This document shows positions 1 through 64,000 of a stretch of DNA of 64,000 bases, piece after piece; the stretch's first letter is position 1; the number at the start of each line of letters is the position of its first letter. Under the pieces are notes generated by a model. That model searched no databases and was not told the origin of the DNA. It saw only the letters and a program-made list of their open reading frames with translations. A program made the translations under genes and the position numbers. This stretch comes from Thermaerobacter subterraneus DSM 13965 (GTDB lineage Bacteria; Bacillota; Sulfobacillia; Thermaerobacterales; Thermaerobacteraceae): positions 2,419,837 through 2,483,836 of the forward strand of contig NZ_JH976535.1 of the NCBI RefSeq assembly GCF_000183545.2. The letters are read 5' to 3'.

Positions 1-2059
<2,059 letters not shown>

Positions 2060-2187
2060 GCTTCCGCCTCCCCATCCCTGCTGCTGGCACGGGAGCCCCT
2101 GTCCCCGGACACCGGGGCCCGGGCACGGGGCCCGCCGGATCACGGGGCCTCTGCAGGCGCCGCAGTGGCCCAGCCGGTGCGCCTTCC

Positions 2188-2224
2188 AGTGTACCCCTGT
2201 TGTCAAGCGCCAAACAAGTGTTTG
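2188..2224 (-). promoter_or_regulatory. uvrB promoter with LexA (SOS) box
   Basis: The minus strand shows TTGTTT (2217-2212), an 18-base spacer, and TACACT (2193-2188), about 120 bases before the uvrB start. Overlapping the -35 is a perfect palindrome CAAAC-ACTT-GTTTG (2211-2224), which matches 12 of 14 positions of the Gram-positive LexA/DinR box CGAACRNRYGTTYG. The site sits inside the last codons of the upstream PDZ gene. SOS control of uvrB is known in Bacillus; control here is inferred. Confidence 0.75.
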
Positions 2225-3477
2225 CCGCGACTCAGGTCGATCAGCGGCGACACCGGGTCCCCTGGCGGAGGAACCAGCAGCGCCCCGAAGGGTGCCCCGG
2301 GGTCGAAACGCTTCAGCCGCCGGGTCAGGCGCCGGTTGCCCCGCTGGATCTCCAGCTCCAGGTCGACGACCCGCGGCGGCCCCTCCCACAGGTCCATGGA
2401 CACGGCCCCCAGATCGCTCTCCCGGCGCACGGGCCGCCCGTTCGCCGTGAGGATCACGTCGCCCGCATGCAGGCCCAGCGCCGCTGCCGGCGACCGCGGC
2501 CAGACCCAGAGCACCCGGGCCCCCTGGGCGGGCGGGCCAAAGAGGGGGCGCCCCCACCGCTCGCGGGCAATTCCCAGCTGGATCATTCCCTCGTGCAGGA
2601 GCGGCGACGCCAGGACGGCCGGCCACAGCCACCGGGCGTCCCGCTCCGCCAGGGCCGCCATGGCCATCAGGGCGGCACTGTAGAGGACCATCACCAGGGC
2701 CGTCTGCCGGGAGCGGGAGCCCGGGGTGGCCGTCAGGGCCAGGTCGGAGTAGCCAAGGCCCGCTACGAGGGGCAGCGCGACCACGATCCAGCCCGCAGCG
2801 TTCAACCGCGCAGGATCGGCGGGTCCGACCAGCGGCCACCAGGAGGGCATCTCGATGCCACCGCCCGGCGCCGTCAGGTTGACCAGCACCAGGATGGCCG
2901 CCGGCACCGGCCAGAACCGCTGCAGGAGGAACCCGCCCACCACCTCGCCGCGACCGTTGCGCGCCAGGACCGGCGTGGCCCCCTCGGCCCCGTCGACGTA
3001 AACCAGCACGGCCTCGGCCAGGTGCAACGCCCCCACCAGGGCCACCAGCCCCGGTACATGGACCTGGGGCCACCCCAGCAGCAGGTGGCTGGCCCCGATC
3101 AGCCCGGTGGCGTAGGCAAAGCAAAGGAAGCGCGGCCGGATGAGCGCCAGCCCCAGCGCCACGGGCCACAGCGGGGTGACGTCCCGGGGCTCGAGCACCA
3201 CGCCGGCCGCCGTGATCACCAGCCCTCCGATGAACCCGCCCAGCAAGCCCGCCGCGATGGCCGTCAGCACCCGGTGCCACAACGGCACCAGCGGCCGGCC
3301 GTAGAGCCGGGCTTCCATCTGCCCGATGCGGGCGTACTGAAAGGCCACCAGCCCCAGGACCAGGAGGAAGAGGGGCGCCGTGCCCGGGTTGAGCAGGGCC
3401 GCCGGCAGGGTGTCGGCGGCCAGCAGCCGGGCCAGCTCCCCGAGCGGCAATCCCCAGAGCTCGAGAGACCCCTTCAT
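2203..3477 (-). CDS. MinJ-like polytopic membrane protein with C-terminal PDZ domain
   Basis: A 424-residue membrane protein with roughly eight to ten hydrophobic segments between residues 30 and 310 and a PDZ domain at about 320-400 (signature [22 protein letters not shown]). Size, topology and position between ctp and uvrB match Bacillus MinJ (YvjD), which bridges DivIVA and MinD at division sites and is also needed for swarming. Its ATG overlaps the ctp stop codon (ATGA), so the two are translationally coupled. The last codons contain the uvrB SOS operator. The PDZ part is certain; a MinJ-type role is inferred from synteny and architecture, since sequence conservation in this family is low. 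Confidence 0.8.
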
Positions 3478-4850
3478 GCGCCGCCGGCGACCATCTGCTC
3501 AACCCGCTGGTAGGCTGCCCGGAGCTGCGGGTCGCGGCGCAGGTCGCCCATCTCCTTCAGGTCTTCCAGGTCGAAGGGCACGTGCACGTCGGGCTCGATC
3601 CCCTTGCCCGTGACGATGGGTCGTTCCTTCGGTGTCAGGTAACGGGCCACGGTCAGCTTGACGCCCGCCCCCGCCTCCTCCTGCCGGCCCAGGCCGGCGC
3701 GGCCTTTGCCGTCCAACGGCCACACCGTCTGCACGGTGCCTTTGCCGAAGGTGTGCTCGCCCACCAGCACCCCGACGCCGTAATCCTGGATGGCACCCGC
3801 CAGGATCTCCGAGGCACTGGCGCTCCCCTGGTTGACCAGGACCGCCAGCGGCAGGCCCAGGGCCGCGGCGTCGGAAGAGTGGGTCTCCCGGCCGCGATGG
3901 CGGTACTCGATGTGGACGATGGGCCCCCGGGGCAGGAGCCGGTCCGCGATGCGCACCACCGCCTGGAGTTCGCCCCCGGGGTTGTTGCGCAGGTCCAGGA
4001 TGAGGCCCTGCATGCCCTGCCGGCGCAGCTCGTCCAGCGCTGCATCGAAGTCGTCGGGGGTATCGGGCAGGAACTGGGTCAGGTGGATGTAGCCGATCTT
4101 CCCGTCCAGCATGTGGGCCTGCACCGACGGCACGTCGATGTTGCGGCGCGTCAGGACGAACTTCAGCGGCTTGTCATAGCCCTCCCGAAGCACCTCCAGG
4201 GTGACCTGGGTTCCCTCGGGGCCGCGGATGCGCCGGGCCACCGCCTCCACGCTCTCCCCGGTGACGTCCTGCCCGTCGACGCTGATGATCACGTCCCCCG
4301 GCCGCAGGCCCACGGGATCGTCCGGCCCCGCCCCTTCGAAGGGCGTGGTGGCCCCCGGCGAGCCTTCGAAGGGGGTCTGGACGACCACGCCCCCATCCTT
4401 CCCCTCCGACACCACCACGCCGATCCCGCTGTAGTGGCCCGACACGTCGATCTGGAACTCGCGAAACTCCTGCGGATCGAAATAGGCGGAGAAGGGATCC
4501 CCCGTGGCCTCGACCACCCCCCGGGTGGCGCCTTCCAGCAGCTGGTCCACAGGCAGCGGGTCGACGTACTGGTTCCTCACCAGTTGAAACACGGTGAGGA
4601 ACCGGTCGAAGTTGGGCGAGCGCACCAGCTCGTCCAGCAGCTGCTGCTTTTCGGCATCGGTGAGGGCCACGCTCTGGGGGAAAAGGCGGAGCCAGAAGCC
4701 TTCCACCCGGTCGGAGACGGCCAGGGTCACCACCGCCGTCAGGACGACCAGGACCAGCGCGCCGGCCAGCGCCTGGCGCAAGGTCAAGACCGGGCGGTCC
4801 CCCTGCCGCCCGGCCGGTCCGGTGTCGAAGGAATGGCCGAAGGACGTCAT
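3474..4850 (-). CDS. ctpA: Carboxyl-terminal processing protease, S41 family
   Basis: A 458-residue secreted or membrane-anchored serine protease that trims C-termini of exported proteins; the Bacillus homologue CtpB cleaves SpoIVFA in sporulation. One membrane anchor lies at about residues 25-47, followed by an N-terminal helical region, a PDZ domain ([16 protein letters not shown]) and the S41 core. The catalytic Ser sits in [10 protein letters not shown] and the Lys in [11 protein letters not shown] short GATTPFEG-type insertion near the start of the PDZ is unusual. ATG at 4850 has GGGAGG about ten bases upstream. It follows the EnvC-like gene after a 664-base gap and overlaps the MinJ-like gene by four bases. 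Confidence 0.93.
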
Positions 4851-5514
4851 GGTGGTTCCGATCCTCCCAGCCGGTGCGAGGCTCGTGCCTCCACCAGCCT
4901 ATGCCCCCGGCCGTTCCGCCCGCACTGTCGAGGGCCGGAGAGCGAAGCCCCCGGATGCGTACCCGAAGGCCTCGCCGGCAGGGCCAGGGCCGGCGGGGTC
5001 ACGCCAGCAGGGCCATCTCGATTCACTCAATTCAGGATAGCACATCGCCCGACGGCCCCACCGGCAGGCCCGGGCCGGGGCCGGCAACCGGCTGGTGCGG
5101 GACAGCGGGTCCGGGGGCGGCTCCGGGGCGGCGGGGCCGGGGTGGGAGGGCTGGGGTGGCGGGGCGGTTGCCGGGCCAGGGGCACCCGGCGCGGGGGCCG
5201 GTCCCGGGTGCAGCAGCGGCGGCGCTGGAGCCGCCCGCCGGTCGAACCGGCGGGCGCCGTGGCCGGCCCCGGCAGTTCCCCGGGTTCGCAGCCGGTGAGG
5301 GTACAGGTCCGGCCCCCCTCAAGGACAAGCGGGCCGGGTTGCCGCGGAAGAACCCGGCGATGAACCCGGCTCCGGCTTCCCGGCCCTGCTCCGTCAAATC
5401 CGGCGGCTCGGGGGGCTCCAGCGGCCCCACCGGCAGCTTGGCGCCACCCACCGCCGTACGCCGATGTCACCGTACCGCACCGTCAGCGCAGGCCCACCCG
5501 TCCATGCCGCGACA
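4851..5514. other. Long non-coding gap between the EnvC-like gene and ctpA
   Basis: No open frame here looks like a gene; the translated frames are Gly/Pro/Ala/Arg-rich and specific to GC-rich DNA. An 11-bp hairpin (5232-5256, loop cga) could terminate the EnvC-like transcript but lacks a T tract. About 190 bases before ctpA the minus strand reads TGCTATCCT (5046-5038), a possible extended -10, without a clear -35. Confidence 0.5.
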
Positions 5515-7074
5515 TCAACGCAGGTACGGCATGGGGTTGACGGGCTGGCCGTTGACCCAAACCCCAAAATGGAGGTGGGTTCCGGTGGACGCACCCGTGG
5601 TGCCCATCAGCCCGATGACCTGCCCCCGCCGCACCACCTGGCCCGGCTCCACGTAGCGGCGGCTCAGATGGCCGTACAGGGTGGAGTACGTCTCGTCGTG
5701 GGCGATGATGATGGTGTTGCCGTAACCCGACATGTAGCGCGAGGCCACCACGATGCCGTCGTCGGCCGCCACGATCTCATCCCAGGTGCTGGGATTCGGG
5801 TCCGGCGGCCCCTGGCCGTCGATGTCAATCCCCGTGTGGGGCCGCACCGTCCCGTAGATGGGATGGCGGCGGGCCGGGTTGAACCCGGAGGTGATGGTGT
5901 ACTCGCCGGGCACCGGCCACAGGAAGCGGCCCCCGCTCCGGGGCGCCCGGTTGCGGTTGAGCGCCTCCAGCTGGCGCTTCAGATCCGCCTGCAGGTTCTT
6001 CAGCAGCCTTTCCACTTCCTTGGAGTCGGCCTCCAGGGCCTCAAGGTGCTCTTCCATGCGCCGCCGCTGTTCCGCCAGCCTGGCCAGCTCGTCCTTGTGG
6101 CTGGCAACGGTGGCGTTGAGCTGCCTCTGCTGCCGCTCCACCTCGGCCTTCAGCGCCACCAGCTTCTGGCGCTCGGCGTCCAGCTCCTTTTTCTCGGCCA
6201 CCAGGCGCTCCCGCTCCGCCTGCACCTGGGCCATCACGTCCAGGTCGTGGCGCAGGATCTGGCTCAAGAGGTCGAGGCGGGTCAGGAAGTCGGAGAAGCT
6301 GTTGGCCTCGAAGAGAACCTCCAGCACGCCCACGGTGCCGTTCTCTTGAATCGCCCGAATCCGCCGGGCCACGTAATCTTCCCGTTGCTCCAGCTGGCGG
6401 GTGGCTTCGTCGATCTCCTGCTGCTTCGCTTCCACCCGGGCCTCGGCCTCGCGCACCTTCTCCGTCAGCTCCGCCAGCTTCACCCGGGTTTCACGGATCT
6501 GGGCCTCCAGAATCCGCACCCGCTCGGCGATGGAGGCCTCGTCCTGCTTGAGCGCCTTCAGCTTGCGCTGGGCTTCCGCCTGGCGCTGCTCCAGCTGGCG
6601 CAGGGTCTCGTTGGCCTCGTTGATCTTCTGGCGGAGCTCGCTGATGGAGCTTGCCGCCCGCACCGGAGCCGGCGCCGGTCCGGCCACCCCGGACAGCACC
6701 CCCGCCACCAGGGCGGCCGCCACCAGCACCGTGACGGCCCGCGTCCCCCGGCGCCGCACCGCCCTCCGGTTGCGACCCGGCCGGCCCGGAGCCTCCCCTG
6801 TCCTGGTCCGGACGGCGGTCCCGCCCCCAGCGTCACGGGCCGGGGACGACCCGGCGTTGGGAACCGGCAGCGGCCTTTCCGGCGCACCCCCGCCGGCCGG
6901 CGCCCCCTCGCCACGGCACCCGCCGCGGCACCCCTCGAGGGCGCCGGTCCCCGGCCGGCCGCTCTTCGCGCCCGCCCGCCCCAGGAGCTTGCGAACACCC
7001 CGGGGCTGCACGTTTCCGGCCCAGGGCTCGTCCTCCCCCCAGCGCGCAAACCACGGCCCTCGCCACCACGCCAT
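5515..7074 (-). CDS. EnvC-like murein hydrolase activator: coiled coil plus M23 (LytM) domain
   Basis: Expected partner of FtsEX at the septum. After a basic, hydrophobic segment (about residues 106-135; RRRGTR then a leucine/valine/alanine-rich stretch ending in VRAAS) comes a long coiled coil (about residues 140-380) and a C-terminal M23 domain with HTGID, the HLHFG motif and the GYGNTIIIAHDETYSTLYGH region, so the zinc ligands look intact. ATG at 7074 has a strong GGGGAGGG eight bases upstream and gives 519 residues. An alternative GTG at 6759 would give about 414 residues beginning just before the export signal, closer to the family's usual length. The first 105 residues are low complexity, so the start is uncertain. 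ftsX and ftsE lie directly upstream. Confidence 0.85.
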   Translation of the reverse strand: MAWWRGPWFARWGEDEPWAGNVQPRGVRKLLGRAGAKSGRPGTGALEGCRGGCRGEGAPAGGGAPERPLPVPNAGSSPARDAGGGTAVRTRTGEAPGRPGRNRRAVRRRGTRAVTVLVAAALVAGVLSGVAGPAPAPVRAASSISELRQKINEANETLRQLEQRQAEAQRKLKALKQDEASIAERVRILEAQIRETRVKLAELTEKVREAEARVEAKQQEIDEATRQLEQREDYVARRIRAIQENGTVGVLEVLFEANSFSDFLTRLDLLSQILRHDLDVMAQVQAERERLVAEKKELDAERQKLVALKAEVERQQRQLNATVASHKDELARLAEQRRRMEEHLEALEADSKEVERLLKNLQADLKRQLEALNRNRAPRSGGRFLWPVPGEYTITSGFNPARRHPIYGTVRPHTGIDIDGQGPPDPNPSTWDEIVAADDGIVVASRYMSGYGNTIIIAHDETYSTLYGHLSRRYVEPGQVVRRGQVIGLMGTTGASTGTHLHFGVWVNGQPVNPMPYLR

Positions 7075-7365
7075 GCGCAATGCCCTCCCCGGATGAACCC
7101 CGGCCGCGGCGAACCCGCGCGGCCGCCAGCCCGGGGTGCCCACCCCCGGAGCGGCCGCGCCCGTGGCCGGTTCGTCCCCTCTGAACAACGGACACAACGG
7201 ACTCGACTTGCCGGACTCGCCGTGACAGGGCCGATGGACGCGGTCTAGGCCGGGCTGCCCGGCCGGGCAACGCGCCCCGTCGCACCCGGCCCGGCCGTCG
7301 CCTCCGCCTGCGGCGGTCCCCTTACGGCCAGAGCCCTTCGGGCCCGGCCAAGACGTTGCCCCGGC

Positions 7366-8253
7366 TCAGACCCGCAGGTGCCGGCGCAGGGACAAGGAGC
7401 TGCCCAGGGCTCCCAGGAGGGCTCCGCCCAGCACCACCACCTGCGCCACCTGCGGCAGCAGCGGCTCCCGGGGTACCAGGGGGATGAAGGGCATCGCCCG
7501 GGTCACCTCGACCAGCAGCCGGTCATATCCCCACCAGGCCAGAGCGGCCGCCGCCCCTGCCCCGGCCAGCCCCAGCAGGATGCCTTCGATGATCAGGGGC
7601 CAGCGAATGAACCAGTCGGTGGCCCCGACCAGCTTCATGATCTGGATCTCCCGCCGGCGGGCGTACACCGTCAGCCGGATGGTGTTGGAGATGAGGAACA
7701 GGGTGGTGACCGCCAGCAAGCCCACCAGCACGGCGGAACCCGTCCGCACCGCGTCACCGACGCGGCGGATGCGGTCCGCCAGGTCGCGGCGGTACTTGAC
7801 GTCTTCCACCCCGGCCGACTGGCGCAGCGCCGCGGCCACCTTCTCGCCATAGCGCGGATCCGCCAGGCGGACTTCGATGGAGTCGCGCAGCGGGTTCTCC
7901 TGCTCCACGCCCTCCAGCAGGTCGGCGCGGTCGCCGAACATCGTCTTCAGGTCCTGCAAGGCTTCTTCCCGGGTGACGAACCGGGTGCCGGCCACGCCCT
8001 CCATGCCGGCGATGCGCTGCTCCAGCGCCCGGCCCTCGGCGCGGCCGGTACCCGGCGCCAGGAAGGCTACCACCGCGACCTGCGACTCGACGTAGGCCGC
8101 CAGGTGGCGGACGTTGGCCGCCACCACCAGCAGCAGGCTCAGCACCACCAGGGAAACGAACACCGTGGATGCCGACGCAAAGCTCATGAACCCGTTGCGC
8201 CGGATCCCCGTCAACGCCTCGCGCAGGAAGTACCCGAGCGTCTCAAATCGCAC
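7366..8253 (-). CDS. ftsX: Cell division ABC transporter permease-like protein FtsX
   Basis: A 295-residue membrane subunit that transmits FtsE ATP hydrolysis to extracellular peptidoglycan hydrolases. A cytoplasmic N-terminus (VRFETLGYFLREALTG) leads to one membrane segment (about 25-50), an extracellular domain of about 110 residues, and three C-terminal membrane segments typical of FtsX (RRREIQIMKLVGATDWFIRWP between them). The start chosen is GTG at 8253, which overlaps the end of ftsE by 11 bases; the frame is open further upstream but only within ftsE. Coupling to ftsE and the EnvC-like gene downstream give the classic FtsEX-hydrolase set. Confidence 0.95.
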   Translation of the reverse strand: MRFETLGYFLREALTGIRRNGFMSFASASTVFVSLVVLSLLLVVAANVRHLAAYVESQVAVVAFLAPGTGRAEGRALEQRIAGMEGVAGTRFVTREEALQDLKTMFGDRADLLEGVEQENPLRDSIEVRLADPRYGEKVAAALRQSAGVEDVKYRRDLADRIRRVGDAVRTGSAVLVGLLAVTTLFLISNTIRLTVYARRREIQIMKLVGATDWFIRWPLIIEGILLGLAGAGAAAALAWWGYDRLLVEVTRAMPFIPLVPREPLLPQVAQVVVLGGALLGALGSSLSLRRHLRV

Positions 8254-8929
8254 GCTCGTACACCCCCTGGGTCTGATCGGCAATGACGCGGCCGGCTTCA
8301 ACCCGCACCACGCGCCGCTTGAGGGCGTTCACGATGTTGTGGGCGTGGGTCGCCACCACCACCGTGGTCCCGCGCCGGTTGATCTCCACCAGAAGCTCCA
8401 TGATGCCCCACGCCGTCTCGGGGTCCAGGTTGCCCGTCGGCTCATCGGCCAGCAGGATCTTGGGGTGGTTGACCACAGCCCGGGCCACCGCCACCCGCTG
8501 CTGCTCGCCGCCCGACAGTTCCGACGGCAGGGCACCGGCCTTGTCCCGCAAGCCCACCAGTTCCAGGACCTCGGGCACCCGGCGCCGGATCTGGCGCTGG
8601 GTGTGCCCCGTGACGAACATGGCAAAGGCCACGTTTTCGTAGGCCGTCCGGTTGGGCAGCAGCTTGAAGTCCTGGAAGACCACGCCCATCTGCCGCCGCA
8701 GGTACGGCACGTCCCGGCGGCGCATCCGCCCCACGTTAAGGCCGTCCACCAGCACGATGCCCCGGGTGGGCACCTCTTCGCGATAGATCAGGCGAACCAG
8801 GGTCGACTTGCCCGCCCCCGAGGGCCCCACCAGGAACACGAATTCGCCCCGTTCGATGTGCAGGCTGACGTCCTGAAGCGCCGTGACGCCATTGGGGTAG
8901 ACCTTGCTGACATTGATGAACTCGATCAC
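8243..8929 (-). CDS. ftsE: Cell division ATP-binding protein FtsE
   Basis: A 228-residue ABC ATPase that pairs with FtsX to drive cell-wall hydrolase activation, in Bacillus also at sporulation entry. Visible motifs are Walker A GPSGAGKST, the Q-loop VFQDFKLLPNRTAYENV, signature LSGGEQQRVAVARA, Walker B ILLADEPTGNLD and the switch His in VVVATHAHNIV. The start is GTG at 8929 (VIEFINVSKVYPNG), with GAGAGGTGG about eight bases upstream; a second GTG four codons earlier is possible. Length is normal for the family. It overlaps ftsX by 11 bases and is separated from prfB by an intrinsic terminator. Confidence 0.96.
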   Translation of the reverse strand: MIEFINVSKVYPNGVTALQDVSLHIERGEFVFLVGPSGAGKSTLVRLIYREEVPTRGIVLVDGLNVGRMRRRDVPYLRRQMGVVFQDFKLLPNRTAYENVAFAMFVTGHTQRQIRRRVPEVLELVGLRDKAGALPSELSGGEQQRVAVARAVVNHPKILLADEPTGNLDPETAWGIMELLVEINRRGTTVVVATHAHNIVNALKRRVVRVEAGRVIADQTQGVYERAI

Positions 8930-9065
8930 GGGGGGTGCCACCTCTCGACAATTCCCGCGCCCGGCGTACTTCGACCTTACGGGGTCAAACCCTCCCCGCT
9001 GATGGGTGGAATTCGCCACCATGGCCGAAAATCGGTATCCCCGGCGTCCTGCGGAGACGCAAAAA

Positions 9066-9089
9066 GGGGAGGCCGGCGGTGGACCTCCC
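9066..9089 (-). terminator. Intrinsic terminator after prfB
   Basis: On the minus strand GGGAGG pairs with CCTCCC (9089-9084 with 9072-9067) around an 11-base loop that can close further, followed directly by C and five T. It lies about 120 bases after the prfB stop and before ftsE. Confidence 0.6.
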
Positions 9090-9209
9090 GTACAGTTATC
9101 GTATGACGCCGCCCGGAGTTGACCTCGGGCAGCGGCTCGCCTCCCGCGGCCGGCTCGCTTGTGGGAATGGACGGCCCGTGGACCGGCACCCCCGGGGGCC
9201 GGGAGCCTG

Positions 9210-10389
9210 CTACTCGCCCTGACCCCGGGCGGCCGCCGCATCCCGGGCCTGGCCGGGCCCCTCCCCGCTGCGCGCCCCCAGCTTCCCGCTCCGCGCGGCC
9301 TCCCACTTCAGATACGCGTTGATGAACACGTCCAGCTGGCCGTCCATCACCGCCTGGACGTTGCCGACTTCCACCCCGGTGCGGTGGTCCTTGACCAGGG
9401 TGTAGGGCTGGAAAACGTAGGATCGGATCTGGTTGCCCCAGGCGATCTCGCCCACGTCACCCCGCAGGGCTGCGATCTCCTTCAGGCGCTGTTCCTCGTA
9501 GTAGCGGGCCAGGCGGGCCTTAAGGATCTTCATGGCCGTCTCCCGGTTGGAGTGCTGGGAGCGCTCGTTCTGGCACGTGGCCACGATCCCCGTAGGCAGG
9601 TGCACGATGCGCACCGCCGACTCGGTCTTGTTGACGTGCTGGCCCCCGTGACCCCCCGCCCGGAAGACGTCGATACGCAGGTCCTCCGGCCGGATCTCGA
9701 TCTCGGGGCTGTCCCCCAGATCGGGCAGGACGTCCACCGAAGCGAAGGAGGTATGGCGCCGCCCCGCGGCGTCGAAGGGCGAGATGCGCACCAGCCGGTG
9801 CACCCCGTGCTCGCTACGCAGGTAACCGTAGGCATTGGGCCCGCGGACGGCAAAGGTGACGCTCTTGATGCCCGCCTCCTCGCCCTCCAGCAGGTCCAGG
9901 ACCTCCACCTGGTAGCCCCGGTCTTCCGCCCAGCGGGTATACATCCGCCAGAGCATCTGGGCCCAGTCCTGGGACTCGGTCCCGCCGGCACCGGGGTGCA
10001 GGGAGACGATGGCGTCGTACCCGTCGTACGGCCCCGTCAGCAGCAGCTCCAGCTCCAGCTGCCGCAGGCCCTCCTCCACTTGCGCGATGCCTTCTTCCAG
10101 CTCCGGGATGACCGAGACGTCGGCCTCCTCCGCTGCCAGTTCGGCCAGCACCTGCAGGTCCTCCAGCTGGCGGTCCAGGGCCTCGTAGCGCTCCACGGGC
10201 CCCTTGAGGACCTTCAGCTGCCGGACCTGGTGCTGGGCCCGCTCCGGATCATCCCAGAAACCGGGTTCCGTCATGGCTTGCTCGATGCGCTCGATCTCCC
10301 GCCGCTTCCCGGCGAGGTCAAAGATCATCCCTCAATTCGTCAAGCCGCGGGCGCAGGGCCCGGATGCGGCGCAGCACCTCATCCCACAT
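9210..10389 (-). CDS. prfB: Peptide chain release factor 2 with programmed +1 frameshift
   Basis: RF2 ends translation at UGA and UAA. Reading starts at ATG 10389 (GGGGAGG nine bases upstream), gives 23 residues ending ELRDDL, and meets an in-frame UGA (10320-10318) in the context AGGGATGAT-CTT-TGA-C. Skipping the T at 10320 continues as D(24)LAGKRREIERIEQAM to a 392-residue product. The anticodon-mimic SPF motif (RISPFDAAG) and the catalytic GGQ loop ([12 protein letters not shown]) are present. About 25 Gly/Ala/Arg-rich residues extend the C-terminus beyond the usual length. The gene lies just downstream of secA, as in Bacillus. The true coding path is 10389-10321 joined to 10319-9210. Confidence 0.97.
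10317..10334 (-). promoter_or_regulatory. RF2 autoregulatory +1 frameshift site
   Basis: The minus strand reads AGGGATGATCTTTGAC: an internal Shine-Dalgarno-like AGGGA shortly before the slippery CTT, then the UGA stop and C. This is the canonical release factor 2 site, where low RF2 favours slippage. The N-terminal 23-codon frame and the downstream frame both have family-typical sequence. Confidence 0.95.
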
Positions 10390-10485
10390 GCTCTCATCCT
10401 CCCCTGATGCCGTTGCACCTGCGATGCCGTTGCACCTGCCCCTGCAGGTCCCGCTCGCGCCGGCGGGCGCCGCCGGGGCCGGCCA

Positions 10486-13281
<2,796 letters not shown>

Positions 13282-13883
13282 GGCGTTCTCATCTCCTGAA
13301 GAAAAAACCGGCGTCTGGAGTCGCGCCGGCACGGTCGAATCGGCACCAGGCCGCGGACCGCTGGTTGGACGCTCCACCCGCCGCTAGCTTCTCACGCCGC
13401 GGAATCCGGCCCGCGTCCACCTCAGCGGGCCCAAACACCTGAGCCGGTCGGCGGCATAGGGGAATGCGGCCGCACCGTGCATCGCGCCGGATCCACCGAG
13501 CCGGATTCACTGCGGGTTGCAGTATCCTCTAAAGCCCGACCCAGCCTTTTCGTAAGCCCGTCTCAATCGTTTGCCTTGTTGGCCTCCTCGCCACGGGCTA
13601 CCTGCGGCCCGAACGGATGGCGGGCGGCACGGCTCAACCCGGTCACCCGGTGCCACGGCGCGCGCCCCGATGTGCGGGGACGCCGTTGTGCGGGGATGCT
13701 GTCACGCCCGGTCGCAGATCCGGATCCCCCGCAGGGCCGGCTGAACCCGGCTGGCGCGGTCCACCCGTCGTCCTGTACGTCCTAGTTATTTTACCACGTG
13801 CCCGGGCCCCCTCCACGCCCGAAGGGCACCCGGCGCCTGGAAGCGCCCGGCGCTGGTTGGGCCGGCGGTTTGGCCTACCCTCG
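13282..13883. other. 600-base gap upstream of secA
   Basis: No convincing gene. The minus strand carries an extended -10 element TGGTAAAAT (13796-13788), which would start a secA transcript with a leader of about 500 bases. The 13500-13600 part is AT-richer than its surroundings but shows no good -35/-10 pair. A GTGCCCTTCGGGCG-type hairpin near 13820 may end the upstream transcript. Confidence 0.4.
13788..13796 (-). promoter_or_regulatory. Possible extended -10 promoter upstream of secA
   Basis: TGG-TAAAAT on the minus strand, close to the TGnTATAAT extended -10 consensus; no recognisable -35. Position between the DUF5317 gene and secA makes it a candidate secA promoter with a long leader. 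Confidence 0.35.
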
Positions 13884-14525
13884 TCATAGCGAGCCACACC
13901 GATCCAGTGCCCGCTTCGCCGGACCTGCGCCCGGGTCAGGGTGGCCCGATTCATCAACGGCCGTCCCGGCCCGCTTCCCCATGGCCGCCAGGATGAGCCA
14001 CATCAGGCCGATTGCCAGCACTACATCTCCCGCACTTGCGACGGAGGGGAAGGGGAAGGGTCGAGGCAAAGGGATGATGTCCGCCAGCCAGGGAAGCCGC
14101 GTCCCCGGTCCCAGCAGCTGGTGGGTGAGGCTGTCCTCCATACGCAGAAGGGTGAGGGCCGTAGCCCGGTCCGCCCCCCCGGCGGCAACCCGAACCGCCC
14201 ATTCACTGACCGGCATCCGCCCACCGTTGGCCATGATGACGAGGGCATTGGCGAGGGTTCCCGTAATCAGGAAGGCTGCCCCGGGGAGGTGGCGATTGAC
14301 CAGAGCAAGAATGACCATTGACCCATAAGCTATTCCCTGCAGTACGGGTGACCAATGATGGAGCCATGGATTGCTCGAAGCCTCGGTGTGCAGCAGCACG
14401 GCGCGAATGGCAAAGGGCACAGGCACGGCCAGCCCCCAGCGCAACGGGAGCCTTGCCACATTAACAATGGTGCCGCCTCGCAACCAGCCAACAAGCATGG
14501 CCAAAGCCAAGGCAAAAAGGAACAT
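13884..14525 (-). CDS. DUF5317-like integral membrane protein
   Basis: A 213-residue protein with about five membrane segments (residues 3-18, 30-45, 60-80, 85-100, 168-185) separated by short loops; the region between the last two contains ADIIPLPRPFPFPSVASAGD, a feature I associate with the DUF5317 family of Firmicutes. Function is unknown. It begins 27 bases after the HD-GYP gene ends and is probably cotranscribed with it, so a role in membrane signalling is conceivable but not shown. ATG 14525 is placed about nine bases after GGGGTGAT; GTG 14531 is the alternative. Confidence 0.6.
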   Translation of the reverse strand: MFLFALALAMLVGWLRGGTIVNVARLPLRWGLAVPVPFAIRAVLLHTEASSNPWLHHWSPVLQGIAYGSMVILALVNRHLPGAAFLITGTLANALVIMANGGRMPVSEWAVRVAAGGADRATALTLLRMEDSLTHQLLGPGTRLPWLADIIPLPRPFPFPSVASAGDVVLAIGLMWLILAAMGKRAGTAVDESGHPDPGAGPAKRALDRCGSL

Positions 14526-14552
14526 CGGCACCCATCACCCCGGTTCCGGCCC

Positions 14553-15962
14553 TCACTGCCTCGGCACGTATGCATCATGCGAGGCATCATCGTCCACTAC
14601 CAAGAGGGGTTCTTCGGCAGCTACTGCGACATCATCCACATAATCCCTGGGCGACCTGGGAACCCAGCCGTATAGTGTTGCGAGATACTGGATGAATTGA
14701 AGCTCCGGAGGACGTGTTAGATCGGCAACCCGTTCAGGGTTCGATATCAGATCAAGCAGCACATCCACGATTTTTGGATCAAAGTGCGTTCCAGAACAAC
14801 GTTTTAACTCATCAATCACCTCGGGCAAGGGCCGACCTGCCTTGTAGGGACGATCGTAAAGCATAGCATCAAATGCATCAGCAACAGCGATGATCCGTGA
14901 ACCCAAAGGAATTTCCTCTCCCTTGAGTCCATCCGGATAGCCCGTACCGTCATATCTTTCGTGATGGTGGCGAATCCAGTAGGCAACTGTCTCTAAGGAA
15001 TTGACACCACTTACGATACGGGCACCAATAACAGGGCGCTTCTTCATCTCCTCGTATTCTTCCGGAGAATACTTGCCTGGTTTGTTCAAGATCTCGTCAC
15101 GGACACCAATCTTGCCAATGTCGTGAAGGATTCCGGCATACTGCAATTGTTCCAACTCAATATCGTTCAAGTTGAGCTGGCGCCCGATATTTACAGCCAA
15201 CCTGGCCACTCTGTCGGCGTGGCCGTACGTGTAACGATCCTTAGCTTCAAGAGCAAGAGCAAGGGCACGAATGGTTCCAAGAAACATCTGATGAATGTCA
15301 ACATATCTCTGAAAGGAGAATCGGGCAACGACGAGCGGCAACATAAAAAGAAGCACTCCGAACAAGCCAACCCGCTCTTCAATAACGGCAATTAAATACG
15401 CCAAAGGCATCAGCGCAAGATAATTCAGGGCAACTGTACTCTTGAATTGGTGAACCAGCTTCCCCAAACTTGCCTGGCTGAATTGCTTCAGATACAAGAT
15501 TGAGAGACCAATGTTAGTGGCAAAATAGACAGCGGCCGCTACCGCAAAACTAAATACAACCCACGGATCAGTTATAGACTCACCCTTAACCAACCAATGG
15601 AACACGATTCCACTTGCGGCTGCCGCGGCTCCAAGTTGAATACGGTTGAAAACAACAGCCCGTACAGGCATACCCGCGAAGTCCGCGGGCCGGACAGTTC
15701 CTAGAGTTGCGACCACCACACCGGGCCAAACACCTTGCGACATGATTGTAACGTATATCGGGATGAAGCTTAATGATACAGAACCACGAATAGCAGGTAT
15801 CTGAATTGGAAAGGCTTCAGCAAGAAGAGTAAAGAAGAATAATAGCAGAATATGGTTTGGTTTGGCTTGATTAAGCAATACTGAGGTCCAAGCAACAATG
15901 CTTGTTGTCACCAACGCGTAAATCAGGTACTTAACCTTCGGGTCCCTTGGCAAGGCGAGCAT
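14553..15962 (-). CDS. Membrane-anchored HD-GYP domain phosphodiesterase
   Basis: A 469-residue protein: about seven to eight membrane helices in residues 10-225, a short linker, then an HD-GYP domain (about 235-420) with HADRVARL, HDIGKIG and HHHERYDGTGYPDGL intact. HD-GYP enzymes hydrolyse cyclic-di-GMP, so this probably lowers its level in response to a signal sensed by the membrane part. The tail (about 420-469) is acidic and unassigned. ATG 15962 has AAAGGG eight bases upstream; the in-frame GTG 15968 is too near it. The gene is far poorer in GC than its neighbours (26 of 60 bases at 15241-15300), suggesting acquisition or a different selection history. A 26-residue peptide gene precedes it. 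Confidence 0.9.
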   Translation of the reverse strand: MLALPRDPKVKYLIYALVTTSIVAWTSVLLNQAKPNHILLLFFFTLLAEAFPIQIPAIRGSVSLSFIPIYVTIMSQGVWPGVVVATLGTVRPADFAGMPVRAVVFNRIQLGAAAAASGIVFHWLVKGESITDPWVVFSFAVAAAVYFATNIGLSILYLKQFSQASLGKLVHQFKSTVALNYLALMPLAYLIAVIEERVGLFGVLLFMLPLVVARFSFQRYVDIHQMFLGTIRALALALEAKDRYTYGHADRVARLAVNIGRQLNLNDIELEQLQYAGILHDIGKIGVRDEILNKPGKYSPEEYEEMKKRPVIGARIVSGVNSLETVAYWIRHHHERYDGTGYPDGLKGEEIPLGSRIIAVADAFDAMLYDRPYKAGRPLPEVIDELKRCSGTHFDPKIVDVLLDLISNPERVADLTRPPELQFIQYLATLYGWVPRSPRDYVDDVAVAAEEPLLVVDDDASHDAYVPRQ

Positions 15963-15987
15963 GTTCACATCCCTTTTAACAATAACT

Positions 15988-16198
15988 GGTTACTGTGGCC
16001 GGAGGGCAGCCAGCAGCTAGCAGCTAACCTGGACGCTCGAACCAGCAGCCAGAACCAGGGTCGCCAGAAGAAGCAGAACCTTGATCACGCGGGCCATGAA
16101 GAATCACTCCGCTCGATCTGCCCCCGCGGCGGTCACTCGACCGCCGGGAAGCGAGCTCCGCTCATGGCCACGCTGCGTAAAACCCGGCCACAGTAACC
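15988..16198. repeat. 15-base perfect inverted repeat around a small ORF
   Basis: GGTTACTGTGGCCGG occurs on the plus strand at 15988-16002 and on the minus strand at 16198-16184. The arms enclose 181 bases with the 26-codon ORF. In the minus-strand transcript they could pair into a 15-bp stem directly upstream of the HD-GYP ribosome binding site; as DNA they resemble short inversion or element termini. Confidence 0.85.
16017..16097 (-). CDS. 26-residue hydrophobic peptide ahead of the HD-GYP gene
   Basis: ATG 16097 is preceded by CGGAGTGA at a spacing of six and opens a 26-codon frame ending in TAG. The product starts MARVIKVLLLLATL and ends SSVQVSC: a basic start, a continuous Leu/Val/Ala core, then a short polar tail with a terminal Cys. 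It looks like an exported leader or pheromone-type peptide, or a short regulatory leader peptide. It is encoded between the arms of the 15-base inverted repeat and 54 bases before the HD-GYP gene. No function can be assigned; there is no AgrB-like peptidase nearby. TTGACA (16213-16208) upstream could be a -35, without a good -10. Confidence 0.5.
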   Translation of the reverse strand: MARVIKVLLLLATLVLAAGSSVQVSC

Positions 16199-16306
16199 GA
16201 AACCTGTTGTCAAAACTTCGTATCGACAAACATCGCCGCGGCACGGTGGATTCGCCCTGGAAGTCCGTGTCCTGAGAGCGGCCGGTAATCCGTGCCAGCG
16301 CGTGCT

Positions 16307-16996
16307 TCACACATTCGTTGTCCTACCGCTGATTCCTTCCGGTGCCAGTTGCCCGGCCAGGGCAAAGAAGCGGTTCACGCCGTCCAGCACTGCCCGGCAC
16401 GTGGCCTCCGTCTCGTCCAGCTTGATGAGGACTGCGCCCACGTATTCCTGCACGGGCAGAATGCCGCCCCCGGCCGTGATGCCTACCAGGGCCACAGCCC
16501 GGTGGCCGAGCCGTACCCGCTGCACGGAAAACACCTCAACCTCCACCATGCGGTACAGGGCGGCGACGACGGCTCGCGCCGTGGCCGCAGCGGCCATACG
16601 GAGGACGGAAGTGGGGCCTCGCGTGCCGCGGGCCTCGCCCCGGAAGATCCGCTCGCCGTTGCCGAGTTCCACCACGACGCCGATCTGGGTCCCCTCGGTC
16701 TCCAGGCGATGACGGAGAAGGCGCAAGCGGGACTCCCCGTACTCGTCACCGGCACCGACCCGGGTGAGGTGAATGGCACCGGTCTCCACGTCCTGACCGA
16801 AGCTGATGGCCATCAGGGACTGGACATCGCGAAACAGCTGGTGCTCGGCCCGTCCGGGTCCTGCCAGCAGGTGGATTTCCTGAACACGGCCGCCGGCGTC
16901 GACCTCCACATGGGACGAGAGCACGCCCGGCAGACCGAGGAGCGCGGACTCCATGGCCCGGGCGGTCTGATCGGACCACGACGATTGCTGCGACAC
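16307..16996 (-). CDS. Conserved-looking protein of unknown function
   Basis: A soluble 229-residue protein I do not recognise. The first 70 residues (MESALLGLPGVLSSHVEVD, GRVQEIHLLAGPGRAEHQLFRDVQSLM) read like a small alpha/beta repeat, and residues 85-215 like a second alpha/beta domain with several VVVELGN- and VALVGITAGG-type strands. There are no membrane segments or catalytic signatures. The start is set at GTG 16996 (VSQQSSW), nine bases after GGGAGG; the ATG at 17005 directly abuts that site and is unlikely. It precedes the peptide/HD-GYP region by about 200 bases and has normal high GC. Confidence 0.6.
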   Translation of the reverse strand: MSQQSSWSDQTARAMESALLGLPGVLSSHVEVDAGGRVQEIHLLAGPGRAEHQLFRDVQSLMAISFGQDVETGAIHLTRVGAGDEYGESRLRLLRHRLETEGTQIGVVVELGNGERIFRGEARGTRGPTSVLRMAAAATARAVVAALYRMVEVEVFSVQRVRLGHRAVALVGITAGGGILPVQEYVGAVLIKLDETEATCRAVLDGVNRFFALAGQLAPEGISGRTTNV

Positions 16997-17353
16997 CCGT
17001 AGCATCCTCCCGCCGGCCGCGGTGACGGCCCCTGGTGTCAGGAATAGACGATTCTGCCTTTCTCCACCTTAACCTCCCCCACGGGTCCGGTATAGTCCCA
17101 AAATCCCTGCTCCCCCAGCGGAACCCGCGGATACGGGTTTCTCCTTCCCGTACGGAGACGAGAAGTGTCGAAATTGGAAATCGCAGCGCGCATCCAACCT
17201 CACCCATCCCATCCGGGAGCCAGCGGCCCGGGGCGAGCAGCGGAGGGAGCGAGATTCGAGGTCAATCGGTGGCGTAGCCAGAACCCGGCAACTGGGGACC
17301 AGAAGACGGCCGTCCGATCCGGGATCGGCCGCGGGGCCGCGGCGCGGGCGCAA
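16997..17353. other. Gap upstream of the unknown gene
   Basis: No gene. The stretch 17030-17110 is somewhat AT-richer and must hold the promoter of the unknown gene; the minus strand has ACTATACC around 17088 but no matching -35. Confidence 0.4.
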
Positions 17354-17392
17354 GCGAACGCGGCCACGGGCGCCGGGCCCGTGGCCGCGTTC
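17354..17392 (-). terminator. Hairpin terminator after hpf
   Basis: A perfect 17-bp stem (17354-17370 with 17376-17392) and 5-base loop begin 17 bases after the hpf stop codon. There is no T tract on either side, so it may act as a stabilising or factor-assisted terminator. Confidence 0.6.
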
Positions 17393-17408
17393 GACCCGTT
17401 CCCCCGGC

Positions 17409-17972
17409 CTAGAACTCCGGCTCGATCAAGCCGTACTGCCCGTCACGCCGCCGGTACAGCACGTTGACCTGGCCGGTGGTGGCATTGGCGAAGACGAAGA
17501 AGTCGTGGCCCAGCAGGTTCATCTGGAGGATCGCTTCGTCCACCGTCATGGGCTTGACGGCGAAACGCTTGGTGCGGACGACCCGGCCTTCCTCCTCTCC
17601 CTCCGGCCACGCCGGTTCGTCCACGGCGGTATCCAGCTCGGTCACGACCTGGCCGGTGGTGGCCTCCAGGCGACGCGCCTTGCGGTTCAGGCGGGTCTTG
17701 AACTTGCGGATCTGGCGCTCCAGCTTGTCGACCACCATGTCGATGGAGGCATACATGTCGTCGGATTCTTCCTCGGCGCGGATCAGGAGGCCGTTGGTGG
17801 GTACGGGGATGGTGACCTCGACGATGTGCCGGTCCCGCTCGATGCTCAGGGTGACTTGCGCCTGCAGGGGTTCGCCGTTGAAGTAGCGGGCCACCTTGCC
17901 AACCTTCCTGCGGGCGTACTCTTTGAGGGCTTCGGTGACGTCGATGTTCTTGCCGTAGATGGCGATGTTCAA
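17409..17972 (-). CDS. hpf: Ribosome hibernation promoting factor, long form
   Basis: A 187-residue HPF/RaiA protein that dimerises 70S ribosomes into inactive 100S particles in stationary phase. The N-terminal S30AE domain (residues 1-100, MNIAIYGKNIDVTEALKEYARRKVGKV) and the C-terminal dimerisation domain (about 130-187, RTKRFAVKPMTVDEAILQMNLLGHDFFVF) are both present, joined by an acidic linker (AWPEGEEEGR). Start codon is TTG 17972, with AAGGAGTGAGGG upstream. Synteny with secA further downstream matches Bacillus yvyD/hpf, but here several genes lie between. A cluster of DnaA boxes sits about 200 bases upstream. Confidence 0.96.
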   Translation of the reverse strand: MNIAIYGKNIDVTEALKEYARRKVGKVARYFNGEPLQAQVTLSIERDRHIVEVTIPVPTNGLLIRAEEESDDMYASIDMVVDKLERQIRKFKTRLNRKARRLEATTGQVVTELDTAVDEPAWPEGEEEGRVVRTKRFAVKPMTVDEAILQMNLLGHDFFVFANATTGQVNVLYRRRDGQYGLIEPEF

Positions 17973-18481
17973 CAGCCCTCACTCCTTCCCCTGAACTACT
18001 GCAGTAGTTCCGCACCCGACCGGCGTCCTCCTACCGGGCGAAGGCGGCGGGCGGCCGGCTCTCCCGGTTCTCAGCGGGGACTCAACCTGCCCGCTCCGCG
18101 TACCTGCGGCCGGGGCCCCGATTCCAAAGTATGGTACCAATCACCGCTCCCGGCGATGCCTGGTGTGGATAGTCTGCCCCCGGGCCACTGTGGATAATGT
18201 GGATGATCTGTTGATAAGTACGAGTTCGCCCCTTTTGTACGGCGAAGGGCCGGCACCTCCTTGTTCATTGGGCTGGGGATAACCGGCCCTCCGTTCCCTA
18301 CCAGGGACCATCCGAGCCTATCCATTCTTCGTTAAATTCCGGACGAACAGGCCACCACGCCCTGCAACATTCGAAGAACCGCCGGTGCCCGCCCGGGCCG
18401 CGGGCTACGGGCCTGCAGGCCGCGGACCACGGGCCTGCGGGGCGACGGTGCCGGCGGTGCCCGCGGTGCAAGACCGGCCGG
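17973..18481. other. Upstream region of hpf
   Basis: Apart from the DnaA-box cluster at 18164-18217 I see no gene. The minus strand reads GGTACCATACTTTGG near 18130, a possible -10 (CATACT) for hpf with no good -35. AAGGAGG near 18258 is not followed by a believable frame. Confidence 0.4.
18164..18217. promoter_or_regulatory. Cluster of four DnaA-box-like 9-mers
   Basis: On the plus strand: TGTGGATAG (18164-18172), TGTGGATAA (18189-18197, the exact complement of the consensus TTATCCACA), TGTGGATGA (18198-18206) and TGTTGATAA (18209-18217). All point the same way within 54 bases. Such clusters bind DnaA for regulation or titration; no origin or dnaA gene is in the window. Confidence 0.6.
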
Positions 18482-20005
18482 TCAGCGGGTGGCGGACTCC
18501 ACCAGCCGGAGGCCGTCGTCCAGCAGGGCACCGACCTCCTCGGGCGATTCGGCCTCCGCATACACGCGGACCACGGGTTCGGTACCGGAAGCACGGAAGA
18601 GGATCCAGCGGCTCGGCCCGAAGATCAGCTTGTAGCCGTCCAAGGGGTCGACCTTCTCCACCGGCCAGCCCGCCAGGCGGGCCGGCGGGTCGTCCCGCAG
18701 CAGGGCCATCAGCCGGTTCTTCCCTTCCGGCGTCAGGTGGAGGTCGCGGCGCTGGAAGTAGTGCGGCCCGATCTCCGCCATCAGGGCCGCCACCTGCTCG
18801 CCCAAGGTGCGGCCGCGGGTCGCCATGATCTCCGCCAGCAGCAGGTTGCAGAGAAGGCCATCCCGTTCGGGCATGTGGTTCTTGATGCCGATGCCGCCGC
18901 TTTCCTCGCCGCCGATGAGGACGTCTTCCTTGAGGGCATATTCGCAGACGTGCTTGAAGCCGATGGGCGTCTCATGGAAGGGCAGTCCGTACCGGGCCGC
19001 CAGCTTGTCGACCATGCGCGTGCCGGCGAAGGTCTTGACCACCGACCCCCTCCAGCCGCGCACTTCCACCAGGTGCTGGAGCAGCAGCGCGAAGATGCGC
19101 TGGGCGTCCAGCACCTCGCCGGTGGCGTCCACCGCCCCCACCCGGTCGCCGTCCCCGTCGGTGACCAGGGCGGCCTGGGCCCCCAGGCGCCGTACGGTCT
19201 CCACCGCCGGGCCCAGGTTGCGGGCGATGGGCTCGGGGGCCAGTCCGCCGAAACTGGGGTTGAACTCGCCCCGGATCTCGGTCACTTCGGCGCCGGCCTC
19301 CCGCAGAAGGTCCGCCAAGACCCCGCGGGCTGCCCCGTGCATCGGGTCGGCCACCAGGCGCAGCCGGGCCGCCCGCAGCCTCTCGAAGTCGACCAGATTC
19401 CGCAGCTGCTGGACGTACGGGCCGACGAGGTCGGCCTCTTCCACCCGGCCCAGGCGCCGGGCTTCCGTCAGGTCCAATCCGGCCGGCGGCGCAGCCCCGG
19501 CCCGCCCGGCTTCTTGCCGGGCCAGGATCGCCTCCAGCTGGCGGGTTTCTTCCGGCAGGGCCGGGCCTCCGAACCAGCCCTTGAGCTTGAACCCGTTGTA
19601 TTCGGGCGGGTTGTGGCTGGCGGTGATCATGACACCGGCGCCAAGCTTTCGCGACACGACCGCCCAGCTCAGCGCCGGCGTCGGGCAGGCGGACCGGGAA
19701 AGAAGGACGGGAATGCCGGCAGCCGCCAGCACCGACGCCACCGCCGCAGCGAACCGGTCCGAGAGGAACCGGCAGTCATAGCCCACGGCCACGCCCTGGC
19801 CGGCGCGGCCGGTGGCCTCGAGATGCTCCGCCAGGGCCCAGGCGACCCGGCGTACGTTGGCGAAGGTGAATTCTTCCGCGATGACCGCCCGCCAGCCGTC
19901 GGTGCCGAAGCGGATGGGCGTGGCGGGTACCGATGCCGTTTGGGGCTGGGGCTGGGACTGGGAATGGTTCCGGTCTGCGTGTCCCTTCTGCTGCGCGTCG
20001 CTCAC
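18482..20005 (-). CDS. Phosphohexomutase (phosphoglucomutase/phosphomannomutase family)
   Basis: A 507-residue alpha-D-phosphohexomutase that interconverts hexose 1- and 6-phosphates. All four signatures are visible: phosphoserine loop TASHNPPEYNGFK, metal site DGDGDR, sugar-binding GGEESGG and phosphate-binding RASGTEPVVRVY. This pattern suits phosphoglucomutase or phosphomannomutase rather than GlmM; the exact sugar cannot be told. About 30 polar residues (QSQPQPQTA) precede the first conserved motif, IRFGTDGWR. The start is GTG 20005, with GAGGTGAG upstream; TTG 20035 is the alternative. It may feed envelope glycopolymers. Confidence 0.9.
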   Translation of the reverse strand: MSDAQQKGHADRNHSQSQPQPQTASVPATPIRFGTDGWRAVIAEEFTFANVRRVAWALAEHLEATGRAGQGVAVGYDCRFLSDRFAAAVASVLAAAGIPVLLSRSACPTPALSWAVVSRKLGAGVMITASHNPPEYNGFKLKGWFGGPALPEETRQLEAILARQEAGRAGAAPPAGLDLTEARRLGRVEEADLVGPYVQQLRNLVDFERLRAARLRLVADPMHGAARGVLADLLREAGAEVTEIRGEFNPSFGGLAPEPIARNLGPAVETVRRLGAQAALVTDGDGDRVGAVDATGEVLDAQRIFALLLQHLVEVRGWRGSVVKTFAGTRMVDKLAARYGLPFHETPIGFKHVCEYALKEDVLIGGEESGGIGIKNHMPERDGLLCNLLLAEIMATRGRTLGEQVAALMAEIGPHYFQRRDLHLTPEGKNRLMALLRDDPPARLAGWPVEKVDPLDGYKLIFGPSRWILFRASGTEPVVRVYAEAESPEEVGALLDDGLRLVESATR

Positions 20006-20139
20006 CCGGTGCTCACCTCGGTGGAACCTTCGCAACCTGGCTTAGGGTTCCTCCCGGGGAGACCTGGTTGCGCAGCCGGAGGACTCCACGGCGCCGCCGT
20101 TACGGAGGGCCGTAGGTTACCGCGCGAAGTCCATCCCGG

Positions 20140-21027
20140 TTACCGCAAGAAGTCCATCAGGGTGGGCTGGACGATACGGGCACCGGCCATCAGCGCCGCC
20201 CGGTACGCCGCCTGGGACACCGACAGGCGCATGGCCGTTTCGGCGATGTCCGCATCCTCTACGCCGCTCAGCAGCTGCTCGGTGTCGACGCGGATCTCGT
20301 CCATGCGGTAAAGACCCAGCTCGATTCGGTTCACCTTGGCCCCCACCTCGGCGCGGAACCGCAGCAGGCCGTCCAGTGCCTGGTCGAGAGCCGCGATCCC
20401 GGTTGCGGATACGGCCTGCAGGTCCCGATTCTGAAGGGCCACCTGCAACCCGCTCAGGGCCGCGAAAGCCGGGTCGAACGCGGCGTCCCCGGGCACGTTG
20501 ATGGTCAGGGTGGTGCCGGGCGCCACCTCCCGCTGGATGGGCCCGTTGATTCCCTGATAGGTGACGCCGCTGGGACTGGCCGGATCGGCCACGAAGGGCG
20601 GTTGCTGCGTCCCGAAACCGCCAAACAGGTAGCTGTCGCCCAGGGTGCTGTTGGCCACCTCCAGCAGGTGGTCCTGCAACTGCTGGACCTCGGCCTGGAT
20701 GGCCTGGAGGGAGCTGTCCGGCAGGGTACCCGAAGCCGCCCGGACCGCCAGCTCCCGCGCCCGCTGGAGGATCTGGGTCGCCCGGTCCAGGGCGCTGTCG
20801 GTCATCTCGAGCCAGTCCCGGGCATCCTGGGCGTTGGCCCGCAGGCGTTCCACCTCGGCCAGGCGCGCCCGCAGGCGCAGGCTGTCCACGGTGGCTACGG
20901 GATCGTCCGAAGGGCGCTGCACCCGCTTGCCCGAAGCCAGCTGGTTCTGAAAGGTGCTCAGCCGCTGCTGAGCCCGGCGCAGGTCGGCCAGCAGGGTGGT
21001 GATCATCATTCCGCCGGTGATGCGCAC
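20140..21027 (-). CDS. flgL: Flagellar hook-filament junction protein 3
   Basis: A 295-residue FlgL (HAP3), the adaptor between FlgK and flagellin. The N-terminal coiled-coil (RRAQQRLSTFQNQLASGKRVQRPSDDP) and C-terminal helix (DADIAETAMRLSVSQAAYRAALMAGARI) match the flagellin-like D0/D1 domains, with a short central domain. GTG 21027 follows GGAGGGAG at good spacing. It is last in the flgM-flgN-flgK-flgL operon, 39 bases after flgK. In Bacillus, fliW and csrA follow; neither is present here. Confidence 0.93.
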   Translation of the reverse strand: MRITGGMMITTLLADLRRAQQRLSTFQNQLASGKRVQRPSDDPVATVDSLRLRARLAEVERLRANAQDARDWLEMTDSALDRATQILQRARELAVRAASGTLPDSSLQAIQAEVQQLQDHLLEVANSTLGDSYLFGGFGTQQPPFVADPASPSGVTYQGINGPIQREVAPGTTLTINVPGDAAFDPAFAALSGLQVALQNRDLQAVSATGIAALDQALDGLLRFRAEVGAKVNRIELGLYRMDEIRVDTEQLLSGVEDADIAETAMRLSVSQAAYRAALMAGARIVQPTLMDFLR

Positions 21028-21066
21028 CCGTGCTCCCTCCTGTGAGCAGCCCTCGAGGACGCCGCC

Positions 21067-22668
21067 TCAACGACCCACCAGGCCCGTCCGCTCGATGAGG
21101 ACGGCCAGCATGGAGTCCACCGCCGTCACCAGCCGGGCCGCCGCCGCGTAGGCGTGCTGGTACCGGACCAGCTGCGTCATCTCCTCGTCCAGGGAAACGC
21201 CTCGCACGCTCTCCCGCTGGGCCGCCACCTGATCCATGAGCAGTTGGGTGGTGCGCTGGCCTTCCTGGGCCTGGCGCCCCGCGATGCCCAGCCCCGCTAC
21301 CACGCTCTCCAGGTAATCCTGGGCCGGCGCCCCGCCGGGCAGAGCCAGGGCGGCGTGGCGCAGCTGCGCCAGGGCCAAGGCATTGCGCCCGTCTCCGGGC
21401 GCACCGGCCTCCAGGGCCGCTGCCAGGTTGGCCGGATCGTCCAGGGCGGGATTGACCACCACCGCCTGCAGGTCGGTCCCCGTCCCCAGCAGGAACATGT
21501 CCCGGCCTGCCCCGCCGCCCTGGGAGCCGGGAGCGGGGGCGTCGTTGAGCCCGTACCCCTGCCGGTGGACCTGGTTGACGGCCGTGGCCAGCGCGAAAAA
21601 GAGCGCCTTCAGATCCTGCCGCAAGCCCGCCACCAGCCGGTCCCGCGACTCGAGAAAGCCGTCGATCTCGCCGCCCTCCAGCACCGTGTCGTCCAGGGGC
21701 AGGAGGGCGGGTCCGGCCCCGGTGCCGGCACCCGGCTCACCGGCCAAGGCACCCGTCCCGGTACCCTCCGCCAGGACCTGGGCCGTTCCCGACCAGTAGA
21801 TCCGGACCACCAGGTCGCCGGCACCCGGATCGCCGGGGGCCGGCCCCCCGCCCGGGCTGCCGGCGCCACCGGTGCCGGCGCCGGTGGCCGCGACCGGTTC
21901 TTCCCGGACCACCAGCAGGTGGACGACCCGGCCGTCCACCAGGGGCAGCCCGGCCACCTCGACCCGCAGGGCGCCGCCCTCCCGTTCCGTCACCCGGACC
22001 GGCAGCAGGCCGCCCAGCTCCTCCACCAGCCGGTCCCGTTCATCCAGCAGGTCGTTGGGCGACTGCCCCGCTGCGGTGGCGACCTGGATGCGGCGGTGGA
22101 GGTCGGCCAGCTGGGTGGCGATCTGGTTGGCACGGTCGACCCGGGCCAGGATGCTGGCGTCCAGGTTGCGCTGGAGGTCCGCCAGCTGGCGGTCCGCCTC
22201 CTGAAAGCGTTCCAGCAGGGTATGGGCCTGCTGAATGGCCGCCGTCCGGGCCGGCAGGCTGTCAGGACGGTTCGCCACGACCCCCAGGGCCTCCCAGAAG
22301 TCGGCGAGGGCCCGGGCCAAGCCGGCGTCGGATGGTTCGCCCAGGATGGTCTCCAACTCCGCCAGGGTCTGGGTGCGAACCTGCCAGCGTCCCAGCTGCC
22401 CCTGCAAGTCCCGCACCTGCCGGTCGAGGAACAGGTCCCGGACCCGCTGGATCCCGGCCACCTGCACCCCGGTCCCCACCTGGCCGGCTTCCACCGCCAT
22501 GGCCCGGGAGGGTGGCGCGTAGGCAGGCGTGGGCGCCAGGCGCGCCACTTGCCGGGAGTAACCGGGGGTGTTGGCGTTGGCGATGTTGTGCCCGGTCACA
22601 TCCAGGGCTCGCTGCTGGGCCCAGAGGCCGAGCCGGGCCAGTTCGAGTCCGAAGAAGGTGCTGCGCAC
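21067..22668 (-). CDS. flgK: Flagellar hook-filament junction protein 1
   Basis: A 533-residue FlgK (HAP1), first junction protein at the hook tip. The N-terminus (FFGLELARLGLWAQQRALDVTGHNIANANTPGYSRQ) carries the rod/hook family motif, and the C-terminus (VSLDEEMTQLVRYQHAYAAAARLVTAVD) the conserved HAP1 end. A Gly/Ala/Pro-rich insertion at about residues 255-320 (repeated GTGAG motifs) is probably surface-exposed and lineage-specific. GTG 22668 follows AAAGGATGATG. Confidence 0.95.
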   Translation of the reverse strand: MRSTFFGLELARLGLWAQQRALDVTGHNIANANTPGYSRQVARLAPTPAYAPPSRAMAVEAGQVGTGVQVAGIQRVRDLFLDRQVRDLQGQLGRWQVRTQTLAELETILGEPSDAGLARALADFWEALGVVANRPDSLPARTAAIQQAHTLLERFQEADRQLADLQRNLDASILARVDRANQIATQLADLHRRIQVATAAGQSPNDLLDERDRLVEELGGLLPVRVTEREGGALRVEVAGLPLVDGRVVHLLVVREEPVAATGAGTGGAGSPGGGPAPGDPGAGDLVVRIYWSGTAQVLAEGTGTGALAGEPGAGTGAGPALLPLDDTVLEGGEIDGFLESRDRLVAGLRQDLKALFFALATAVNQVHRQGYGLNDAPAPGSQGGGAGRDMFLLGTGTDLQAVVVNPALDDPANLAAALEAGAPGDGRNALALAQLRHAALALPGGAPAQDYLESVVAGLGIAGRQAQEGQRTTQLLMDQVAAQRESVRGVSLDEEMTQLVRYQHAYAAAARLVTAVDSMLAVLIERTGLVGR

Positions 22669-22728
22669 GGGGGCATCATCCTTTGACCCTTGAAACGCCT
22701 AAACACCTAAATGCCTAACATAAGAAGC

Positions 22729-23349
22729 CTAAAAGGCCCGGTCCACGGCCAGGGCCGGCGGCCGCCACTGCAACTGGCCGTCGGGTCCGTACCCCGGGCC
22801 GGCGGTACCTCGGGCCGCCGCCAGGCTCTGCAGGCCGAACCGGGCCCAGGCCAGGCCCTGGCGCGCCAGCGCCCGGTTCTGGCGGTTGAGCTGCTCTACA
22901 CCCTCTGCCAGCGCCTTCAGGGGATCCCGGCAGCGGGCGAGGGCCGGGGCCAGGTCGGGAACGCGGCGGGCCAGCTCCTCCCAGGACAAGCGGGCGGGAT
23001 CGAGCCCCCATGCCGCCGCCAGCTCCTGTTGCAGGTCGAACCGGCGCCGCTCCAGCTCGCCGATCACCCGCAGGCATTCCTCTTCGGAGGCCAGGGCCGC
23101 CTCGATGACCGCCGGGTCCCCCGCAACCAGGGCCCGGTTGGTCGCCCGGGTGGCTTCCAGCAGCCGCGCCCAGGGTTCCACCATGGCCGCCAGCTGGGCG
23201 ACCAGCTGATGCGCCAGGGCTGCGGCAGGTGCGGCCGGTGCCTCGCCGGTCGCAGGGGCCGGGGCCACGGGAATGGCAGGGGCGGGCTCCGATCCTTCGC
23301 CGGCGGCCGGGAGGGCGGGGCCGGGCCGGGCCGGGACAATGGGCGCCAT
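22729..23349 (-). CDS. flgN: FlgN-type flagellar export chaperone
   Basis: A 206-residue protein in the flgN slot between flgM and flgK; FlgN escorts FlgK and FlgL to the export gate. Residues 1-45 are Ala/Pro-rich; residues 45-190 are predicted helical (LVAQLAAMVEPWARLLEATRATNRALVAGD; EECLRVIGELERRRFDLQQELA), in keeping with the FlgN four-helix fold. ATG 23349 has AGGAGG upstream and lies two bases after the flgM stop. Sequence conservation in FlgN is low, so the name rests on helices plus position. Confidence 0.8.
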   Translation of the reverse strand: MAPIVPARPGPALPAAGEGSEPAPAIPVAPAPATGEAPAAPAAALAHQLVAQLAAMVEPWARLLEATRATNRALVAGDPAVIEAALASEEECLRVIGELERRRFDLQQELAAAWGLDPARLSWEELARRVPDLAPALARCRDPLKALAEGVEQLNRQNRALARQGLAWARFGLQSLAAARGTAGPGYGPDGQLQWRPPALAVDRAF

Positions 23350-23351
23350 GC

Positions 23352-23723
23352 TCACCGGTCCTCCTGAACCCGGTCCGCCAGCAGGCGGTACAGCATCCGC
23401 TCCGCCACCTGCTGGGCGTCGATCCGGTACTCCCCGCGGGCAATCTGCGCCCGCAACGCCGCCACCCGCTCCGCCCGAACCTCGGGCAACCCGCGGGTTT
23501 CGTCCACCAGCCGCTGGACTGCCGCGGCCGCGGGGGAAAGGTCGACCCGATCGCGGCCGGGTACTGGTGCGCCGCCGGCTGCCCCGGTACCCGAAGACAC
23601 TCCGGGTGCGGCCGGCTGGACGGGACCCGGGCTCCCCGCCGGGCCAGCGGCCGGGGTACCGGCGCCTGGTTGCATGCCGTAGGCCTTCAGCGCATTCAAG
23701 ACCTGCTGCCGGGAGATGATCAT
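23352..23723 (-). CDS. flgM: Anti-sigma-28 factor FlgM
   Basis: A 123-residue FlgM. It holds sigma-D (FliA) inactive until it is exported through the completed hook. The conserved C-terminal part (DRVDLSPAAAAVQRLV, VRAERVAALRAQIARGEYRIDAQQVAERML) is clear; the N-terminal half is Pro/Gly-rich and disordered, as in the family. ATG 23723 follows GAGGAGG. The gene starts the flgM-N-K-L operon and has a sigma-D-like promoter just upstream, so it is likely autoregulated. Confidence 0.93.
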   Translation of the reverse strand: MIISRQQVLNALKAYGMQPGAGTPAAGPAGSPGPVQPAAPGVSSGTGAAGGAPVPGRDRVDLSPAAAAVQRLVDETRGLPEVRAERVAALRAQIARGEYRIDAQQVAERMLYRLLADRVQEDR

Positions 23724-23758
23724 TGCCCCGTCCTCCTCGCCAGCTGTGACTAACCCGG

Positions 23759-23786
23759 TTTTCGTGACGCCGGGTCGTGATGTTTA
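23759..23786 (-). promoter_or_regulatory. Sigma-D-type promoter of the flgM operon
   Basis: TAAA (23786-23783), 16-base spacer, CACGAAAA (23766-23759), five of eight to the sigma-D -10 GCCGATAA. The spacer length is the same as in the flagellin and flaG promoters. A start about 30 bases before flgM results. Confidence 0.45.
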
Positions 23787-23804
23787 GAGGGGACTGCGGC
23801 ACCG

Positions 23805-24671
23805 TTACAACGGCATCATCTCCCCCGAGCGTTCGGGCGCGGTATACCGGGCGGGCTGGAGGGGGGTGGCCGCTGCCACCAGGCCGTAGACAGCCCCCGC
23901 CCCCAGCGCCTGGAGGGCCTCGCAGGCCGCAGCCAGGGTGCGCCCGGTGGTGAGCACATCGTCCACCAGAAGAACCGGCCGCCCCGCCAGCCGACGGGCC
24001 CTGGGCGAGGGGGCGAAGACGCCGGCCACGTTCAGCCGCCGCCCCGCCGCCCCCAGGGTGGCCTGGCCGGCTCCGGCTTGGCGCCGCACCAGCAGGTTTT
24101 CCGCCAGCTGCCAGCCTCCCGTCCGGGCCACGGCCCGAGCCAGAAGGATCGCCTGATTGAAGCCCCGCTGGCGCAGCCGGTCGGGGTGCATGGGCACGGG
24201 TACAACCAGCGCCGCTGCCGGCCAGCCCCCGGTCCGGGCGGCCATGGCGCGACCCAGGAGTTCGGCCAGGTAGGGCTCGTCTTCGTATTTCATCCGCAGG
24301 ATGAGGCGCCGTAAGAGGCCCCGGTAAGTCCCCACCGCCCGGACGGCCACCCAGGGCGGTCCCAGGGTGCGGCACTGGCTGCAGGGTTCGTCCGGATGGG
24401 CAAGCCAGGCAGGCCGGTCGCACCACAGGCACCGGCTGCCGGGCTCGTGTCCCAGCCGGGCCTGGCAGCGCGGGCATATCGCAGGGTCGGCCGGCGGCCA
24501 GTGGGGCAGGTCCGCCCCGCAGCCCAGGCAATAGGGTGGCCAGGGGAAGACCCAGGCCAGGAGCTCGTCGCGCACGGCGGCCCACACCTTCTGCCAGTTC
24601 CCCCCTGGCCTCGGGCGGGGGCCGGTGAAGGCCCAGCCTGCCCGGCACTCCCCGGAACGTTGCGGGGGCAT
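23805..24671 (-). CDS. comF: ComF-family phosphoribosyltransferase-like competence protein
   Basis: A 288-residue ComFC homologue, required for natural transformation in several bacteria. Eight Cys form two zinc-ribbon-like pairs (CLGCG, CPRC, CLWCD, CSQC; residues 48-105), followed by a PRTase-like domain with VVPVPMHPDRLRQRGFNQA and the PRPP loop VLLVDDVLTTGRT. The start ATG 24671 is about 10 bases after AGAGGGG, with another GGGAGG almost touching it; not fully certain. The position next to flgM matches the Bacillus comFC-yvyF-flgM order. Confidence 0.93.
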   Translation of the reverse strand: MPPQRSGECRAGWAFTGPRPRPGGNWQKVWAAVRDELLAWVFPWPPYCLGCGADLPHWPPADPAICPRCQARLGHEPGSRCLWCDRPAWLAHPDEPCSQCRTLGPPWVAVRAVGTYRGLLRRLILRMKYEDEPYLAELLGRAMAARTGGWPAAALVVPVPMHPDRLRQRGFNQAILLARAVARTGGWQLAENLLVRRQAGAGQATLGAAGRRLNVAGVFAPSPRARRLAGRPVLLVDDVLTTGRTLAAACEALQALGAGAVYGLVAAATPLQPARYTAPERSGEMMPL

Positions 24672-24741
24672 CGCCTCCCAGCCCCTCTCCCTGCGCTCGC
24701 CAGGCGGTGACAGCCCTGGGCGGCCGCCGGCCGGAAAAGCC

Positions 24742-26412
24742 TCACGCGTGCTCGCGGCGGTACCGCTCCCGGTGGTGGCGCTTTTCGCGGTACATGTTGC
24801 GGTCGGCGGCGGCGATGAGGTCTTCATCGGAGGGGCCGTCATAGGGGTACACGGCGACCCCCAGGCTGAAACGGAGGGGGAAGAAGATCTGGCCCGAGAG
24901 GTCGGTGAAACGGTACCTCAGGGCGGCTTCCCGGATGCGGTCGGCCACCGCTTCGGCCTCTTCCCGGCGGGCACCGGGCAGGATGGCGACGAACTCGTCG
25001 CCCGCATACCGGGCAACCAGGTCCTGCTGGCGTACCGAATGCCGCAAAAGGTCGGCGAACTGCCGCAGGACGTGATCGCCGTCCCGGTGGCCGAACTGGT
25101 TGTTGATGTCGGAAAAGTTGTCCAGGTCGATCAGGATCAGCGCCAGGGGCTGGCCCGTAGCACTGGCCCGCCGCACCGCCTCCCGCAGGCGCATGCTGAA
25201 GAACCGGTAGTTGTAGAGGCCCGTCATCGGGTCGGTGTGGGCCATGGTCTGGGTCCGGCCATAGATCAGGCCGTTCTGGATGGCCATGGCCATTGGCGAC
25301 GCGAGGATGGACAGCAGGCGCCGCTCGCGATCGCCAAAGGCCCGGTGGCGCCGGGCCAGGCACAGGCAGCCCATGAGCCGCTCGTCGGCCGAGAGGGGCA
25401 CCGCCAGCACGCTGGACGGCTCGAAGTTCTCCGTCACCAGGGTGGGCTCGTCCACGTGCTCGACAAGCTGGCGCTCCCTGGCGGCCCGCCGGACAGCCCC
25501 CTCCCCTGCCACCCGGCCCTGAACCTCCCCGGCATCGGGATGGACCGCATGCTGCAGGCGCAGCACGTCGCCCTCCTCCGCCAGGTAGACGGCGAAGGCG
25601 TCCGACGGTGCCAGCTGCTGCACGGCCCGGTCGATCCAGCCGAAGGCATCGTCCAGTTCCAGCACGCAAGCCAGTCCCTTGGTGATCTCATACAGCGACT
25701 GCAGGTCGTGGTGGGCCTCCACCAGCCGCATGTGCAGGCGGAGCAGGTAGTTGATCATCAGGAAGAGGGTCAGGCCCACGGCCATGCCGATTTCACCGTA
25801 CGCCTGAAAGGCGATCATCACCACCGAATGGGCGGCCACGGCGAAGGCGGTGCTGAGGGCATCCACCGGCAACCAGCGGAAGAACAGGCGGAGGAACTCC
25901 CGGGTGGGATGGGCCTGGTGATAGTAAAGGGCCAGGCCCACCAGGGCATTGTTCATCACCCAGTAGATCGCCACATAAACAAAGACCAGGTGGAGCGGCG
26001 GAACGGTGATCCCCGTGGGCGCGGGCCAGGGATGGAGGCCGAGCCGCGTCGAAACGGCCCCTGCCGTCAGGATGGTCAGGGCGAACTGGCCGGCGTTGAA
26101 CAGGGTGCGGTCCCAAGGCCGGCGGTTCAGCACCCCGTAGCCGATGAGGTTGCCCAGCACGTTGATGATGGCCGCGGGCACGGTACCGTACAGCAACTGG
26201 GCCGTGAGGGTGACCCCGAAAGTCAGCGACATCGCCCCGCCGCCGGGCATCGGCAGCGGGTAGGCGTCCATCAGGACGGCCGCGGCCAGCATCATCAACA
26301 TGGGCAGGGCGGGAACGGGCTCCCACTGGCGCAAGGCCAGGATCAGAGCCACCATCCCGCCCACACCGACGGCCAGGATATACACCCGCTGCGGGCTACG
26401 CCAGGACCTCAC
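24742..26412 (-). CDS. Membrane-bound GAF-GGDEF diguanylate cyclase
   Basis: A 556-residue protein: seven to eight membrane helices (residues 8-215), a GAF-like domain (about 230-375, LVTENFEPSSVLAVPLSADERLMG) and a GGDEF domain (385-545). The active site is AGDEF instead of GGDEF, a variant known in active cyclases; the product-inhibition I-site RQQD lies exactly five residues before it, and DNFSDINNQFGHRDGD is intact. It should make cyclic-di-GMP, opposing the HD-GYP protein at 14.6-16.0 kb. It lies between comF and a glycosyltransferase-like gene. GTG 26412 has only a weak GGTGGGGGT site. Confidence 0.9.
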   Translation of the reverse strand: MRSWRSPQRVYILAVGVGGMVALILALRQWEPVPALPMLMMLAAAVLMDAYPLPMPGGGAMSLTFGVTLTAQLLYGTVPAAIINVLGNLIGYGVLNRRPWDRTLFNAGQFALTILTAGAVSTRLGLHPWPAPTGITVPPLHLVFVYVAIYWVMNNALVGLALYYHQAHPTREFLRLFFRWLPVDALSTAFAVAAHSVVMIAFQAYGEIGMAVGLTLFLMINYLLRLHMRLVEAHHDLQSLYEITKGLACVLELDDAFGWIDRAVQQLAPSDAFAVYLAEEGDVLRLQHAVHPDAGEVQGRVAGEGAVRRAARERQLVEHVDEPTLVTENFEPSSVLAVPLSADERLMGCLCLARRHRAFGDRERRLLSILASPMAMAIQNGLIYGRTQTMAHTDPMTGLYNYRFFSMRLREAVRRASATGQPLALILIDLDNFSDINNQFGHRDGDHVLRQFADLLRHSVRQQDLVARYAGDEFVAILPGARREEAEAVADRIREAALRYRFTDLSGQIFFPLRFSLGVAVYPYDGPSDEDLIAAADRNMYREKRHHRERYRREHA

Positions 26413-26457
26413 CGGCGATCGTGACCCCCACCCCGTGTCGCGGTCCTTATTTCATTC

Positions 26458-26946
26458 TCAACCTGTCATGCATTTCCTGCTGGATGCCGACGCCTCGAGC
26501 AGGTGAATGAGGGGTACGCGGAGGTCCTGCCAGCGCCATCCGCCGGGATTCGTCAGGTCGATGGTCACCGCCAGCGGCGCCCCGGTGACGAAAAGCGCCG
26601 CCTCCAGCGGGCCGGGCGCCCCCGAACGCTGGGCCGGCCAGCGCAGGACCTGCAGGGTCGGGACCCGCTGGCGCAAACGGTAGAGGATGGCGGCGGTTTC
26701 ATCGGCAGACCCGCAGTCCACCACCACGATGGGCGAACCGGGTGCGAGGGCGGCCAGGTCCTCCACGAATCCCTCGATGAAGGAAGCCGCGTCCCGCACC
26801 AGCACCACCAGGGGCCAGGGTTCCCACCCCTGGGGCTGGACCCGGCGCCGCCCGCGGTGCCATGCACCCCGCAACGCGCCCAGCACACCGGCCGCCGTCA
26901 CGACGGCCAGGACCGCCAGGGCCCACCACACGGCATCGTGCCCCAT
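26458..26946 (-). CDS. Small membrane-anchored glycosyltransferase-2-like protein
   Basis: A 162-residue protein with one N-terminal membrane helix (AVWWALAVLAVVTAAGVLGAL) and a single alpha/beta domain like the first half of a GT-A fold: VVLVRDAASFIEGFVEDLAAL, then SPIVVVDCGSADETAAILYRL. The later catalytic half of GT2 enzymes is missing, so it may bind a nucleotide sugar without transferring it, or be a degenerate family member. ATG 26946 follows GGGGGTG. It sits 45 bases upstream of the GGDEF gene and may be cotranscribed with it. Confidence 0.6.
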   Translation of the reverse strand: MGHDAVWWALAVLAVVTAAGVLGALRGAWHRGRRRVQPQGWEPWPLVVLVRDAASFIEGFVEDLAALAPGSPIVVVDCGSADETAAILYRLRQRVPTLQVLRWPAQRSGAPGPLEAALFVTGAPLAVTIDLTNPGGWRWQDLRVPLIHLLEASASSRKCMTG

Positions 26947-27369
26947 GGACTCGGCACCCCCGTGGGGCCGGGAGGTCAGGGTCGTAATGGCGCTGTCGCG
27001 GTTCCAAGGTATGCCGTGGCGGGCCGGAAGGTCCCTGAGCGGACGAACCGTCACCCGGGCGGTCCCCAAGACGGAAAAGGCCGGACCGGCCGCCGCCCCC
27101 TGCGGGGCGCCGCCGCCTGCCCGGCCAGGACGCATAAGGCCCGTCAAAGCGGCTGTACAAGGCTGCAACCCCGAAGGCCTGCCGCGACGGGCACCCGGTC
27201 ACATCCGCACCCGGTCACATTCTCTGGCTGCACCGGGTGGCGCGTTGCCGTGCCGCAGGGCCGTTCCTCGGCCGGACGGCTTATCGGCAGCCCTGCGACC
27301 GGGCTGCGGCCCCGCGACCCCGGCCGCGGCCCGCAACCGGCCCCGGTCGCGCCCTGCAAGCACCGGACC
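26947..27369. other. Gap between metK and the glycosyltransferase-like gene
   Basis: No believable gene. The 14-mer GCACCCGGTCACAT occurs twice with a 16-base period (27191-27204, 27207-27220). An imperfect GC-rich hairpin near 27318-27352 (CGCGACC with GGTCGCG) right after metK may be its terminator. Confidence 0.4.
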
Positions 27370-28617
27370 CTACAGCGCCACCGCCACCTCGGCCAGCGGA
27401 TCGTCGGGCATCGCCCCCAGCCCCGCCGCCTCCCGCAACTGGGCTGCCCGGTCGATCTTCTCCCAGGGCAGGTCCAGATCGGGCCGCCCGAAGTGGCCGT
27501 AGGTGGCCACCTGGCGGTAGATGGGCCGGCGCAGGTTCAGGTGGTGGATGATGGCGCCCGGCCGCAGGTCGAAGTGCTCCCGCACCAGTTCCTCGATCCG
27601 GTCGTCGGGGATGACGCCCGTGCCGAAGGTGTCGACCCGGATGGACACGGGCTGGGCCACGCCGATGGCGTAGGCCACCTGGATCTCGCAGCGCTCCGCC
27701 AGGCCCGCCGCCACCACGTTCTTGGCCACCCAGCGGGCGGCGTAGGCGCCGGAACGGTCGACCTTGGTCGGGTCCTTGCCCGAGAAGGCGCCACCGCCGT
27801 GGCGGGCATAGCCGCCGTAGGTGTCGACGATGATCTTCCGGCCCGTCAGACCGGCGTCGCCCTGGGGCCCGCCAACCACGAACCGCCCGGTGGGGTTGAT
27901 GTAGATCCGCGTCTTCTCGTCCAGCATGGGCGCCGGGACGACAGCGCCGATGACGTGCTGGCGCAGGTCCTCTTCCAGCCGGGCGCGGCTGACGTCCTCC
28001 CGGTGCTGGGTCGACAACACCAGGGCCTCCACGCGGACGGGACGCGTCCCGTCGTACTCGATGGTCACCTGAGCCTTGCCGTCGGGGCGCAGGTAGGGAA
28101 GCAGGCCGGACTTGCGCACCTCCGCCAGCCGCCGGGTCAGCCGGTGGGCCAGGGTGATGGGCAGCGGCATCAGCTCCCGCGTCTCCCGGCAAGCGAAGCC
28201 GAACATCATCCCCTGGTCGCCGGCGCCGATGCGGGCGAAGTCGTCCGGCGGGGCCTCGCCGTGGCGCACCTCCCAGGCATCGAGGACGCCCTGGGCGATG
28301 TCCGGCGACTGCTCGTCGATGGCCGTCAGCACCGAGCAGGTGTCCGCATCGAACCCGTACTTGGCCCGGGTGTAGCCGATCTCGCGCAGCACGTCGCGGA
28401 CCAGCGCCGGGATGTGGACGTAGCAGGTGGTCGAAATCTCACCCATCACCAGGACCATGCCCGTGGTCACCGCCGTCTCGCAGGCGACCCGGGCCTGGGG
28501 ATCCTGCTCGAGGATGGCGTCCAGGACCGTGTCGGAGATCTGGTCCGCGATCTTGTCGGGGTGGCCCTCCGTCACCGATTCCGAGGTAAACAGGTGGCGG
28601 CCCCTGGCTCGCGTCAC
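27370..28617 (-). CDS. metK: S-adenosylmethionine synthetase
   Basis: A 415-residue methionine adenosyltransferase, making SAM from methionine and ATP. Signatures are [12 protein letters not shown], the ATP-binding [12 protein letters not shown], and the P-loop-like [23 protein letters not shown]; length is slightly above the usual 390-400. GTG 28617 follows GGAGG at a spacing of eight. It has its own promoter (28811-28840) inside the end of the flagellar operon and a leader of about 190 bases. No S-box core can be read in this leader, unlike many Firmicute metK genes. Confidence 0.97.
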
Positions 28618-28663
28618 GCGGGGTTCCTCCTTTCCGCGAGACAGAGATAGAGATAAAACGACC

Positions 28664-28681
28664 CCTTCTCCGAGGAGAAGG
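28664..28681 (-). other. Leader hairpin of metK
   Basis: In the minus-strand RNA a perfect 7-bp stem CCTTCTC-CTCG-GAGAAGG is followed by GGTCG and four T, 45 bases before the start codon. It resembles a weak intrinsic terminator or attenuator. Confidence 0.4.
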
Positions 28682-28810
28682 AGCCTCCATCCCTGCGGCC
28701 CGGGCGGTGGGGTGGCGGAAGGCCGCAGCGTCCCGCCCCGCGGCCGGTTCTTCCGGCGCGTCCCGTGCCATCGAGCGGACGAACCGGCCGGGCCTGCGAA
28801 AACCCACGTT

Positions 28811-28840
28811 AGTCTAGCAACCCCCGCGTCGTGGTGTCAA
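28811..28840 (-). promoter_or_regulatory. metK promoter (sigma-A type)
   Basis: TTGACA (28840-28835), 18-base spacer, TAGACT (28816-28811). The -35 overlaps the stop codon of the FliT-like gene. Predicted start near 28804. Confidence 0.75.
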
Positions 28841-29259
28841 TTGGCGCTGTCAACGGGTGTCGACGGCGGCGCGTTGCGGGCGTAGGCGGCCACGGCCCGC
28901 CGGGCCTGCTCGAGGAAGTGGGCCCGCTCGGCCAGGGCTTCATGGCGGACGGCCAGGGCCAGGCGGAGCTGGCGGTCGGCCTCCAGGGCCTGGCGCAGGT
29001 GCTCTTCCAGCTGGGCCAGCCACTGCCGGGCAGCCTCCCCGCCGGGCAAGCCGCGGCCGCCGGGGGCCGCCCCCGCATGCAGCCGGTGCAGCCTGGCGCT
29101 GACCTGTTCCTGGAGGAACCGGCGGGCCTCGAGTTCCGCCCGGGCGGTCTCCCAGTCACCCCGCCCGGCGGCAGCCTGGGCCCGCCGGCCCCGCTCGATC
29201 CACCGGTCAAGGTCCTTGCGGGTTTCCAGCACCAGTTCCCAGAGGTCGGTCTCGCTCAT
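28837..29259 (-). CDS. FliT-like flagellar chaperone candidate
   Basis: A 140-residue, almost entirely helical protein (ETDLWELVLETRKDLDRWIERGRRAQAAAGRGDWE; LAQLEEHLRQALEADRQLRLALA) encoded directly after fliS with a four-base ATGA overlap. This is the fliT position in Bacillus; FliT is the helical chaperone of the cap protein FliD. The sequence itself is too generic to prove it. ATG 29259 has GGAGGTG seven bases upstream. Confidence 0.6.
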   Translation of the reverse strand: MSETDLWELVLETRKDLDRWIERGRRAQAAAGRGDWETARAELEARRFLQEQVSARLHRLHAGAAPGGRGLPGGEAARQWLAQLEEHLRQALEADRQLRLALAVRHEALAERAHFLEQARRAVAAYARNAPPSTPVDSAN

Positions 29260-29876
29260 GACGGCACCTCCGGGGACGGCGCCGGACGGGTTCCACCCGC
29301 GCCCTCGGTGCACAGGGCGGCCCAGGCTTCCCGTATGGGGGCCAGGACCCGTACGGCGTCGGCCGCCAGCCGGGGGTTGGCCTTCACGTTGGCCTCGATG
29401 AGCCGCTCCTGGCAGAACAGGTACAGGGCGGTCAGCCGGGCGGCCAGCTCGCCCCCCTGCTGGTGGTCCAGGGCCAGCATCAGCTCGCGCAGGAAGTCCT
29501 GGGCGCGGGTCAGGGCCCGGTGCAGCCGCTCGCGGCCGCCGGGGGCCTTGAGGTCGACCTGCAGGGCGCGGGCCACCTCCCGCAGCACGCCGTCCATCAG
29601 CATCAAGACCAGAACCTGGGGCGGCGCCGTCAGCACCCGGGTCGCCACGTAGGACCGGGCCGGATGGGCAACAGCCCGCCGAGGCAGGCCGGTGGGGAAG
29701 ACCCCTCCCCCTCGGGCCCCCTGCGCCGGTGCCCCCGCCTCGCCCGAGCGCCGGCCGGTTGCGGATCCGGCGGCTTCCGATCCCAGCATCCCGCCGGTCT
29801 CCGGCTCCGGCTTCACACCCGCGACGATTTCGCCCTGCTCAGCGATTCCGCCCTGGCCGCCGCTTGCCTTCAGCAT
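29256..29876 (-). CDS. fliS: Flagellin chaperone FliS with long N-terminal extension
   Basis: A 206-residue protein whose residues 72-190 match FliS (YVATRVLTAPPQVLVLMLMDGVLREVARAL; LRELMLALDHQQGGELAARLTALYLFCQERLIEAN). FliS binds the flagellin C-terminus and prevents early polymerisation. The first 70 residues are Gly/Ala/Pro-rich and absent from typical FliS (about 130 residues). ATG 29876 follows GGGAGGGG, so the extension seems to be translated; no good start is seen nearer the domain. About 225 bases upstream the minus strand has CCTGATAA (30103-30096), close to a sigma-D -10. Confidence 0.9.
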   Translation of the reverse strand: MLKASGGQGGIAEQGEIVAGVKPEPETGGMLGSEAAGSATGRRSGEAGAPAQGARGGGVFPTGLPRRAVAHPARSYVATRVLTAPPQVLVLMLMDGVLREVARALQVDLKAPGGRERLHRALTRAQDFLRELMLALDHQQGGELAARLTALYLFCQERLIEANVKANPRLAADAVRVLAPIREAWAALCTEGAGGTRPAPSPEVPS

Positions 29877-30153
29877 GGGCCAACCCCTCCCGCCTGCTGC
29901 CCGGCCGCGCTGGGCCGGCTGCCCTGCCCGTCACCCTGTCGTCCCGCCGGCATTTTGCTCTGCCATTCAACCCGGCCTTTACCCTGCCTTGCACCCGCGG
30001 TCCCACCAGCCGCCGGCCCCGCCGTTTACCCGTGTGTTCGCGCCGCGGTTGCCCTCGCGCTCACCCCGGCTTCGGCGGACGAAATCCATCCTCCATTATC
30101 AGGTCGATCCAGCCGTGCTTGGCCCCGTCCTGTCATCCCAAGTCCCATCGCCC

Positions 30154-31569
30154 TCAGTCCTTGGGCCGCAGGGACGCCAGCTGGTTCACCTGCTGGACCA
30201 GCCACTGCTCCTGGGACTGGAGGGTGGAGAGCAGGGTCTCCAGCGCCTCGAACTGCCGGGTCAGGTTCTGCTCCCGCAACTTGAGGCGGTACTCCATCCG
30301 CTCCATCTGCTCGGCGTAGTCCCGGGCCCGGTCGTCCAGGGAGTCGATGCGCCGGTCGAAGAGCCCGGTGTTCGTCTTGAGCCATCCGTCCAGGGCCTTC
30401 TGCAGCCGCACGAAGACCCCGTCGTCGCTGGTGGCGGAGGCGTCGGGGTCGCCCGCCAGCAGCCGCTGCACCCCCGCCCGGTCAGCCGCCAGCGCCTCCC
30501 GCAGCTTCGCCTCGTCCAGCTGCAGGGTGCCCGACTTGTCCTGGGTGGTGATGCCCACGGCGGCCAGCCGGTCCAGGGTGGTCGAACCCGCCAGCGCCGC
30601 CACGGGGTCCGAGACCATGCGCCGCAGCTCGTTGCGCAGGGTGGTGAGGAGCACGTCGCCCCCCAGCTTGCCTCCGCCCGCGCCCTGGTAGTCCTGCTGC
30701 TGTGCCATGAAGGACAGGGCGCTGTTGTACTGCTCGATGAACTTTTTCACCGCGCCGACCACGGCGTCGTCGTCCCAGGCCACGGTGACGGTGACGGGAT
30801 TGCCCGGGGCGGCCTGGTGCAGTTCCAGGGTGACCCCCTGGACCACGTCGCTCACGGTGTTGGACGAGCGGGTGAAGGCGAGGCCGTTGACGGTGAACTG
30901 GGCATCCTGGCCCGTGACCAGCACCCGGCGTTCCGCACCGGCGGCGTCGATCAGCCCCAGGGACTGGGCCACCGTGCCGCTCACATCGCTGATGTCGATG
31001 GCGCCCTGGCCCGTGTGGGTGCGGGTAATCACCAGATGGCCGCCGATCACCTCCGTCCGCACGGCGCTGGCCTCCGCCGCGGGGTCCGCCTGCACCGCCT
31101 GTTCGACCGCCGCGTTGATCCGGTCGCGGATGGCGTTCAGGGAGTCCGTGGTGTCGACGGTGACGTCAAAGCTGGTGCTGCCGACGGTGATGCGAAAGGT
31201 CCCGCTCAGGTTCAGCGCGGCCTGGGGGTCGGCCACCGGGTCGTAGGTGGCGATGGAGTGGGCCGTGGCCAGCTGCTGCACCTCGACCGTGTAGGTGCCC
31301 GGGGTGGCGGCGGCGGAAGCCTCCGCCGTCACCCGTGCCTCGTCGCTGCTGGTGGACCGCGGCCGCCAGAACAGGTCCTGCGCCAGGACATCCGCGATGC
31401 GGTCCTGCAGGGTGTCGATGCGGGAGCGGATGTCGCTCCAGGCGTTCTTCTCGGACTCGATCTCCAGCTTGCGCCGCTCGAGCAGCAGCAGCGGCCGCCG
31501 CTCGATCTGCATCAGCTGCTCGACGAGCTGCTCCCAGTCGAGACCGCTGGCCAGTCCACCGATGCGCAT
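30154..31569 (-). CDS. fliD: Flagellar filament cap protein
   Basis: A 471-residue FliD (HAP2). The N-terminus MRIGGLASGLDWEQLVEQLMQIERRPL and the C-terminal coiled coil (LKLREQNLTRQFEALETLLSTLQSQEQWLVQQVNQL) are typical; the middle holds the D2/D3 domains. FliD caps the growing filament and helps flagellin fold. ATG 31569 has AAGGAGGATG upstream. It follows flaG after a 190-base spacer filled by a tandem repeat and precedes fliS by 277 bases. Confidence 0.96.
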   Translation of the reverse strand: MRIGGLASGLDWEQLVEQLMQIERRPLLLLERRKLEIESEKNAWSDIRSRIDTLQDRIADVLAQDLFWRPRSTSSDEARVTAEASAAATPGTYTVEVQQLATAHSIATYDPVADPQAALNLSGTFRITVGSTSFDVTVDTTDSLNAIRDRINAAVEQAVQADPAAEASAVRTEVIGGHLVITRTHTGQGAIDISDVSGTVAQSLGLIDAAGAERRVLVTGQDAQFTVNGLAFTRSSNTVSDVVQGVTLELHQAAPGNPVTVTVAWDDDAVVGAVKKFIEQYNSALSFMAQQQDYQGAGGGKLGGDVLLTTLRNELRRMVSDPVAALAGSTTLDRLAAVGITTQDKSGTLQLDEAKLREALAADRAGVQRLLAGDPDASATSDDGVFVRLQKALDGWLKTNTGLFDRRIDSLDDRARDYAEQMERMEYRLKLREQNLTRQFEALETLLSTLQSQEQWLVQQVNQLASLRPKD

Positions 31570-31610
31570 GGTGACATCCTCCTTGCCCGAACCCTTGGCC
31601 TGCCTCGCTC

Positions 31611-31733
31611 AAATCACCGAACCGCCGAGTCGCCCGACCGCCTCGTCCGCATCACCGAACCGCCCGCGTCACCTGGCCGGATCGCCCGAATCACCCAGTT
31701 GCCTGCGTCACCTGGCCAGATCACCCGAATCAC
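31611..31733 (-). repeat. 39-base tandem repeat between flaG and fliD
   Basis: On the minus strand three units of 39, 39 and 38 bases (31733-31695, 31694-31656, 31655-31618), plus a start of a fourth, each beginning GTGATTCGGG or a close variant. The first two differ at only a few positions. Not part of any recognised gene. Confidence 0.85.
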
Positions 31734-31759
31734 ATGGCGGCCCTCGCCGCCCCACCGGC

Positions 31760-32287
31760 TTAGCCGCGCTGGTCGACCTGCTGCCCGAGGAGCATCTTGA
31801 CGTACATGGCAATCCGCAGCACGTGCTCGGGTGGAACCTGCCGCACGGTCTCGCCCGTCTCCCGGTCGACCACCTCCGCCACCACCCGGCCAGTGGCCTC
31901 GTCCAGGTGAAAGTGGAGCTGGTAGCTGAAGGGGTCCCGGTGCAGGTCGGGCAGAGGTGGCATCCACGGGCTGAAATCGTGGGGCATGGAGTCGCCCGCG
32001 GTCGCGGCGGCGGAAGCAGCCTCGTCTCCCGCAGCCGCGGCGTGATGCGCCGGGCCGGCATGGCCCGCCAGATCGGCATGTTCTCGGAGTTCGACGGCGC
32101 CGGGGTTTCCACCAGGACCACGGAGGCCCGTGGCCCCGACGATGGCTCCGGAGCTACTAGCCGTGCCTGGTGCTGGAAGAACACGCCCCACGCTCTCGGG
32201 ATCAGGCTGTGCGGCCTGGGCGGGGACGCCGCCCGCCGCCACCATGGGATGGAAAGCTGCCCTAAGGGGTTGCTGGGGTGAAACCAT
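31760..32287 (-). CDS. flaG: FlaG-family flagellar protein
   Basis: A 175-residue protein. Its last 55 residues are the FlaG domain (FHLDEATGRVVAEVVDRETGETVRQVPPEHVLRIAMYVKMLLG); FlaG is linked to filament length and is encoded beside fliD in many bacteria. Residues 1-110 are Ala/Pro/His-rich and poorly structured. ATG 32287 follows GAGG at short spacing; GTG 32299, four codons earlier, is possible. It opens a flaG-fliD-fliS-fliT operon with a sigma-D promoter at 32451-32478. Confidence 0.88.
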   Translation of the reverse strand: MVSPQQPLRAAFHPMVAAGGVPAQAAQPDPESVGRVLPAPGTASSSGAIVGATGLRGPGGNPGAVELREHADLAGHAGPAHHAAAAGDEAASAAATAGDSMPHDFSPWMPPLPDLHRDPFSYQLHFHLDEATGRVVAEVVDRETGETVRQVPPEHVLRIAMYVKMLLGQQVDQRG

Positions 32288-32450
32288 CACGGACCTCACG
32301 TCTCCCTGGTCGAACTCCGCAGCGAAACAAGTGACACACGGCAGGCCTTATCCACGGTGGGCTGGGCCCGGTTTACCGAGTGGACCGCAGGTGCACCGGG
32401 TTCACCCACCCGACCCAGTCCCGTATGCCACGCTTAACCGTTTGCCCGTC

Positions 32451-32478
32451 GTATCGGTTGGACGCGCTGGATCGTTTA
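32451..32478 (-). promoter_or_regulatory. Sigma-D promoter of the flaG-fliD operon
   Basis: TAAA (32478-32475), 16-base spacer, ACCGATAC (32458-32451), six of eight to GCCGATAT. It lies in the otherwise gene-free stretch 32288-32721, giving a 5' leader of about 155 bases. Confidence 0.7.
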
Positions 32479-32721
32479 CGGTACCGGGGTCCTAATCTCG
32501 TTGGCACTGCCCGGTCTTCTTCTGCTCCTTGGCCTGTGCTCCAGGTCACCATGGGCCGTGCTCTTGGTTCGGGTTAGAGCATATTCGTGAATTGACTCCT
32601 ATCGAACACGCTTTTTCGACGACGGAAATCCGGCTGGGAGGCTCGCCTACTGGATGACCGGTAACATTGAACTCAAGCTGGGCTCATGCCACGGTTTCGC
32701 TTATCGCCGCTTGAAATAGGA

Positions 32722-32747
32722 AGCCGGCCGTCGCCTGACGGCCGGCT
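32722..32747 (-). terminator. Terminator of the flagellin gene
   Basis: A perfect 11-bp stem (32722-32732 with 32737-32747, loop of four) followed on the minus strand by TTCCTATTTC, about 120 bases after the flagellin stop. Confidence 0.8.
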
Positions 32748-32865
32748 CCACATGGGGGCTCCGCTCCGGTCCGGTGGGGGGGGGAGTTCACCACGGACCA
32801 TCGATGGGGGAGTTCGGTGGATCGGACGAAGCCGCCACCTTAGTTGGGGGAATCTACGCTTTCGC

Positions 32866-34173
32866 TTAACCCTGCAGCAGCTGCAGGACCGCCTGGGGCA
32901 TGGCGTTGGCCTGCGCCAGCATCGCCGTGCCGGATTGCAGGAGGATCTGGTTCCGCGTGAAGTTGGCCATCTCCAGCGCCATGTCGACGTCGCGGATGCG
33001 GGACTCGGCCGCCTGCAGGTTCTCCACCGCCACGCCCAGGTTGGCGATGGTGTGCTCGAGACGGTTCTGGATGGCACCGAGGTCGGCGCGCTGGCCCGAA
33101 ACGCTCTCGATGGCGCTGTCGAACGCGGTAATGGCCGAACTGGCGGACGCCTGGGAGGTCACGTCGAGACCGCTAACCGTGAAGACTTGACCATCGCTCA
33201 GCGTACCTAAGCCGCTCGCATCCAACACCACATTGCCCTTGCTATCAATGAACTTGCCGGCCGTCGTCGGATCTTCGGTCGCGACCACGTTGCCGCTGCT
33301 ATCCTTCAGGACTTTGGCGGTGGCGTCGTAGGTGTAAGTACCCGCCTCGAGCCCACCGTTCGTGAAGGAGACGACAGTGCTGGCAGTAGCAGTAGTAGTC
33401 GTGCCACTCGTCGCAATGGTGACGGTACCGTTCGTCACCGCAACCGAGAAGGTAAACGTGTCCGCGTCGGCGCCGCCAGCCGTGCTAGTCCATCCCTTAC
33501 CATCGTTTGACTTCGCTACGACAGTTCCGCTTGTATCGACCAATTCATAGCCGCCGCTCGCACCCGACCGGGCAGTGTAGGTGCCATCCGCAATGTCCTG
33601 AGTGGTACCTGTGGTTACCGTAGCGCTAACCGTCGCCTGGGCCTTGACCTGGTCACTCACCACGCCCAGGCTAAAGCCGCCCATGTTCCCGATCTTGACC
33701 GAAATGTTCTGACCAGCATTGGCTCCGATCTGGAAGGTGATGCCATCCTGCTCGAACGACCCGTCCAGCAACTTCTGGGTGTTGAACTCCGTGGTGCGGG
33801 CGATGCGGCCGATTTCCTGCGCCAATTGGTCGATTTCCTTCTGGATCTGCGCCCGGTCCGCCGCTGTGTTCGTATCGCTCGCCGCCTGCACCGCCAGCTC
33901 CCGCATCCGCTGCAGGATACTATGGCTCTCGTTCAGCGCGCCCTCGGCCGTCTGGATCAGTGAGATGGCGTCCTGGGCGTTGCGCTGGGCCGTCTGCAGG
34001 CCGGAGATCTGGGCCCGCATCTTCTCCGAGATGGCCAGGCCCGCCGCGTCGTCGGCCGCCCGGTTGATCCGCAGGCCCGACGACAGCCGCTCCAGGCTCT
34101 TGTTGAGCAGGCCGTTCGTCTGGCTGAGATTCCGCCAGGCGTTCAGGGCGGCCACGTTGTGGTTGATCCGCAT
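32866..34173 (-). CDS. hag: Flagellin
   Basis: The 435-residue filament subunit. The N-terminal D0/D1 region (MRINHNVAALNAWRNLSQTN; LSSGLRINRAADDAAGLAISE) and the C-terminal region (ESRIRDVDMALEMANFTRNQILLQSG) are strongly conserved. The central part (about residues 165-345) is Thr/Ser/Gly-rich with a lower GC than the ends, the exposed variable D2/D3 domain. ATG 34173 has GGGAGGG ten bases upstream. It is monocistronic: sigma-D promoter at 34257-34284, terminator at 32722-32747. FliS, encoded downstream, is its chaperone. No fliW or csrA, its usual regulators in Bacillus, is in the window. Confidence 0.97.
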   Translation of the reverse strand: MRINHNVAALNAWRNLSQTNGLLNKSLERLSSGLRINRAADDAAGLAISEKMRAQISGLQTAQRNAQDAISLIQTAEGALNESHSILQRMRELAVQAASDTNTAADRAQIQKEIDQLAQEIGRIARTTEFNTQKLLDGSFEQDGITFQIGANAGQNISVKIGNMGGFSLGVVSDQVKAQATVSATVTTGTTQDIADGTYTARSGASGGYELVDTSGTVVAKSNDGKGWTSTAGGADADTFTFSVAVTNGTVTIATSGTTTTATASTVVSFTNGGLEAGTYTYDATAKVLKDSSGNVVATEDPTTAGKFIDSKGNVVLDASGLGTLSDGQVFTVSGLDVTSQASASSAITAFDSAIESVSGQRADLGAIQNRLEHTIANLGVAVENLQAAESRIRDVDMALEMANFTRNQILLQSGTAMLAQANAMPQAVLQLLQG

Positions 34174-34256
34174 CGGGTACAGCCCTCCCTGTTCCGGGTT
34201 CCACCCCGGCGACGGCATGCGCGCCTGCCGGCCCGGGGTGAGCTTGGCTACCCGGA

Positions 34257-34284
34257 ATATCGAGGGGAGGGGACTGCCATGTTA
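34257..34284 (-). promoter_or_regulatory. Sigma-D promoter of flagellin
   Basis: TAAC (34284-34281), 16-base spacer, CTCGATAT (34264-34257), six of eight to GCCGATAT. Leader of about 75 bases to the ATG. Confidence 0.65.
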
Positions 34285-34565
34285 GGGCGGGCGCGGTCCT
34301 AATTTAGGCGGCCACTGCCCAGTTTCCATGCCAACGGCACCCAACGGCCGGTTCCCCACGCATGGGGACCCAATGCCAGATGCCTGATGCCAGATGCGAC
34401 TTTCGCGAACGCGAGATTGCGTTCGCCGGTGCGGGTGACAACGCTGGTCGGGTAGAGACAACCATTGATTGGACATCTGATTCCGACATCTGATCAGACA
34501 TCCGCTTAGGCATCCGCAGGCTACCGGTGTGGGACAGTCAATAGGCCGTACAGCCGCTAGCCAGG
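34285..34565. other. Gap upstream of flagellin with short repeats
   Basis: AT-richer than average. GACATCTGAT is repeated at 34472-34481 and 34485-34494, with a partial third copy after it; CCAGATGC repeats near 34377-34398. A 7-bp hairpin CGAACGC/GCGTTCG lies at 34406-34425. No gene seen. Confidence 0.45.
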
Positions 34566-35417
34566 TCAGGATCGCCCCACCCCCACCGCCCCGCCGAGCA
34601 GCTCCTCCAGCACCAGGGCAACACCGTCTTCATCGTTGGTGGCGGTGACCCGGTTGGCGGCGGCCCGGGCGGCGGGGGAGCCGTTGGCCATGGCGACGCC
34701 AATGCCGGCGAACTGGAGCATCTCGATGTCGTTGTCCCAGTCGCCGAAGGCCACCACCCGCTCCACCGGCACCTGCAGGTGGGCGGCCAGGCGCTCCACC
34801 GCCCAGCCCTTGCACACGGGGGCGTCGGACACCTCCACGGCGTAGAGGCCCGGCTCCAGGTCGGTCCCCGCCAGCACACGCACCGCGTCGCCCCACTCGG
34901 CCGTGATCCACCGGCGGAAGGCCTGCGCGCCCTCGTACCGGTCACGGACCAGCACCCGCACCGCCCCGACGCTCACCCACTCCAGCAGGTCGGGCACCTC
35001 CTGGGTCAGGCGCCCCGCCTCGAAGAACCAGGAGGCCTTGGGCAGCCGGGCCCCGGGCTCGTAGAGCATGCGGTCGCCGTGGGGATGGTCCAGGTCGTGG
35101 AAGAACAGGGTCACCCCCAGTTCCCGGGCCTTCAGGATGGCCTGGCGGGCGAACTCGGCCGGCAGGGGCTGTTTCCACACCGGCCGGTCGGTTAGGGGGT
35201 CGACGGCCACGGCACCGTTGTGCACGATGCAGGGGGTGCGCAGGCCCAGCTCCTGGGCGAAGGGGCGGCTGGCCACCCAGCGGCGGCCGGTGGCCAGGCA
35301 GACGTGGTGACCGGCGGCCACGGCCGCCCGGACCGCGTTCTTCACCCGCGGGCGCAGCCGGCCCTGGCTGTCCAAGAGGGTGCCGTCGACGTCGAGGGCG
35401 ATCAGGTAAGGGAGCAA
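34566..35417 (-). CDS. Cof-type HAD-superfamily phosphatase
   Basis: A 283-residue HAD hydrolase of the Cof (C2B cap) type. Motif I is IALDVDGTLLDSQG, motif II CLATGRR, motif III Lys in VCKGWAVERLA and motif IV FGDWDNDIEMLQFAG; the nucleophile and acid Asp are both present. Members dephosphorylate sugar phosphates or flavin and pyridoxal phosphates; substrate unknown. The start is TTG 35417 (LLPYLIALD), seven bases after AAAGGAGG; the frame is open for another 98 codons upstream but encodes a low-complexity Thr/Pro string. Confidence 0.92.
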   Translation of the reverse strand: MLPYLIALDVDGTLLDSQGRLRPRVKNAVRAAVAAGHHVCLATGRRWVASRPFAQELGLRTPCIVHNGAVAVDPLTDRPVWKQPLPAEFARQAILKARELGVTLFFHDLDHPHGDRMLYEPGARLPKASWFFEAGRLTQEVPDLLEWVSVGAVRVLVRDRYEGAQAFRRWITAEWGDAVRVLAGTDLEPGLYAVEVSDAPVCKGWAVERLAAHLQVPVERVVAFGDWDNDIEMLQFAGIGVAMANGSPAARAAANRVTATNDEDGVALVLEELLGGAVGVGRS

Positions 35418-35519
35418 GGGGCATCCTCCTTTGAAGATCAAACCGCCTCCTATTATAGGGTTACAGGGAAGCCCGGGGCCCAGGGCGGGGCGGGGCCATG
35501 CTGAGCCGGGATCCCGTGC

Positions 35520-35620
35520 GTGCGGGTCCTCGCCGGTTGTGGTTGTGGCTGTGGTTGTGGTCGGGATTGGGGTTGGGGTTGCGGTGGCGCTGGTGATGAT
35601 GGTGCAGGTGCGGTTACGGG
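35520..35620 (+). repeat. G/T-rich simple repeat, quadruplex-prone
   Basis: The plus strand runs through repeated GGTTGTGG units, then GGGATTGGGGTTGGGGTTGCGG. Four or more runs of two to four G at close spacing could fold into a G-quadruplex. On the transcribed strand it is C/A-rich. Confidence 0.6.
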
Positions 35621-35949
35621 GGCAGGCGACTTCGAGCACCCCGGGCTCCCACTCAGCCATGCCACGAGGGCCCGGGCCCGGCTCCACCCTACCGGCGACG
35701 CTGTATAGCAACCGGGGATCACGTTCCGGAAGACAACGGGGACGACGGGGCCCGGGCGGCGGGTTGTCCGGGGCGTCGCCCTGCAGCCTCCGGTCTTCCG
35801 CCTAGCCCGGGCCCCAGCTATTGACCCCAGATATCAGTTTATTGCCGTGGTCGACCGCCCGGTAGTGTCGAATGACTGCGGGTGAATCACGGCGGCGGGC
35901 GACGCTAGGCTCTACCCGTGGTTGCGCCGCTGTGCAGATTCGTTCGTCA

Positions 35950-36126
35950 TGCCCGCCCTCGGGCCATGCTGGCCGGCATGCTCACCTGCAGCCCGCCCTC
36001 GCCCGCGGCCCGTGCTGGCCTGCGGCCCACCCTCGCCTGCGGGCCGTGCTCGCCTGCGGACCACTCGCCTCAAGCCCGCCCTCACCCGCGGGGCCATGCT
36101 CGCCTTCAGGCCGGCCTCGCTTGCGG
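35950..36126. repeat. Degenerate 34-base tandem repeat
   Basis: Units beginning GCCCGCCCTCGCCC or close variants: 35991-36024 and 36025-36058 (34 bases each), 36074-36109, with partial copies at 35951-35990, 36059-36073 and 36110-36126. Confidence 0.7.
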
Positions 36127-36196
36127 CAGGCCGCGGTCACGGGCGGGTCCTGCCTGAGCCCTGTGGCCAGGCCCAGACCCGCCTCCGGCCCCACGC

Positions 36197-37447
36197 TCAG
36201 TCCGCCGTGCCGCTCGCCAACCGGCGGCCCGCTGCCTCGATCACCTGGAGGGCCCGATCCGTCTCTTCCAGCACCCGGGCCAGGGCGGTGGCCACCCGCT
36301 CGCTCCCGTAGGTCTCGACCAGCCGGTCCAGCTCGGTGCGGGCGGCGGGCGATACCTGACCCACGTGATGGCGGAGGAGTTGGAGCAGGGCCTCCCGCGA
36401 TTCCCGGTTCTCACCGGCGACCGGAGCGGCGCTGCGCCAGCCCGCACCTGCCTGGTACCGCGTGCGGAGGCGGCCCGCATCACGGTCCCGCCAGCTGCCG
36501 GTCGCCGGTCTGGCGGCGCCCCCGGCCGTTTCCAGGTTCCCGCCGCCGCCCGGTCGGGGCCCGTGGCTCGGGACACCGTGTTCCGCCGGCCCGTGGTGGC
36601 CCGCCGGCCCGTGGCCGGCGTTCCCGGCGGTGCCGGTCGCGCCGGCCGGATCACTGCCCTGCCGCGCCAGGCTGCGCGGCGCTCCCAGGCCCCGCCGGCC
36701 ATCGCCGCTCGTGCCGCCCGGCAGCCGGTATCCAGGGCCGCCGGCAGAGCCTTGGGAGCCCGTGGCGCCGGCTGCCGGGCCGGGGCGGCCGGTTCGTCGG
36801 GCGTGGGGGCGGCGAGCCCAACCGGTGCCGTACCGGTACCGGGCGCCCGTCACGCCATGGCGGTGCAGCTCCAGCAGGCGGTCGGCGTAGCGGTTGGCCA
36901 GGGGTTGCTTGCCTCCCAGGCGGCGGGTGGAAAAGGCGTACTTGCCGCTGTTGGGATCAAAGTGCACCACCTCGACCTGGACCCGCTCGCCCTTGTAGAA
37001 GTAATCTTCCGCCCGTTCCACGTACCAGTCGGAGATCTCCGAGATGTGGATGAGCCCCCGGCGGCCGTCGTCGGTCACGAGGAACGCGCCGTAGTCCACG
37101 ATGCCCGTGATGGTGCCGTGGACCCGGGTCCCGGGCGCCAGGGGCACAAGCCCGGCCAGGTCCCGCACTCCCTCGCCCGCTGCTGCCACCGGCCCTGCCG
37201 CCTGCCCCGCCGCCGGTACCGTAGCGGAACCGGTTCCGGCCCCGGCGGAAACCGCTGCGCCGGCCGCCCGGGCCGGTTCCAGGGCAACGGGGACGCGCCC
37301 TTCCCGCTCCGGGCCCGGGCCGGTGCGGCCGGTTCGTCCGGCGAGGTCAGGGGGCGGAGCAGGCCCGGATGGCACCGGCGATGGCACGGGCGGTGACGCG
37401 GGCGAATCCTCCTCAGGAAGCAGGGAATCCTTCATCGCATCCGGCAT
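36197..37447 (-). CDS. S1 RNA-binding domain protein
   Basis: A 416-residue protein with one S1 domain (about residues 105-180: GTRVHGTITGIVDYGAFLVTDDGRRGLIHISEIS) set between long Ala/Pro/Gly-rich regions, and a helical C-terminal 90 residues (LLQLLRHHVGQVSPAARTELDRLVETYG). Single-S1 proteins such as Bacillus YugI (general stress protein 13) associate with ribosomes; the role here is unknown. ATG 37447 follows GAGGAGG; GTG 37516 is an alternative. The Arg/Gly-rich segment at about 200-310 could be an RNA-binding tail or simply drift in GC-rich DNA. Confidence 0.75.
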   Translation of the reverse strand: MPDAMKDSLLPEEDSPASPPVPSPVPSGPAPPPDLAGRTGRTGPGPEREGRVPVALEPARAAGAAVSAGAGTGSATVPAAGQAAGPVAAAGEGVRDLAGLVPLAPGTRVHGTITGIVDYGAFLVTDDGRRGLIHISEISDWYVERAEDYFYKGERVQVEVVHFDPNSGKYAFSTRRLGGKQPLANRYADRLLELHRHGVTGARYRYGTGWARRPHARRTGRPGPAAGATGSQGSAGGPGYRLPGGTSGDGRRGLGAPRSLARQGSDPAGATGTAGNAGHGPAGHHGPAEHGVPSHGPRPGGGGNLETAGGAARPATGSWRDRDAGRLRTRYQAGAGWRSAAPVAGENRESREALLQLLRHHVGQVSPAARTELDRLVETYGSERVATALARVLEETDRALQVIEAAGRRLASGTAD

Positions 37448-37811
37448 ACGGGAAGACGCCTCCTCAAGGCCGGGGCCGGGTTCCGCCACGCCCGGCCACA
37501 AGCGATACCACGCCACTCGTACGGTGCACCTGCATGTAGGTTATGGAATATGCACCCGCCTTATCCAAAGTGAGCAGATCGGCCAGGCTTTTCACCATGT
37601 CCATCCAGGGCCGGGCAACGGACATGCAAGGGGCAACGAGGACCGAAGTTGCCGTGCCGGTTGCGCCCGCTGGTGGTTCCGGTGCCAGGGTTCCCACCTG
37701 AGGGAAACAGTTCAAGGCCGGTGCGAGGCCGGTGCAAACGGTTCCGAGACAGGGCCCCTGGGCCAGGGATCCATCGGGGGGTGATGTGACGCCTGCGGGG
37801 TGACCGGTCGC
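37448..37811. other. Gap between fabZ and the S1-domain gene
   Basis: No gene. The minus strand has TTGGAT (37573-37568), a 17-base spacer and CATAAC, a weak sigma-A-like promoter for the S1-domain gene. Confidence 0.35.
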
Positions 37812-38261
37812 CTACCGCAAAGCAAAACTCAACTCGGCTTCGGCGGCCAGCTCGCCGTCCACGGTGGCGCGGGCGCGGCCCTTGCCCAGGGGACCGTGCA
37901 TGGCGATGATCTCCACCTCGATCTCCAGGCAGTCGCCCGGAATCACGGGCCGGCGCCAGCGCACCCGGTCGGCGCCGGCGAAGAGGGCCAGGCGGCCGCG
38001 GTTCGCGGGGACGGACAGCACCGCCGCCGCCCCCACCTGGGCCATGGCCTCCAGGATCAGCACCCCAGGCATGATGGGCCGGCCCGGGAAGTGACCCTGG
38101 AAGAAGGGTTCGTTGGCGCTTACGCACTTCCGGCCCACCGCCCGGCGTCCCGGTTCGAGGGAAAGAATCCGGTCGACCAGGAGAAAGGGGTAACGGTGGG
38201 GCAACACCTCGAGGATCGCCTGGATGTCCAAGCCCCCCTGGGGCTGATCCTGTTCCGCCAT
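37812..38261 (-). CDS. fabZ: 3-hydroxyacyl-[ACP] dehydratase FabZ
   Basis: A 149-residue hot-dog-fold dehydratase of type II fatty acid synthesis. The catalytic His is in [15 protein letters not shown] and the Glu in [21 protein letters not shown] is the standard N-terminal signature. ATG 38261 is preceded by GGAGG at about 14 bases, GTG 38282 by none, so the start is uncertain by seven codons. It follows the sodA terminator. In Bacillus the homologue ywpB lies directly after flhP; here sodA is inserted between them. Confidence 0.95.
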
Positions 38262-38401
38262 GGGCTGGTCCCAGTCCTCCACGCTGGCTGGTCGCGAACC
38301 TCCGCCACCCAGGCTGCCCCGGTGGCCGACCCGGTACGAAGGTTCGTCACTAGGATTCAGAATTCGCCGCCCCCCGCCGTCCCCCTTCTGGATGGAAAAT
38401 A

Positions 38402-38429
38402 AAGGGGAGCCGGATCGCCGGCTCCCCTT
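38402..38429 (-). terminator. Intrinsic terminator of sodA
   Basis: A perfect 12-bp stem (38402-38413 with 38418-38429, loop of four) followed on the minus strand by TATTTTCC, 70 bases after the sodA stop. Confidence 0.9.
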
Positions 38430-38499
38430 GGCATCGCGGTCCTTGCCACCGTAGTCCTTGTCACCACGGGCCGGGTGGATGCGGGTGGCAATGGGCGGC

Positions 38500-39114
<615 letters not shown>

Positions 39115-39297
39115 CGGCAATCCCTCCTTGAATCGGCAGGTGCGCAGCGACCGGTTCCCGGGACGAACCGGCCCCGGCGCCACCGGTTGCGGGGACAGGC
39201 TGGCGGCAGCACAGCAGGTCCGCCCCGCCAGGACCGGCCCGGTGGCACCGGAATCCTGCCCGTTCCCAGGATCCAGTCTTTCCTGCGCTCGATTACG

Positions 39298-39326
39298 AGT
39301 ATATACCAAGCATCGGCAGCTTTCAT
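39298..39326 (-). promoter_or_regulatory. sodA promoter
   Basis: ATGAAA (39326-39321), 17-base spacer, TATACT (39303-39298), in a short AT-rich island; leader of about 175 bases. Confidence 0.55.
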
Positions 39327-39405
39327 GCGGGGCCCCCGGGGGCCGGGCGGGGGCGGGAAGCTGGCCGGGGGACCGGCCGGGCACAGGGCGGAACGCCGGA
39401 AAAGG

Positions 39406-39443
39406 GCCGGAGTCCGGGCGGCGCCTGCCGCCCGGACTCCGGC
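39406..39443 (-). terminator. Terminator of the flhO-flhP operon
   Basis: A perfect 17-bp GC-rich stem (39406-39422 with 39427-39443) and loop of four, followed by CCTTTTCC on the minus strand, 85 bases after the flhP stop. Confidence 0.85.
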
Positions 39444-39528
39444 CGCATCAGGGGGGAGGCCCATGCGGGCCGTCGGGCTAAACCGCTAAGAGTCTTGGGC
39501 GCATGCACTGGAGTGCATGAGCGGTGCC

Positions 39529-40356
39529 TCAGGAGCGCAACCGGTTGATCAGGCTCAGCATCTCATCGCCTGTGAGCACGGCGCGGGCGTTGAGCTGGTA
39601 CGCCCGCTGGGACGCCAGCAGCCGGGTCATCTCCAGGGCCAGGTCCACATTGGACTGCTCCAGCATCCCCTGCCGGATCCACCCCGCTCCGTCCTGGCCG
39701 GGCGCCCCGGCCGGCACCGGGTTGCCGCCCAGGGCGTACAGGCCCTCGCCGCGGCTTTCCAGGGCATCGGGCGCCGGCGGGACCATCACCGCCAGCCGCC
39801 CGGCGGGCACCTCGCGACCCCCGGCCAGGAGGGCCCGTACCTCTCCGTCCGGCGATACCACCCAGCCGCGGGATCCCGCCGGGAGCAGGAGGGGCTGGCC
39901 GCCGGCCGCCAGCAGCGGCCGCCCCGCGCCGTCGGTCACAAGAAGCGCTTCGCCGGCCTCCCCACCGCCGGGGACGCCGGCGGGTACGGGGCTGGCCGCA
40001 AAGGTCCCGCCCCGCGTCAGGAGGACCTCGCCGGTGCCGGGATCGGCCACCTGCAAGAAGCCTGCACCCTCGATGGCCAGGTCCCAGGGGGAACCCGTGG
40101 CCTGCAACGGACCCTGGCTCCACAACCGGGGTGTGGCCGCCAGGCGGACGCCGTGTCCAACCTGGACGCCTCCCGCCGCGGCGGCAGGAGGCGCCACCGG
40201 CACCTGGGCCGCGGCGTAAACCAGATCGGCAAAGTCCGCCCGGGCGGCCTTGAAGCCCGGGGTACTCACGTTGGCCAGGTTGCCGGCGGTGAGATCAACC
40301 TGCCGGGCCGCGGCCGCCATGCCCGCGGCGGACGACCAGAGGGCCCGCTGGATCAT
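39529..40356 (-). CDS. flhP: Flagellar hook-basal body protein FlhP/FlgG type
   Basis: A 275-residue rod-type protein. It has the N-terminal rod motif (ALWSSAAGMAAAARQVDLTAGNLANVSTPGFKAARADF), a central domain (AIEGAGFLQVADPGTGEVLLTRGG) and the C-terminal rod/hook motif (QGMLEQSNVDLALEMTRLLASQRAYQLNARAV). In Bacillus, flhO and flhP follow mbl and encode basal-body rod components. ATG 40356 overlaps the flhO stop (ATGA). Confidence 0.9.
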   Translation of the reverse strand: MIQRALWSSAAGMAAAARQVDLTAGNLANVSTPGFKAARADFADLVYAAAQVPVAPPAAAAGGVQVGHGVRLAATPRLWSQGPLQATGSPWDLAIEGAGFLQVADPGTGEVLLTRGGTFAASPVPAGVPGGGEAGEALLVTDGAGRPLLAAGGQPLLLPAGSRGWVVSPDGEVRALLAGGREVPAGRLAVMVPPAPDALESRGEGLYALGGNPVPAGAPGQDGAGWIRQGMLEQSNVDLALEMTRLLASQRAYQLNARAVLTGDEMLSLINRLRS

Positions 40357-41102
40357 GTGACCCGCCCCACTTCCTGGATGGCCAGCCCCAGCGTCTGATC
40401 CTGGGCCTGGACGGCCCGCTGGGCGGCCTCGAAGGCGCGGAAGTTGGCCAGCATGGCGACCACCACCTGCACCGGGTCGACGTTGGACTGCTCCAACACC
40501 CCCTGGCGCACGGGCGTGGCCGCCGGTACGGCGGGACCGGACTCGGCCGTTGCCTGCCACAGGTTGTCGCCCACCCGCCGCAGGCCGGCGGGGTTGGCGA
40601 AGGTGACCCGGGCGATGGTGCCCAGGACCGCGTCCCCCACCACCACCTGGCCGTCGGGCCGGACGGTGAACTGGGCGCTACCCACCAGCAGCGGCTGGCC
40701 CGTGGTGTCCAGGACGGGCGAGCCGTCGGGTGCCTGGAGGTACCCCTGGGACCCCACGGTGAAGTTGCCGGCCCGGGTGTAGGCCGGGCCGCCGGGGCCC
40801 ATCACCACGAAAAAGCCGTCCCCCTCCAGGGCCAGGTCCTGCGGTCGCCCGGTGGTGACCCAGGGTCCGGGCCGCATGTCGGCGCCCGGTTCGGCCACTA
40901 CCGTACCCGTGCCCAGGGGCCCCACCACCGGGGCTCCCGTCCCGTCGAGCCGCGACAGCAGGAGCTCGGGAAATGCCTCGGTCACGTTGCGGCTCGCTTT
41001 GTACCCGGGCGTGTTGACGTTGGCCAGGTCGCCCGCCAGGCGCTCCTGCTGGAGCACCCGGGCCAGCATGCCGCTGGCCGCGGTGTAAAGACCTCGCAGC
41101 AC
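40353..41102 (-). CDS. flhO: Flagellar hook-basal body protein FlhO/FlgG type
   Basis: A 249-residue FlgG/FlgF-family rod protein: N-terminal LYTAASGMLARVLQQERLAGDLANVNTPGYKASRN, central DLALEGDGFFVVMGPGGPAYTRAGNFTVG, C-terminal QGVLEQSNVDPVQVVVAMLANFRAFEAAQRAVQ. It starts at GTG 41102 with GGAAGGGGTG upstream and is coupled to flhP. Its leader of over 380 bases contains a cyclic-di-GMP-I riboswitch and a terminator hairpin, so expression of this pair probably answers to cyclic-di-GMP. Confidence 0.9.
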   Translation of the reverse strand: MLRGLYTAASGMLARVLQQERLAGDLANVNTPGYKASRNVTEAFPELLLSRLDGTGAPVVGPLGTGTVVAEPGADMRPGPWVTTGRPQDLALEGDGFFVVMGPGGPAYTRAGNFTVGSQGYLQAPDGSPVLDTTGQPLLVGSAQFTVRPDGQVVVGDAVLGTIARVTFANPAGLRRVGDNLWQATAESGPAVPAATPVRQGVLEQSNVDPVQVVVAMLANFRAFEAAQRAVQAQDQTLGLAIQEVGRVT

Positions 41103-41219
41103 CGGATCACCCCTTCCGCCACGCCAGACCCCGCGATCGCCCCGCCCCGCCGGCTGGCCGTCCCGCAGCATGCAACCGCCGCCCGCCGCCGGAGATGCAG
41201 CCGGCCGTGAAACACGAAA

Positions 41220-41239
41220 CCCCCGGCGGCAACCGGGGG
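41220..41239 (-). terminator. Terminator hairpin in the flhO leader
   Basis: CCCCCGG pairs with CCGGGGG around six bases, followed by TTTCGTGTTT on the minus strand. It lies downstream of the riboswitch aptamer and 120 bases before flhO, so it may be the expression platform; it could also end the mbl transcript. Confidence 0.65.
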
Positions 41240-41477
41240 TGGAACATCCTGGCCCCGCGCCGGGTTCGGCGGGCGAACCCGGCGGCAGATCCCTTCCACC
41301 CGTTCGGCAGCCCGGCCGTCATGGCCGGCGGGAGGGGCTGGAACACCTCGCTGCAGGAACCGGCCCGGCTGCTCTCCGGAACCGGAGCCGGGCCGGGGCT
41401 GGCGCCTCCGTACCGTTCTAGCGCCAGGTTCTCTGTCCCGGGAACCTGGCCCGACTCCCGCATTCCGGTGCGCGCCG

Positions 41478-41575
41478 GGCGAGGCGTCCCTCCGTCCCGC
41501 CGTGCGGTAGACCCGTGGCTTTGCGCCCCCGCCTTTCGGCGGGTTTGCCTTTATCGCGGCGTGGTCACGTGCCGT
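41478..41575 (-). ncRNA. Cyclic-di-GMP-I (GEMM) riboswitch upstream of flhO
   Basis: The minus strand carries the ordered core of the GEMM-I aptamer: AAAGGCAAACC (to 41542), hairpin CCCGCC-GAAA-GGCGGG with the GNRA loop (41543-41528), GCGCAAAGCC (around 41526-41517) and CGGGTCT (41515-41509). These are the same blocks, order and spacing as the Vibrio Vc2 aptamer (GGCAAACC ... GAAA ... GCAAAGCC). The 3' closing strand is less obvious; a CCGC-ACG-GCGG hairpin follows. It lies about 380 bases before flhO. Confidence 0.8.
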
Positions 41576-41606
41576 GTCACGGTCGTGTTGCAGCCTGTGG
41601 TGCCTC

Positions 41607-41668
41607 GGCCGTACTTTCGCCGACGTGCATCGCCTGATGCGCGGGACCACGTCTTAGAACGTACGGCC
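41607..41668 (-). ncRNA. Structured RNA element upstream of the riboswitch
   Basis: In the minus-strand RNA GGCCGTAC (41668-41661) pairs with GTACGGCC (41614-41607), enclosing GACGT/ACGTC (41653-41649 with 41626-41622) and GCATC-AGGC-GATGC (41640-41636 with 41631-41627). Nested helices with GAAA between the arms suggest a folded RNA. I cannot name a family. Confidence 0.45.
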
Positions 41669-41757
41669 TCAGGAGGCTTTACATGCCCATTCGACACCTG
41701 GAGGGGAATTCCTTCCCGGTTAAGGCGGCCGGCGTGCCTTTTAGGGACCGGCGGCCG

Positions 41758-42771
41758 TCAGCCGGCGATGAGCACGCCGTCCAGGCGGTCCAGCATGCTG
41801 AGGGCGACGCCGGTACCCAGCGCCACGGTCAGCAGCGGCTGTTCCGGCTTCACCACGGGCAGGCCCGTGGCCCGGGCGATGCGCCGGTCCAGGTCACGCA
41901 GCAGGGAGCCGCCTCCCGTCAGCACCAGGCCGCGGTGCAGGATGTCGGCCGCCAGCTCGGGAGGAACCCGCTCCAGGGTGCTGCGCAGGGCCGTGATGAG
42001 GGCCGAGACGGGTTCGTCCAGGGCCTGTTGCACCTCGGCGGCCGTCAGGTGCAGGGTGCGGGGCAGTCCGGTCACCAGGTCGCGGCCGCGAACCTCGAAC
42101 TGCTCCCCATCCCCCTCCGGCGGCTCGGCCCGGCCGATGGCGATCTTGGCCTGCTCGGCGGTCCGCTCCCCGATCAGCACGTTGTACCGGCGCTTGACAT
42201 GGCGCACGATGGCCTCGTCGAAGGTGTCGCCGCCCACCCGGGCCGAACCGGCCACCACCACCCCGCCCAGGGACAGGACCGCAATGTCCGTGGTGCCGCC
42301 GCCCACGTCGACCACCATGTGGCCGCCGGGCTCGTGGATGTTGAGGCCGGCCCCCAGGGCGGCGGCGACCGGTTCTTCCAGGAGGTAGACCTTGCGGGCC
42401 CCCGCCTCGTAGCCGGCCTCGATGACCGCCCGCCGCTCCACGGTGGTCACCCCCGAGGGGACGCACACCACCATCCGCGGCCGGACCCCCAGGCGTCGGG
42501 GCATGGCCCGCTGGAGCAGCATCTTGAGCAGGGTGGCGGTGGCGGTGAAGTCGGCGATCACCCCGCCCCGCAGGGGCCGGGCGGCCACGATGTGGCCCGG
42601 GGTGCGGCCCAGCATGCGGTGGGCCTCCGACCCCACGGCCAGCACCCGCCCGGTTTCCCGATCGATAGCGACGACGGAAGGCTCGTTGAGCACGATGCCC
42701 CGGCCTTCGACGAAGACCAGAGTGTTGACCGTTCCCAGGTCGACCCCCAGGTCCCGGACGAACCCGACCAT
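41758..42771 (-). CDS. mbl: MreB-like rod-shape protein Mbl
   Basis: A 337-residue bacterial actin that guides lateral wall synthesis. Phosphate-1 motif is LGVDLGTVNTLVFVEGRGIVLNEPSVVAI, phosphate-2 is VVDVGGGTTDIAVLSLGG and the adenosine motif LVLTGGGSLLRDLDRRI. Its place after spoIIID and before flhO-flhP is that of Bacillus mbl, hence the name rather than mreB. ATG 42771 has AGGAGGGGG upstream. Confidence 0.95.
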   Translation of the reverse strand: MVGFVRDLGVDLGTVNTLVFVEGRGIVLNEPSVVAIDRETGRVLAVGSEAHRMLGRTPGHIVAARPLRGGVIADFTATATLLKMLLQRAMPRRLGVRPRMVVCVPSGVTTVERRAVIEAGYEAGARKVYLLEEPVAAALGAGLNIHEPGGHMVVDVGGGTTDIAVLSLGGVVVAGSARVGGDTFDEAIVRHVKRRYNVLIGERTAEQAKIAIGRAEPPEGDGEQFEVRGRDLVTGLPRTLHLTAAEVQQALDEPVSALITALRSTLERVPPELAADILHRGLVLTGGGSLLRDLDRRIARATGLPVVKPEQPLLTVALGTGVALSMLDRLDGVLIAG

Positions 42772-43168
42772 AGCCTGTCCCCCTCCTGACCGCCCGGCAG
42801 CCGCCTGGGCGACGGCGGGGAACCGGCGGGATGTCCCGGTGCCGGCGGCCGCGCCGGGGCCTCAGGGCTGGCAGGAATCCGTCTGACTGTGGCGCTGCGG
42901 TTGCTGTGGCGGATTTCTTTGCCATAAGGCCGGGTTCCTCTTGACCGCCGGGCTCCACGCCGTGCCGGCTGGCGAAGGGGAATTCCTGGGTTGTCCGTCC
43001 CGTGGCCGGGATGGGGGGCGGCGGGGGCCGCGTCCGGACGGGCCCTGAAGGGGGCGGGAAGGAAGGGGGCCGGGCTGCGGGCCGGGATCAGCCGGGTGGA
43101 ACCCGGCGGGCCGCCGCCACGGCCGCGTTCGTCCAGGGGCCAGGGCCGGTGCGGGCAGGGACGGCGCG
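42772..43168. other. Gap between spoIIID and mbl
   Basis: No gene recognised and no convincing promoter pair. GC-rich frames here are Pro/Arg/Gly strings. mbl must be transcribed either from spoIIID read-through or from a promoter I cannot see. Confidence 0.4.
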
Positions 43169-43468
43169 TCAGGCCCCGACGGGGGGCTCCGAAGGGGTTT
43201 GCCTGGTTTCCTGGCCCCGTTGTTCCTGCAGGTACTTGAGGCGGGTGGCCTCGCCGCCCCGCAGGTGGCGCTCCGCTTTGTTGGTCTCCAGGACCTGGTG
43301 GACCTTGGCCGCCAGCTGGCTGTCGATCTTGGGCAGGCGCTCGGTGACGTCCTTGTGGACGGTGCTCTTGGAGACACCGAACACCTTGGCTGCCTCGCGC
43401 ACGGTGGAACGGGTGCGAGCGATGTACGTGCTCACCTCCACCACGCGCTTCCAGATGTAGTCCTTCAC
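43169..43468 (-). CDS. spoIIID: Sporulation transcription factor SpoIIID
   Basis: A 99-residue DNA-binding protein that tunes the mother-cell sigma-E regulon. The sequence KDYIWKRVVEVSTYIARTRSTVREAAKVFGVSKSTVHKD with its helix-turn-helix (VREAAKVFGVSKSTVHKDV) and C-terminal basic region (AERHLRGGEATRLKYL) is diagnostic. GTG 43468 follows GGGGGCAGG. A sigma-E-type promoter lies 33-60 bases upstream, as expected for this gene. Confidence 0.98.
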   Translation of the reverse strand: MKDYIWKRVVEVSTYIARTRSTVREAAKVFGVSKSTVHKDVTERLPKIDSQLAAKVHQVLETNKAERHLRGGEATRLKYLQEQRGQETRQTPSEPPVGA

Positions 43469-43500
43469 CGACCTGCCCCCTTCGCCCTGGTCTGGTACCA

Positions 43501-43528
43501 TCTATATGAGGGCGTTAGGCAAACATAC
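43501..43528 (-). promoter_or_regulatory. Sigma-E-type promoter of spoIIID
   Basis: GTATGTT (43528-43522; consensus GHATATT, six of seven), 13-base spacer, CATATAGA (43508-43501; consensus CATACAHT). Confidence 0.7.
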
Positions 43529-43624
43529 CTTGGCCGCAGGCCGCCGGACGGCCGCGGACGGGCGGACAGGCCCGCTGGGCCGCCGGGCCCGCCAGGGCGT
43601 GGGGGCGGCTCACCCTGCCAAAGG

Positions 43625-43669
43625 CCGCGGCCCCGCTCCCCCGAGGGGGTCGGGGGAGCGGGGCCGCGG
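43625..43669 (-). terminator. Terminator of spoIIQ
   Basis: A perfect 18-bp GC-rich stem (43625-43642 with 43652-43669, loop of nine), followed by CCTTTGG on the minus strand, 140 bases after the spoIIQ stop. Confidence 0.7.
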
Positions 43670-43706
43670 GTGGTACGGGGATGCGGGTTCCCCGGTGGCC
43701 GGCGCC

Positions 43707-43796
43707 GGGCCCGGTGCGGTTTTCCGGGCCGGGCCCGGTTCTCCAGGCCGGGGCCGGTTCTCCGACCGGGGGCCGGTTCTTCCGGCCGGTTCGTCC
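43707..43796 (+). repeat. 19-base tandem repeat built on GGCCGGTTCTCC
   Basis: Units at 43707-43725, 43726-43744, 43745-43763, 43764-43783 and a 13-base final copy 43784-43796, each ending CGGTTYTCC or CGGTTCKTCC. The last copy is the 13-mer GGCCGGTTCGTCC that is dispersed in other gaps of the window. Confidence 0.8.
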
Positions 43797-43810
43797 GGCG
43801 GGAGATCCTC

Positions 43811-44557
43811 CTAGCCGATCAGGGTCTGCGGGTCGACGGCCTCGTCGCCACGCCAGATCTCGAAGTGGACGTGGGTGCCGGCGGACGCCTCGATCCGGGC
43901 CGACTGGCCCGCCTTGCCGATGGCCTGGCCGCGCCGCACCTGCTGTCCGGCTTCCACCGTCGCCTCGGCCAGGCTGGCGTAGACCGTGCGGTACCCGCCG
44001 TCGTGCTCGATGGTCACCGTCAGGCCGCGATCGGGGTCGCGGTGGACCGCGACCACCCGCCCGTCGGCGGCGGCCACCACCTGGGCGCCCTCCTCGACCG
44101 CCAGGTCGACGCCGGGGTGCCAGCGCCAGTCACCCATGGTCTCGGAGTACTGCCAGCCGAAGCCCATGGCCGTCTTGCCGCTGGCGACGGGCCAGATGAA
44201 GGCCGGAGTCGTCTCGCCCGTGACTTCCCGGGTGGGCACGTTGTCCCGGGGTTGCGCCGGTGTCCCCGCCTCCGTGCCGGCCCCGGCCTGGCCGGTCATG
44301 GGTTCCGGGGTCGCCGTGCTGGGTGCCACGCCCTGGTCGGCACCCGTCTCCAAGGGGGTCTGCTCATCCAGGGAAGCGGTCTCGGGCCCGCTCAACCCCG
44401 GCCAGCCCTGGAAGTACAGATAAGACCCGATGAAGACGGCCACCAGCACGGCGAAACCCACCAGCGACCGCAGCGCCGGCCGCCCGCGCATCCTGGCCAT
44501 CCAGCCGGCCAGCCGGCCCGCCAGGCGGCTCTGCCCGCTTTGCGGGGTCTCCTGCAT
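43811..44557 (-). CDS. spoIIQ: SpoIIQ-like M23 peptidase
   Basis: A 248-residue protein with one membrane anchor (residues 32-50, LVGFAVLVAVFIGSYLYF) and an extracytoplasmic LytM domain (about 115-245). SpoIIQ is the forespore side of the channel built with SpoIIIAH during engulfment. The zinc ligands appear intact (WHPGVDLAV and THVHFE), as in clostridial SpoIIQ and unlike the Bacillus protein, so it may be an active endopeptidase. ATG 44557 follows AGGTGG. A sigma-F-type promoter precedes it and spoIID lies upstream, the standard arrangement. Confidence 0.9.
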   Translation of the reverse strand: MQETPQSGQSRLAGRLAGWMARMRGRPALRSLVGFAVLVAVFIGSYLYFQGWPGLSGPETASLDEQTPLETGADQGVAPSTATPEPMTGQAGAGTEAGTPAQPRDNVPTREVTGETTPAFIWPVASGKTAMGFGWQYSETMGDWRWHPGVDLAVEEGAQVVAAADGRVVAVHRDPDRGLTVTIEHDGGYRTVYASLAEATVEAGQQVRRGQAIGKAGQSARIEASAGTHVHFEIWRGDEAVDPQTLIG

Positions 44558-44577
44558 GTGGCACCACCTCTGGGCGG

Positions 44578-44606
44578 TAGTGTTACCAGGGCTGGTGCAT
44601 TTATGC
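44578..44606 (-). promoter_or_regulatory. Sigma-F-type promoter of spoIIQ
   Basis: GCATA (44606-44602), 14-base spacer, GGTAACACTA (44587-44578), matching GYWTA and all fixed positions of GGNNANANTN. The start would lie only about 15 bases before the ribosome binding site. Confidence 0.75.
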
Positions 44607-44755
44607 AGGAAAGTGCGGCTTTCACCGGTCGCACCGGCAGCAGGGCCGTGGCGTAGGGGCCCGGCGGGTCGGCCCGGGCCAAGGGGCAGGCCGTCCGGTC
44701 CCGATGGCCGGACCCGCCGACGGGCCGGGCGGGCTTCCCGCCGGAGACGGGTGGG

Positions 44756-45766
44756 CTACTCGCTGAAGATGGGCCGCAGGCTGGTCCCGGGGTAGTAATG
44801 CCGGAGGATCTCCTGGTAGGTGCGCCCCTGGCGGGCCATTCCGTCGGCACCGTACTGGGACATCCCCACCCCGTGGCCCCAGCCCCGGATGGTGAAGGTC
44901 AGCTGCTCCCCCTGCCGGCGGCACGTCCACCAGGTGGAGGGCAGCTCCAGCCGCTGGCGGAGCTGGGGACCGGTGAAGGCCTTCTCGCCCACGGTGGCCC
45001 GGCCCACGCGCCCCCCCGGCGAGGATTCGACCCGCGCAAAGCACTGGTCCCCCGGCAGGTCCCGCACGACCTTGGGGTCCACCTCCAGGCGGCGGGCGAA
45101 CTCCTGCAGGGTCATGGTCCGGGTGCTGCGCCAGTGGGGTGAGGCCGTCTCCCACGGGGAGTCCACGGGCCGCAGGTAAGGCACCTGGTTGCCCCAGACG
45201 GCGGCAGCGTCCTCGGTGCGCCCGCCGGAGGTGGAGTGGTAGACCGCGTCGATGGGCGCCCCCTGGTAGACCAGGATCAGGCCGGCCGTCTCCTGCACCG
45301 CCTGCTGGATCTTCCGGGCGAAGCGCCACCCGTTCAACAGCCCCCAGTCCCGGCGCCGGGCCTCCAGGGGCTGCCAGGCCTGTCCCGTCTGCGGGTCGCC
45401 GCAGACGTCCGCCTCCGCCTGTTCCCGGCAACCCGGCCCCCCGAAGACCTGCATCTGCCGCACGGTGTACGTGCGGGCCGCCACCGCCTGCGCCTTGAGG
45501 GCTTCGATGTGGAAGGAAGCGGGCATCTCGGCGGCCACCACGCCCGTCAGGTAGACCTCCAGGGGCAGGGTTTGCACGCCATCCTGTCCCGGAATCCACA
45601 CCCGCACCGGCAGCTGGCCGGGGTCCAGGGGCACGGCCGGAGCCTGAGGCGTCTCGATACGCAGGCCCCGGGTCAGCACCACGAGAAAAGGCAGCAGCAC
45701 CGTCAGCACCAGCGCCAGGAGGAACCAGCCGGCTACGGGGCGGCGCCACGCCGGCCGAACAGGCAA
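44756..45766 (-). CDS. spoIID: Stage II sporulation protein D, lytic transglycosylase
   Basis: A 336-residue peptidoglycan hydrolase that acts with SpoIIM and SpoIIP in engulfment. One N-terminal anchor (about residues 12-35, VAGWFLLALVLTVLLPFLVVL); the SpoIID core has the catalytic Glu in GVVAAEMPASFHIEALKAQAVAARTY, the paired Cys of the zinc site (GCREQAEADVCGDP), STSGGRTEDA, and GWGHGVGMSQYGADGMA at the C-terminus. Start is TTG 45766, seven bases after GGGAGGG; the frame upstream continues but overlaps the sigma-E-type promoter. Confidence 0.95.
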   Translation of the reverse strand: MPVRPAWRRPVAGWFLLALVLTVLLPFLVVLTRGLRIETPQAPAVPLDPGQLPVRVWIPGQDGVQTLPLEVYLTGVVAAEMPASFHIEALKAQAVAARTYTVRQMQVFGGPGCREQAEADVCGDPQTGQAWQPLEARRRDWGLLNGWRFARKIQQAVQETAGLILVYQGAPIDAVYHSTSGGRTEDAAAVWGNQVPYLRPVDSPWETASPHWRSTRTMTLQEFARRLEVDPKVVRDLPGDQCFARVESSPGGRVGRATVGEKAFTGPQLRQRLELPSTWWTCRRQGEQLTFTIRGWGHGVGMSQYGADGMARQGRTYQEILRHYYPGTSLRPIFSE

Positions 45767-45794
45767 GGGCGATCCCTCCCTCGGATTCGGGACA

Positions 45795-45823
45795 TCTCTA
45801 TGCAACGGGGAGGGGGGACATGC
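45795..45823 (-). promoter_or_regulatory. Sigma-E-type promoter of spoIID
   Basis: GCATGTC (45823-45817), 14-base spacer, CATAGAGA (45802-45795), close to GHATATT-N14-CATACAHT; 29 bases before the TTG start. Confidence 0.6.
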
Positions 45824-46029
45824 CTGCGCCGGCACCACGGGGACGGGGGCCCTGGGCACGAGGCCCGGGAAGATAGGGGCGCAAGACCTTCATAAAAGCG
45901 GTGCGAGCCCCAGGCCATGGCTCCGGGGCCCGCGCTCGGCCGAAAGGGTTCGGAGTTCCTGGCGCCACCCGGCTCCGCGACGGCGGATCCGGCGCCGCGC
46001 GACCTGCGCTGGGCGGCCTGGTGCAAGGC

Positions 46030-47325
46030 CTAGTGCAGGAGCAGGGCCGCCGCCAGCGGGTCGTCCTCCGTGGACAGACGCGCCACGTCGGCGCCCAGGG
46101 CCCGCAGCTTCTGCTCGATGGCCACGTAGCCCCGGTCGATGTGGTGGACGCCGCTGACCTCGGTGATCCCTTCGGCCCCGAGCCCGGCCAGCACCAGGGC
46201 CGCACCCGAGCGCAGGTCGGTGGCGGTGACCGGCGCACCCTGCAACCGTTCGACCCCGGTGATGATGGCCGTCTGCCCCTGGATCTGGATCCGCGCACCC
46301 ATGCGGCGCAGCTCCGGCACGTGGGCGAAGCGATTCTCGAAGAGGGTTTCGGTCACCGTGGCCGTTCCCTCGGCGGTGACCAGGGCCGCCATCATGGGCG
46401 CCTGCAGGTCGGTGGGAAAGCCCGGGTAGGGCAGGGTCTTGATGTCCACCGCCTTGGGCCGGCTGCTGACCGCCACGGTCACCTCGTCCCCGTCGACCAC
46501 CACATCGGCGCCCATCTCCCGCACCTTGGCCAGCAGGGACTTGAGGTGTTCCGGCACCACCCCGGTGACCGTCACCTGGCCGCCGGCCACCAGGGGCGCC
46601 AGCAGGAAGGTGCCCGCCTCGATGCGGTCGGGGATGATGGTGTACGTCCCGCCTCCCAGCACCGGCACGCCGTGGATCTGGATCACCCGCGTGCCGGCGC
46701 CGCGCACGTCGGCTCCCAGGGTGTTGAGAAAGTTGGCCAGGTCGACGATCTCCGGTTCTTCCGCGGCGTTTTCGATGGTGGTGGTGCCCTCGGCCAGAAC
46801 GGCGGCCATCATGATGTTCTCCGTCGCCCCGACGCTGGGTACGTCCAGGTAGATCGAGGTGCCGCGCAGCCCCCTGGGGGCCCGGACCTCCACCTCGCCG
46901 CCGCTGACCTCCACGTCGGCGCCCAGGGCGGCAAAGCCCTTCAGGTGCAGGTCGATGGGACGCTGCCCGATGGCGCAGCCTCCGGGCAGGGCGGCCCGGG
47001 CGCGTCCCAGGCGGGCCAGCAGCGGTCCCAGGACCAGGATGGACGCCCGCATGCGCCGTACCAGGTCATAGGGCGCGGCGTACTGGAGCTCCGCCGCCGG
47101 GTGGACGGCCAGGGCACCCTCCCCCGTGGACTCCACCGTGACCCCCAGCTGGGTCAGCATGCGGGTCATGGTGACCACGTCGTCCAGCGACGGGATGTCG
47201 TACAGCAAGCAGGTGTCTTCCGCCAGCAAGGTAGCCGCCAGGATCGGCAAGGCCGCGTTCTTGGCTCCGCTGATCCTCACCTGACCCTGCAGGGGGCGCC
47301 CGCCGCGAACCACGATTCGTTCCAC
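46030..47325 (-). CDS. murA: UDP-N-acetylglucosamine 1-carboxyvinyltransferase
   Basis: A 431-residue MurA, first committed step of peptidoglycan synthesis (enolpyruvyl transfer to UDP-GlcNAc; fosfomycin target). The active-site loop has the Cys: LPGGCAIGQRPIDLHL, so it should be fosfomycin-sensitive. SGAKNAALPILAATLL and YPGFPTDLQAPMMA are typical. GTG 47325 (VERIVVRGG) has GGAGGGG about 11 bases upstream; the longer GTG 47349 has none. Position between atpC and spoIID corresponds to Bacillus murAA. Confidence 0.96.
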   Translation of the reverse strand: MERIVVRGGRPLQGQVRISGAKNAALPILAATLLAEDTCLLYDIPSLDDVVTMTRMLTQLGVTVESTGEGALAVHPAAELQYAAPYDLVRRMRASILVLGPLLARLGRARAALPGGCAIGQRPIDLHLKGFAALGADVEVSGGEVEVRAPRGLRGTSIYLDVPSVGATENIMMAAVLAEGTTTIENAAEEPEIVDLANFLNTLGADVRGAGTRVIQIHGVPVLGGGTYTIIPDRIEAGTFLLAPLVAGGQVTVTGVVPEHLKSLLAKVREMGADVVVDGDEVTVAVSSRPKAVDIKTLPYPGFPTDLQAPMMAALVTAEGTATVTETLFENRFAHVPELRRMGARIQIQGQTAIITGVERLQGAPVTATDLRSGAALVLAGLGAEGITEVSGVHHIDRGYVAIEQKLRALGADVARLSTEDDPLAAALLLH

Positions 47326-47717
47326 CGTCTCAACCCCCTCCAGGGCCACGCCCGCAGGCGGGCGGGCCGCAACCGGGACACGCCGAGCGCCGGGGCCCTA
47401 CCCTGCCGCGCGGTGCTCTGTTCCGTGGCACCGCGCACGCTGCCGGCGCACCTTCGGCGTGCCCGCCGATAGGGGATTCGCGGGCGGCCGCCCGGTTATG
47501 CGCCCGGCCGCCCTGGGGCGGGCGGGGGCCGCCGCGTGGATCCCCATGTATGTTATCGTCCCCGGCCCGTCCGGGGTTCCAGGCGGCTCCTGGGAAGGCG
47601 CCCACCGCCCTGGGGGTTGCCCACCCGTCGCGCAGGCCCGGTCCCCGCCGTCCGGCGGGTGGACCTCCGCCGGCCCCGGGGGGCGGCGACCGGCCCGGGC
47701 GATGCGTGCCCACGCAC
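47326..47717. other. Gap between atpC and murA
   Basis: No gene. The minus strand reads GATAACATACATGG around 47560-47547, an AT-rich spot that could be a -10 for murA, without a clear -35. Confidence 0.35.
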
Positions 47718-47748
47718 GCTGCGCGCCGGCGCGGGGCCGGCGCGCAGC
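47718..47748 (-). terminator. Hairpin terminator of the atp operon
   Basis: A perfect 13-bp stem (47718-47730 with 47736-47748, loop of five) starting eight bases after the atpC stop; no T tract. Confidence 0.6.
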
Positions 47749-47755
47749 GGCGGGT

Positions 47756-48178
47756 TCAGGCCAGGTCGCCGGTGTCGGCCCCGGCGGCCCGCAGCCGGTT
47801 CAGCGCCCGGTTGAGGGCCGCCCGCGCCCGTTCAAAGTCCCAGTTGGCCTCCCGTTCGGCCAGGCGGCGGCGCGCCCGCTCGGCCGCCTGGCGCGCCCGC
47901 AGCACATCGATCTCTTCGGCCCGCTCGGCGGCGTCGGAGAGCACCACGGCGTGGTTGTCCGCCACCTCGAAGAACCCGCCCGCCACCGCCACCCGGCGCC
48001 GCTCGCCGTCCTTGCGGTAGGTCAGGATGCCGATCTTCAGGGCCGCCACCATGGGGGCATGGCCGGGCAACACGCCCAGCAAGCCCTCGGCGCCCGGTAC
48101 GATCAGCGAGTCGACCTCCTCGCGGAAGACCACCCGCTCCGGCGTGATGACCTCCAGGGTGATGGCGCGCTCCGCCAT
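47756..48178 (-). CDS. atpC: ATP synthase F1 subunit epsilon
   Basis: A 140-residue central-stalk subunit and ATPase inhibitor. The N-terminal beta sandwich (LEVITPERVVFREEVDSLIVPGAEGLLGVLPGHAPMVAAL) and C-terminal helix hairpin (about 88-135) are present, so the inhibitory C-terminal domain is intact. ATG 48178 lies 13 bases after atpD; last gene of the operon. Confidence 0.97.
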   Translation of the reverse strand: MAERAITLEVITPERVVFREEVDSLIVPGAEGLLGVLPGHAPMVAALKIGILTYRKDGERRRVAVAGGFFEVADNHAVVLSDAAERAEEIDVLRARQAAERARRRLAEREANWDFERARAALNRALNRLRAAGADTGDLA

Positions 48179-48191
48179 GGTGTCGCCCCTC

Positions 48192-49736
<1,545 letters not shown>

Positions 49737-50681
49737 CTAGCCCTTGAGGGCCTCGGCGCCGCTGACGATCTCCGCCAGCTCCTTGGTGATGGCCGCCTGG
49801 CGGGCCCGGTTGTACTCCAGGGTCAGGGTGTCGATCAGCTCGCCGGCGTTGTCGGTGGCATTCTTCATCGCCGTCATGCGGGCCCCGTGCTCGCTGGCCT
49901 TCGCCTCCTGGAGGGCGCGGAAGACCAGGATCTGCACGTACTTGGGCAGCAGCGCCTCCAGGATGGCCTGCTCCGACGGCTCGTAGATGTATTCCCGCCA
50001 GGAGCCGGGCGTGGGGCCGGAACCGGGAGCCTGCCGTCCTGCAGGCTCGGCCCCGGCGGCGCTCGCGGCGCCCCGGCCCGGCTCCCCGCCGGGCTGCTCC
50101 TCCAGGCCGGCCACCGGCAAGAGGCGCATCACCACCGGCCGCTGGCTGATGGCCGAGCGGTACTCGGTGTAGATCAGCCGGACCTCGTCCATGGCCTCCG
50201 CCAGGTAGCGGTCGACCAGCCAGCGGGCCAGTTCCCGGGCCGTGGCGAAGTCCACGTCCTCGCCGATGCCCGTCAGCTCATGGGCCAGCGGGTAGCCCCG
50301 GCGGCGGAAGTGGTCGCGGCCCTTGCGGCCCACGGTGACCAGGACCGGTTCGACCCCTTCGGGCAGCTGGCGCAGTTCCTGTTCGGCCCGGCGGATGACG
50401 TTGGCGTTGTAGCTGCCCGCCAGGCCCCGGTCACCGGTGATGACCACCAGCCCGGCCCGGCGCACGGGCCGCGGCGCCACCAGGGGATGCTGGCGCGCCT
50501 GTTCGGAGCCTGCCAGGCGGGCCAGCATGGCCCGCAGCGCGGCGGCATAGGGGCGGCCGGAACGGGCGGCCTCTTCGGCCTTCTTCAGCTTGGCGGCGGC
50601 GACCATGTACATGGCGCGGGTGATCTGCTGGGTGCTGCGCACCGCCCGGATCCGCCGCCGGATGTCCCTCATCGAGGCCAT
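49737..50681 (-). CDS. atpG: ATP synthase F1 subunit gamma
   Basis: The 314-residue rotor shaft. N-terminal MRDIRRRIRAVRSTQQITRAMYMVAAAKL and C-terminal MTAMKNATDNAGELIDTLTLEYNRARQAAITKELAEI helices form the coiled coil. Residues about 190-225 are a Gly/Ala/Pro insertion (EEQPGGEPGRGAAS...) in the globular domain, absent from typical gamma subunits. ATG 50681 follows AAGGGTGA; a GTG two codons earlier is possible. Confidence 0.97.
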   Translation of the reverse strand: MASMRDIRRRIRAVRSTQQITRAMYMVAAAKLKKAEEAARSGRPYAAALRAMLARLAGSEQARQHPLVAPRPVRRAGLVVITGDRGLAGSYNANVIRRAEQELRQLPEGVEPVLVTVGRKGRDHFRRRGYPLAHELTGIGEDVDFATARELARWLVDRYLAEAMDEVRLIYTEYRSAISQRPVVMRLLPVAGLEEQPGGEPGRGAASAAGAEPAGRQAPGSGPTPGSWREYIYEPSEQAILEALLPKYVQILVFRALQEAKASEHGARMTAMKNATDNAGELIDTLTLEYNRARQAAITKELAEIVSGAEALKG

Positions 50682-50706
50682 GGCCACTCACCCTTCCCGG
50701 CCGGGC

Positions 50707-52833
<2,127 letters not shown>

Positions 52834-52837
<4 letters not shown>

Positions 52838-53316
52838 CGCAGGCTCGCCACCTCTTCCACGGCCTCGGTCACCAGCCGGCGCTGGTCTTCGGCGTCCAGC
52901 ACCCGGCCCAGCACCCGCTCCGTGGCCAGCAGGGTCAGATCGGCCACCTCCCGCCGCAGGGCGGCGATGGCCTGCTCCTTCTCCCGCTCGATGGTGGCCC
53001 GGGCCCGTTCCAGCAGCTGCTCCGCCTCGCGGCGCGCTGCCTCAAGCCGCTCCTGGCGCTCCTGCTCCGCCAGCTGGGTCGCCCGCTCCAGGATGCTCTG
53101 GGCCTCCCGCTGGGCGACCGCCAGCCGCTGGCGGTACTCGGCCTCGGCCCGGGCCGCCTCCTCCCGGGCGCGCTCGGCAGCGGCCAGGTTGACCTCGATC
53201 TCCTCCCGGCGCCGGTCCAGCAACTCCATCACCGGGCGCCAGAAGAACCGGGCGAGCACGATGACGAACAGGAAAAAGTTGATGAACGCCCAGATCAACT
53301 CGGGTGAAATATGCAC
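52834..53316 (-). CDS. atpF: ATP synthase Fo subunit b
   Basis: A 160-residue peripheral stalk: one membrane helix (residues 6-25, ELIWAFINFFLFVIVLARFF) and a long charged coiled coil rich in Glu, Arg and Ala. GTG 53316 has GGAGGGAAC upstream. A 216-base spacer with strong hairpins separates it from atpE, much longer than the other gaps in the operon apart from atpG-atpD. Confidence 0.96.
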
Positions 53317-53349
53317 CGTTGTTCCCTCCAGCCGCGGGCGGTACCCGTT

Positions 53350-53386
53350 GGCAGGCCGTGGCCTGCCGTCGCAGGCCGTAGCCTGC
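53350..53386 (-). repeat. Two tandem hairpins in the atpE-atpF spacer
   Basis: GGCAGGCC-GT-GGCCTGCC (53350-53367) and GCAGGC-CGTA-GCCTGC (53371-53386), a 20-base imperfect direct repeat in which each copy is a palindrome. Confidence 0.7.
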
Positions 53387-53495
53387 CCGGCCCCGCCGGG
53401 GCGTGGTCCATGGCCCCACAACGCCATTGGGGGGCGGTCCGATGCAACCGATCGAGCCCGGGCCCGGCCGCCCCCCGCCACCCGATCCGCTTCGC

Positions 53496-53527
53496 CGCCG
53501 GCAGGGGCTGCTACGCCCCTGCCGGCG
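53496..53527 (-). other. Intercistronic hairpin directly after atpE
   Basis: A perfect 13-bp stem (53496-53508 with 53515-53527, loop of six) starting five bases after the atpE stop, without a T tract. It may stabilise the atpE message or partly attenuate downstream transcription. Confidence 0.65.
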
Positions 53528-53532
53528 TCCCA

Positions 53533-53778
53533 TCAACCGGCCACCTGGCCGGCGAACAGGAAGGCGAGGGCGAAGGTGAACAGGGTCAGCGACTCGAGGA
53601 AGGCCAGCGACAGGATCAGGACCGTCTGGATACGGCCGGCCGCCTCAGGCTGGCGCCAGATGGCGTCCAGCGCCGCCGCCGCCGCCCGCGCCTGGCCGGT
53701 GGCCGAGCCGATGGCTGCGATGGCCAGGCCGATGACCGCCAGCGCGGAGAAGAACGCAATCCCGGTGATTCCTTCCAC
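53533..53778 (-). CDS. atpE: ATP synthase Fo subunit c
   Basis: The 81-residue ring-forming proteolipid: two membrane helices (about 8-30 and 50-75) joined by the polar loop WRQPEAAGR. The ion-binding Glu is E62. Gln29 and Ser63 line up with the Q32 and S66 sodium ligands of Ilyobacter c-subunit (Q-to-E distance 33 in both), though the adjacent Thr and Tyr ligands are Leu64 and Phe67. The usual GxGxGxG run of helix 1 is degenerate (GSATGQARAAAA). GTG 53778 follows AAGGAGGGGG. Confidence 0.96.
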   Translation of the reverse strand: MEGITGIAFFSALAVIGLAIAAIGSATGQARAAAAALDAIWRQPEAAGRIQTVLILSLAFLESLTLFTFALAFLFAGQVAG

Positions 53779-53856
53779 CGCGTCTCCCCCTCCTTTCCGA
53801 AAACTTTGCCCGGCGGGCCGCCGCAGCCGCCCGCGGGTCAAGCCTGAAAATCTTCC

Positions 53857-54594
53857 TCAATGCTCGTGGTGGAACTCGGCGGTGGCCGCCTCGATGTACA
53901 GGGCCGACATCATGGTGAAGATCAGCGCCTGCACGAACCCGGCAATGACCTCGATGAACATCACGCCCATGGGCAGGAACCAGGGCAGGGCGGCCAAAAG
54001 CCCTGCCAGGACCGCCTCGCCACCAAAGATGTTGGCGAACAGACGCAAGGACAGGGAGAAGGGCTTGATCAGCTCTTCAATGACCGCCAGGGGAACCGTC
54101 AGCGGCCAGAGGAAGACAGGCCCTTCGAGAAAGCGCCGGAAGTACCCCAGCCCGTGGCGCCGGAAGCCGTAGACCTGGACGGCCACGAAGGTGAAGATGG
54201 CCAGGCCGCCGGTCACGCCCCAGCGGCTCGTCGGCGGCTGGAACCAGTTCTCGTGGGGCAGAAGGGGAAGCAGGCCGGTGTAGTTGCTCAGCAGGATCAA
54301 AACGAAGAAGGAGCCCAACAGCGGAGTGAACTGCCGCGCCCGCTCCCGGCCCATGATGTCGGTCACAAAGCCGTAAAGGGATTCCACGGCCCACTGGACG
54401 GCCATCTGAAACCGGTTGCGCGGCACCAGGTGCAGGCCGCGGGCCGCCGCGATCCCCAGCACGATGATCAGGGCCATGAGGATCCACATGGTGACGATGG
54501 ACTCGTGCACGGGCAGCCCGAACAGGTGGAAGACCACGTGCCCGCCCTCCGCCGCCTCGCCGCCCGCGGCGGCCAGCTGCAGCCATGGGGTCAA
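53857..54594 (-). CDS. atpB: ATP synthase Fo subunit a
   Basis: The 245-residue stator channel subunit with five or six membrane helices. The essential Arg is in SLSLRLFANIFGGEAVLAGLL, and the C-terminal helix VIAGFVQALIFTMMSALYI is typical. Start is TTG 54594 with AAGGAGG eight bases upstream; the start overlaps the atpI stop. Confidence 0.97.
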   Translation of the reverse strand: MTPWLQLAAAGGEAAEGGHVVFHLFGLPVHESIVTMWILMALIIVLGIAAARGLHLVPRNRFQMAVQWAVESLYGFVTDIMGRERARQFTPLLGSFFVLILLSNYTGLLPLLPHENWFQPPTSRWGVTGGLAIFTFVAVQVYGFRRHGLGYFRRFLEGPVFLWPLTVPLAVIEELIKPFSLSLRLFANIFGGEAVLAGLLAALPWFLPMGVMFIEVIAGFVQALIFTMMSALYIEAATAEFHHEH

Positions 54595-54917
54595 GCCCGT
54601 TCCCTCCTTGCTCGCATCCGGAAGAACAGGGGAGCGTCACCGGCCAGGATGAGCCCGGCAACGGCCGCGAGGATGGCCAGGGGCCGGCCGGTAACCAGGA
54701 ACACCATCAAGAGTGAAACAAAACTTAGAGCCATGCGCAACAAGAATCGGCCCAGGACCTGCTGTTGAAGTGTGGCAATCGCTTCGCGATCCGTGGCGGT
54801 CCGCATACGCTGCAGGGGACCGGCAAGCAACCGGTAGTTGGCAAGTCCCCAGAGCATGCCCCACGCCCCGGCCGCCAGTCCCAGCACCGGATCCGTCCAG
54901 CTTGTGAAGGCGTTCAC
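54591..54917 (-). CDS. atpI: ATP synthase subunit I-like membrane protein
   Basis: A 108-residue protein with about four membrane helices (WGMLWGLANYRLLAG, FLLRMALSFVSLLMVFLV, LAILAAVAGLILAGDAPLFF) between atpZ and atpB, the position of UncI/AtpI, which assists c-ring assembly or ion uptake. Sequence is divergent, so the name rests on topology and place. GTG 54917 overlaps the atpZ stop (GTGA). Confidence 0.8.
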   Translation of the reverse strand: MNAFTSWTDPVLGLAAGAWGMLWGLANYRLLAGPLQRMRTATDREAIATLQQQVLGRFLLRMALSFVSLLMVFLVTGRPLAILAAVAGLILAGDAPLFFRMRARRERA

Positions 54918-55417
54918 GAAGACGGCCCGCCCTTTCCGCCGCGTTCCTGCTCCGCCGGGTGCCTGGGAACTTCGCGGCCGGCGGAGGCATCGGGCCCGGA
55001 GCCGGAAGAGCCCGGACCGGCTGCGCCCGGCCCTCTACCCGGCATGCCCGCCCCCCCGTGGCCGCGCCCCGGGCCGCCGGCGGCGGGTTCGTCCGCATCC
55101 AGGCGCTGGAGGGTACGCCACAAGACCCGGAAGGCAGCCACCACGCCCAGCATGAGCCCCAGCAGCTGCAGCCAGGGCGCCGTGTCCAGCCATCCGTCCA
55201 GCCAGCGGCCGCCGTAGTAGCCGATGGCCATGCCGGCCAGCAGGGTGCCCGCGAAGGTGAAAGCCAGCTCGAAGAGCGTGCCCGCGCCCCGCAGCCCGTT
55301 CCCGGAGCCGCCCCACGCCCGCCCGGAGCGGTCCCGCGCCCCGGGCGGCGTGGCCTTGCGGGGGGGCAGCACGGCCTTGCGGGGCCGCCTGGGCCTGGAA
55401 GGGCTCTCGCCCGCCAT
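54914..55417 (-). CDS. atpZ: AtpZ/AtpI-family Fo assembly-associated protein
   Basis: A 167-residue protein with a basic N-terminus, two membrane helices (residues 48-70, LFELAFTFAGTLLAGMAIGYYGGRWLD, and 80-98, PWLQLLGLMLGVVAAFRVLW) and a long Gly/Ala-rich C-terminal tail. The GYYGGRWLD motif and two-helix hairpin are typical of AtpZ, first gene of many atp operons. The tail of about 65 residues is unusual. ATG 55417 follows GGGAGGATGG. Confidence 0.85.
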   Translation of the reverse strand: MAGESPSRPRRPRKAVLPPRKATPPGARDRSGRAWGGSGNGLRGAGTLFELAFTFAGTLLAGMAIGYYGGRWLDGWLDTAPWLQLLGLMLGVVAAFRVLWRTLQRLDADEPAAGGPGRGHGGAGMPGRGPGAAGPGSSGSGPDASAGREVPRHPAEQERGGKGGPSS

Positions 55418-55508
55418 GGTCCATCCTCCCTGCTGCGGTCCCCTGCCAGGTTACCGCCGGGGCGCCGCCGGGCCGGTTCCGGAGGCCGCTGGCACGCGCA
55501 CCAGCGGT

Positions 55509-55537
55509 AGATTAGCAGAGGGCGGTAGGGTGGGCAA
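55509..55537 (-). promoter_or_regulatory. atp operon promoter
   Basis: TTGCCC (55537-55532), 17-base spacer, TAATCT (55514-55509) with TGC in front, an extended -10; 90 bases before atpZ. Confidence 0.5.
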
Positions 55538-55670
55538 CCGGATCCCCGCCCTAGGCCCGCAAAGCCCTGCTCCCGGCACCCGGGCCCTTAGGGTGGGGAC
55601 CGCGCCCCCGGCTCGCCGGCCCGTGGCAGCCGGGGTGGGCCACCGGAACCCCGTAGCTGTACCGGGCGCC

Positions 55671-57188
55671 TCAGGACGATGGGGCCGCCTGCGGATCACC
55701 CGGGTTCAGGCCGTGGCCCGGCGGCGAGGCGGCCGGAGCGGCAGACCGGACCGCCTGGGCCGGCGGCAGGCCCGGATCCCAGGGGTCGGGCGGCCGGTCC
55801 CGCAGCCCGAACACGTACTCGATGGCCTCCACGGTACGCCGCGCCGCCTGCCCGTCGCCGAAAGGGTTGCGGGCCCGGGCCACCTGCCGGTAGGCGGCGG
55901 GATCGGTCAGCAACCGCCGGGCCGTGCGCAGGATGGGCTCCTCGTGGGGGCCGACCTGCAGCACGGTGCCTGCCTCCACCGCCTCCGGCCGCTCCGTCTT
56001 GTCCCGCAACAGGAGCACCGGCAAGCCCAGGGCGGGCGCCTCTTCCTGCAACCCGCCGGAATCCGTCAGCAGCAGGGTGGCGCGGGCCATCAGGTTGGCC
56101 CAGTCGGCATACTCCGGCGGATCCAGCAGGCTCACCCGCTCGACCCCCTCCAGGTGGCGGCGGATGGTGCCGGACACCACCGGGTTGGGGTGGACCGAGT
56201 AGACCAGCTCGATGTCGGGGTGGCTCTCCACCAGCCGCCGCAGGGCACGGGCCACCGCCTCCAGGGGCTCGCCCCAGTTCTCCCGGCGGTGGGCTTCGCA
56301 GAGGACCAGGCGCCGGCCCGGCGACGGGAAGCGGGCCAGTTCGTCCCGGCGGAAGCGGTAACCGGGCGAAACCACCGACAGCAGGGCATCGATGGCGGTG
56401 TTGCCCGTGACGAAGATCCCGGCCGGGTCGATGCCCTCCCGCAGCAGGTTCGCCCGGGAGGCCGGGGTGGGCGCGAAATGCAGGTCGCACAGGGCGTCGG
56501 TGAGCCGCCGGTTGATCTCTTCTGGGAAAGGCTGGTACTTGTCGTAGGTCCGCAGGCCCGCCTCGACATGGCCGATGGCCACCTGGTGGTAGAAGGCGGC
56601 CAGCGCGCCGGCCAGGGTGGTGGTGGTGTCGCCGTGGACCAGCACCAGATGGGGCTGCGCCTGGCGCAGCACCGCCTCCAGGCCCTGCAGGGCCCGGGTC
56701 GTGATGTCGGTCAGGGTCTGCCGGGGTTGCATGATGTCCAGGTCGAAGTCGGGTTCGATGCCGAAGAGATGAAGGACCTGGTCGAGCAGTTCCCGGTGCT
56801 GCGCCGTCACGGCCACCTGCACGCGAATGGCCGGCCGCCGCGCCAGCTGGTGGATGACCGGTGCCATCTTGGTGGCTTCGGGGCGGGTGCCGAACACCAC
56901 CAGGACCTTGAGCGGCTGGCCCGCCGGCCTGCGCGCCCCCAGGAGGGCGCGCAGGGCTGCCGTTCCGGCCGCTACCGTAGCACCACCAGGACGGCCGCTG
57001 CCCCCCGCCTCCCCGCCCGCCGGGCTCCCCGGCCTCCCGGCCGGACTGCCCGGGTGGAACGGCGCGGCCCCCCCGGAGGTCCCGGCCTCCCCTCGACCTC
57101 CGGCGCCCGGTTCCCGCCGGGGCGCCCGCGGCATCGTGCCACCCGCCGCGCCACCCGGGAACGGGCGGGCCCGCTCAGCTTGTCCCAT
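55671..57188 (-). CDS. wecB: UDP-N-acetylglucosamine 2-epimerase (non-hydrolysing)
   Basis: A 505-residue enzyme making UDP-ManNAc for teichoic-acid-type or other surface polymers (MnaA in Bacillus). The core starts near residue 93 (KVLVVFGTRPEATKMAPVI); HGDTTTTLAGALAAFY, IGHVEAGLRTYDKYQPFPEE, ILVTGNT-type IFVTGNTAIDALL, and TDSGGLQEEAPALGLPVLLLRDKTERPEA are all present. About 90 low-complexity residues before the core and 40 after are unusual. ATG 57188 follows AAGGAGGGG at about 11 bases. It lies downstream of tagO and probably shares its pathway. Confidence 0.93.
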   Translation of the reverse strand: MGQAERARPFPGGAAGGTMPRAPRREPGAGGRGEAGTSGGAAPFHPGSPAGRPGSPAGGEAGGSGRPGGATVAAGTAALRALLGARRPAGQPLKVLVVFGTRPEATKMAPVIHQLARRPAIRVQVAVTAQHRELLDQVLHLFGIEPDFDLDIMQPRQTLTDITTRALQGLEAVLRQAQPHLVLVHGDTTTTLAGALAAFYHQVAIGHVEAGLRTYDKYQPFPEEINRRLTDALCDLHFAPTPASRANLLREGIDPAGIFVTGNTAIDALLSVVSPGYRFRRDELARFPSPGRRLVLCEAHRRENWGEPLEAVARALRRLVESHPDIELVYSVHPNPVVSGTIRRHLEGVERVSLLDPPEYADWANLMARATLLLTDSGGLQEEAPALGLPVLLLRDKTERPEAVEAGTVLQVGPHEEPILRTARRLLTDPAAYRQVARARNPFGDGQAARRTVEAIEYVFGLRDRPPDPWDPGLPPAQAVRSAAPAASPPGHGLNPGDPQAAPSS

Positions 57189-57450
57189 CCAGGTCTGCCC
57201 CTCCTTCGCCTCTTCTCCGCCGCCGCGCGGGAGCCGGCCGCAGCGGGCAGCCTGGTCCCTCCGGGGATAGGATGCCGGTCCCGTGGCGCCGGCCGGACAC
57301 CCCCTGGAGGGGTGCGGAGGCGATGATGTCAGGTTGTCACGTTGGCGGCTTGCCAAACAAGGTCCGGCATTCCGGCAGGAGGCCGGCGGGAAGCCACCGG
57401 GTCCATGCCCGGCGGCACCGGGCCCTGGGGCAGGTGATTCGGCGGGAAGC

Positions 57451-58530
57451 TCAGTGGCCCAGGCGCCGCGGCCGCTGCCGGTTCCACTCCAGCAGCTTGC
57501 GGGCCACCAGGTGAACCGACGCGGCCAAGGTGACGACGATCAGCACGCCCTGCAGGATGTTCCCCTCGGCGACCGAGACCGCCCCCAGCGCCAGCCAGGC
57601 GGTGATGAGATACATCACCAGCACCGCGTCCCGGTGGCTGAAGCCGAGGCGCATCAGCCGGTGGTGCAGGTGGTCCCGGTCGGCGGCCATGACGGGCCGT
57701 CCCGCCTGCAGGCGCCGCAGGATGGCCAGGGCGGTGTCGGCGATGGGCAGGGCCAGGACCATCACGGGTACGGCCAGGGCCACCACGGCCGCGCTCTTCA
57801 ATAGGCCCACCACCGAGACGGTGGCGATGGTGTAGCCGATGAACAGCGCCCCCGTGTCGCCCATGAAGATCTTGGCCGGGTTGAAGTTGTAGGGCAGGAA
57901 CCCCAGGGTGCTGCCGGCCAGGGCCGCCATGAGCAGCACCGCTTCCAGCGGCTGCCCCGTCTGGAGCGCCACCACCAGCACCGTCAGGGCGGCAATGGAC
58001 GCGATCCCCGCCGCCAGGCCGTCCAGCCCGTCGATCAGGTTGATCACGTTGCTCATGGCGACGATCCACAGCACGGTGAGGGGAACGCCCCAGGCCCCGA
58101 GGACCAGCAGGTCGTCGGCCCCGGTGGGCGTAAGCAGCCCCAGGGGATTGGTCAGCACTTCGATGCGGATGCCCTGTACCACGGCGACCAGTGCCGCCCC
58201 CACCTGGCCCGCCAGCTTGACCACGGGCGGCAGATCCAGCACGTCGTCGGCCAGGCCCACGGCCACCATGACCAGGCCGCCCAGCAGCACCGCCGCCACA
58301 TCGGCATCGGCCCAACCCAGGCTGGCCACCGCCGCGGCGACGAACCCGGCAAAGATCGCCAGGCCGCCCAGGTGCGGCACCGGAACCCGGTGCACGCTGC
58401 GCGGGGTCGGGCGGGCGACCAGCCCCAGGCGGAGGGCCACAGCCCGGACCAGGGGGGTGGTCACCAGGGCCACCAGCGCCGCGACGGCCAGCGCCAGCCA
58501 GTGCGACTGGGAATGGGCCCACGATGGCAT
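57451..58530 (-). CDS. tagO: Polyprenyl-phosphate GlcNAc-1-phosphate transferase (TagO/WecA type)
   Basis: A 359-residue polytopic enzyme (about eleven membrane helices) that loads GlcNAc-1-phosphate on undecaprenyl phosphate, the first step of wall teichoic acid or related polymers. Motifs are GLADDVLDLPPVVK, NVINLIDGLDGLAAG, the catalytic NPAKIFMGDTGA and the basic loop DRDHLHHRLMRLG. ATG 58530 follows GGGAGGAAG. It has a near-consensus sigma-A promoter (58631-58659) and precedes wecB. Confidence 0.95.
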   Translation of the reverse strand: MPSWAHSQSHWLALAVAALVALVTTPLVRAVALRLGLVARPTPRSVHRVPVPHLGGLAIFAGFVAAAVASLGWADADVAAVLLGGLVMVAVGLADDVLDLPPVVKLAGQVGAALVAVVQGIRIEVLTNPLGLLTPTGADDLLVLGAWGVPLTVLWIVAMSNVINLIDGLDGLAAGIASIAALTVLVVALQTGQPLEAVLLMAALAGSTLGFLPYNFNPAKIFMGDTGALFIGYTIATVSVVGLLKSAAVVALAVPVMVLALPIADTALAILRRLQAGRPVMAADRDHLHHRLMRLGFSHRDAVLVMYLITAWLALGAVSVAEGNILQGVLIVVTLAASVHLVARKLLEWNRQRPRRLGH

Positions 58531-58630
58531 GACGGCTCTTCCTCCCGTTCTCTCCCGACCGGCGGGCGCCCCCCTCCCCCACAGGGCGCCGCCCGCCGCG
58601 GCCGGTCTCGACCGGCCGGCGTCCTAATGG

Positions 58631-58659
58631 ATTGTAGAACCCGCCCCCTGCGGTGTCAA
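58631..58659 (-). promoter_or_regulatory. tagO promoter, near-consensus sigma-A
   Basis: TTGACA (58659-58654), 17-base spacer, TACAAT (58636-58631); predicted start about 95 bases before tagO. The best housekeeping promoter in the window. Confidence 0.9.
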
Positions 58660-58733
58660 AGGGCTCGCCAGGGCGGTTTCCATTATTTACAGAAGGTTAA
58701 CAACCAGTCCTTCCCGCTCGAAACTGGTCACCG

Positions 58734-59903
58734 TTACATAGATTCGCGTTCCAGGGCAGCGATCTTGTCGAGCCGGCGCTGGTGGCGCCCGCCGGCGAAG
58801 GGCGTCTCGAGCCAGGTGGCCAGGATCTCCCGGGCCATCCCGGGGCCGATTACCCGCGCGCCCAGGGTCAGGACATTGCTGTCGTTGTCCTGCCGGGTCA
58901 GGCGAGCCGAGTAGGGCTCGGTGCAGCACGCGGCCCGGATGCCCGGCAGCTTGTTGGCCGCGATGGCCATGCCGATGCCCGTGCCGCAGATCAGCACCGC
59001 CCGGTCCGCCTCACCTTCCAGCACCTTCTGGCAGGCCGCCCGCGCGTAGTCGGGGTAGTCGCACGATTCCCGCTGGTGGGTGCCCACGTCGATGACCTCC
59101 AGGCCGCGTTCCTCCATGAAGGCGATGAGGTCCTGCTTGAGGTCGAACCCGGCGTGATCGCTGCCGATGGCGACCCGCAGGCGTCCCGATGCCCCCCGGG
59201 CTCCGCCGGCCTGGTCCGCGGCGCGTTCTTCCCTCCCGGTCACGGCGCGTTCCTCCTCCGTCCTGGTATGGAAAGCCATGCCCGCTCCGCCCCCGGCACT
59301 GGCGCCGGGGGCGGCTCCGGTGGCGGGGGAGACTCCGGTGGCGGGGGAGACGCCGGTGCCGGGGGCGCCGTCCACCGCGTCCACCGCCGGATCCGCAGCG
59401 GGCCCGGGCGAGCCTCCCCCCTGGGCAGCGTCCTGTAGCCCGGCAAGCCGCTGCGCCGCCATGGCCGCCTCCCGCCGCAACTGCCGGGCCAGGATCTGGT
59501 AGTCCGCCAGCCCCTGGCCAAAGGGGTCGGGCACATCGGCGTCGGGCAGGGAGGCGCCGGTCGCCCACTCCCGCCAGAGGGCGACCCGCGGCGCGATCCC
59601 GGGAAAGCGGCGGCGGAGTTCCTCCGCCTGGGAACGGGTCATGGCCAGGACCAGGCCGGCACCCTCCAGCAAATCCGGCGTCACGGGCTGGCTGCGGTGG
59701 TCTGCCAGGGACAGCCCGTCGCGAGCCACGGCCTCCCGGGCCTCGGCCGCCGCCGGGAGCCCCGGGACGGCATGGAGACCGGCCGACGCCACCTCCATGT
59801 CCTGCAGGCCCGCCTCCGCCAGGGCCTGCTTCAGGTACGCTGCGGCCATGGGACTCCGGCAGGTGTTACCGCTACAGACGACCAGCACCCTGCGGATGGT
59901 CAT
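58734..59903 (-). CDS. Fusion: YwlE-like protein-arginine phosphatase + ribose-5-phosphate isomerase B
   Basis: One 389-residue frame with two enzymes. Residues 1-155 are a low-molecular-weight phosphatase: nucleophile Cys10 and Arg16 in VVCSGNTCRSPMA, and the general-acid DPFG loop near residue 127. Thr14 is the residue that gives Bacillus YwlE its preference for phospho-arginine. Residues about 242-389 are RpiB (VAIGSDHAGFDLKQ, CGTGIGMAIAANKLPGIRAA, RQDNDSNVLTLGARVIG). The 85-residue linker is Gly/Ala/Pro-rich with a duplicated GVSPAT. In Bacillus these are adjacent separate genes, ywlE and ywlF. An internal GTG at 59243 (residue 221) has GGAGGA eight bases upstream and could also yield free RpiB. 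ATG 59903 lies within the end of sua5. Confidence 0.93.
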   Translation of the reverse strand: MTIRRVLVVCSGNTCRSPMAAAYLKQALAEAGLQDMEVASAGLHAVPGLPAAAEAREAVARDGLSLADHRSQPVTPDLLEGAGLVLAMTRSQAEELRRRFPGIAPRVALWREWATGASLPDADVPDPFGQGLADYQILARQLRREAAMAAQRLAGLQDAAQGGGSPGPAADPAVDAVDGAPGTGVSPATGVSPATGAAPGASAGGGAGMAFHTRTEEERAVTGREERAADQAGGARGASGRLRVAIGSDHAGFDLKQDLIAFMEERGLEVIDVGTHQRESCDYPDYARAACQKVLEGEADRAVLICGTGIGMAIAANKLPGIRAACCTEPYSARLTRQDNDSNVLTLGARVIGPGMAREILATWLETPFAGGRHQRRLDKIAALERESM

Positions 59904-61353
59904 CGCCGGGCACCTCCCCTCCTGCCGCCGCCTTGCGCAACCGGTTCATCACGGCGCGCCCCAGCCCGTGCTCGGGCACCGCCAGGGCCAGCACCCGCGT
60001 CGCCCCCAGGGCGTCGGCGGCCCGCAGCGCGCGAAACAGGCGGCGCGCCTGCTGGTCGGGCCGGTGCCGGGATCCCAGGTCGAGGACCACCGGCCCCCGG
60101 GCGAAATCCCCCGCCCTTTCCCGGCCGGGACCCTCCGGGCCGCCGGGCTCCGTGGCACCGCCGGGGCCCGTGCCACCGCCGGGTGCAGAACCCGCCCCCG
60201 CGGCCGGCTCGCCGCCCGCCCGTCCCGCGGCGAAACCCGCAGCCTCACCGGTGGGATCCCCGCCGGCCCGCCGCGGGTCGCCTTCGCCTTCATCCAGCGG
60301 AACCCACCGGCCGCCCGCCCCCAGCTGTCCCAGCAACGCCTCCACGTCCTCGCGGCAGCCCACCAGGGCGACCCGCTGGCCTTCGGCCAGCCAGCGGCGG
60401 ACGAGCACGGCCCCCGCGCCGGCATCGGGCGCCAGGGCCAAGGGCGCCTCCGGGGCGTAGTGCCGGTACTTCATCCCCGGTGCCGGCGCCGCCTCCCCGG
60501 CCGCCACCACCGGCGGCGCCGCCAGGGCCACCCCCAGCACGGCTTCCAGGTCCTCCGCGGGCACACCCCCCGGGCGCAGGAGCCTGGGAGGCCAAACGGT
60601 CACATCGACCACCGTGCTCTCGACCCCCACGGGTACAGGCCCCGCATCCAGCAGCATGTCCAGGTGGGGCCCCAGGTCGGCCCAGACGTCTTCGGCGCGG
60701 GTAGGGCTGGGTCGCCCCGAGCGGTTGGCACTGGGAGCCGCCACGGGGGTACCGGCCGCCGCGATGAGCGCCTGGGCCACCGGATGGGCAGGGCAGCGCA
60801 CGGCCACCGTGGGCAGCCCGGCCCGCACCACCGCGGGCACGGCGGGGCCTGCCGGCAGCACCAGCGTCAGCGGGCCCGGCCAGAAGCGCTCCGCCAGCCG
60901 GCGGCCCGCCTCGGGCCAGGACGCCACCAGCTCGGGACCCGCCTGCTCGGGACCCGTCACGTGGACGATCAGCGGGTTGTCGGCGGGCCGTCCCTTGGCG
61001 GCAAAAATGCGGGCCACGGCACGGGGGTTGAGCGCATCGGCGCCCAGGCCGTACACCGTCTCCGTGGGAAAAGCCACCAGGCCCCCCTGGCGCAGGATGG
61101 CGCCGGCGCGGCGCACGGCGGCCTCGTCCTGGCGGGGGTCCGTCCCCAGGCGGACCCAGGCGGCGCCGGGGCCGGGACCGCCCTCCCGCCCGCCGGCCCG
61201 GCCGCTGGCGCCGGGGAGCCCACCTGCCGCCCTGGTCCCCTCACCGGCCAACCGGGACCGCGCCTGCGGCCCCGCCGCCCGGGCGGGCCGCCCGGTCTTC
61301 CGGCCCGGCGCGGCAGGCGGGGGATCGGCCGGCGGGCGGTTCAGGCCGTCCAT
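59872..61353 (-). CDS. Threonylcarbamoyl-AMP synthase (Sua5/YwlC type)
   Basis: A 493-residue Sua5 that makes threonylcarbamoyl-AMP for the t6A37 tRNA modification. The YrdC-like domain (about residues 65-265) has RAGAILRQGGLVAFPTETVYGLGADAL, KGRPADNPLIVH and APSANRSGRPSPT; the Sua5 domain follows (SPGMKYRHYAP-like APGMKYRHYAPEAPL onwards). Residues 1-60 and an approximately 60-residue Gly/Pro-rich insertion inside the C-terminal domain are low complexity. ATG 61353 overlaps prmC by 13 bases; the end overlaps the YwlE-RpiB gene by 32 bases. Confidence 0.92.
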   Translation of the reverse strand: MDGLNRPPADPPPAAPGRKTGRPARAAGPQARSRLAGEGTRAAGGLPGASGRAGGREGGPGPGAAWVRLGTDPRQDEAAVRRAGAILRQGGLVAFPTETVYGLGADALNPRAVARIFAAKGRPADNPLIVHVTGPEQAGPELVASWPEAGRRLAERFWPGPLTLVLPAGPAVPAVVRAGLPTVAVRCPAHPVAQALIAAAGTPVAAPSANRSGRPSPTRAEDVWADLGPHLDMLLDAGPVPVGVESTVVDVTVWPPRLLRPGGVPAEDLEAVLGVALAAPPVVAAGEAAPAPGMKYRHYAPEAPLALAPDAGAGAVLVRRWLAEGQRVALVGCREDVEALLGQLGAGGRWVPLDEGEGDPRRAGGDPTGEAAGFAAGRAGGEPAAGAGSAPGGGTGPGGATEPGGPEGPGRERAGDFARGPVVLDLGSRHRPDQQARRLFRALRAADALGATRVLALAVPEHGLGRAVMNRLRKAAAGGEVPGDDHPQGAGRL

Positions 61354-62336
61354 TGTCCTGCCACCACCCGGGGGATGCCGGCCAGATCGGGCCACTGGCA
61401 CAGGTTGCGGCAACCCACCGCGCCCAGCAGGTGACGGACGGCGGCGGCCTGCCCTGCCCCCACCTCCAGGAAGATCCAGCCCCCGGGCGCCAGCAGCCGG
61501 ACGGCCCCGGGGATCAGCCGGTGGTACGCCTCCAGCCCCGTGGGCCCCGGGCATAGGGCCAGGTGGGGCTCGTAGCGGTAGACTTCCGCCTGGAGCTGGC
61601 GCAGGTCGCCGGAGGCGACGTACGGCGGATTGCTGGCCACGGCGGCCAGCTTGCCCGCCCAGCCGCCCGCCAGCAGGGGTTCGGCCCAGTCGCCCGCCCA
61701 GAACTGCATGCGCGCCGCCACCCCGTGGCGCGCCGCGTTATCCCGCGCCACCTTGAGGGCACGGGCCGAGCAATCGGTGACCAGCACCGTCCACAGGGGC
61801 CGCTCGGCCGCCAGGGTCACGCCGACGATGCCCGTCCCCGTGCCCAGGTCGGCCACCACCGCCGGTTCCGGTGACAGCGTGCGCAGGACCGCCTCCACCA
61901 GCACCTCCGTCTCCGGCCGCGGGATCAGGGTCGCGGGGGTGACGCGAAAGGGGCGGCCGAAGAACTCGGCCCGCTGCAGGATGTAGGCCACGGGTTCCCG
62001 CCGGGCGCGGCGCAGGACCCACTGGACGAACCGGGCCCAGGCGGCCGGCGGCAGCGGCGCCTCCGGTTCGGCCAGAAGGCGGGCGCCCGGCATGTCCATG
62101 GCGGCCCCCAAAAGCACCCGCGCCGAGGCCCTGGCCTCGTCCGGCGCCAGGCCCGCCTCCACCAGGAAGGCCCGGGCCCAGGCCAGCGCCTCGCCCACCC
62201 GGGCCGGACGCTCGGCGGGCAAGCCGGTGCCGGCCGGCCCCGCCCGGCGGGGAGCCGTGGCCGGGCCCGGCGTCGGCACCGAGCCGGAGGTGCCGCCGGG
62301 CGGCCGAGCGGCGGGTTCCTCCCAGAAACCCGGCAT
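61341..62336 (-). CDS. prmC: Release factor glutamine methyltransferase
   Basis: A 331-residue SAM-dependent enzyme that methylates the Gln of the GGQ motif in RF1 and RF2. Catalytic NPPY is in AAVASNPPYVASGDL and the SAM motif in VVADLGTGTGIVGVTLA; PRPETEVLVE is typical of the family. Residues 1-45 are Pro/Gly-rich and extra. Starts one base after the prfA stop; its targets prfA (upstream) and prfB (9.2 kb) are both in the window. Confidence 0.95.
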   Translation of the reverse strand: MPGFWEEPAARPPGGTSGSVPTPGPATAPRRAGPAGTGLPAERPARVGEALAWARAFLVEAGLAPDEARASARVLLGAAMDMPGARLLAEPEAPLPPAAWARFVQWVLRRARREPVAYILQRAEFFGRPFRVTPATLIPRPETEVLVEAVLRTLSPEPAVVADLGTGTGIVGVTLAAERPLWTVLVTDCSARALKVARDNAARHGVAARMQFWAGDWAEPLLAGGWAGKLAAVASNPPYVASGDLRQLQAEVYRYEPHLALCPGPTGLEAYHRLIPGAVRLLAPGGWIFLEVGAGQAAAVRHLLGAVGCRNLCQWPDLAGIPRVVAGQWTA

Positions 62337-62337
62337 C

Positions 62338-63507
62338 TCAGCTCACCGCCTCGCCCAGGCGCACCTGCTCGTCGTGGGCGGCCAGGGCATCCAGGAGCTC
62401 GTCCAGGTCGCCGTCCATGACCTCCTGCAGGCGGTACAGGGTGAGGCCGATGCGGTGGTCGGTCACGCGGTTCTCACGGAAGTTGTAGGTGCGGATCTTC
62501 TCGCTGCGCTCGCCCGTCCCCACCTGGGAGCGCCGCTGCTGGGACAGCTCCTCCTGCTGCCGGCGGGTGTAGTAGTCCAGCAGCCGGGCACGCAGGATCT
62601 TCATCGCCCGGGCACGGTTCTTGTGCTGGGAGCGCTCGTCCTGGCAGGTCACCACGATCCCCGTGGGCTTGTGGGTGATGCGCACGGCCGACTCCGTCTT
62701 GTTCACGTGCTGCCCGCCGGGGCCGCTGGCGGCGAAGGTGTCGATCTCCAGGTCGTCGGGGTCGATCTGGACCTCCACCTCCTCGGCTTCGGGCAGCACG
62801 GCCACCGTGGCCGTGGAGGTGTGGATGCGGCCGCCGGCTTCGGTCACGGGAACCCGCTGGACCCGGTGGACGCCGCTTTCGTGCTTGAGGCGGCTGAAGG
62901 CGCCGCGGCCGCTGACGGCAAAGATGATCTCCTTGAACCCGCCCAGGTCGCTCTCGGTGGCGGCCATGATCTCGGTGCGCCAGCCCTGGCGCTCGGCATA
63001 GCGCTGGTACATGCGGAAGAGGTCGCCGGCGAAGAGCGCGGCTTCCTCGCCGCCGGTTCCGGCCCGGATCTCCATGATCACGTCCCGCTGGTCCCGGGGA
63101 TCGCGGGGAAGGAGCAGGCCGCGCAAGGCCCGCTCCAGAGCCTGGCGCTCACCCTCCAGCCGCTCCACCTCGGCCGCCAGGTAGGCACGTTCGTCGGCCT
63201 CCTCGGCCTCCCGTAAGAGGGCCCGGGCGGCCTCCAGGTCCGCGGCCGCCTCCCGCCAGCGGCGATAGGCCTCGACCAGCGGCTCCAGCTCCGCCCGTTC
63301 CTGGGCCAGGGGCTGCCAGCGGCGGGGATCGGCGGCCACCGCCGGATCGGCCAGTTCCCGCTCCAGCTGGTCGAACCGGCCGAGGCGCGCCGCCAGCGCC
63401 TCCCGAAGGGCTCCCGGCAGCTCGGGAAGGGGCCCCGGCTCCGGGCCTTGGGCCGGGCCTTCACCCGGCGCGCCGTGCGCGTGGACGGAGTTGGACCTTT
63501 CGGCCAT
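62338..63507 (-). CDS. prfA: Peptide chain release factor 1
   Basis: A 389-residue RF1 that recognises UAA and UAG. The anticodon-mimic is RVPVTEAGG (PxT type), and the catalytic loop [36 protein letters not shown] is the domain-2 signature. About 30 polar residues precede the first helix. ATG 63507 follows GAGGTGACG; DUF1385 gene ends six bases upstream. Confidence 0.97.
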
Positions 63508-63513
63508 GCGGCG

Positions 63514-64000
63514 TCACCTCGAAGCAGGCGGAGGGAAGGCGGCAGCGCCGGGCGAGGCCGGCACCGGCACGGCTCCCGCCGGTGCCTGGGCCGGCTGGGC
63601 TGCCGCCGCGCCGGTAGCGGCACCGGGGCCGGCGGCCTGGGCGCGGCCGGCCGTGGTCGCGCCGGGCTCCCTTCCGGCGCGGGCCTGCAACCCCTCGCGG
63701 GGCAGGCAGGCCTTGAGGGCCGCCAGAGCCACCTCCAGCTGATCCAGGCTGGGCTCGGCCGTGGTCAGCCGCTGGAGCCACAGGCCGGGCGCCGACATCC
63801 AGCGGACCCAGGGGCTTGTGCTGCGGGCAGCCAGGAGAATCCATTCATAGGCCAGGCCGGCCACCACCGGCACCAGCGCCAGGCGCAACAGGGTCCGCTG
63901 CCAGAAGTCCGGCCAGCCGAACAGGGCGTGGACCAGCACGGCCGTCACGGCCACAAACAGCAGGAACGCGGTCCCGCAGCGCGGGTGGAAGCGGGAGAAG
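63514..64000 (-). CDS. DUF1385 membrane protein, C-terminal part
   Basis: The visible 161 residues begin FSRFHPRCGTAFLLFVAVTAVLVHALFG, a DUF1385 hallmark, then further membrane segments (LALVPVVAGLAYEWILLAARS) and TTAEPSLDQLEVALAALKACL. An Ala/Pro-rich tail of about 55 residues ends the protein. The family is of unknown function and often lies upstream of prfA in Firmicutes. The start is outside the window. Confidence 0.85.
   Translation of the reverse strand, partial: FSRFHPRCGTAFLLFVAVTAVLVHALFGWPDFWQRTLLRLALVPVVAGLAYEWILLAARSTSPWVRWMSAPGLWLQRLTTAEPSLDQLEVALAALKACLPREGLQARAGREPGATTAGRAQAAGPGAATGAAAAQPAQAPAGAVPVPASPGAAAFPPPASR

Follow-up and report, generated by a model that had tools for sequence, protein, structure and literature searches.

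A predicted cyclic-di-GMP-I riboswitch with a 187-nt insertion in P3 upstream of the flagellar rod genes flhO-flhP of Thermaerobacter subterraneus

In C. difficile, the class I cyclic-di-GMP (c-di-GMP) riboswitches, including the one preceding the flgB operon, are OFF switches that act by termination, and class I switches of ON sign as well as non-terminating ones also exist (PMC6366702). Here, we describe a class I aptamer whose helix P3 is interrupted by 187 nt, a stretch that mostly measures ~15 to 25 nt in the aptamers of other genomes, located in the leader of flhO-flhP of Thermaerobacter subterraneus DSM 13965. In the open-licence papers that we searched, nothing was found on such inserts or on a riboswitch preceding flhO. 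Our overall explanation of the locus, to which we assign a probability of about 0.68, is a c-di-GMP-I riboswitch that carries a self-folding insertion of 187 nt in P3 and that would turn flhO-flhP OFF by termination, through exchange of a strand between P1 and an antiterminator.

An Rfam covariance scan of the 64-kb stretch of DNA analysed here (the window) returned a single match above threshold, to the c-di-GMP-I family RF01051 at positions 41503-41559(-), with 46.8 bits against a gathering threshold of 35 bits (E = 5.2e-6, computed for the 64-kb window). The blocks follow each other on the minus strand as an earlier note on this DNA had proposed, with GGCAAACC from 41549, the GAAA-capped P2 at 41543-41528, GCAAAGCC and GGGTCTA ending at 41508, and the class assignment made in that note stands as well. 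The match is 57 nt long, compared with 87 positions in the model, and lacks the 3' strand of P3, so that the GGGTCT block, which had been counted among the core blocks, is present but is merely the 5' strand of that helix. The clan competitor RF03167 (c-di-GMP-I-GGC) scores 46.2 bits, below its own gathering threshold of 59, a score lowered by the same unreached 3' half, and P3 within its cmscan alignment is a spurious mini-stem with mismatches. Judged by its sequence, the feature is a riboswitch of the c-di-GMP-I (GEMM-I) family, a previously known class, with an exceptionally expanded P3, and not a new kind.

The missing 3' half lies downstream of the match. Searching with the family 3'-half pattern (Gac-AG-CcggGcU-gCCgaa), we found GACGGCCGGGCTGCCGAA at 41320-41303(-) without mismatch, as the sole match in the window even with two mismatches allowed (chance expectation, 0.03), and by direct reading it restores 10 of 10 P3 pairs with AGCC(A)CGG-GTC at 41520-41510. 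A complete P3 with a 3' half ending in GCCGAA is obtained only when 41320-41303 is included; the interval 41478-41575, given earlier as the aptamer, contains neither this strand nor a complete P1 and does not hold as a boundary. The RF01051 score clears the threshold, and the concern voiced beforehand over a missing closing stem was apt, with P3 being completed, and P1 possibly closed, 187 nt downstream. The whole aptamer would span about 41564-41296(-) (Table 1). P1 can form seven pairs with one bulge and its CGGGTGG strand is invariant, yet its pairing energy is not above background for such base composition. In the minimum-energy structure predicted for the complete leader, the canonical P3 does not appear, though neither ligand nor tertiary contacts enter into such predictions.

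Table 1. Coordinates of the riboswitch, its predicted expression platform and the genes downstream, as positions in the window
Feature	Position	Strand	Evidence
P1 5' strand CCAC(G)CCG, pairing with 41302-41296	41557..41564	minus	Direct reading and duplex fold
Aptamer 5' half: junction, P2 (41543-41528), GCAAAGCC, P3 5' strand (41520-41510)	41508..41559	minus	RF01051, 46.8 bits; 95-98% identity between genus lineages
187-nt insertion, apical part of P3, folding back on itself	41321..41507	minus	Fold z -4.5; 28-52% identity between lineages; single genome copy
Aptamer 3' half: P3 3' strand (41320-41309) and conserved GCCGAA	41303..41320	minus	Exact match, 0.03 expected; invariant in 4 genomes; Rfam-threaded in congener G001
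CGGGTGGAA: P1 3' strand, alternatively antiterminator strand (predicted)	41294..41302	minus	CGGGTGG invariant in 4 genomes; platform folds
10-bp hairpin between the two antiterminator strands	41259..41283	minus	Platform fold
TTCCACCC, complement of GGGTGGAA, overlapping the terminator 5' arm	41237..41244	minus	Duplex and platform folds, direct reading
Intrinsic-terminator-like hairpin, 9 pairs, followed by TTCGTGTTTC	41219..41240	minus	Hairpin detection; counterparts in 4/4 genomes
flhO, FlgF/FlgG-type basal-body rod gene, GTG start at 41102	40353..41102	minus	TIGR03506, Flg_bbr_C
flhP, FlgG-type rod gene, ATG at 40356, overlapping flhO in ATGA	39529..40356	minus	TIGR03506, Flg_bbr_C

With respect to conservation, we observe the split aptamer before flhO in all four Thermaerobacter genomes, with inserts of 62, 95, 187 and 190 nt and flhO orthologues that are 76 to 98% identical within the genus. 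The GAAA-capped P2 and the junction GGCAAACC / GCAAAGCC are present and identical in each of them. In comparisons between the three separate lineages, identity is highest in the 3' half taken together with the P1 strand (100%) and in the 5' half (95 to 98%), followed by the terminator (79 to 86%), the linker (38 to 52%) and the insert (28 to 52%). Conserved halves around a diverged insert are the pattern expected of one selected object with a free arm, and the riboswitch is very probably complete and under selection. RF01051 scores in Thermaerobacter congeners range from 39.1 to 46.8 bits, and in one congener (G001) the Rfam model itself threads positions 1 to 87 across the insert, setting 53 residues aside in the P3 loop. 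A decayed riboswitch, in which the core persists but binding has been lost or impaired by the very large insert, might be read from the 46.8 bits (versus 73.6 for a canonical second copy in the same genome) and from the widely varying insert lengths. We consider this very improbable, since the halves are 95 to 100% conserved while flanks and insert are near random identity, a combination that a decayed element would not keep, and since the low score arises because the model fails to reach the 3' half.

The insert of T. subterraneus folds as one closed arm with its ends paired together (z = -4.5), and the shorter inserts of congeners also self-close, with z-scores of only -1.9 and -1.6. No part of it matches a known RNA at an Rfam gathering threshold; the sub-threshold matches inside it (L31-Actinobacteria, 19.7 bits; SorX, 14.2 bits) are far under the cut-off. 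At the sensitivity used, a repeat or mobile element was rejected, as there is one copy here and one in the nearest congener only. The altered tetraloop receptor (UACC for UAAG) was likewise rejected as a consequence of the insert, the variant being also found in aptamers of normal length (e.g., L022). We regard it as a long shot that the P3 arm of 62 to 190 nt is a second functional module, such as a pausing, temperature-sensing or protein-binding element; if it were, it would tune or gate the c-di-GMP response of distal-rod assembly in a thermophile.

Expanded P3 arms occur elsewhere, with the flhO-leader insert being the largest found and those outside the genus reaching at most 104 nt. When 154 genomes of the class were scanned for paired halves set 51 to 111 or 161 to 221 nt apart, only Thermaerobacter gave matches. 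Across the phylum, 398 sampled genomes yielded three other expanded cases with 53, 98 and 104 nt in P3, all of them single aptamers that score 68 to 77 bits with RF03167, their best-scoring family (L085-L087). The latter two, L086:1498-1661(-) and L087:1498-1667(-), belong to two other members of the phylum and are independent P3 expansions, the insert of L086 being low-complexity and repeat-like. Furthermore, a distant class member has a 111-nt c-di-GMP-I aptamer with an enlarged P3 before a FliM-like translation (L038:1501-1611(-)). Searched with a 5'-half pattern, other members of the class (L056-L061) showed no aptamer upstream of flhO. All split-half patterns were strict, and diverged cases would escape them. 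In the GTDB contig collection, where the scan may omit records near the window's own, 151 to 211 nt between halves gave seven loci, and all seven are ordinary tandem aptamers. This last result is what would favour a fusion, with the 5' half of one aptamer joined to the 3' half of a second and the inner halves lost, an account of origin that is compatible with function. Set against it are the inserts themselves, of which none of the four retains a relic of the inner halves and which self-close and range in length between 62 and 190 nt, and we hold a fusion to be highly improbable.

The hairpin that the earlier note had placed at 41220-41239, with a T-rich tail, is real at 41240-41219(-), with counterparts in all four genomes, and its T-tract is interrupted. 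GGGTGGAA (41301-41294) and TTCCACCC (41244-41237) can form a perfect duplex of 8 bp, and this antiterminator duplex falls within the best 1 to 8% of background placements, modestly above chance in GC-rich DNA. When the platform is cut before the terminator 3' arm, the antiterminator is predicted to fold in four of four genomes, and when the P1 strand is blocked, the terminator is predicted in four of four. In the proposed mechanism, the insert would fold as a closed arm joining the two P3 strands, and the ligand pocket would form as usual. Bound c-di-GMP would stabilise P1 (CCAC.CCG with CGGGTGG) and withhold GGGTGGAA, upon which the terminator would form and flhO-flhP would be OFF; without ligand, GGGTGGAA would pair with TTCCACCC and break the terminator 5' arm, so that transcription would continue (ON). 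As P1 and the antiterminator lie on one shared strand, an OFF arrangement is predicted, and as with the C. difficile switches the element probably turns the distal-rod genes OFF, a direction on which the earlier note is silent and a switch logic that is plausible rather than proven. It is unlikely, in our estimate, that a complete, ligand-binding split aptamer acts here as an ON switch, or through a different platform that controls translation of flhO instead of termination. Both signs and non-terminating modes do exist in class I, and the leader runs on for 117 nt from the terminator to the start codon; against these points stand the shared-strand OFF layout predicted in all four genomes and a terminator whose conservation exceeds that of both the linker and the sequence preceding the gene. 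We recognised no promoter in the leader region.

The downstream target named in the earlier note was borne out, with FlhO and FlhP both carrying TIGR03506 and Flg_bbr_C. The gene order at the locus is murA, spoIID, an M23 peptidase gene (spoIIQ-like), spoIIID, mbl, the riboswitch, flhO, flhP and fabZ (murA, spoIID and spoIIQ being named from reading translations), which we take to resemble the Bacillus arrangement. The second, canonical c-di-GMP-I aptamer of the genome (73.6 bits; L033:1501-1593(-)) lies between HslU-like and FlgB-like frames, also named from reading translations, and is followed by a 13-pair terminator-like hairpin with CTTTCTTTTC. This indicates that in Thermaerobacter the flgB unit and the distal-rod genes would both be under c-di-GMP. 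The genome encodes two GGDEF domains, one of them in the window at 24742-26412(-). The protein encoded there, a likely diguanylate cyclase, combines a hydrophobic N-terminal part with a GAF and a GGDEF domain and carries the motif AGDEF. Its gene lies just upstream of comF-like and flgK/flgL-like frames (21070-22698, 20143-21066), and congeners have a GGDEF gene at a similar distance from flhO. We found no EAL domain in the T. subterraneus genome, and none was found in three of four Thermaerobacter genomes despite GGDEF proteins; HD-GYP enzymes would probably stand in for EAL phosphodiesterases there.

These observations show that the core of a riboswitch can be preserved while an insertion inside it, ~10 times the usual loop length, evolves rapidly. 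Because library models report only half of a split aptamer, others of this kind may have been overlooked or annotated as truncated. In addition, T. marianensis is described as non-motile despite its flagellar genes (PMC3035304), and c-di-GMP repression at both the flgB and the flhO sites would be a testable explanation of this non-motility.

With RF01051, the locus shares the GAAA-looped P2, GGCAAACC and GCAAAGCC, both the sequence and the pairing of P3, the terminal GCCGAA, the flagellar target and a predicted terminator platform; it differs in the 187 nt that interrupt P3, where ~15 to 25 nt are usual, and in that the standard model covers the 5' half alone. It shares clan and a near-equal score (46.2 bits) with RF03167, a family that includes P3 inserts of 53 to 104 nt, but scores below the cut-off of 59, and its insert exceeds any found in that family. 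Like Cd1 (Cdi-1-3) of the C. difficile flgB operon, itself an OFF switch (PMC6366702), it is a class I element of a flagellar operon with a termination platform, which here is predicted. Unlike Cd1, which controls flgB and has its counterpart here in the L033 aptamer before flgB, the split aptamer precedes the distal-rod genes flhO-flhP.
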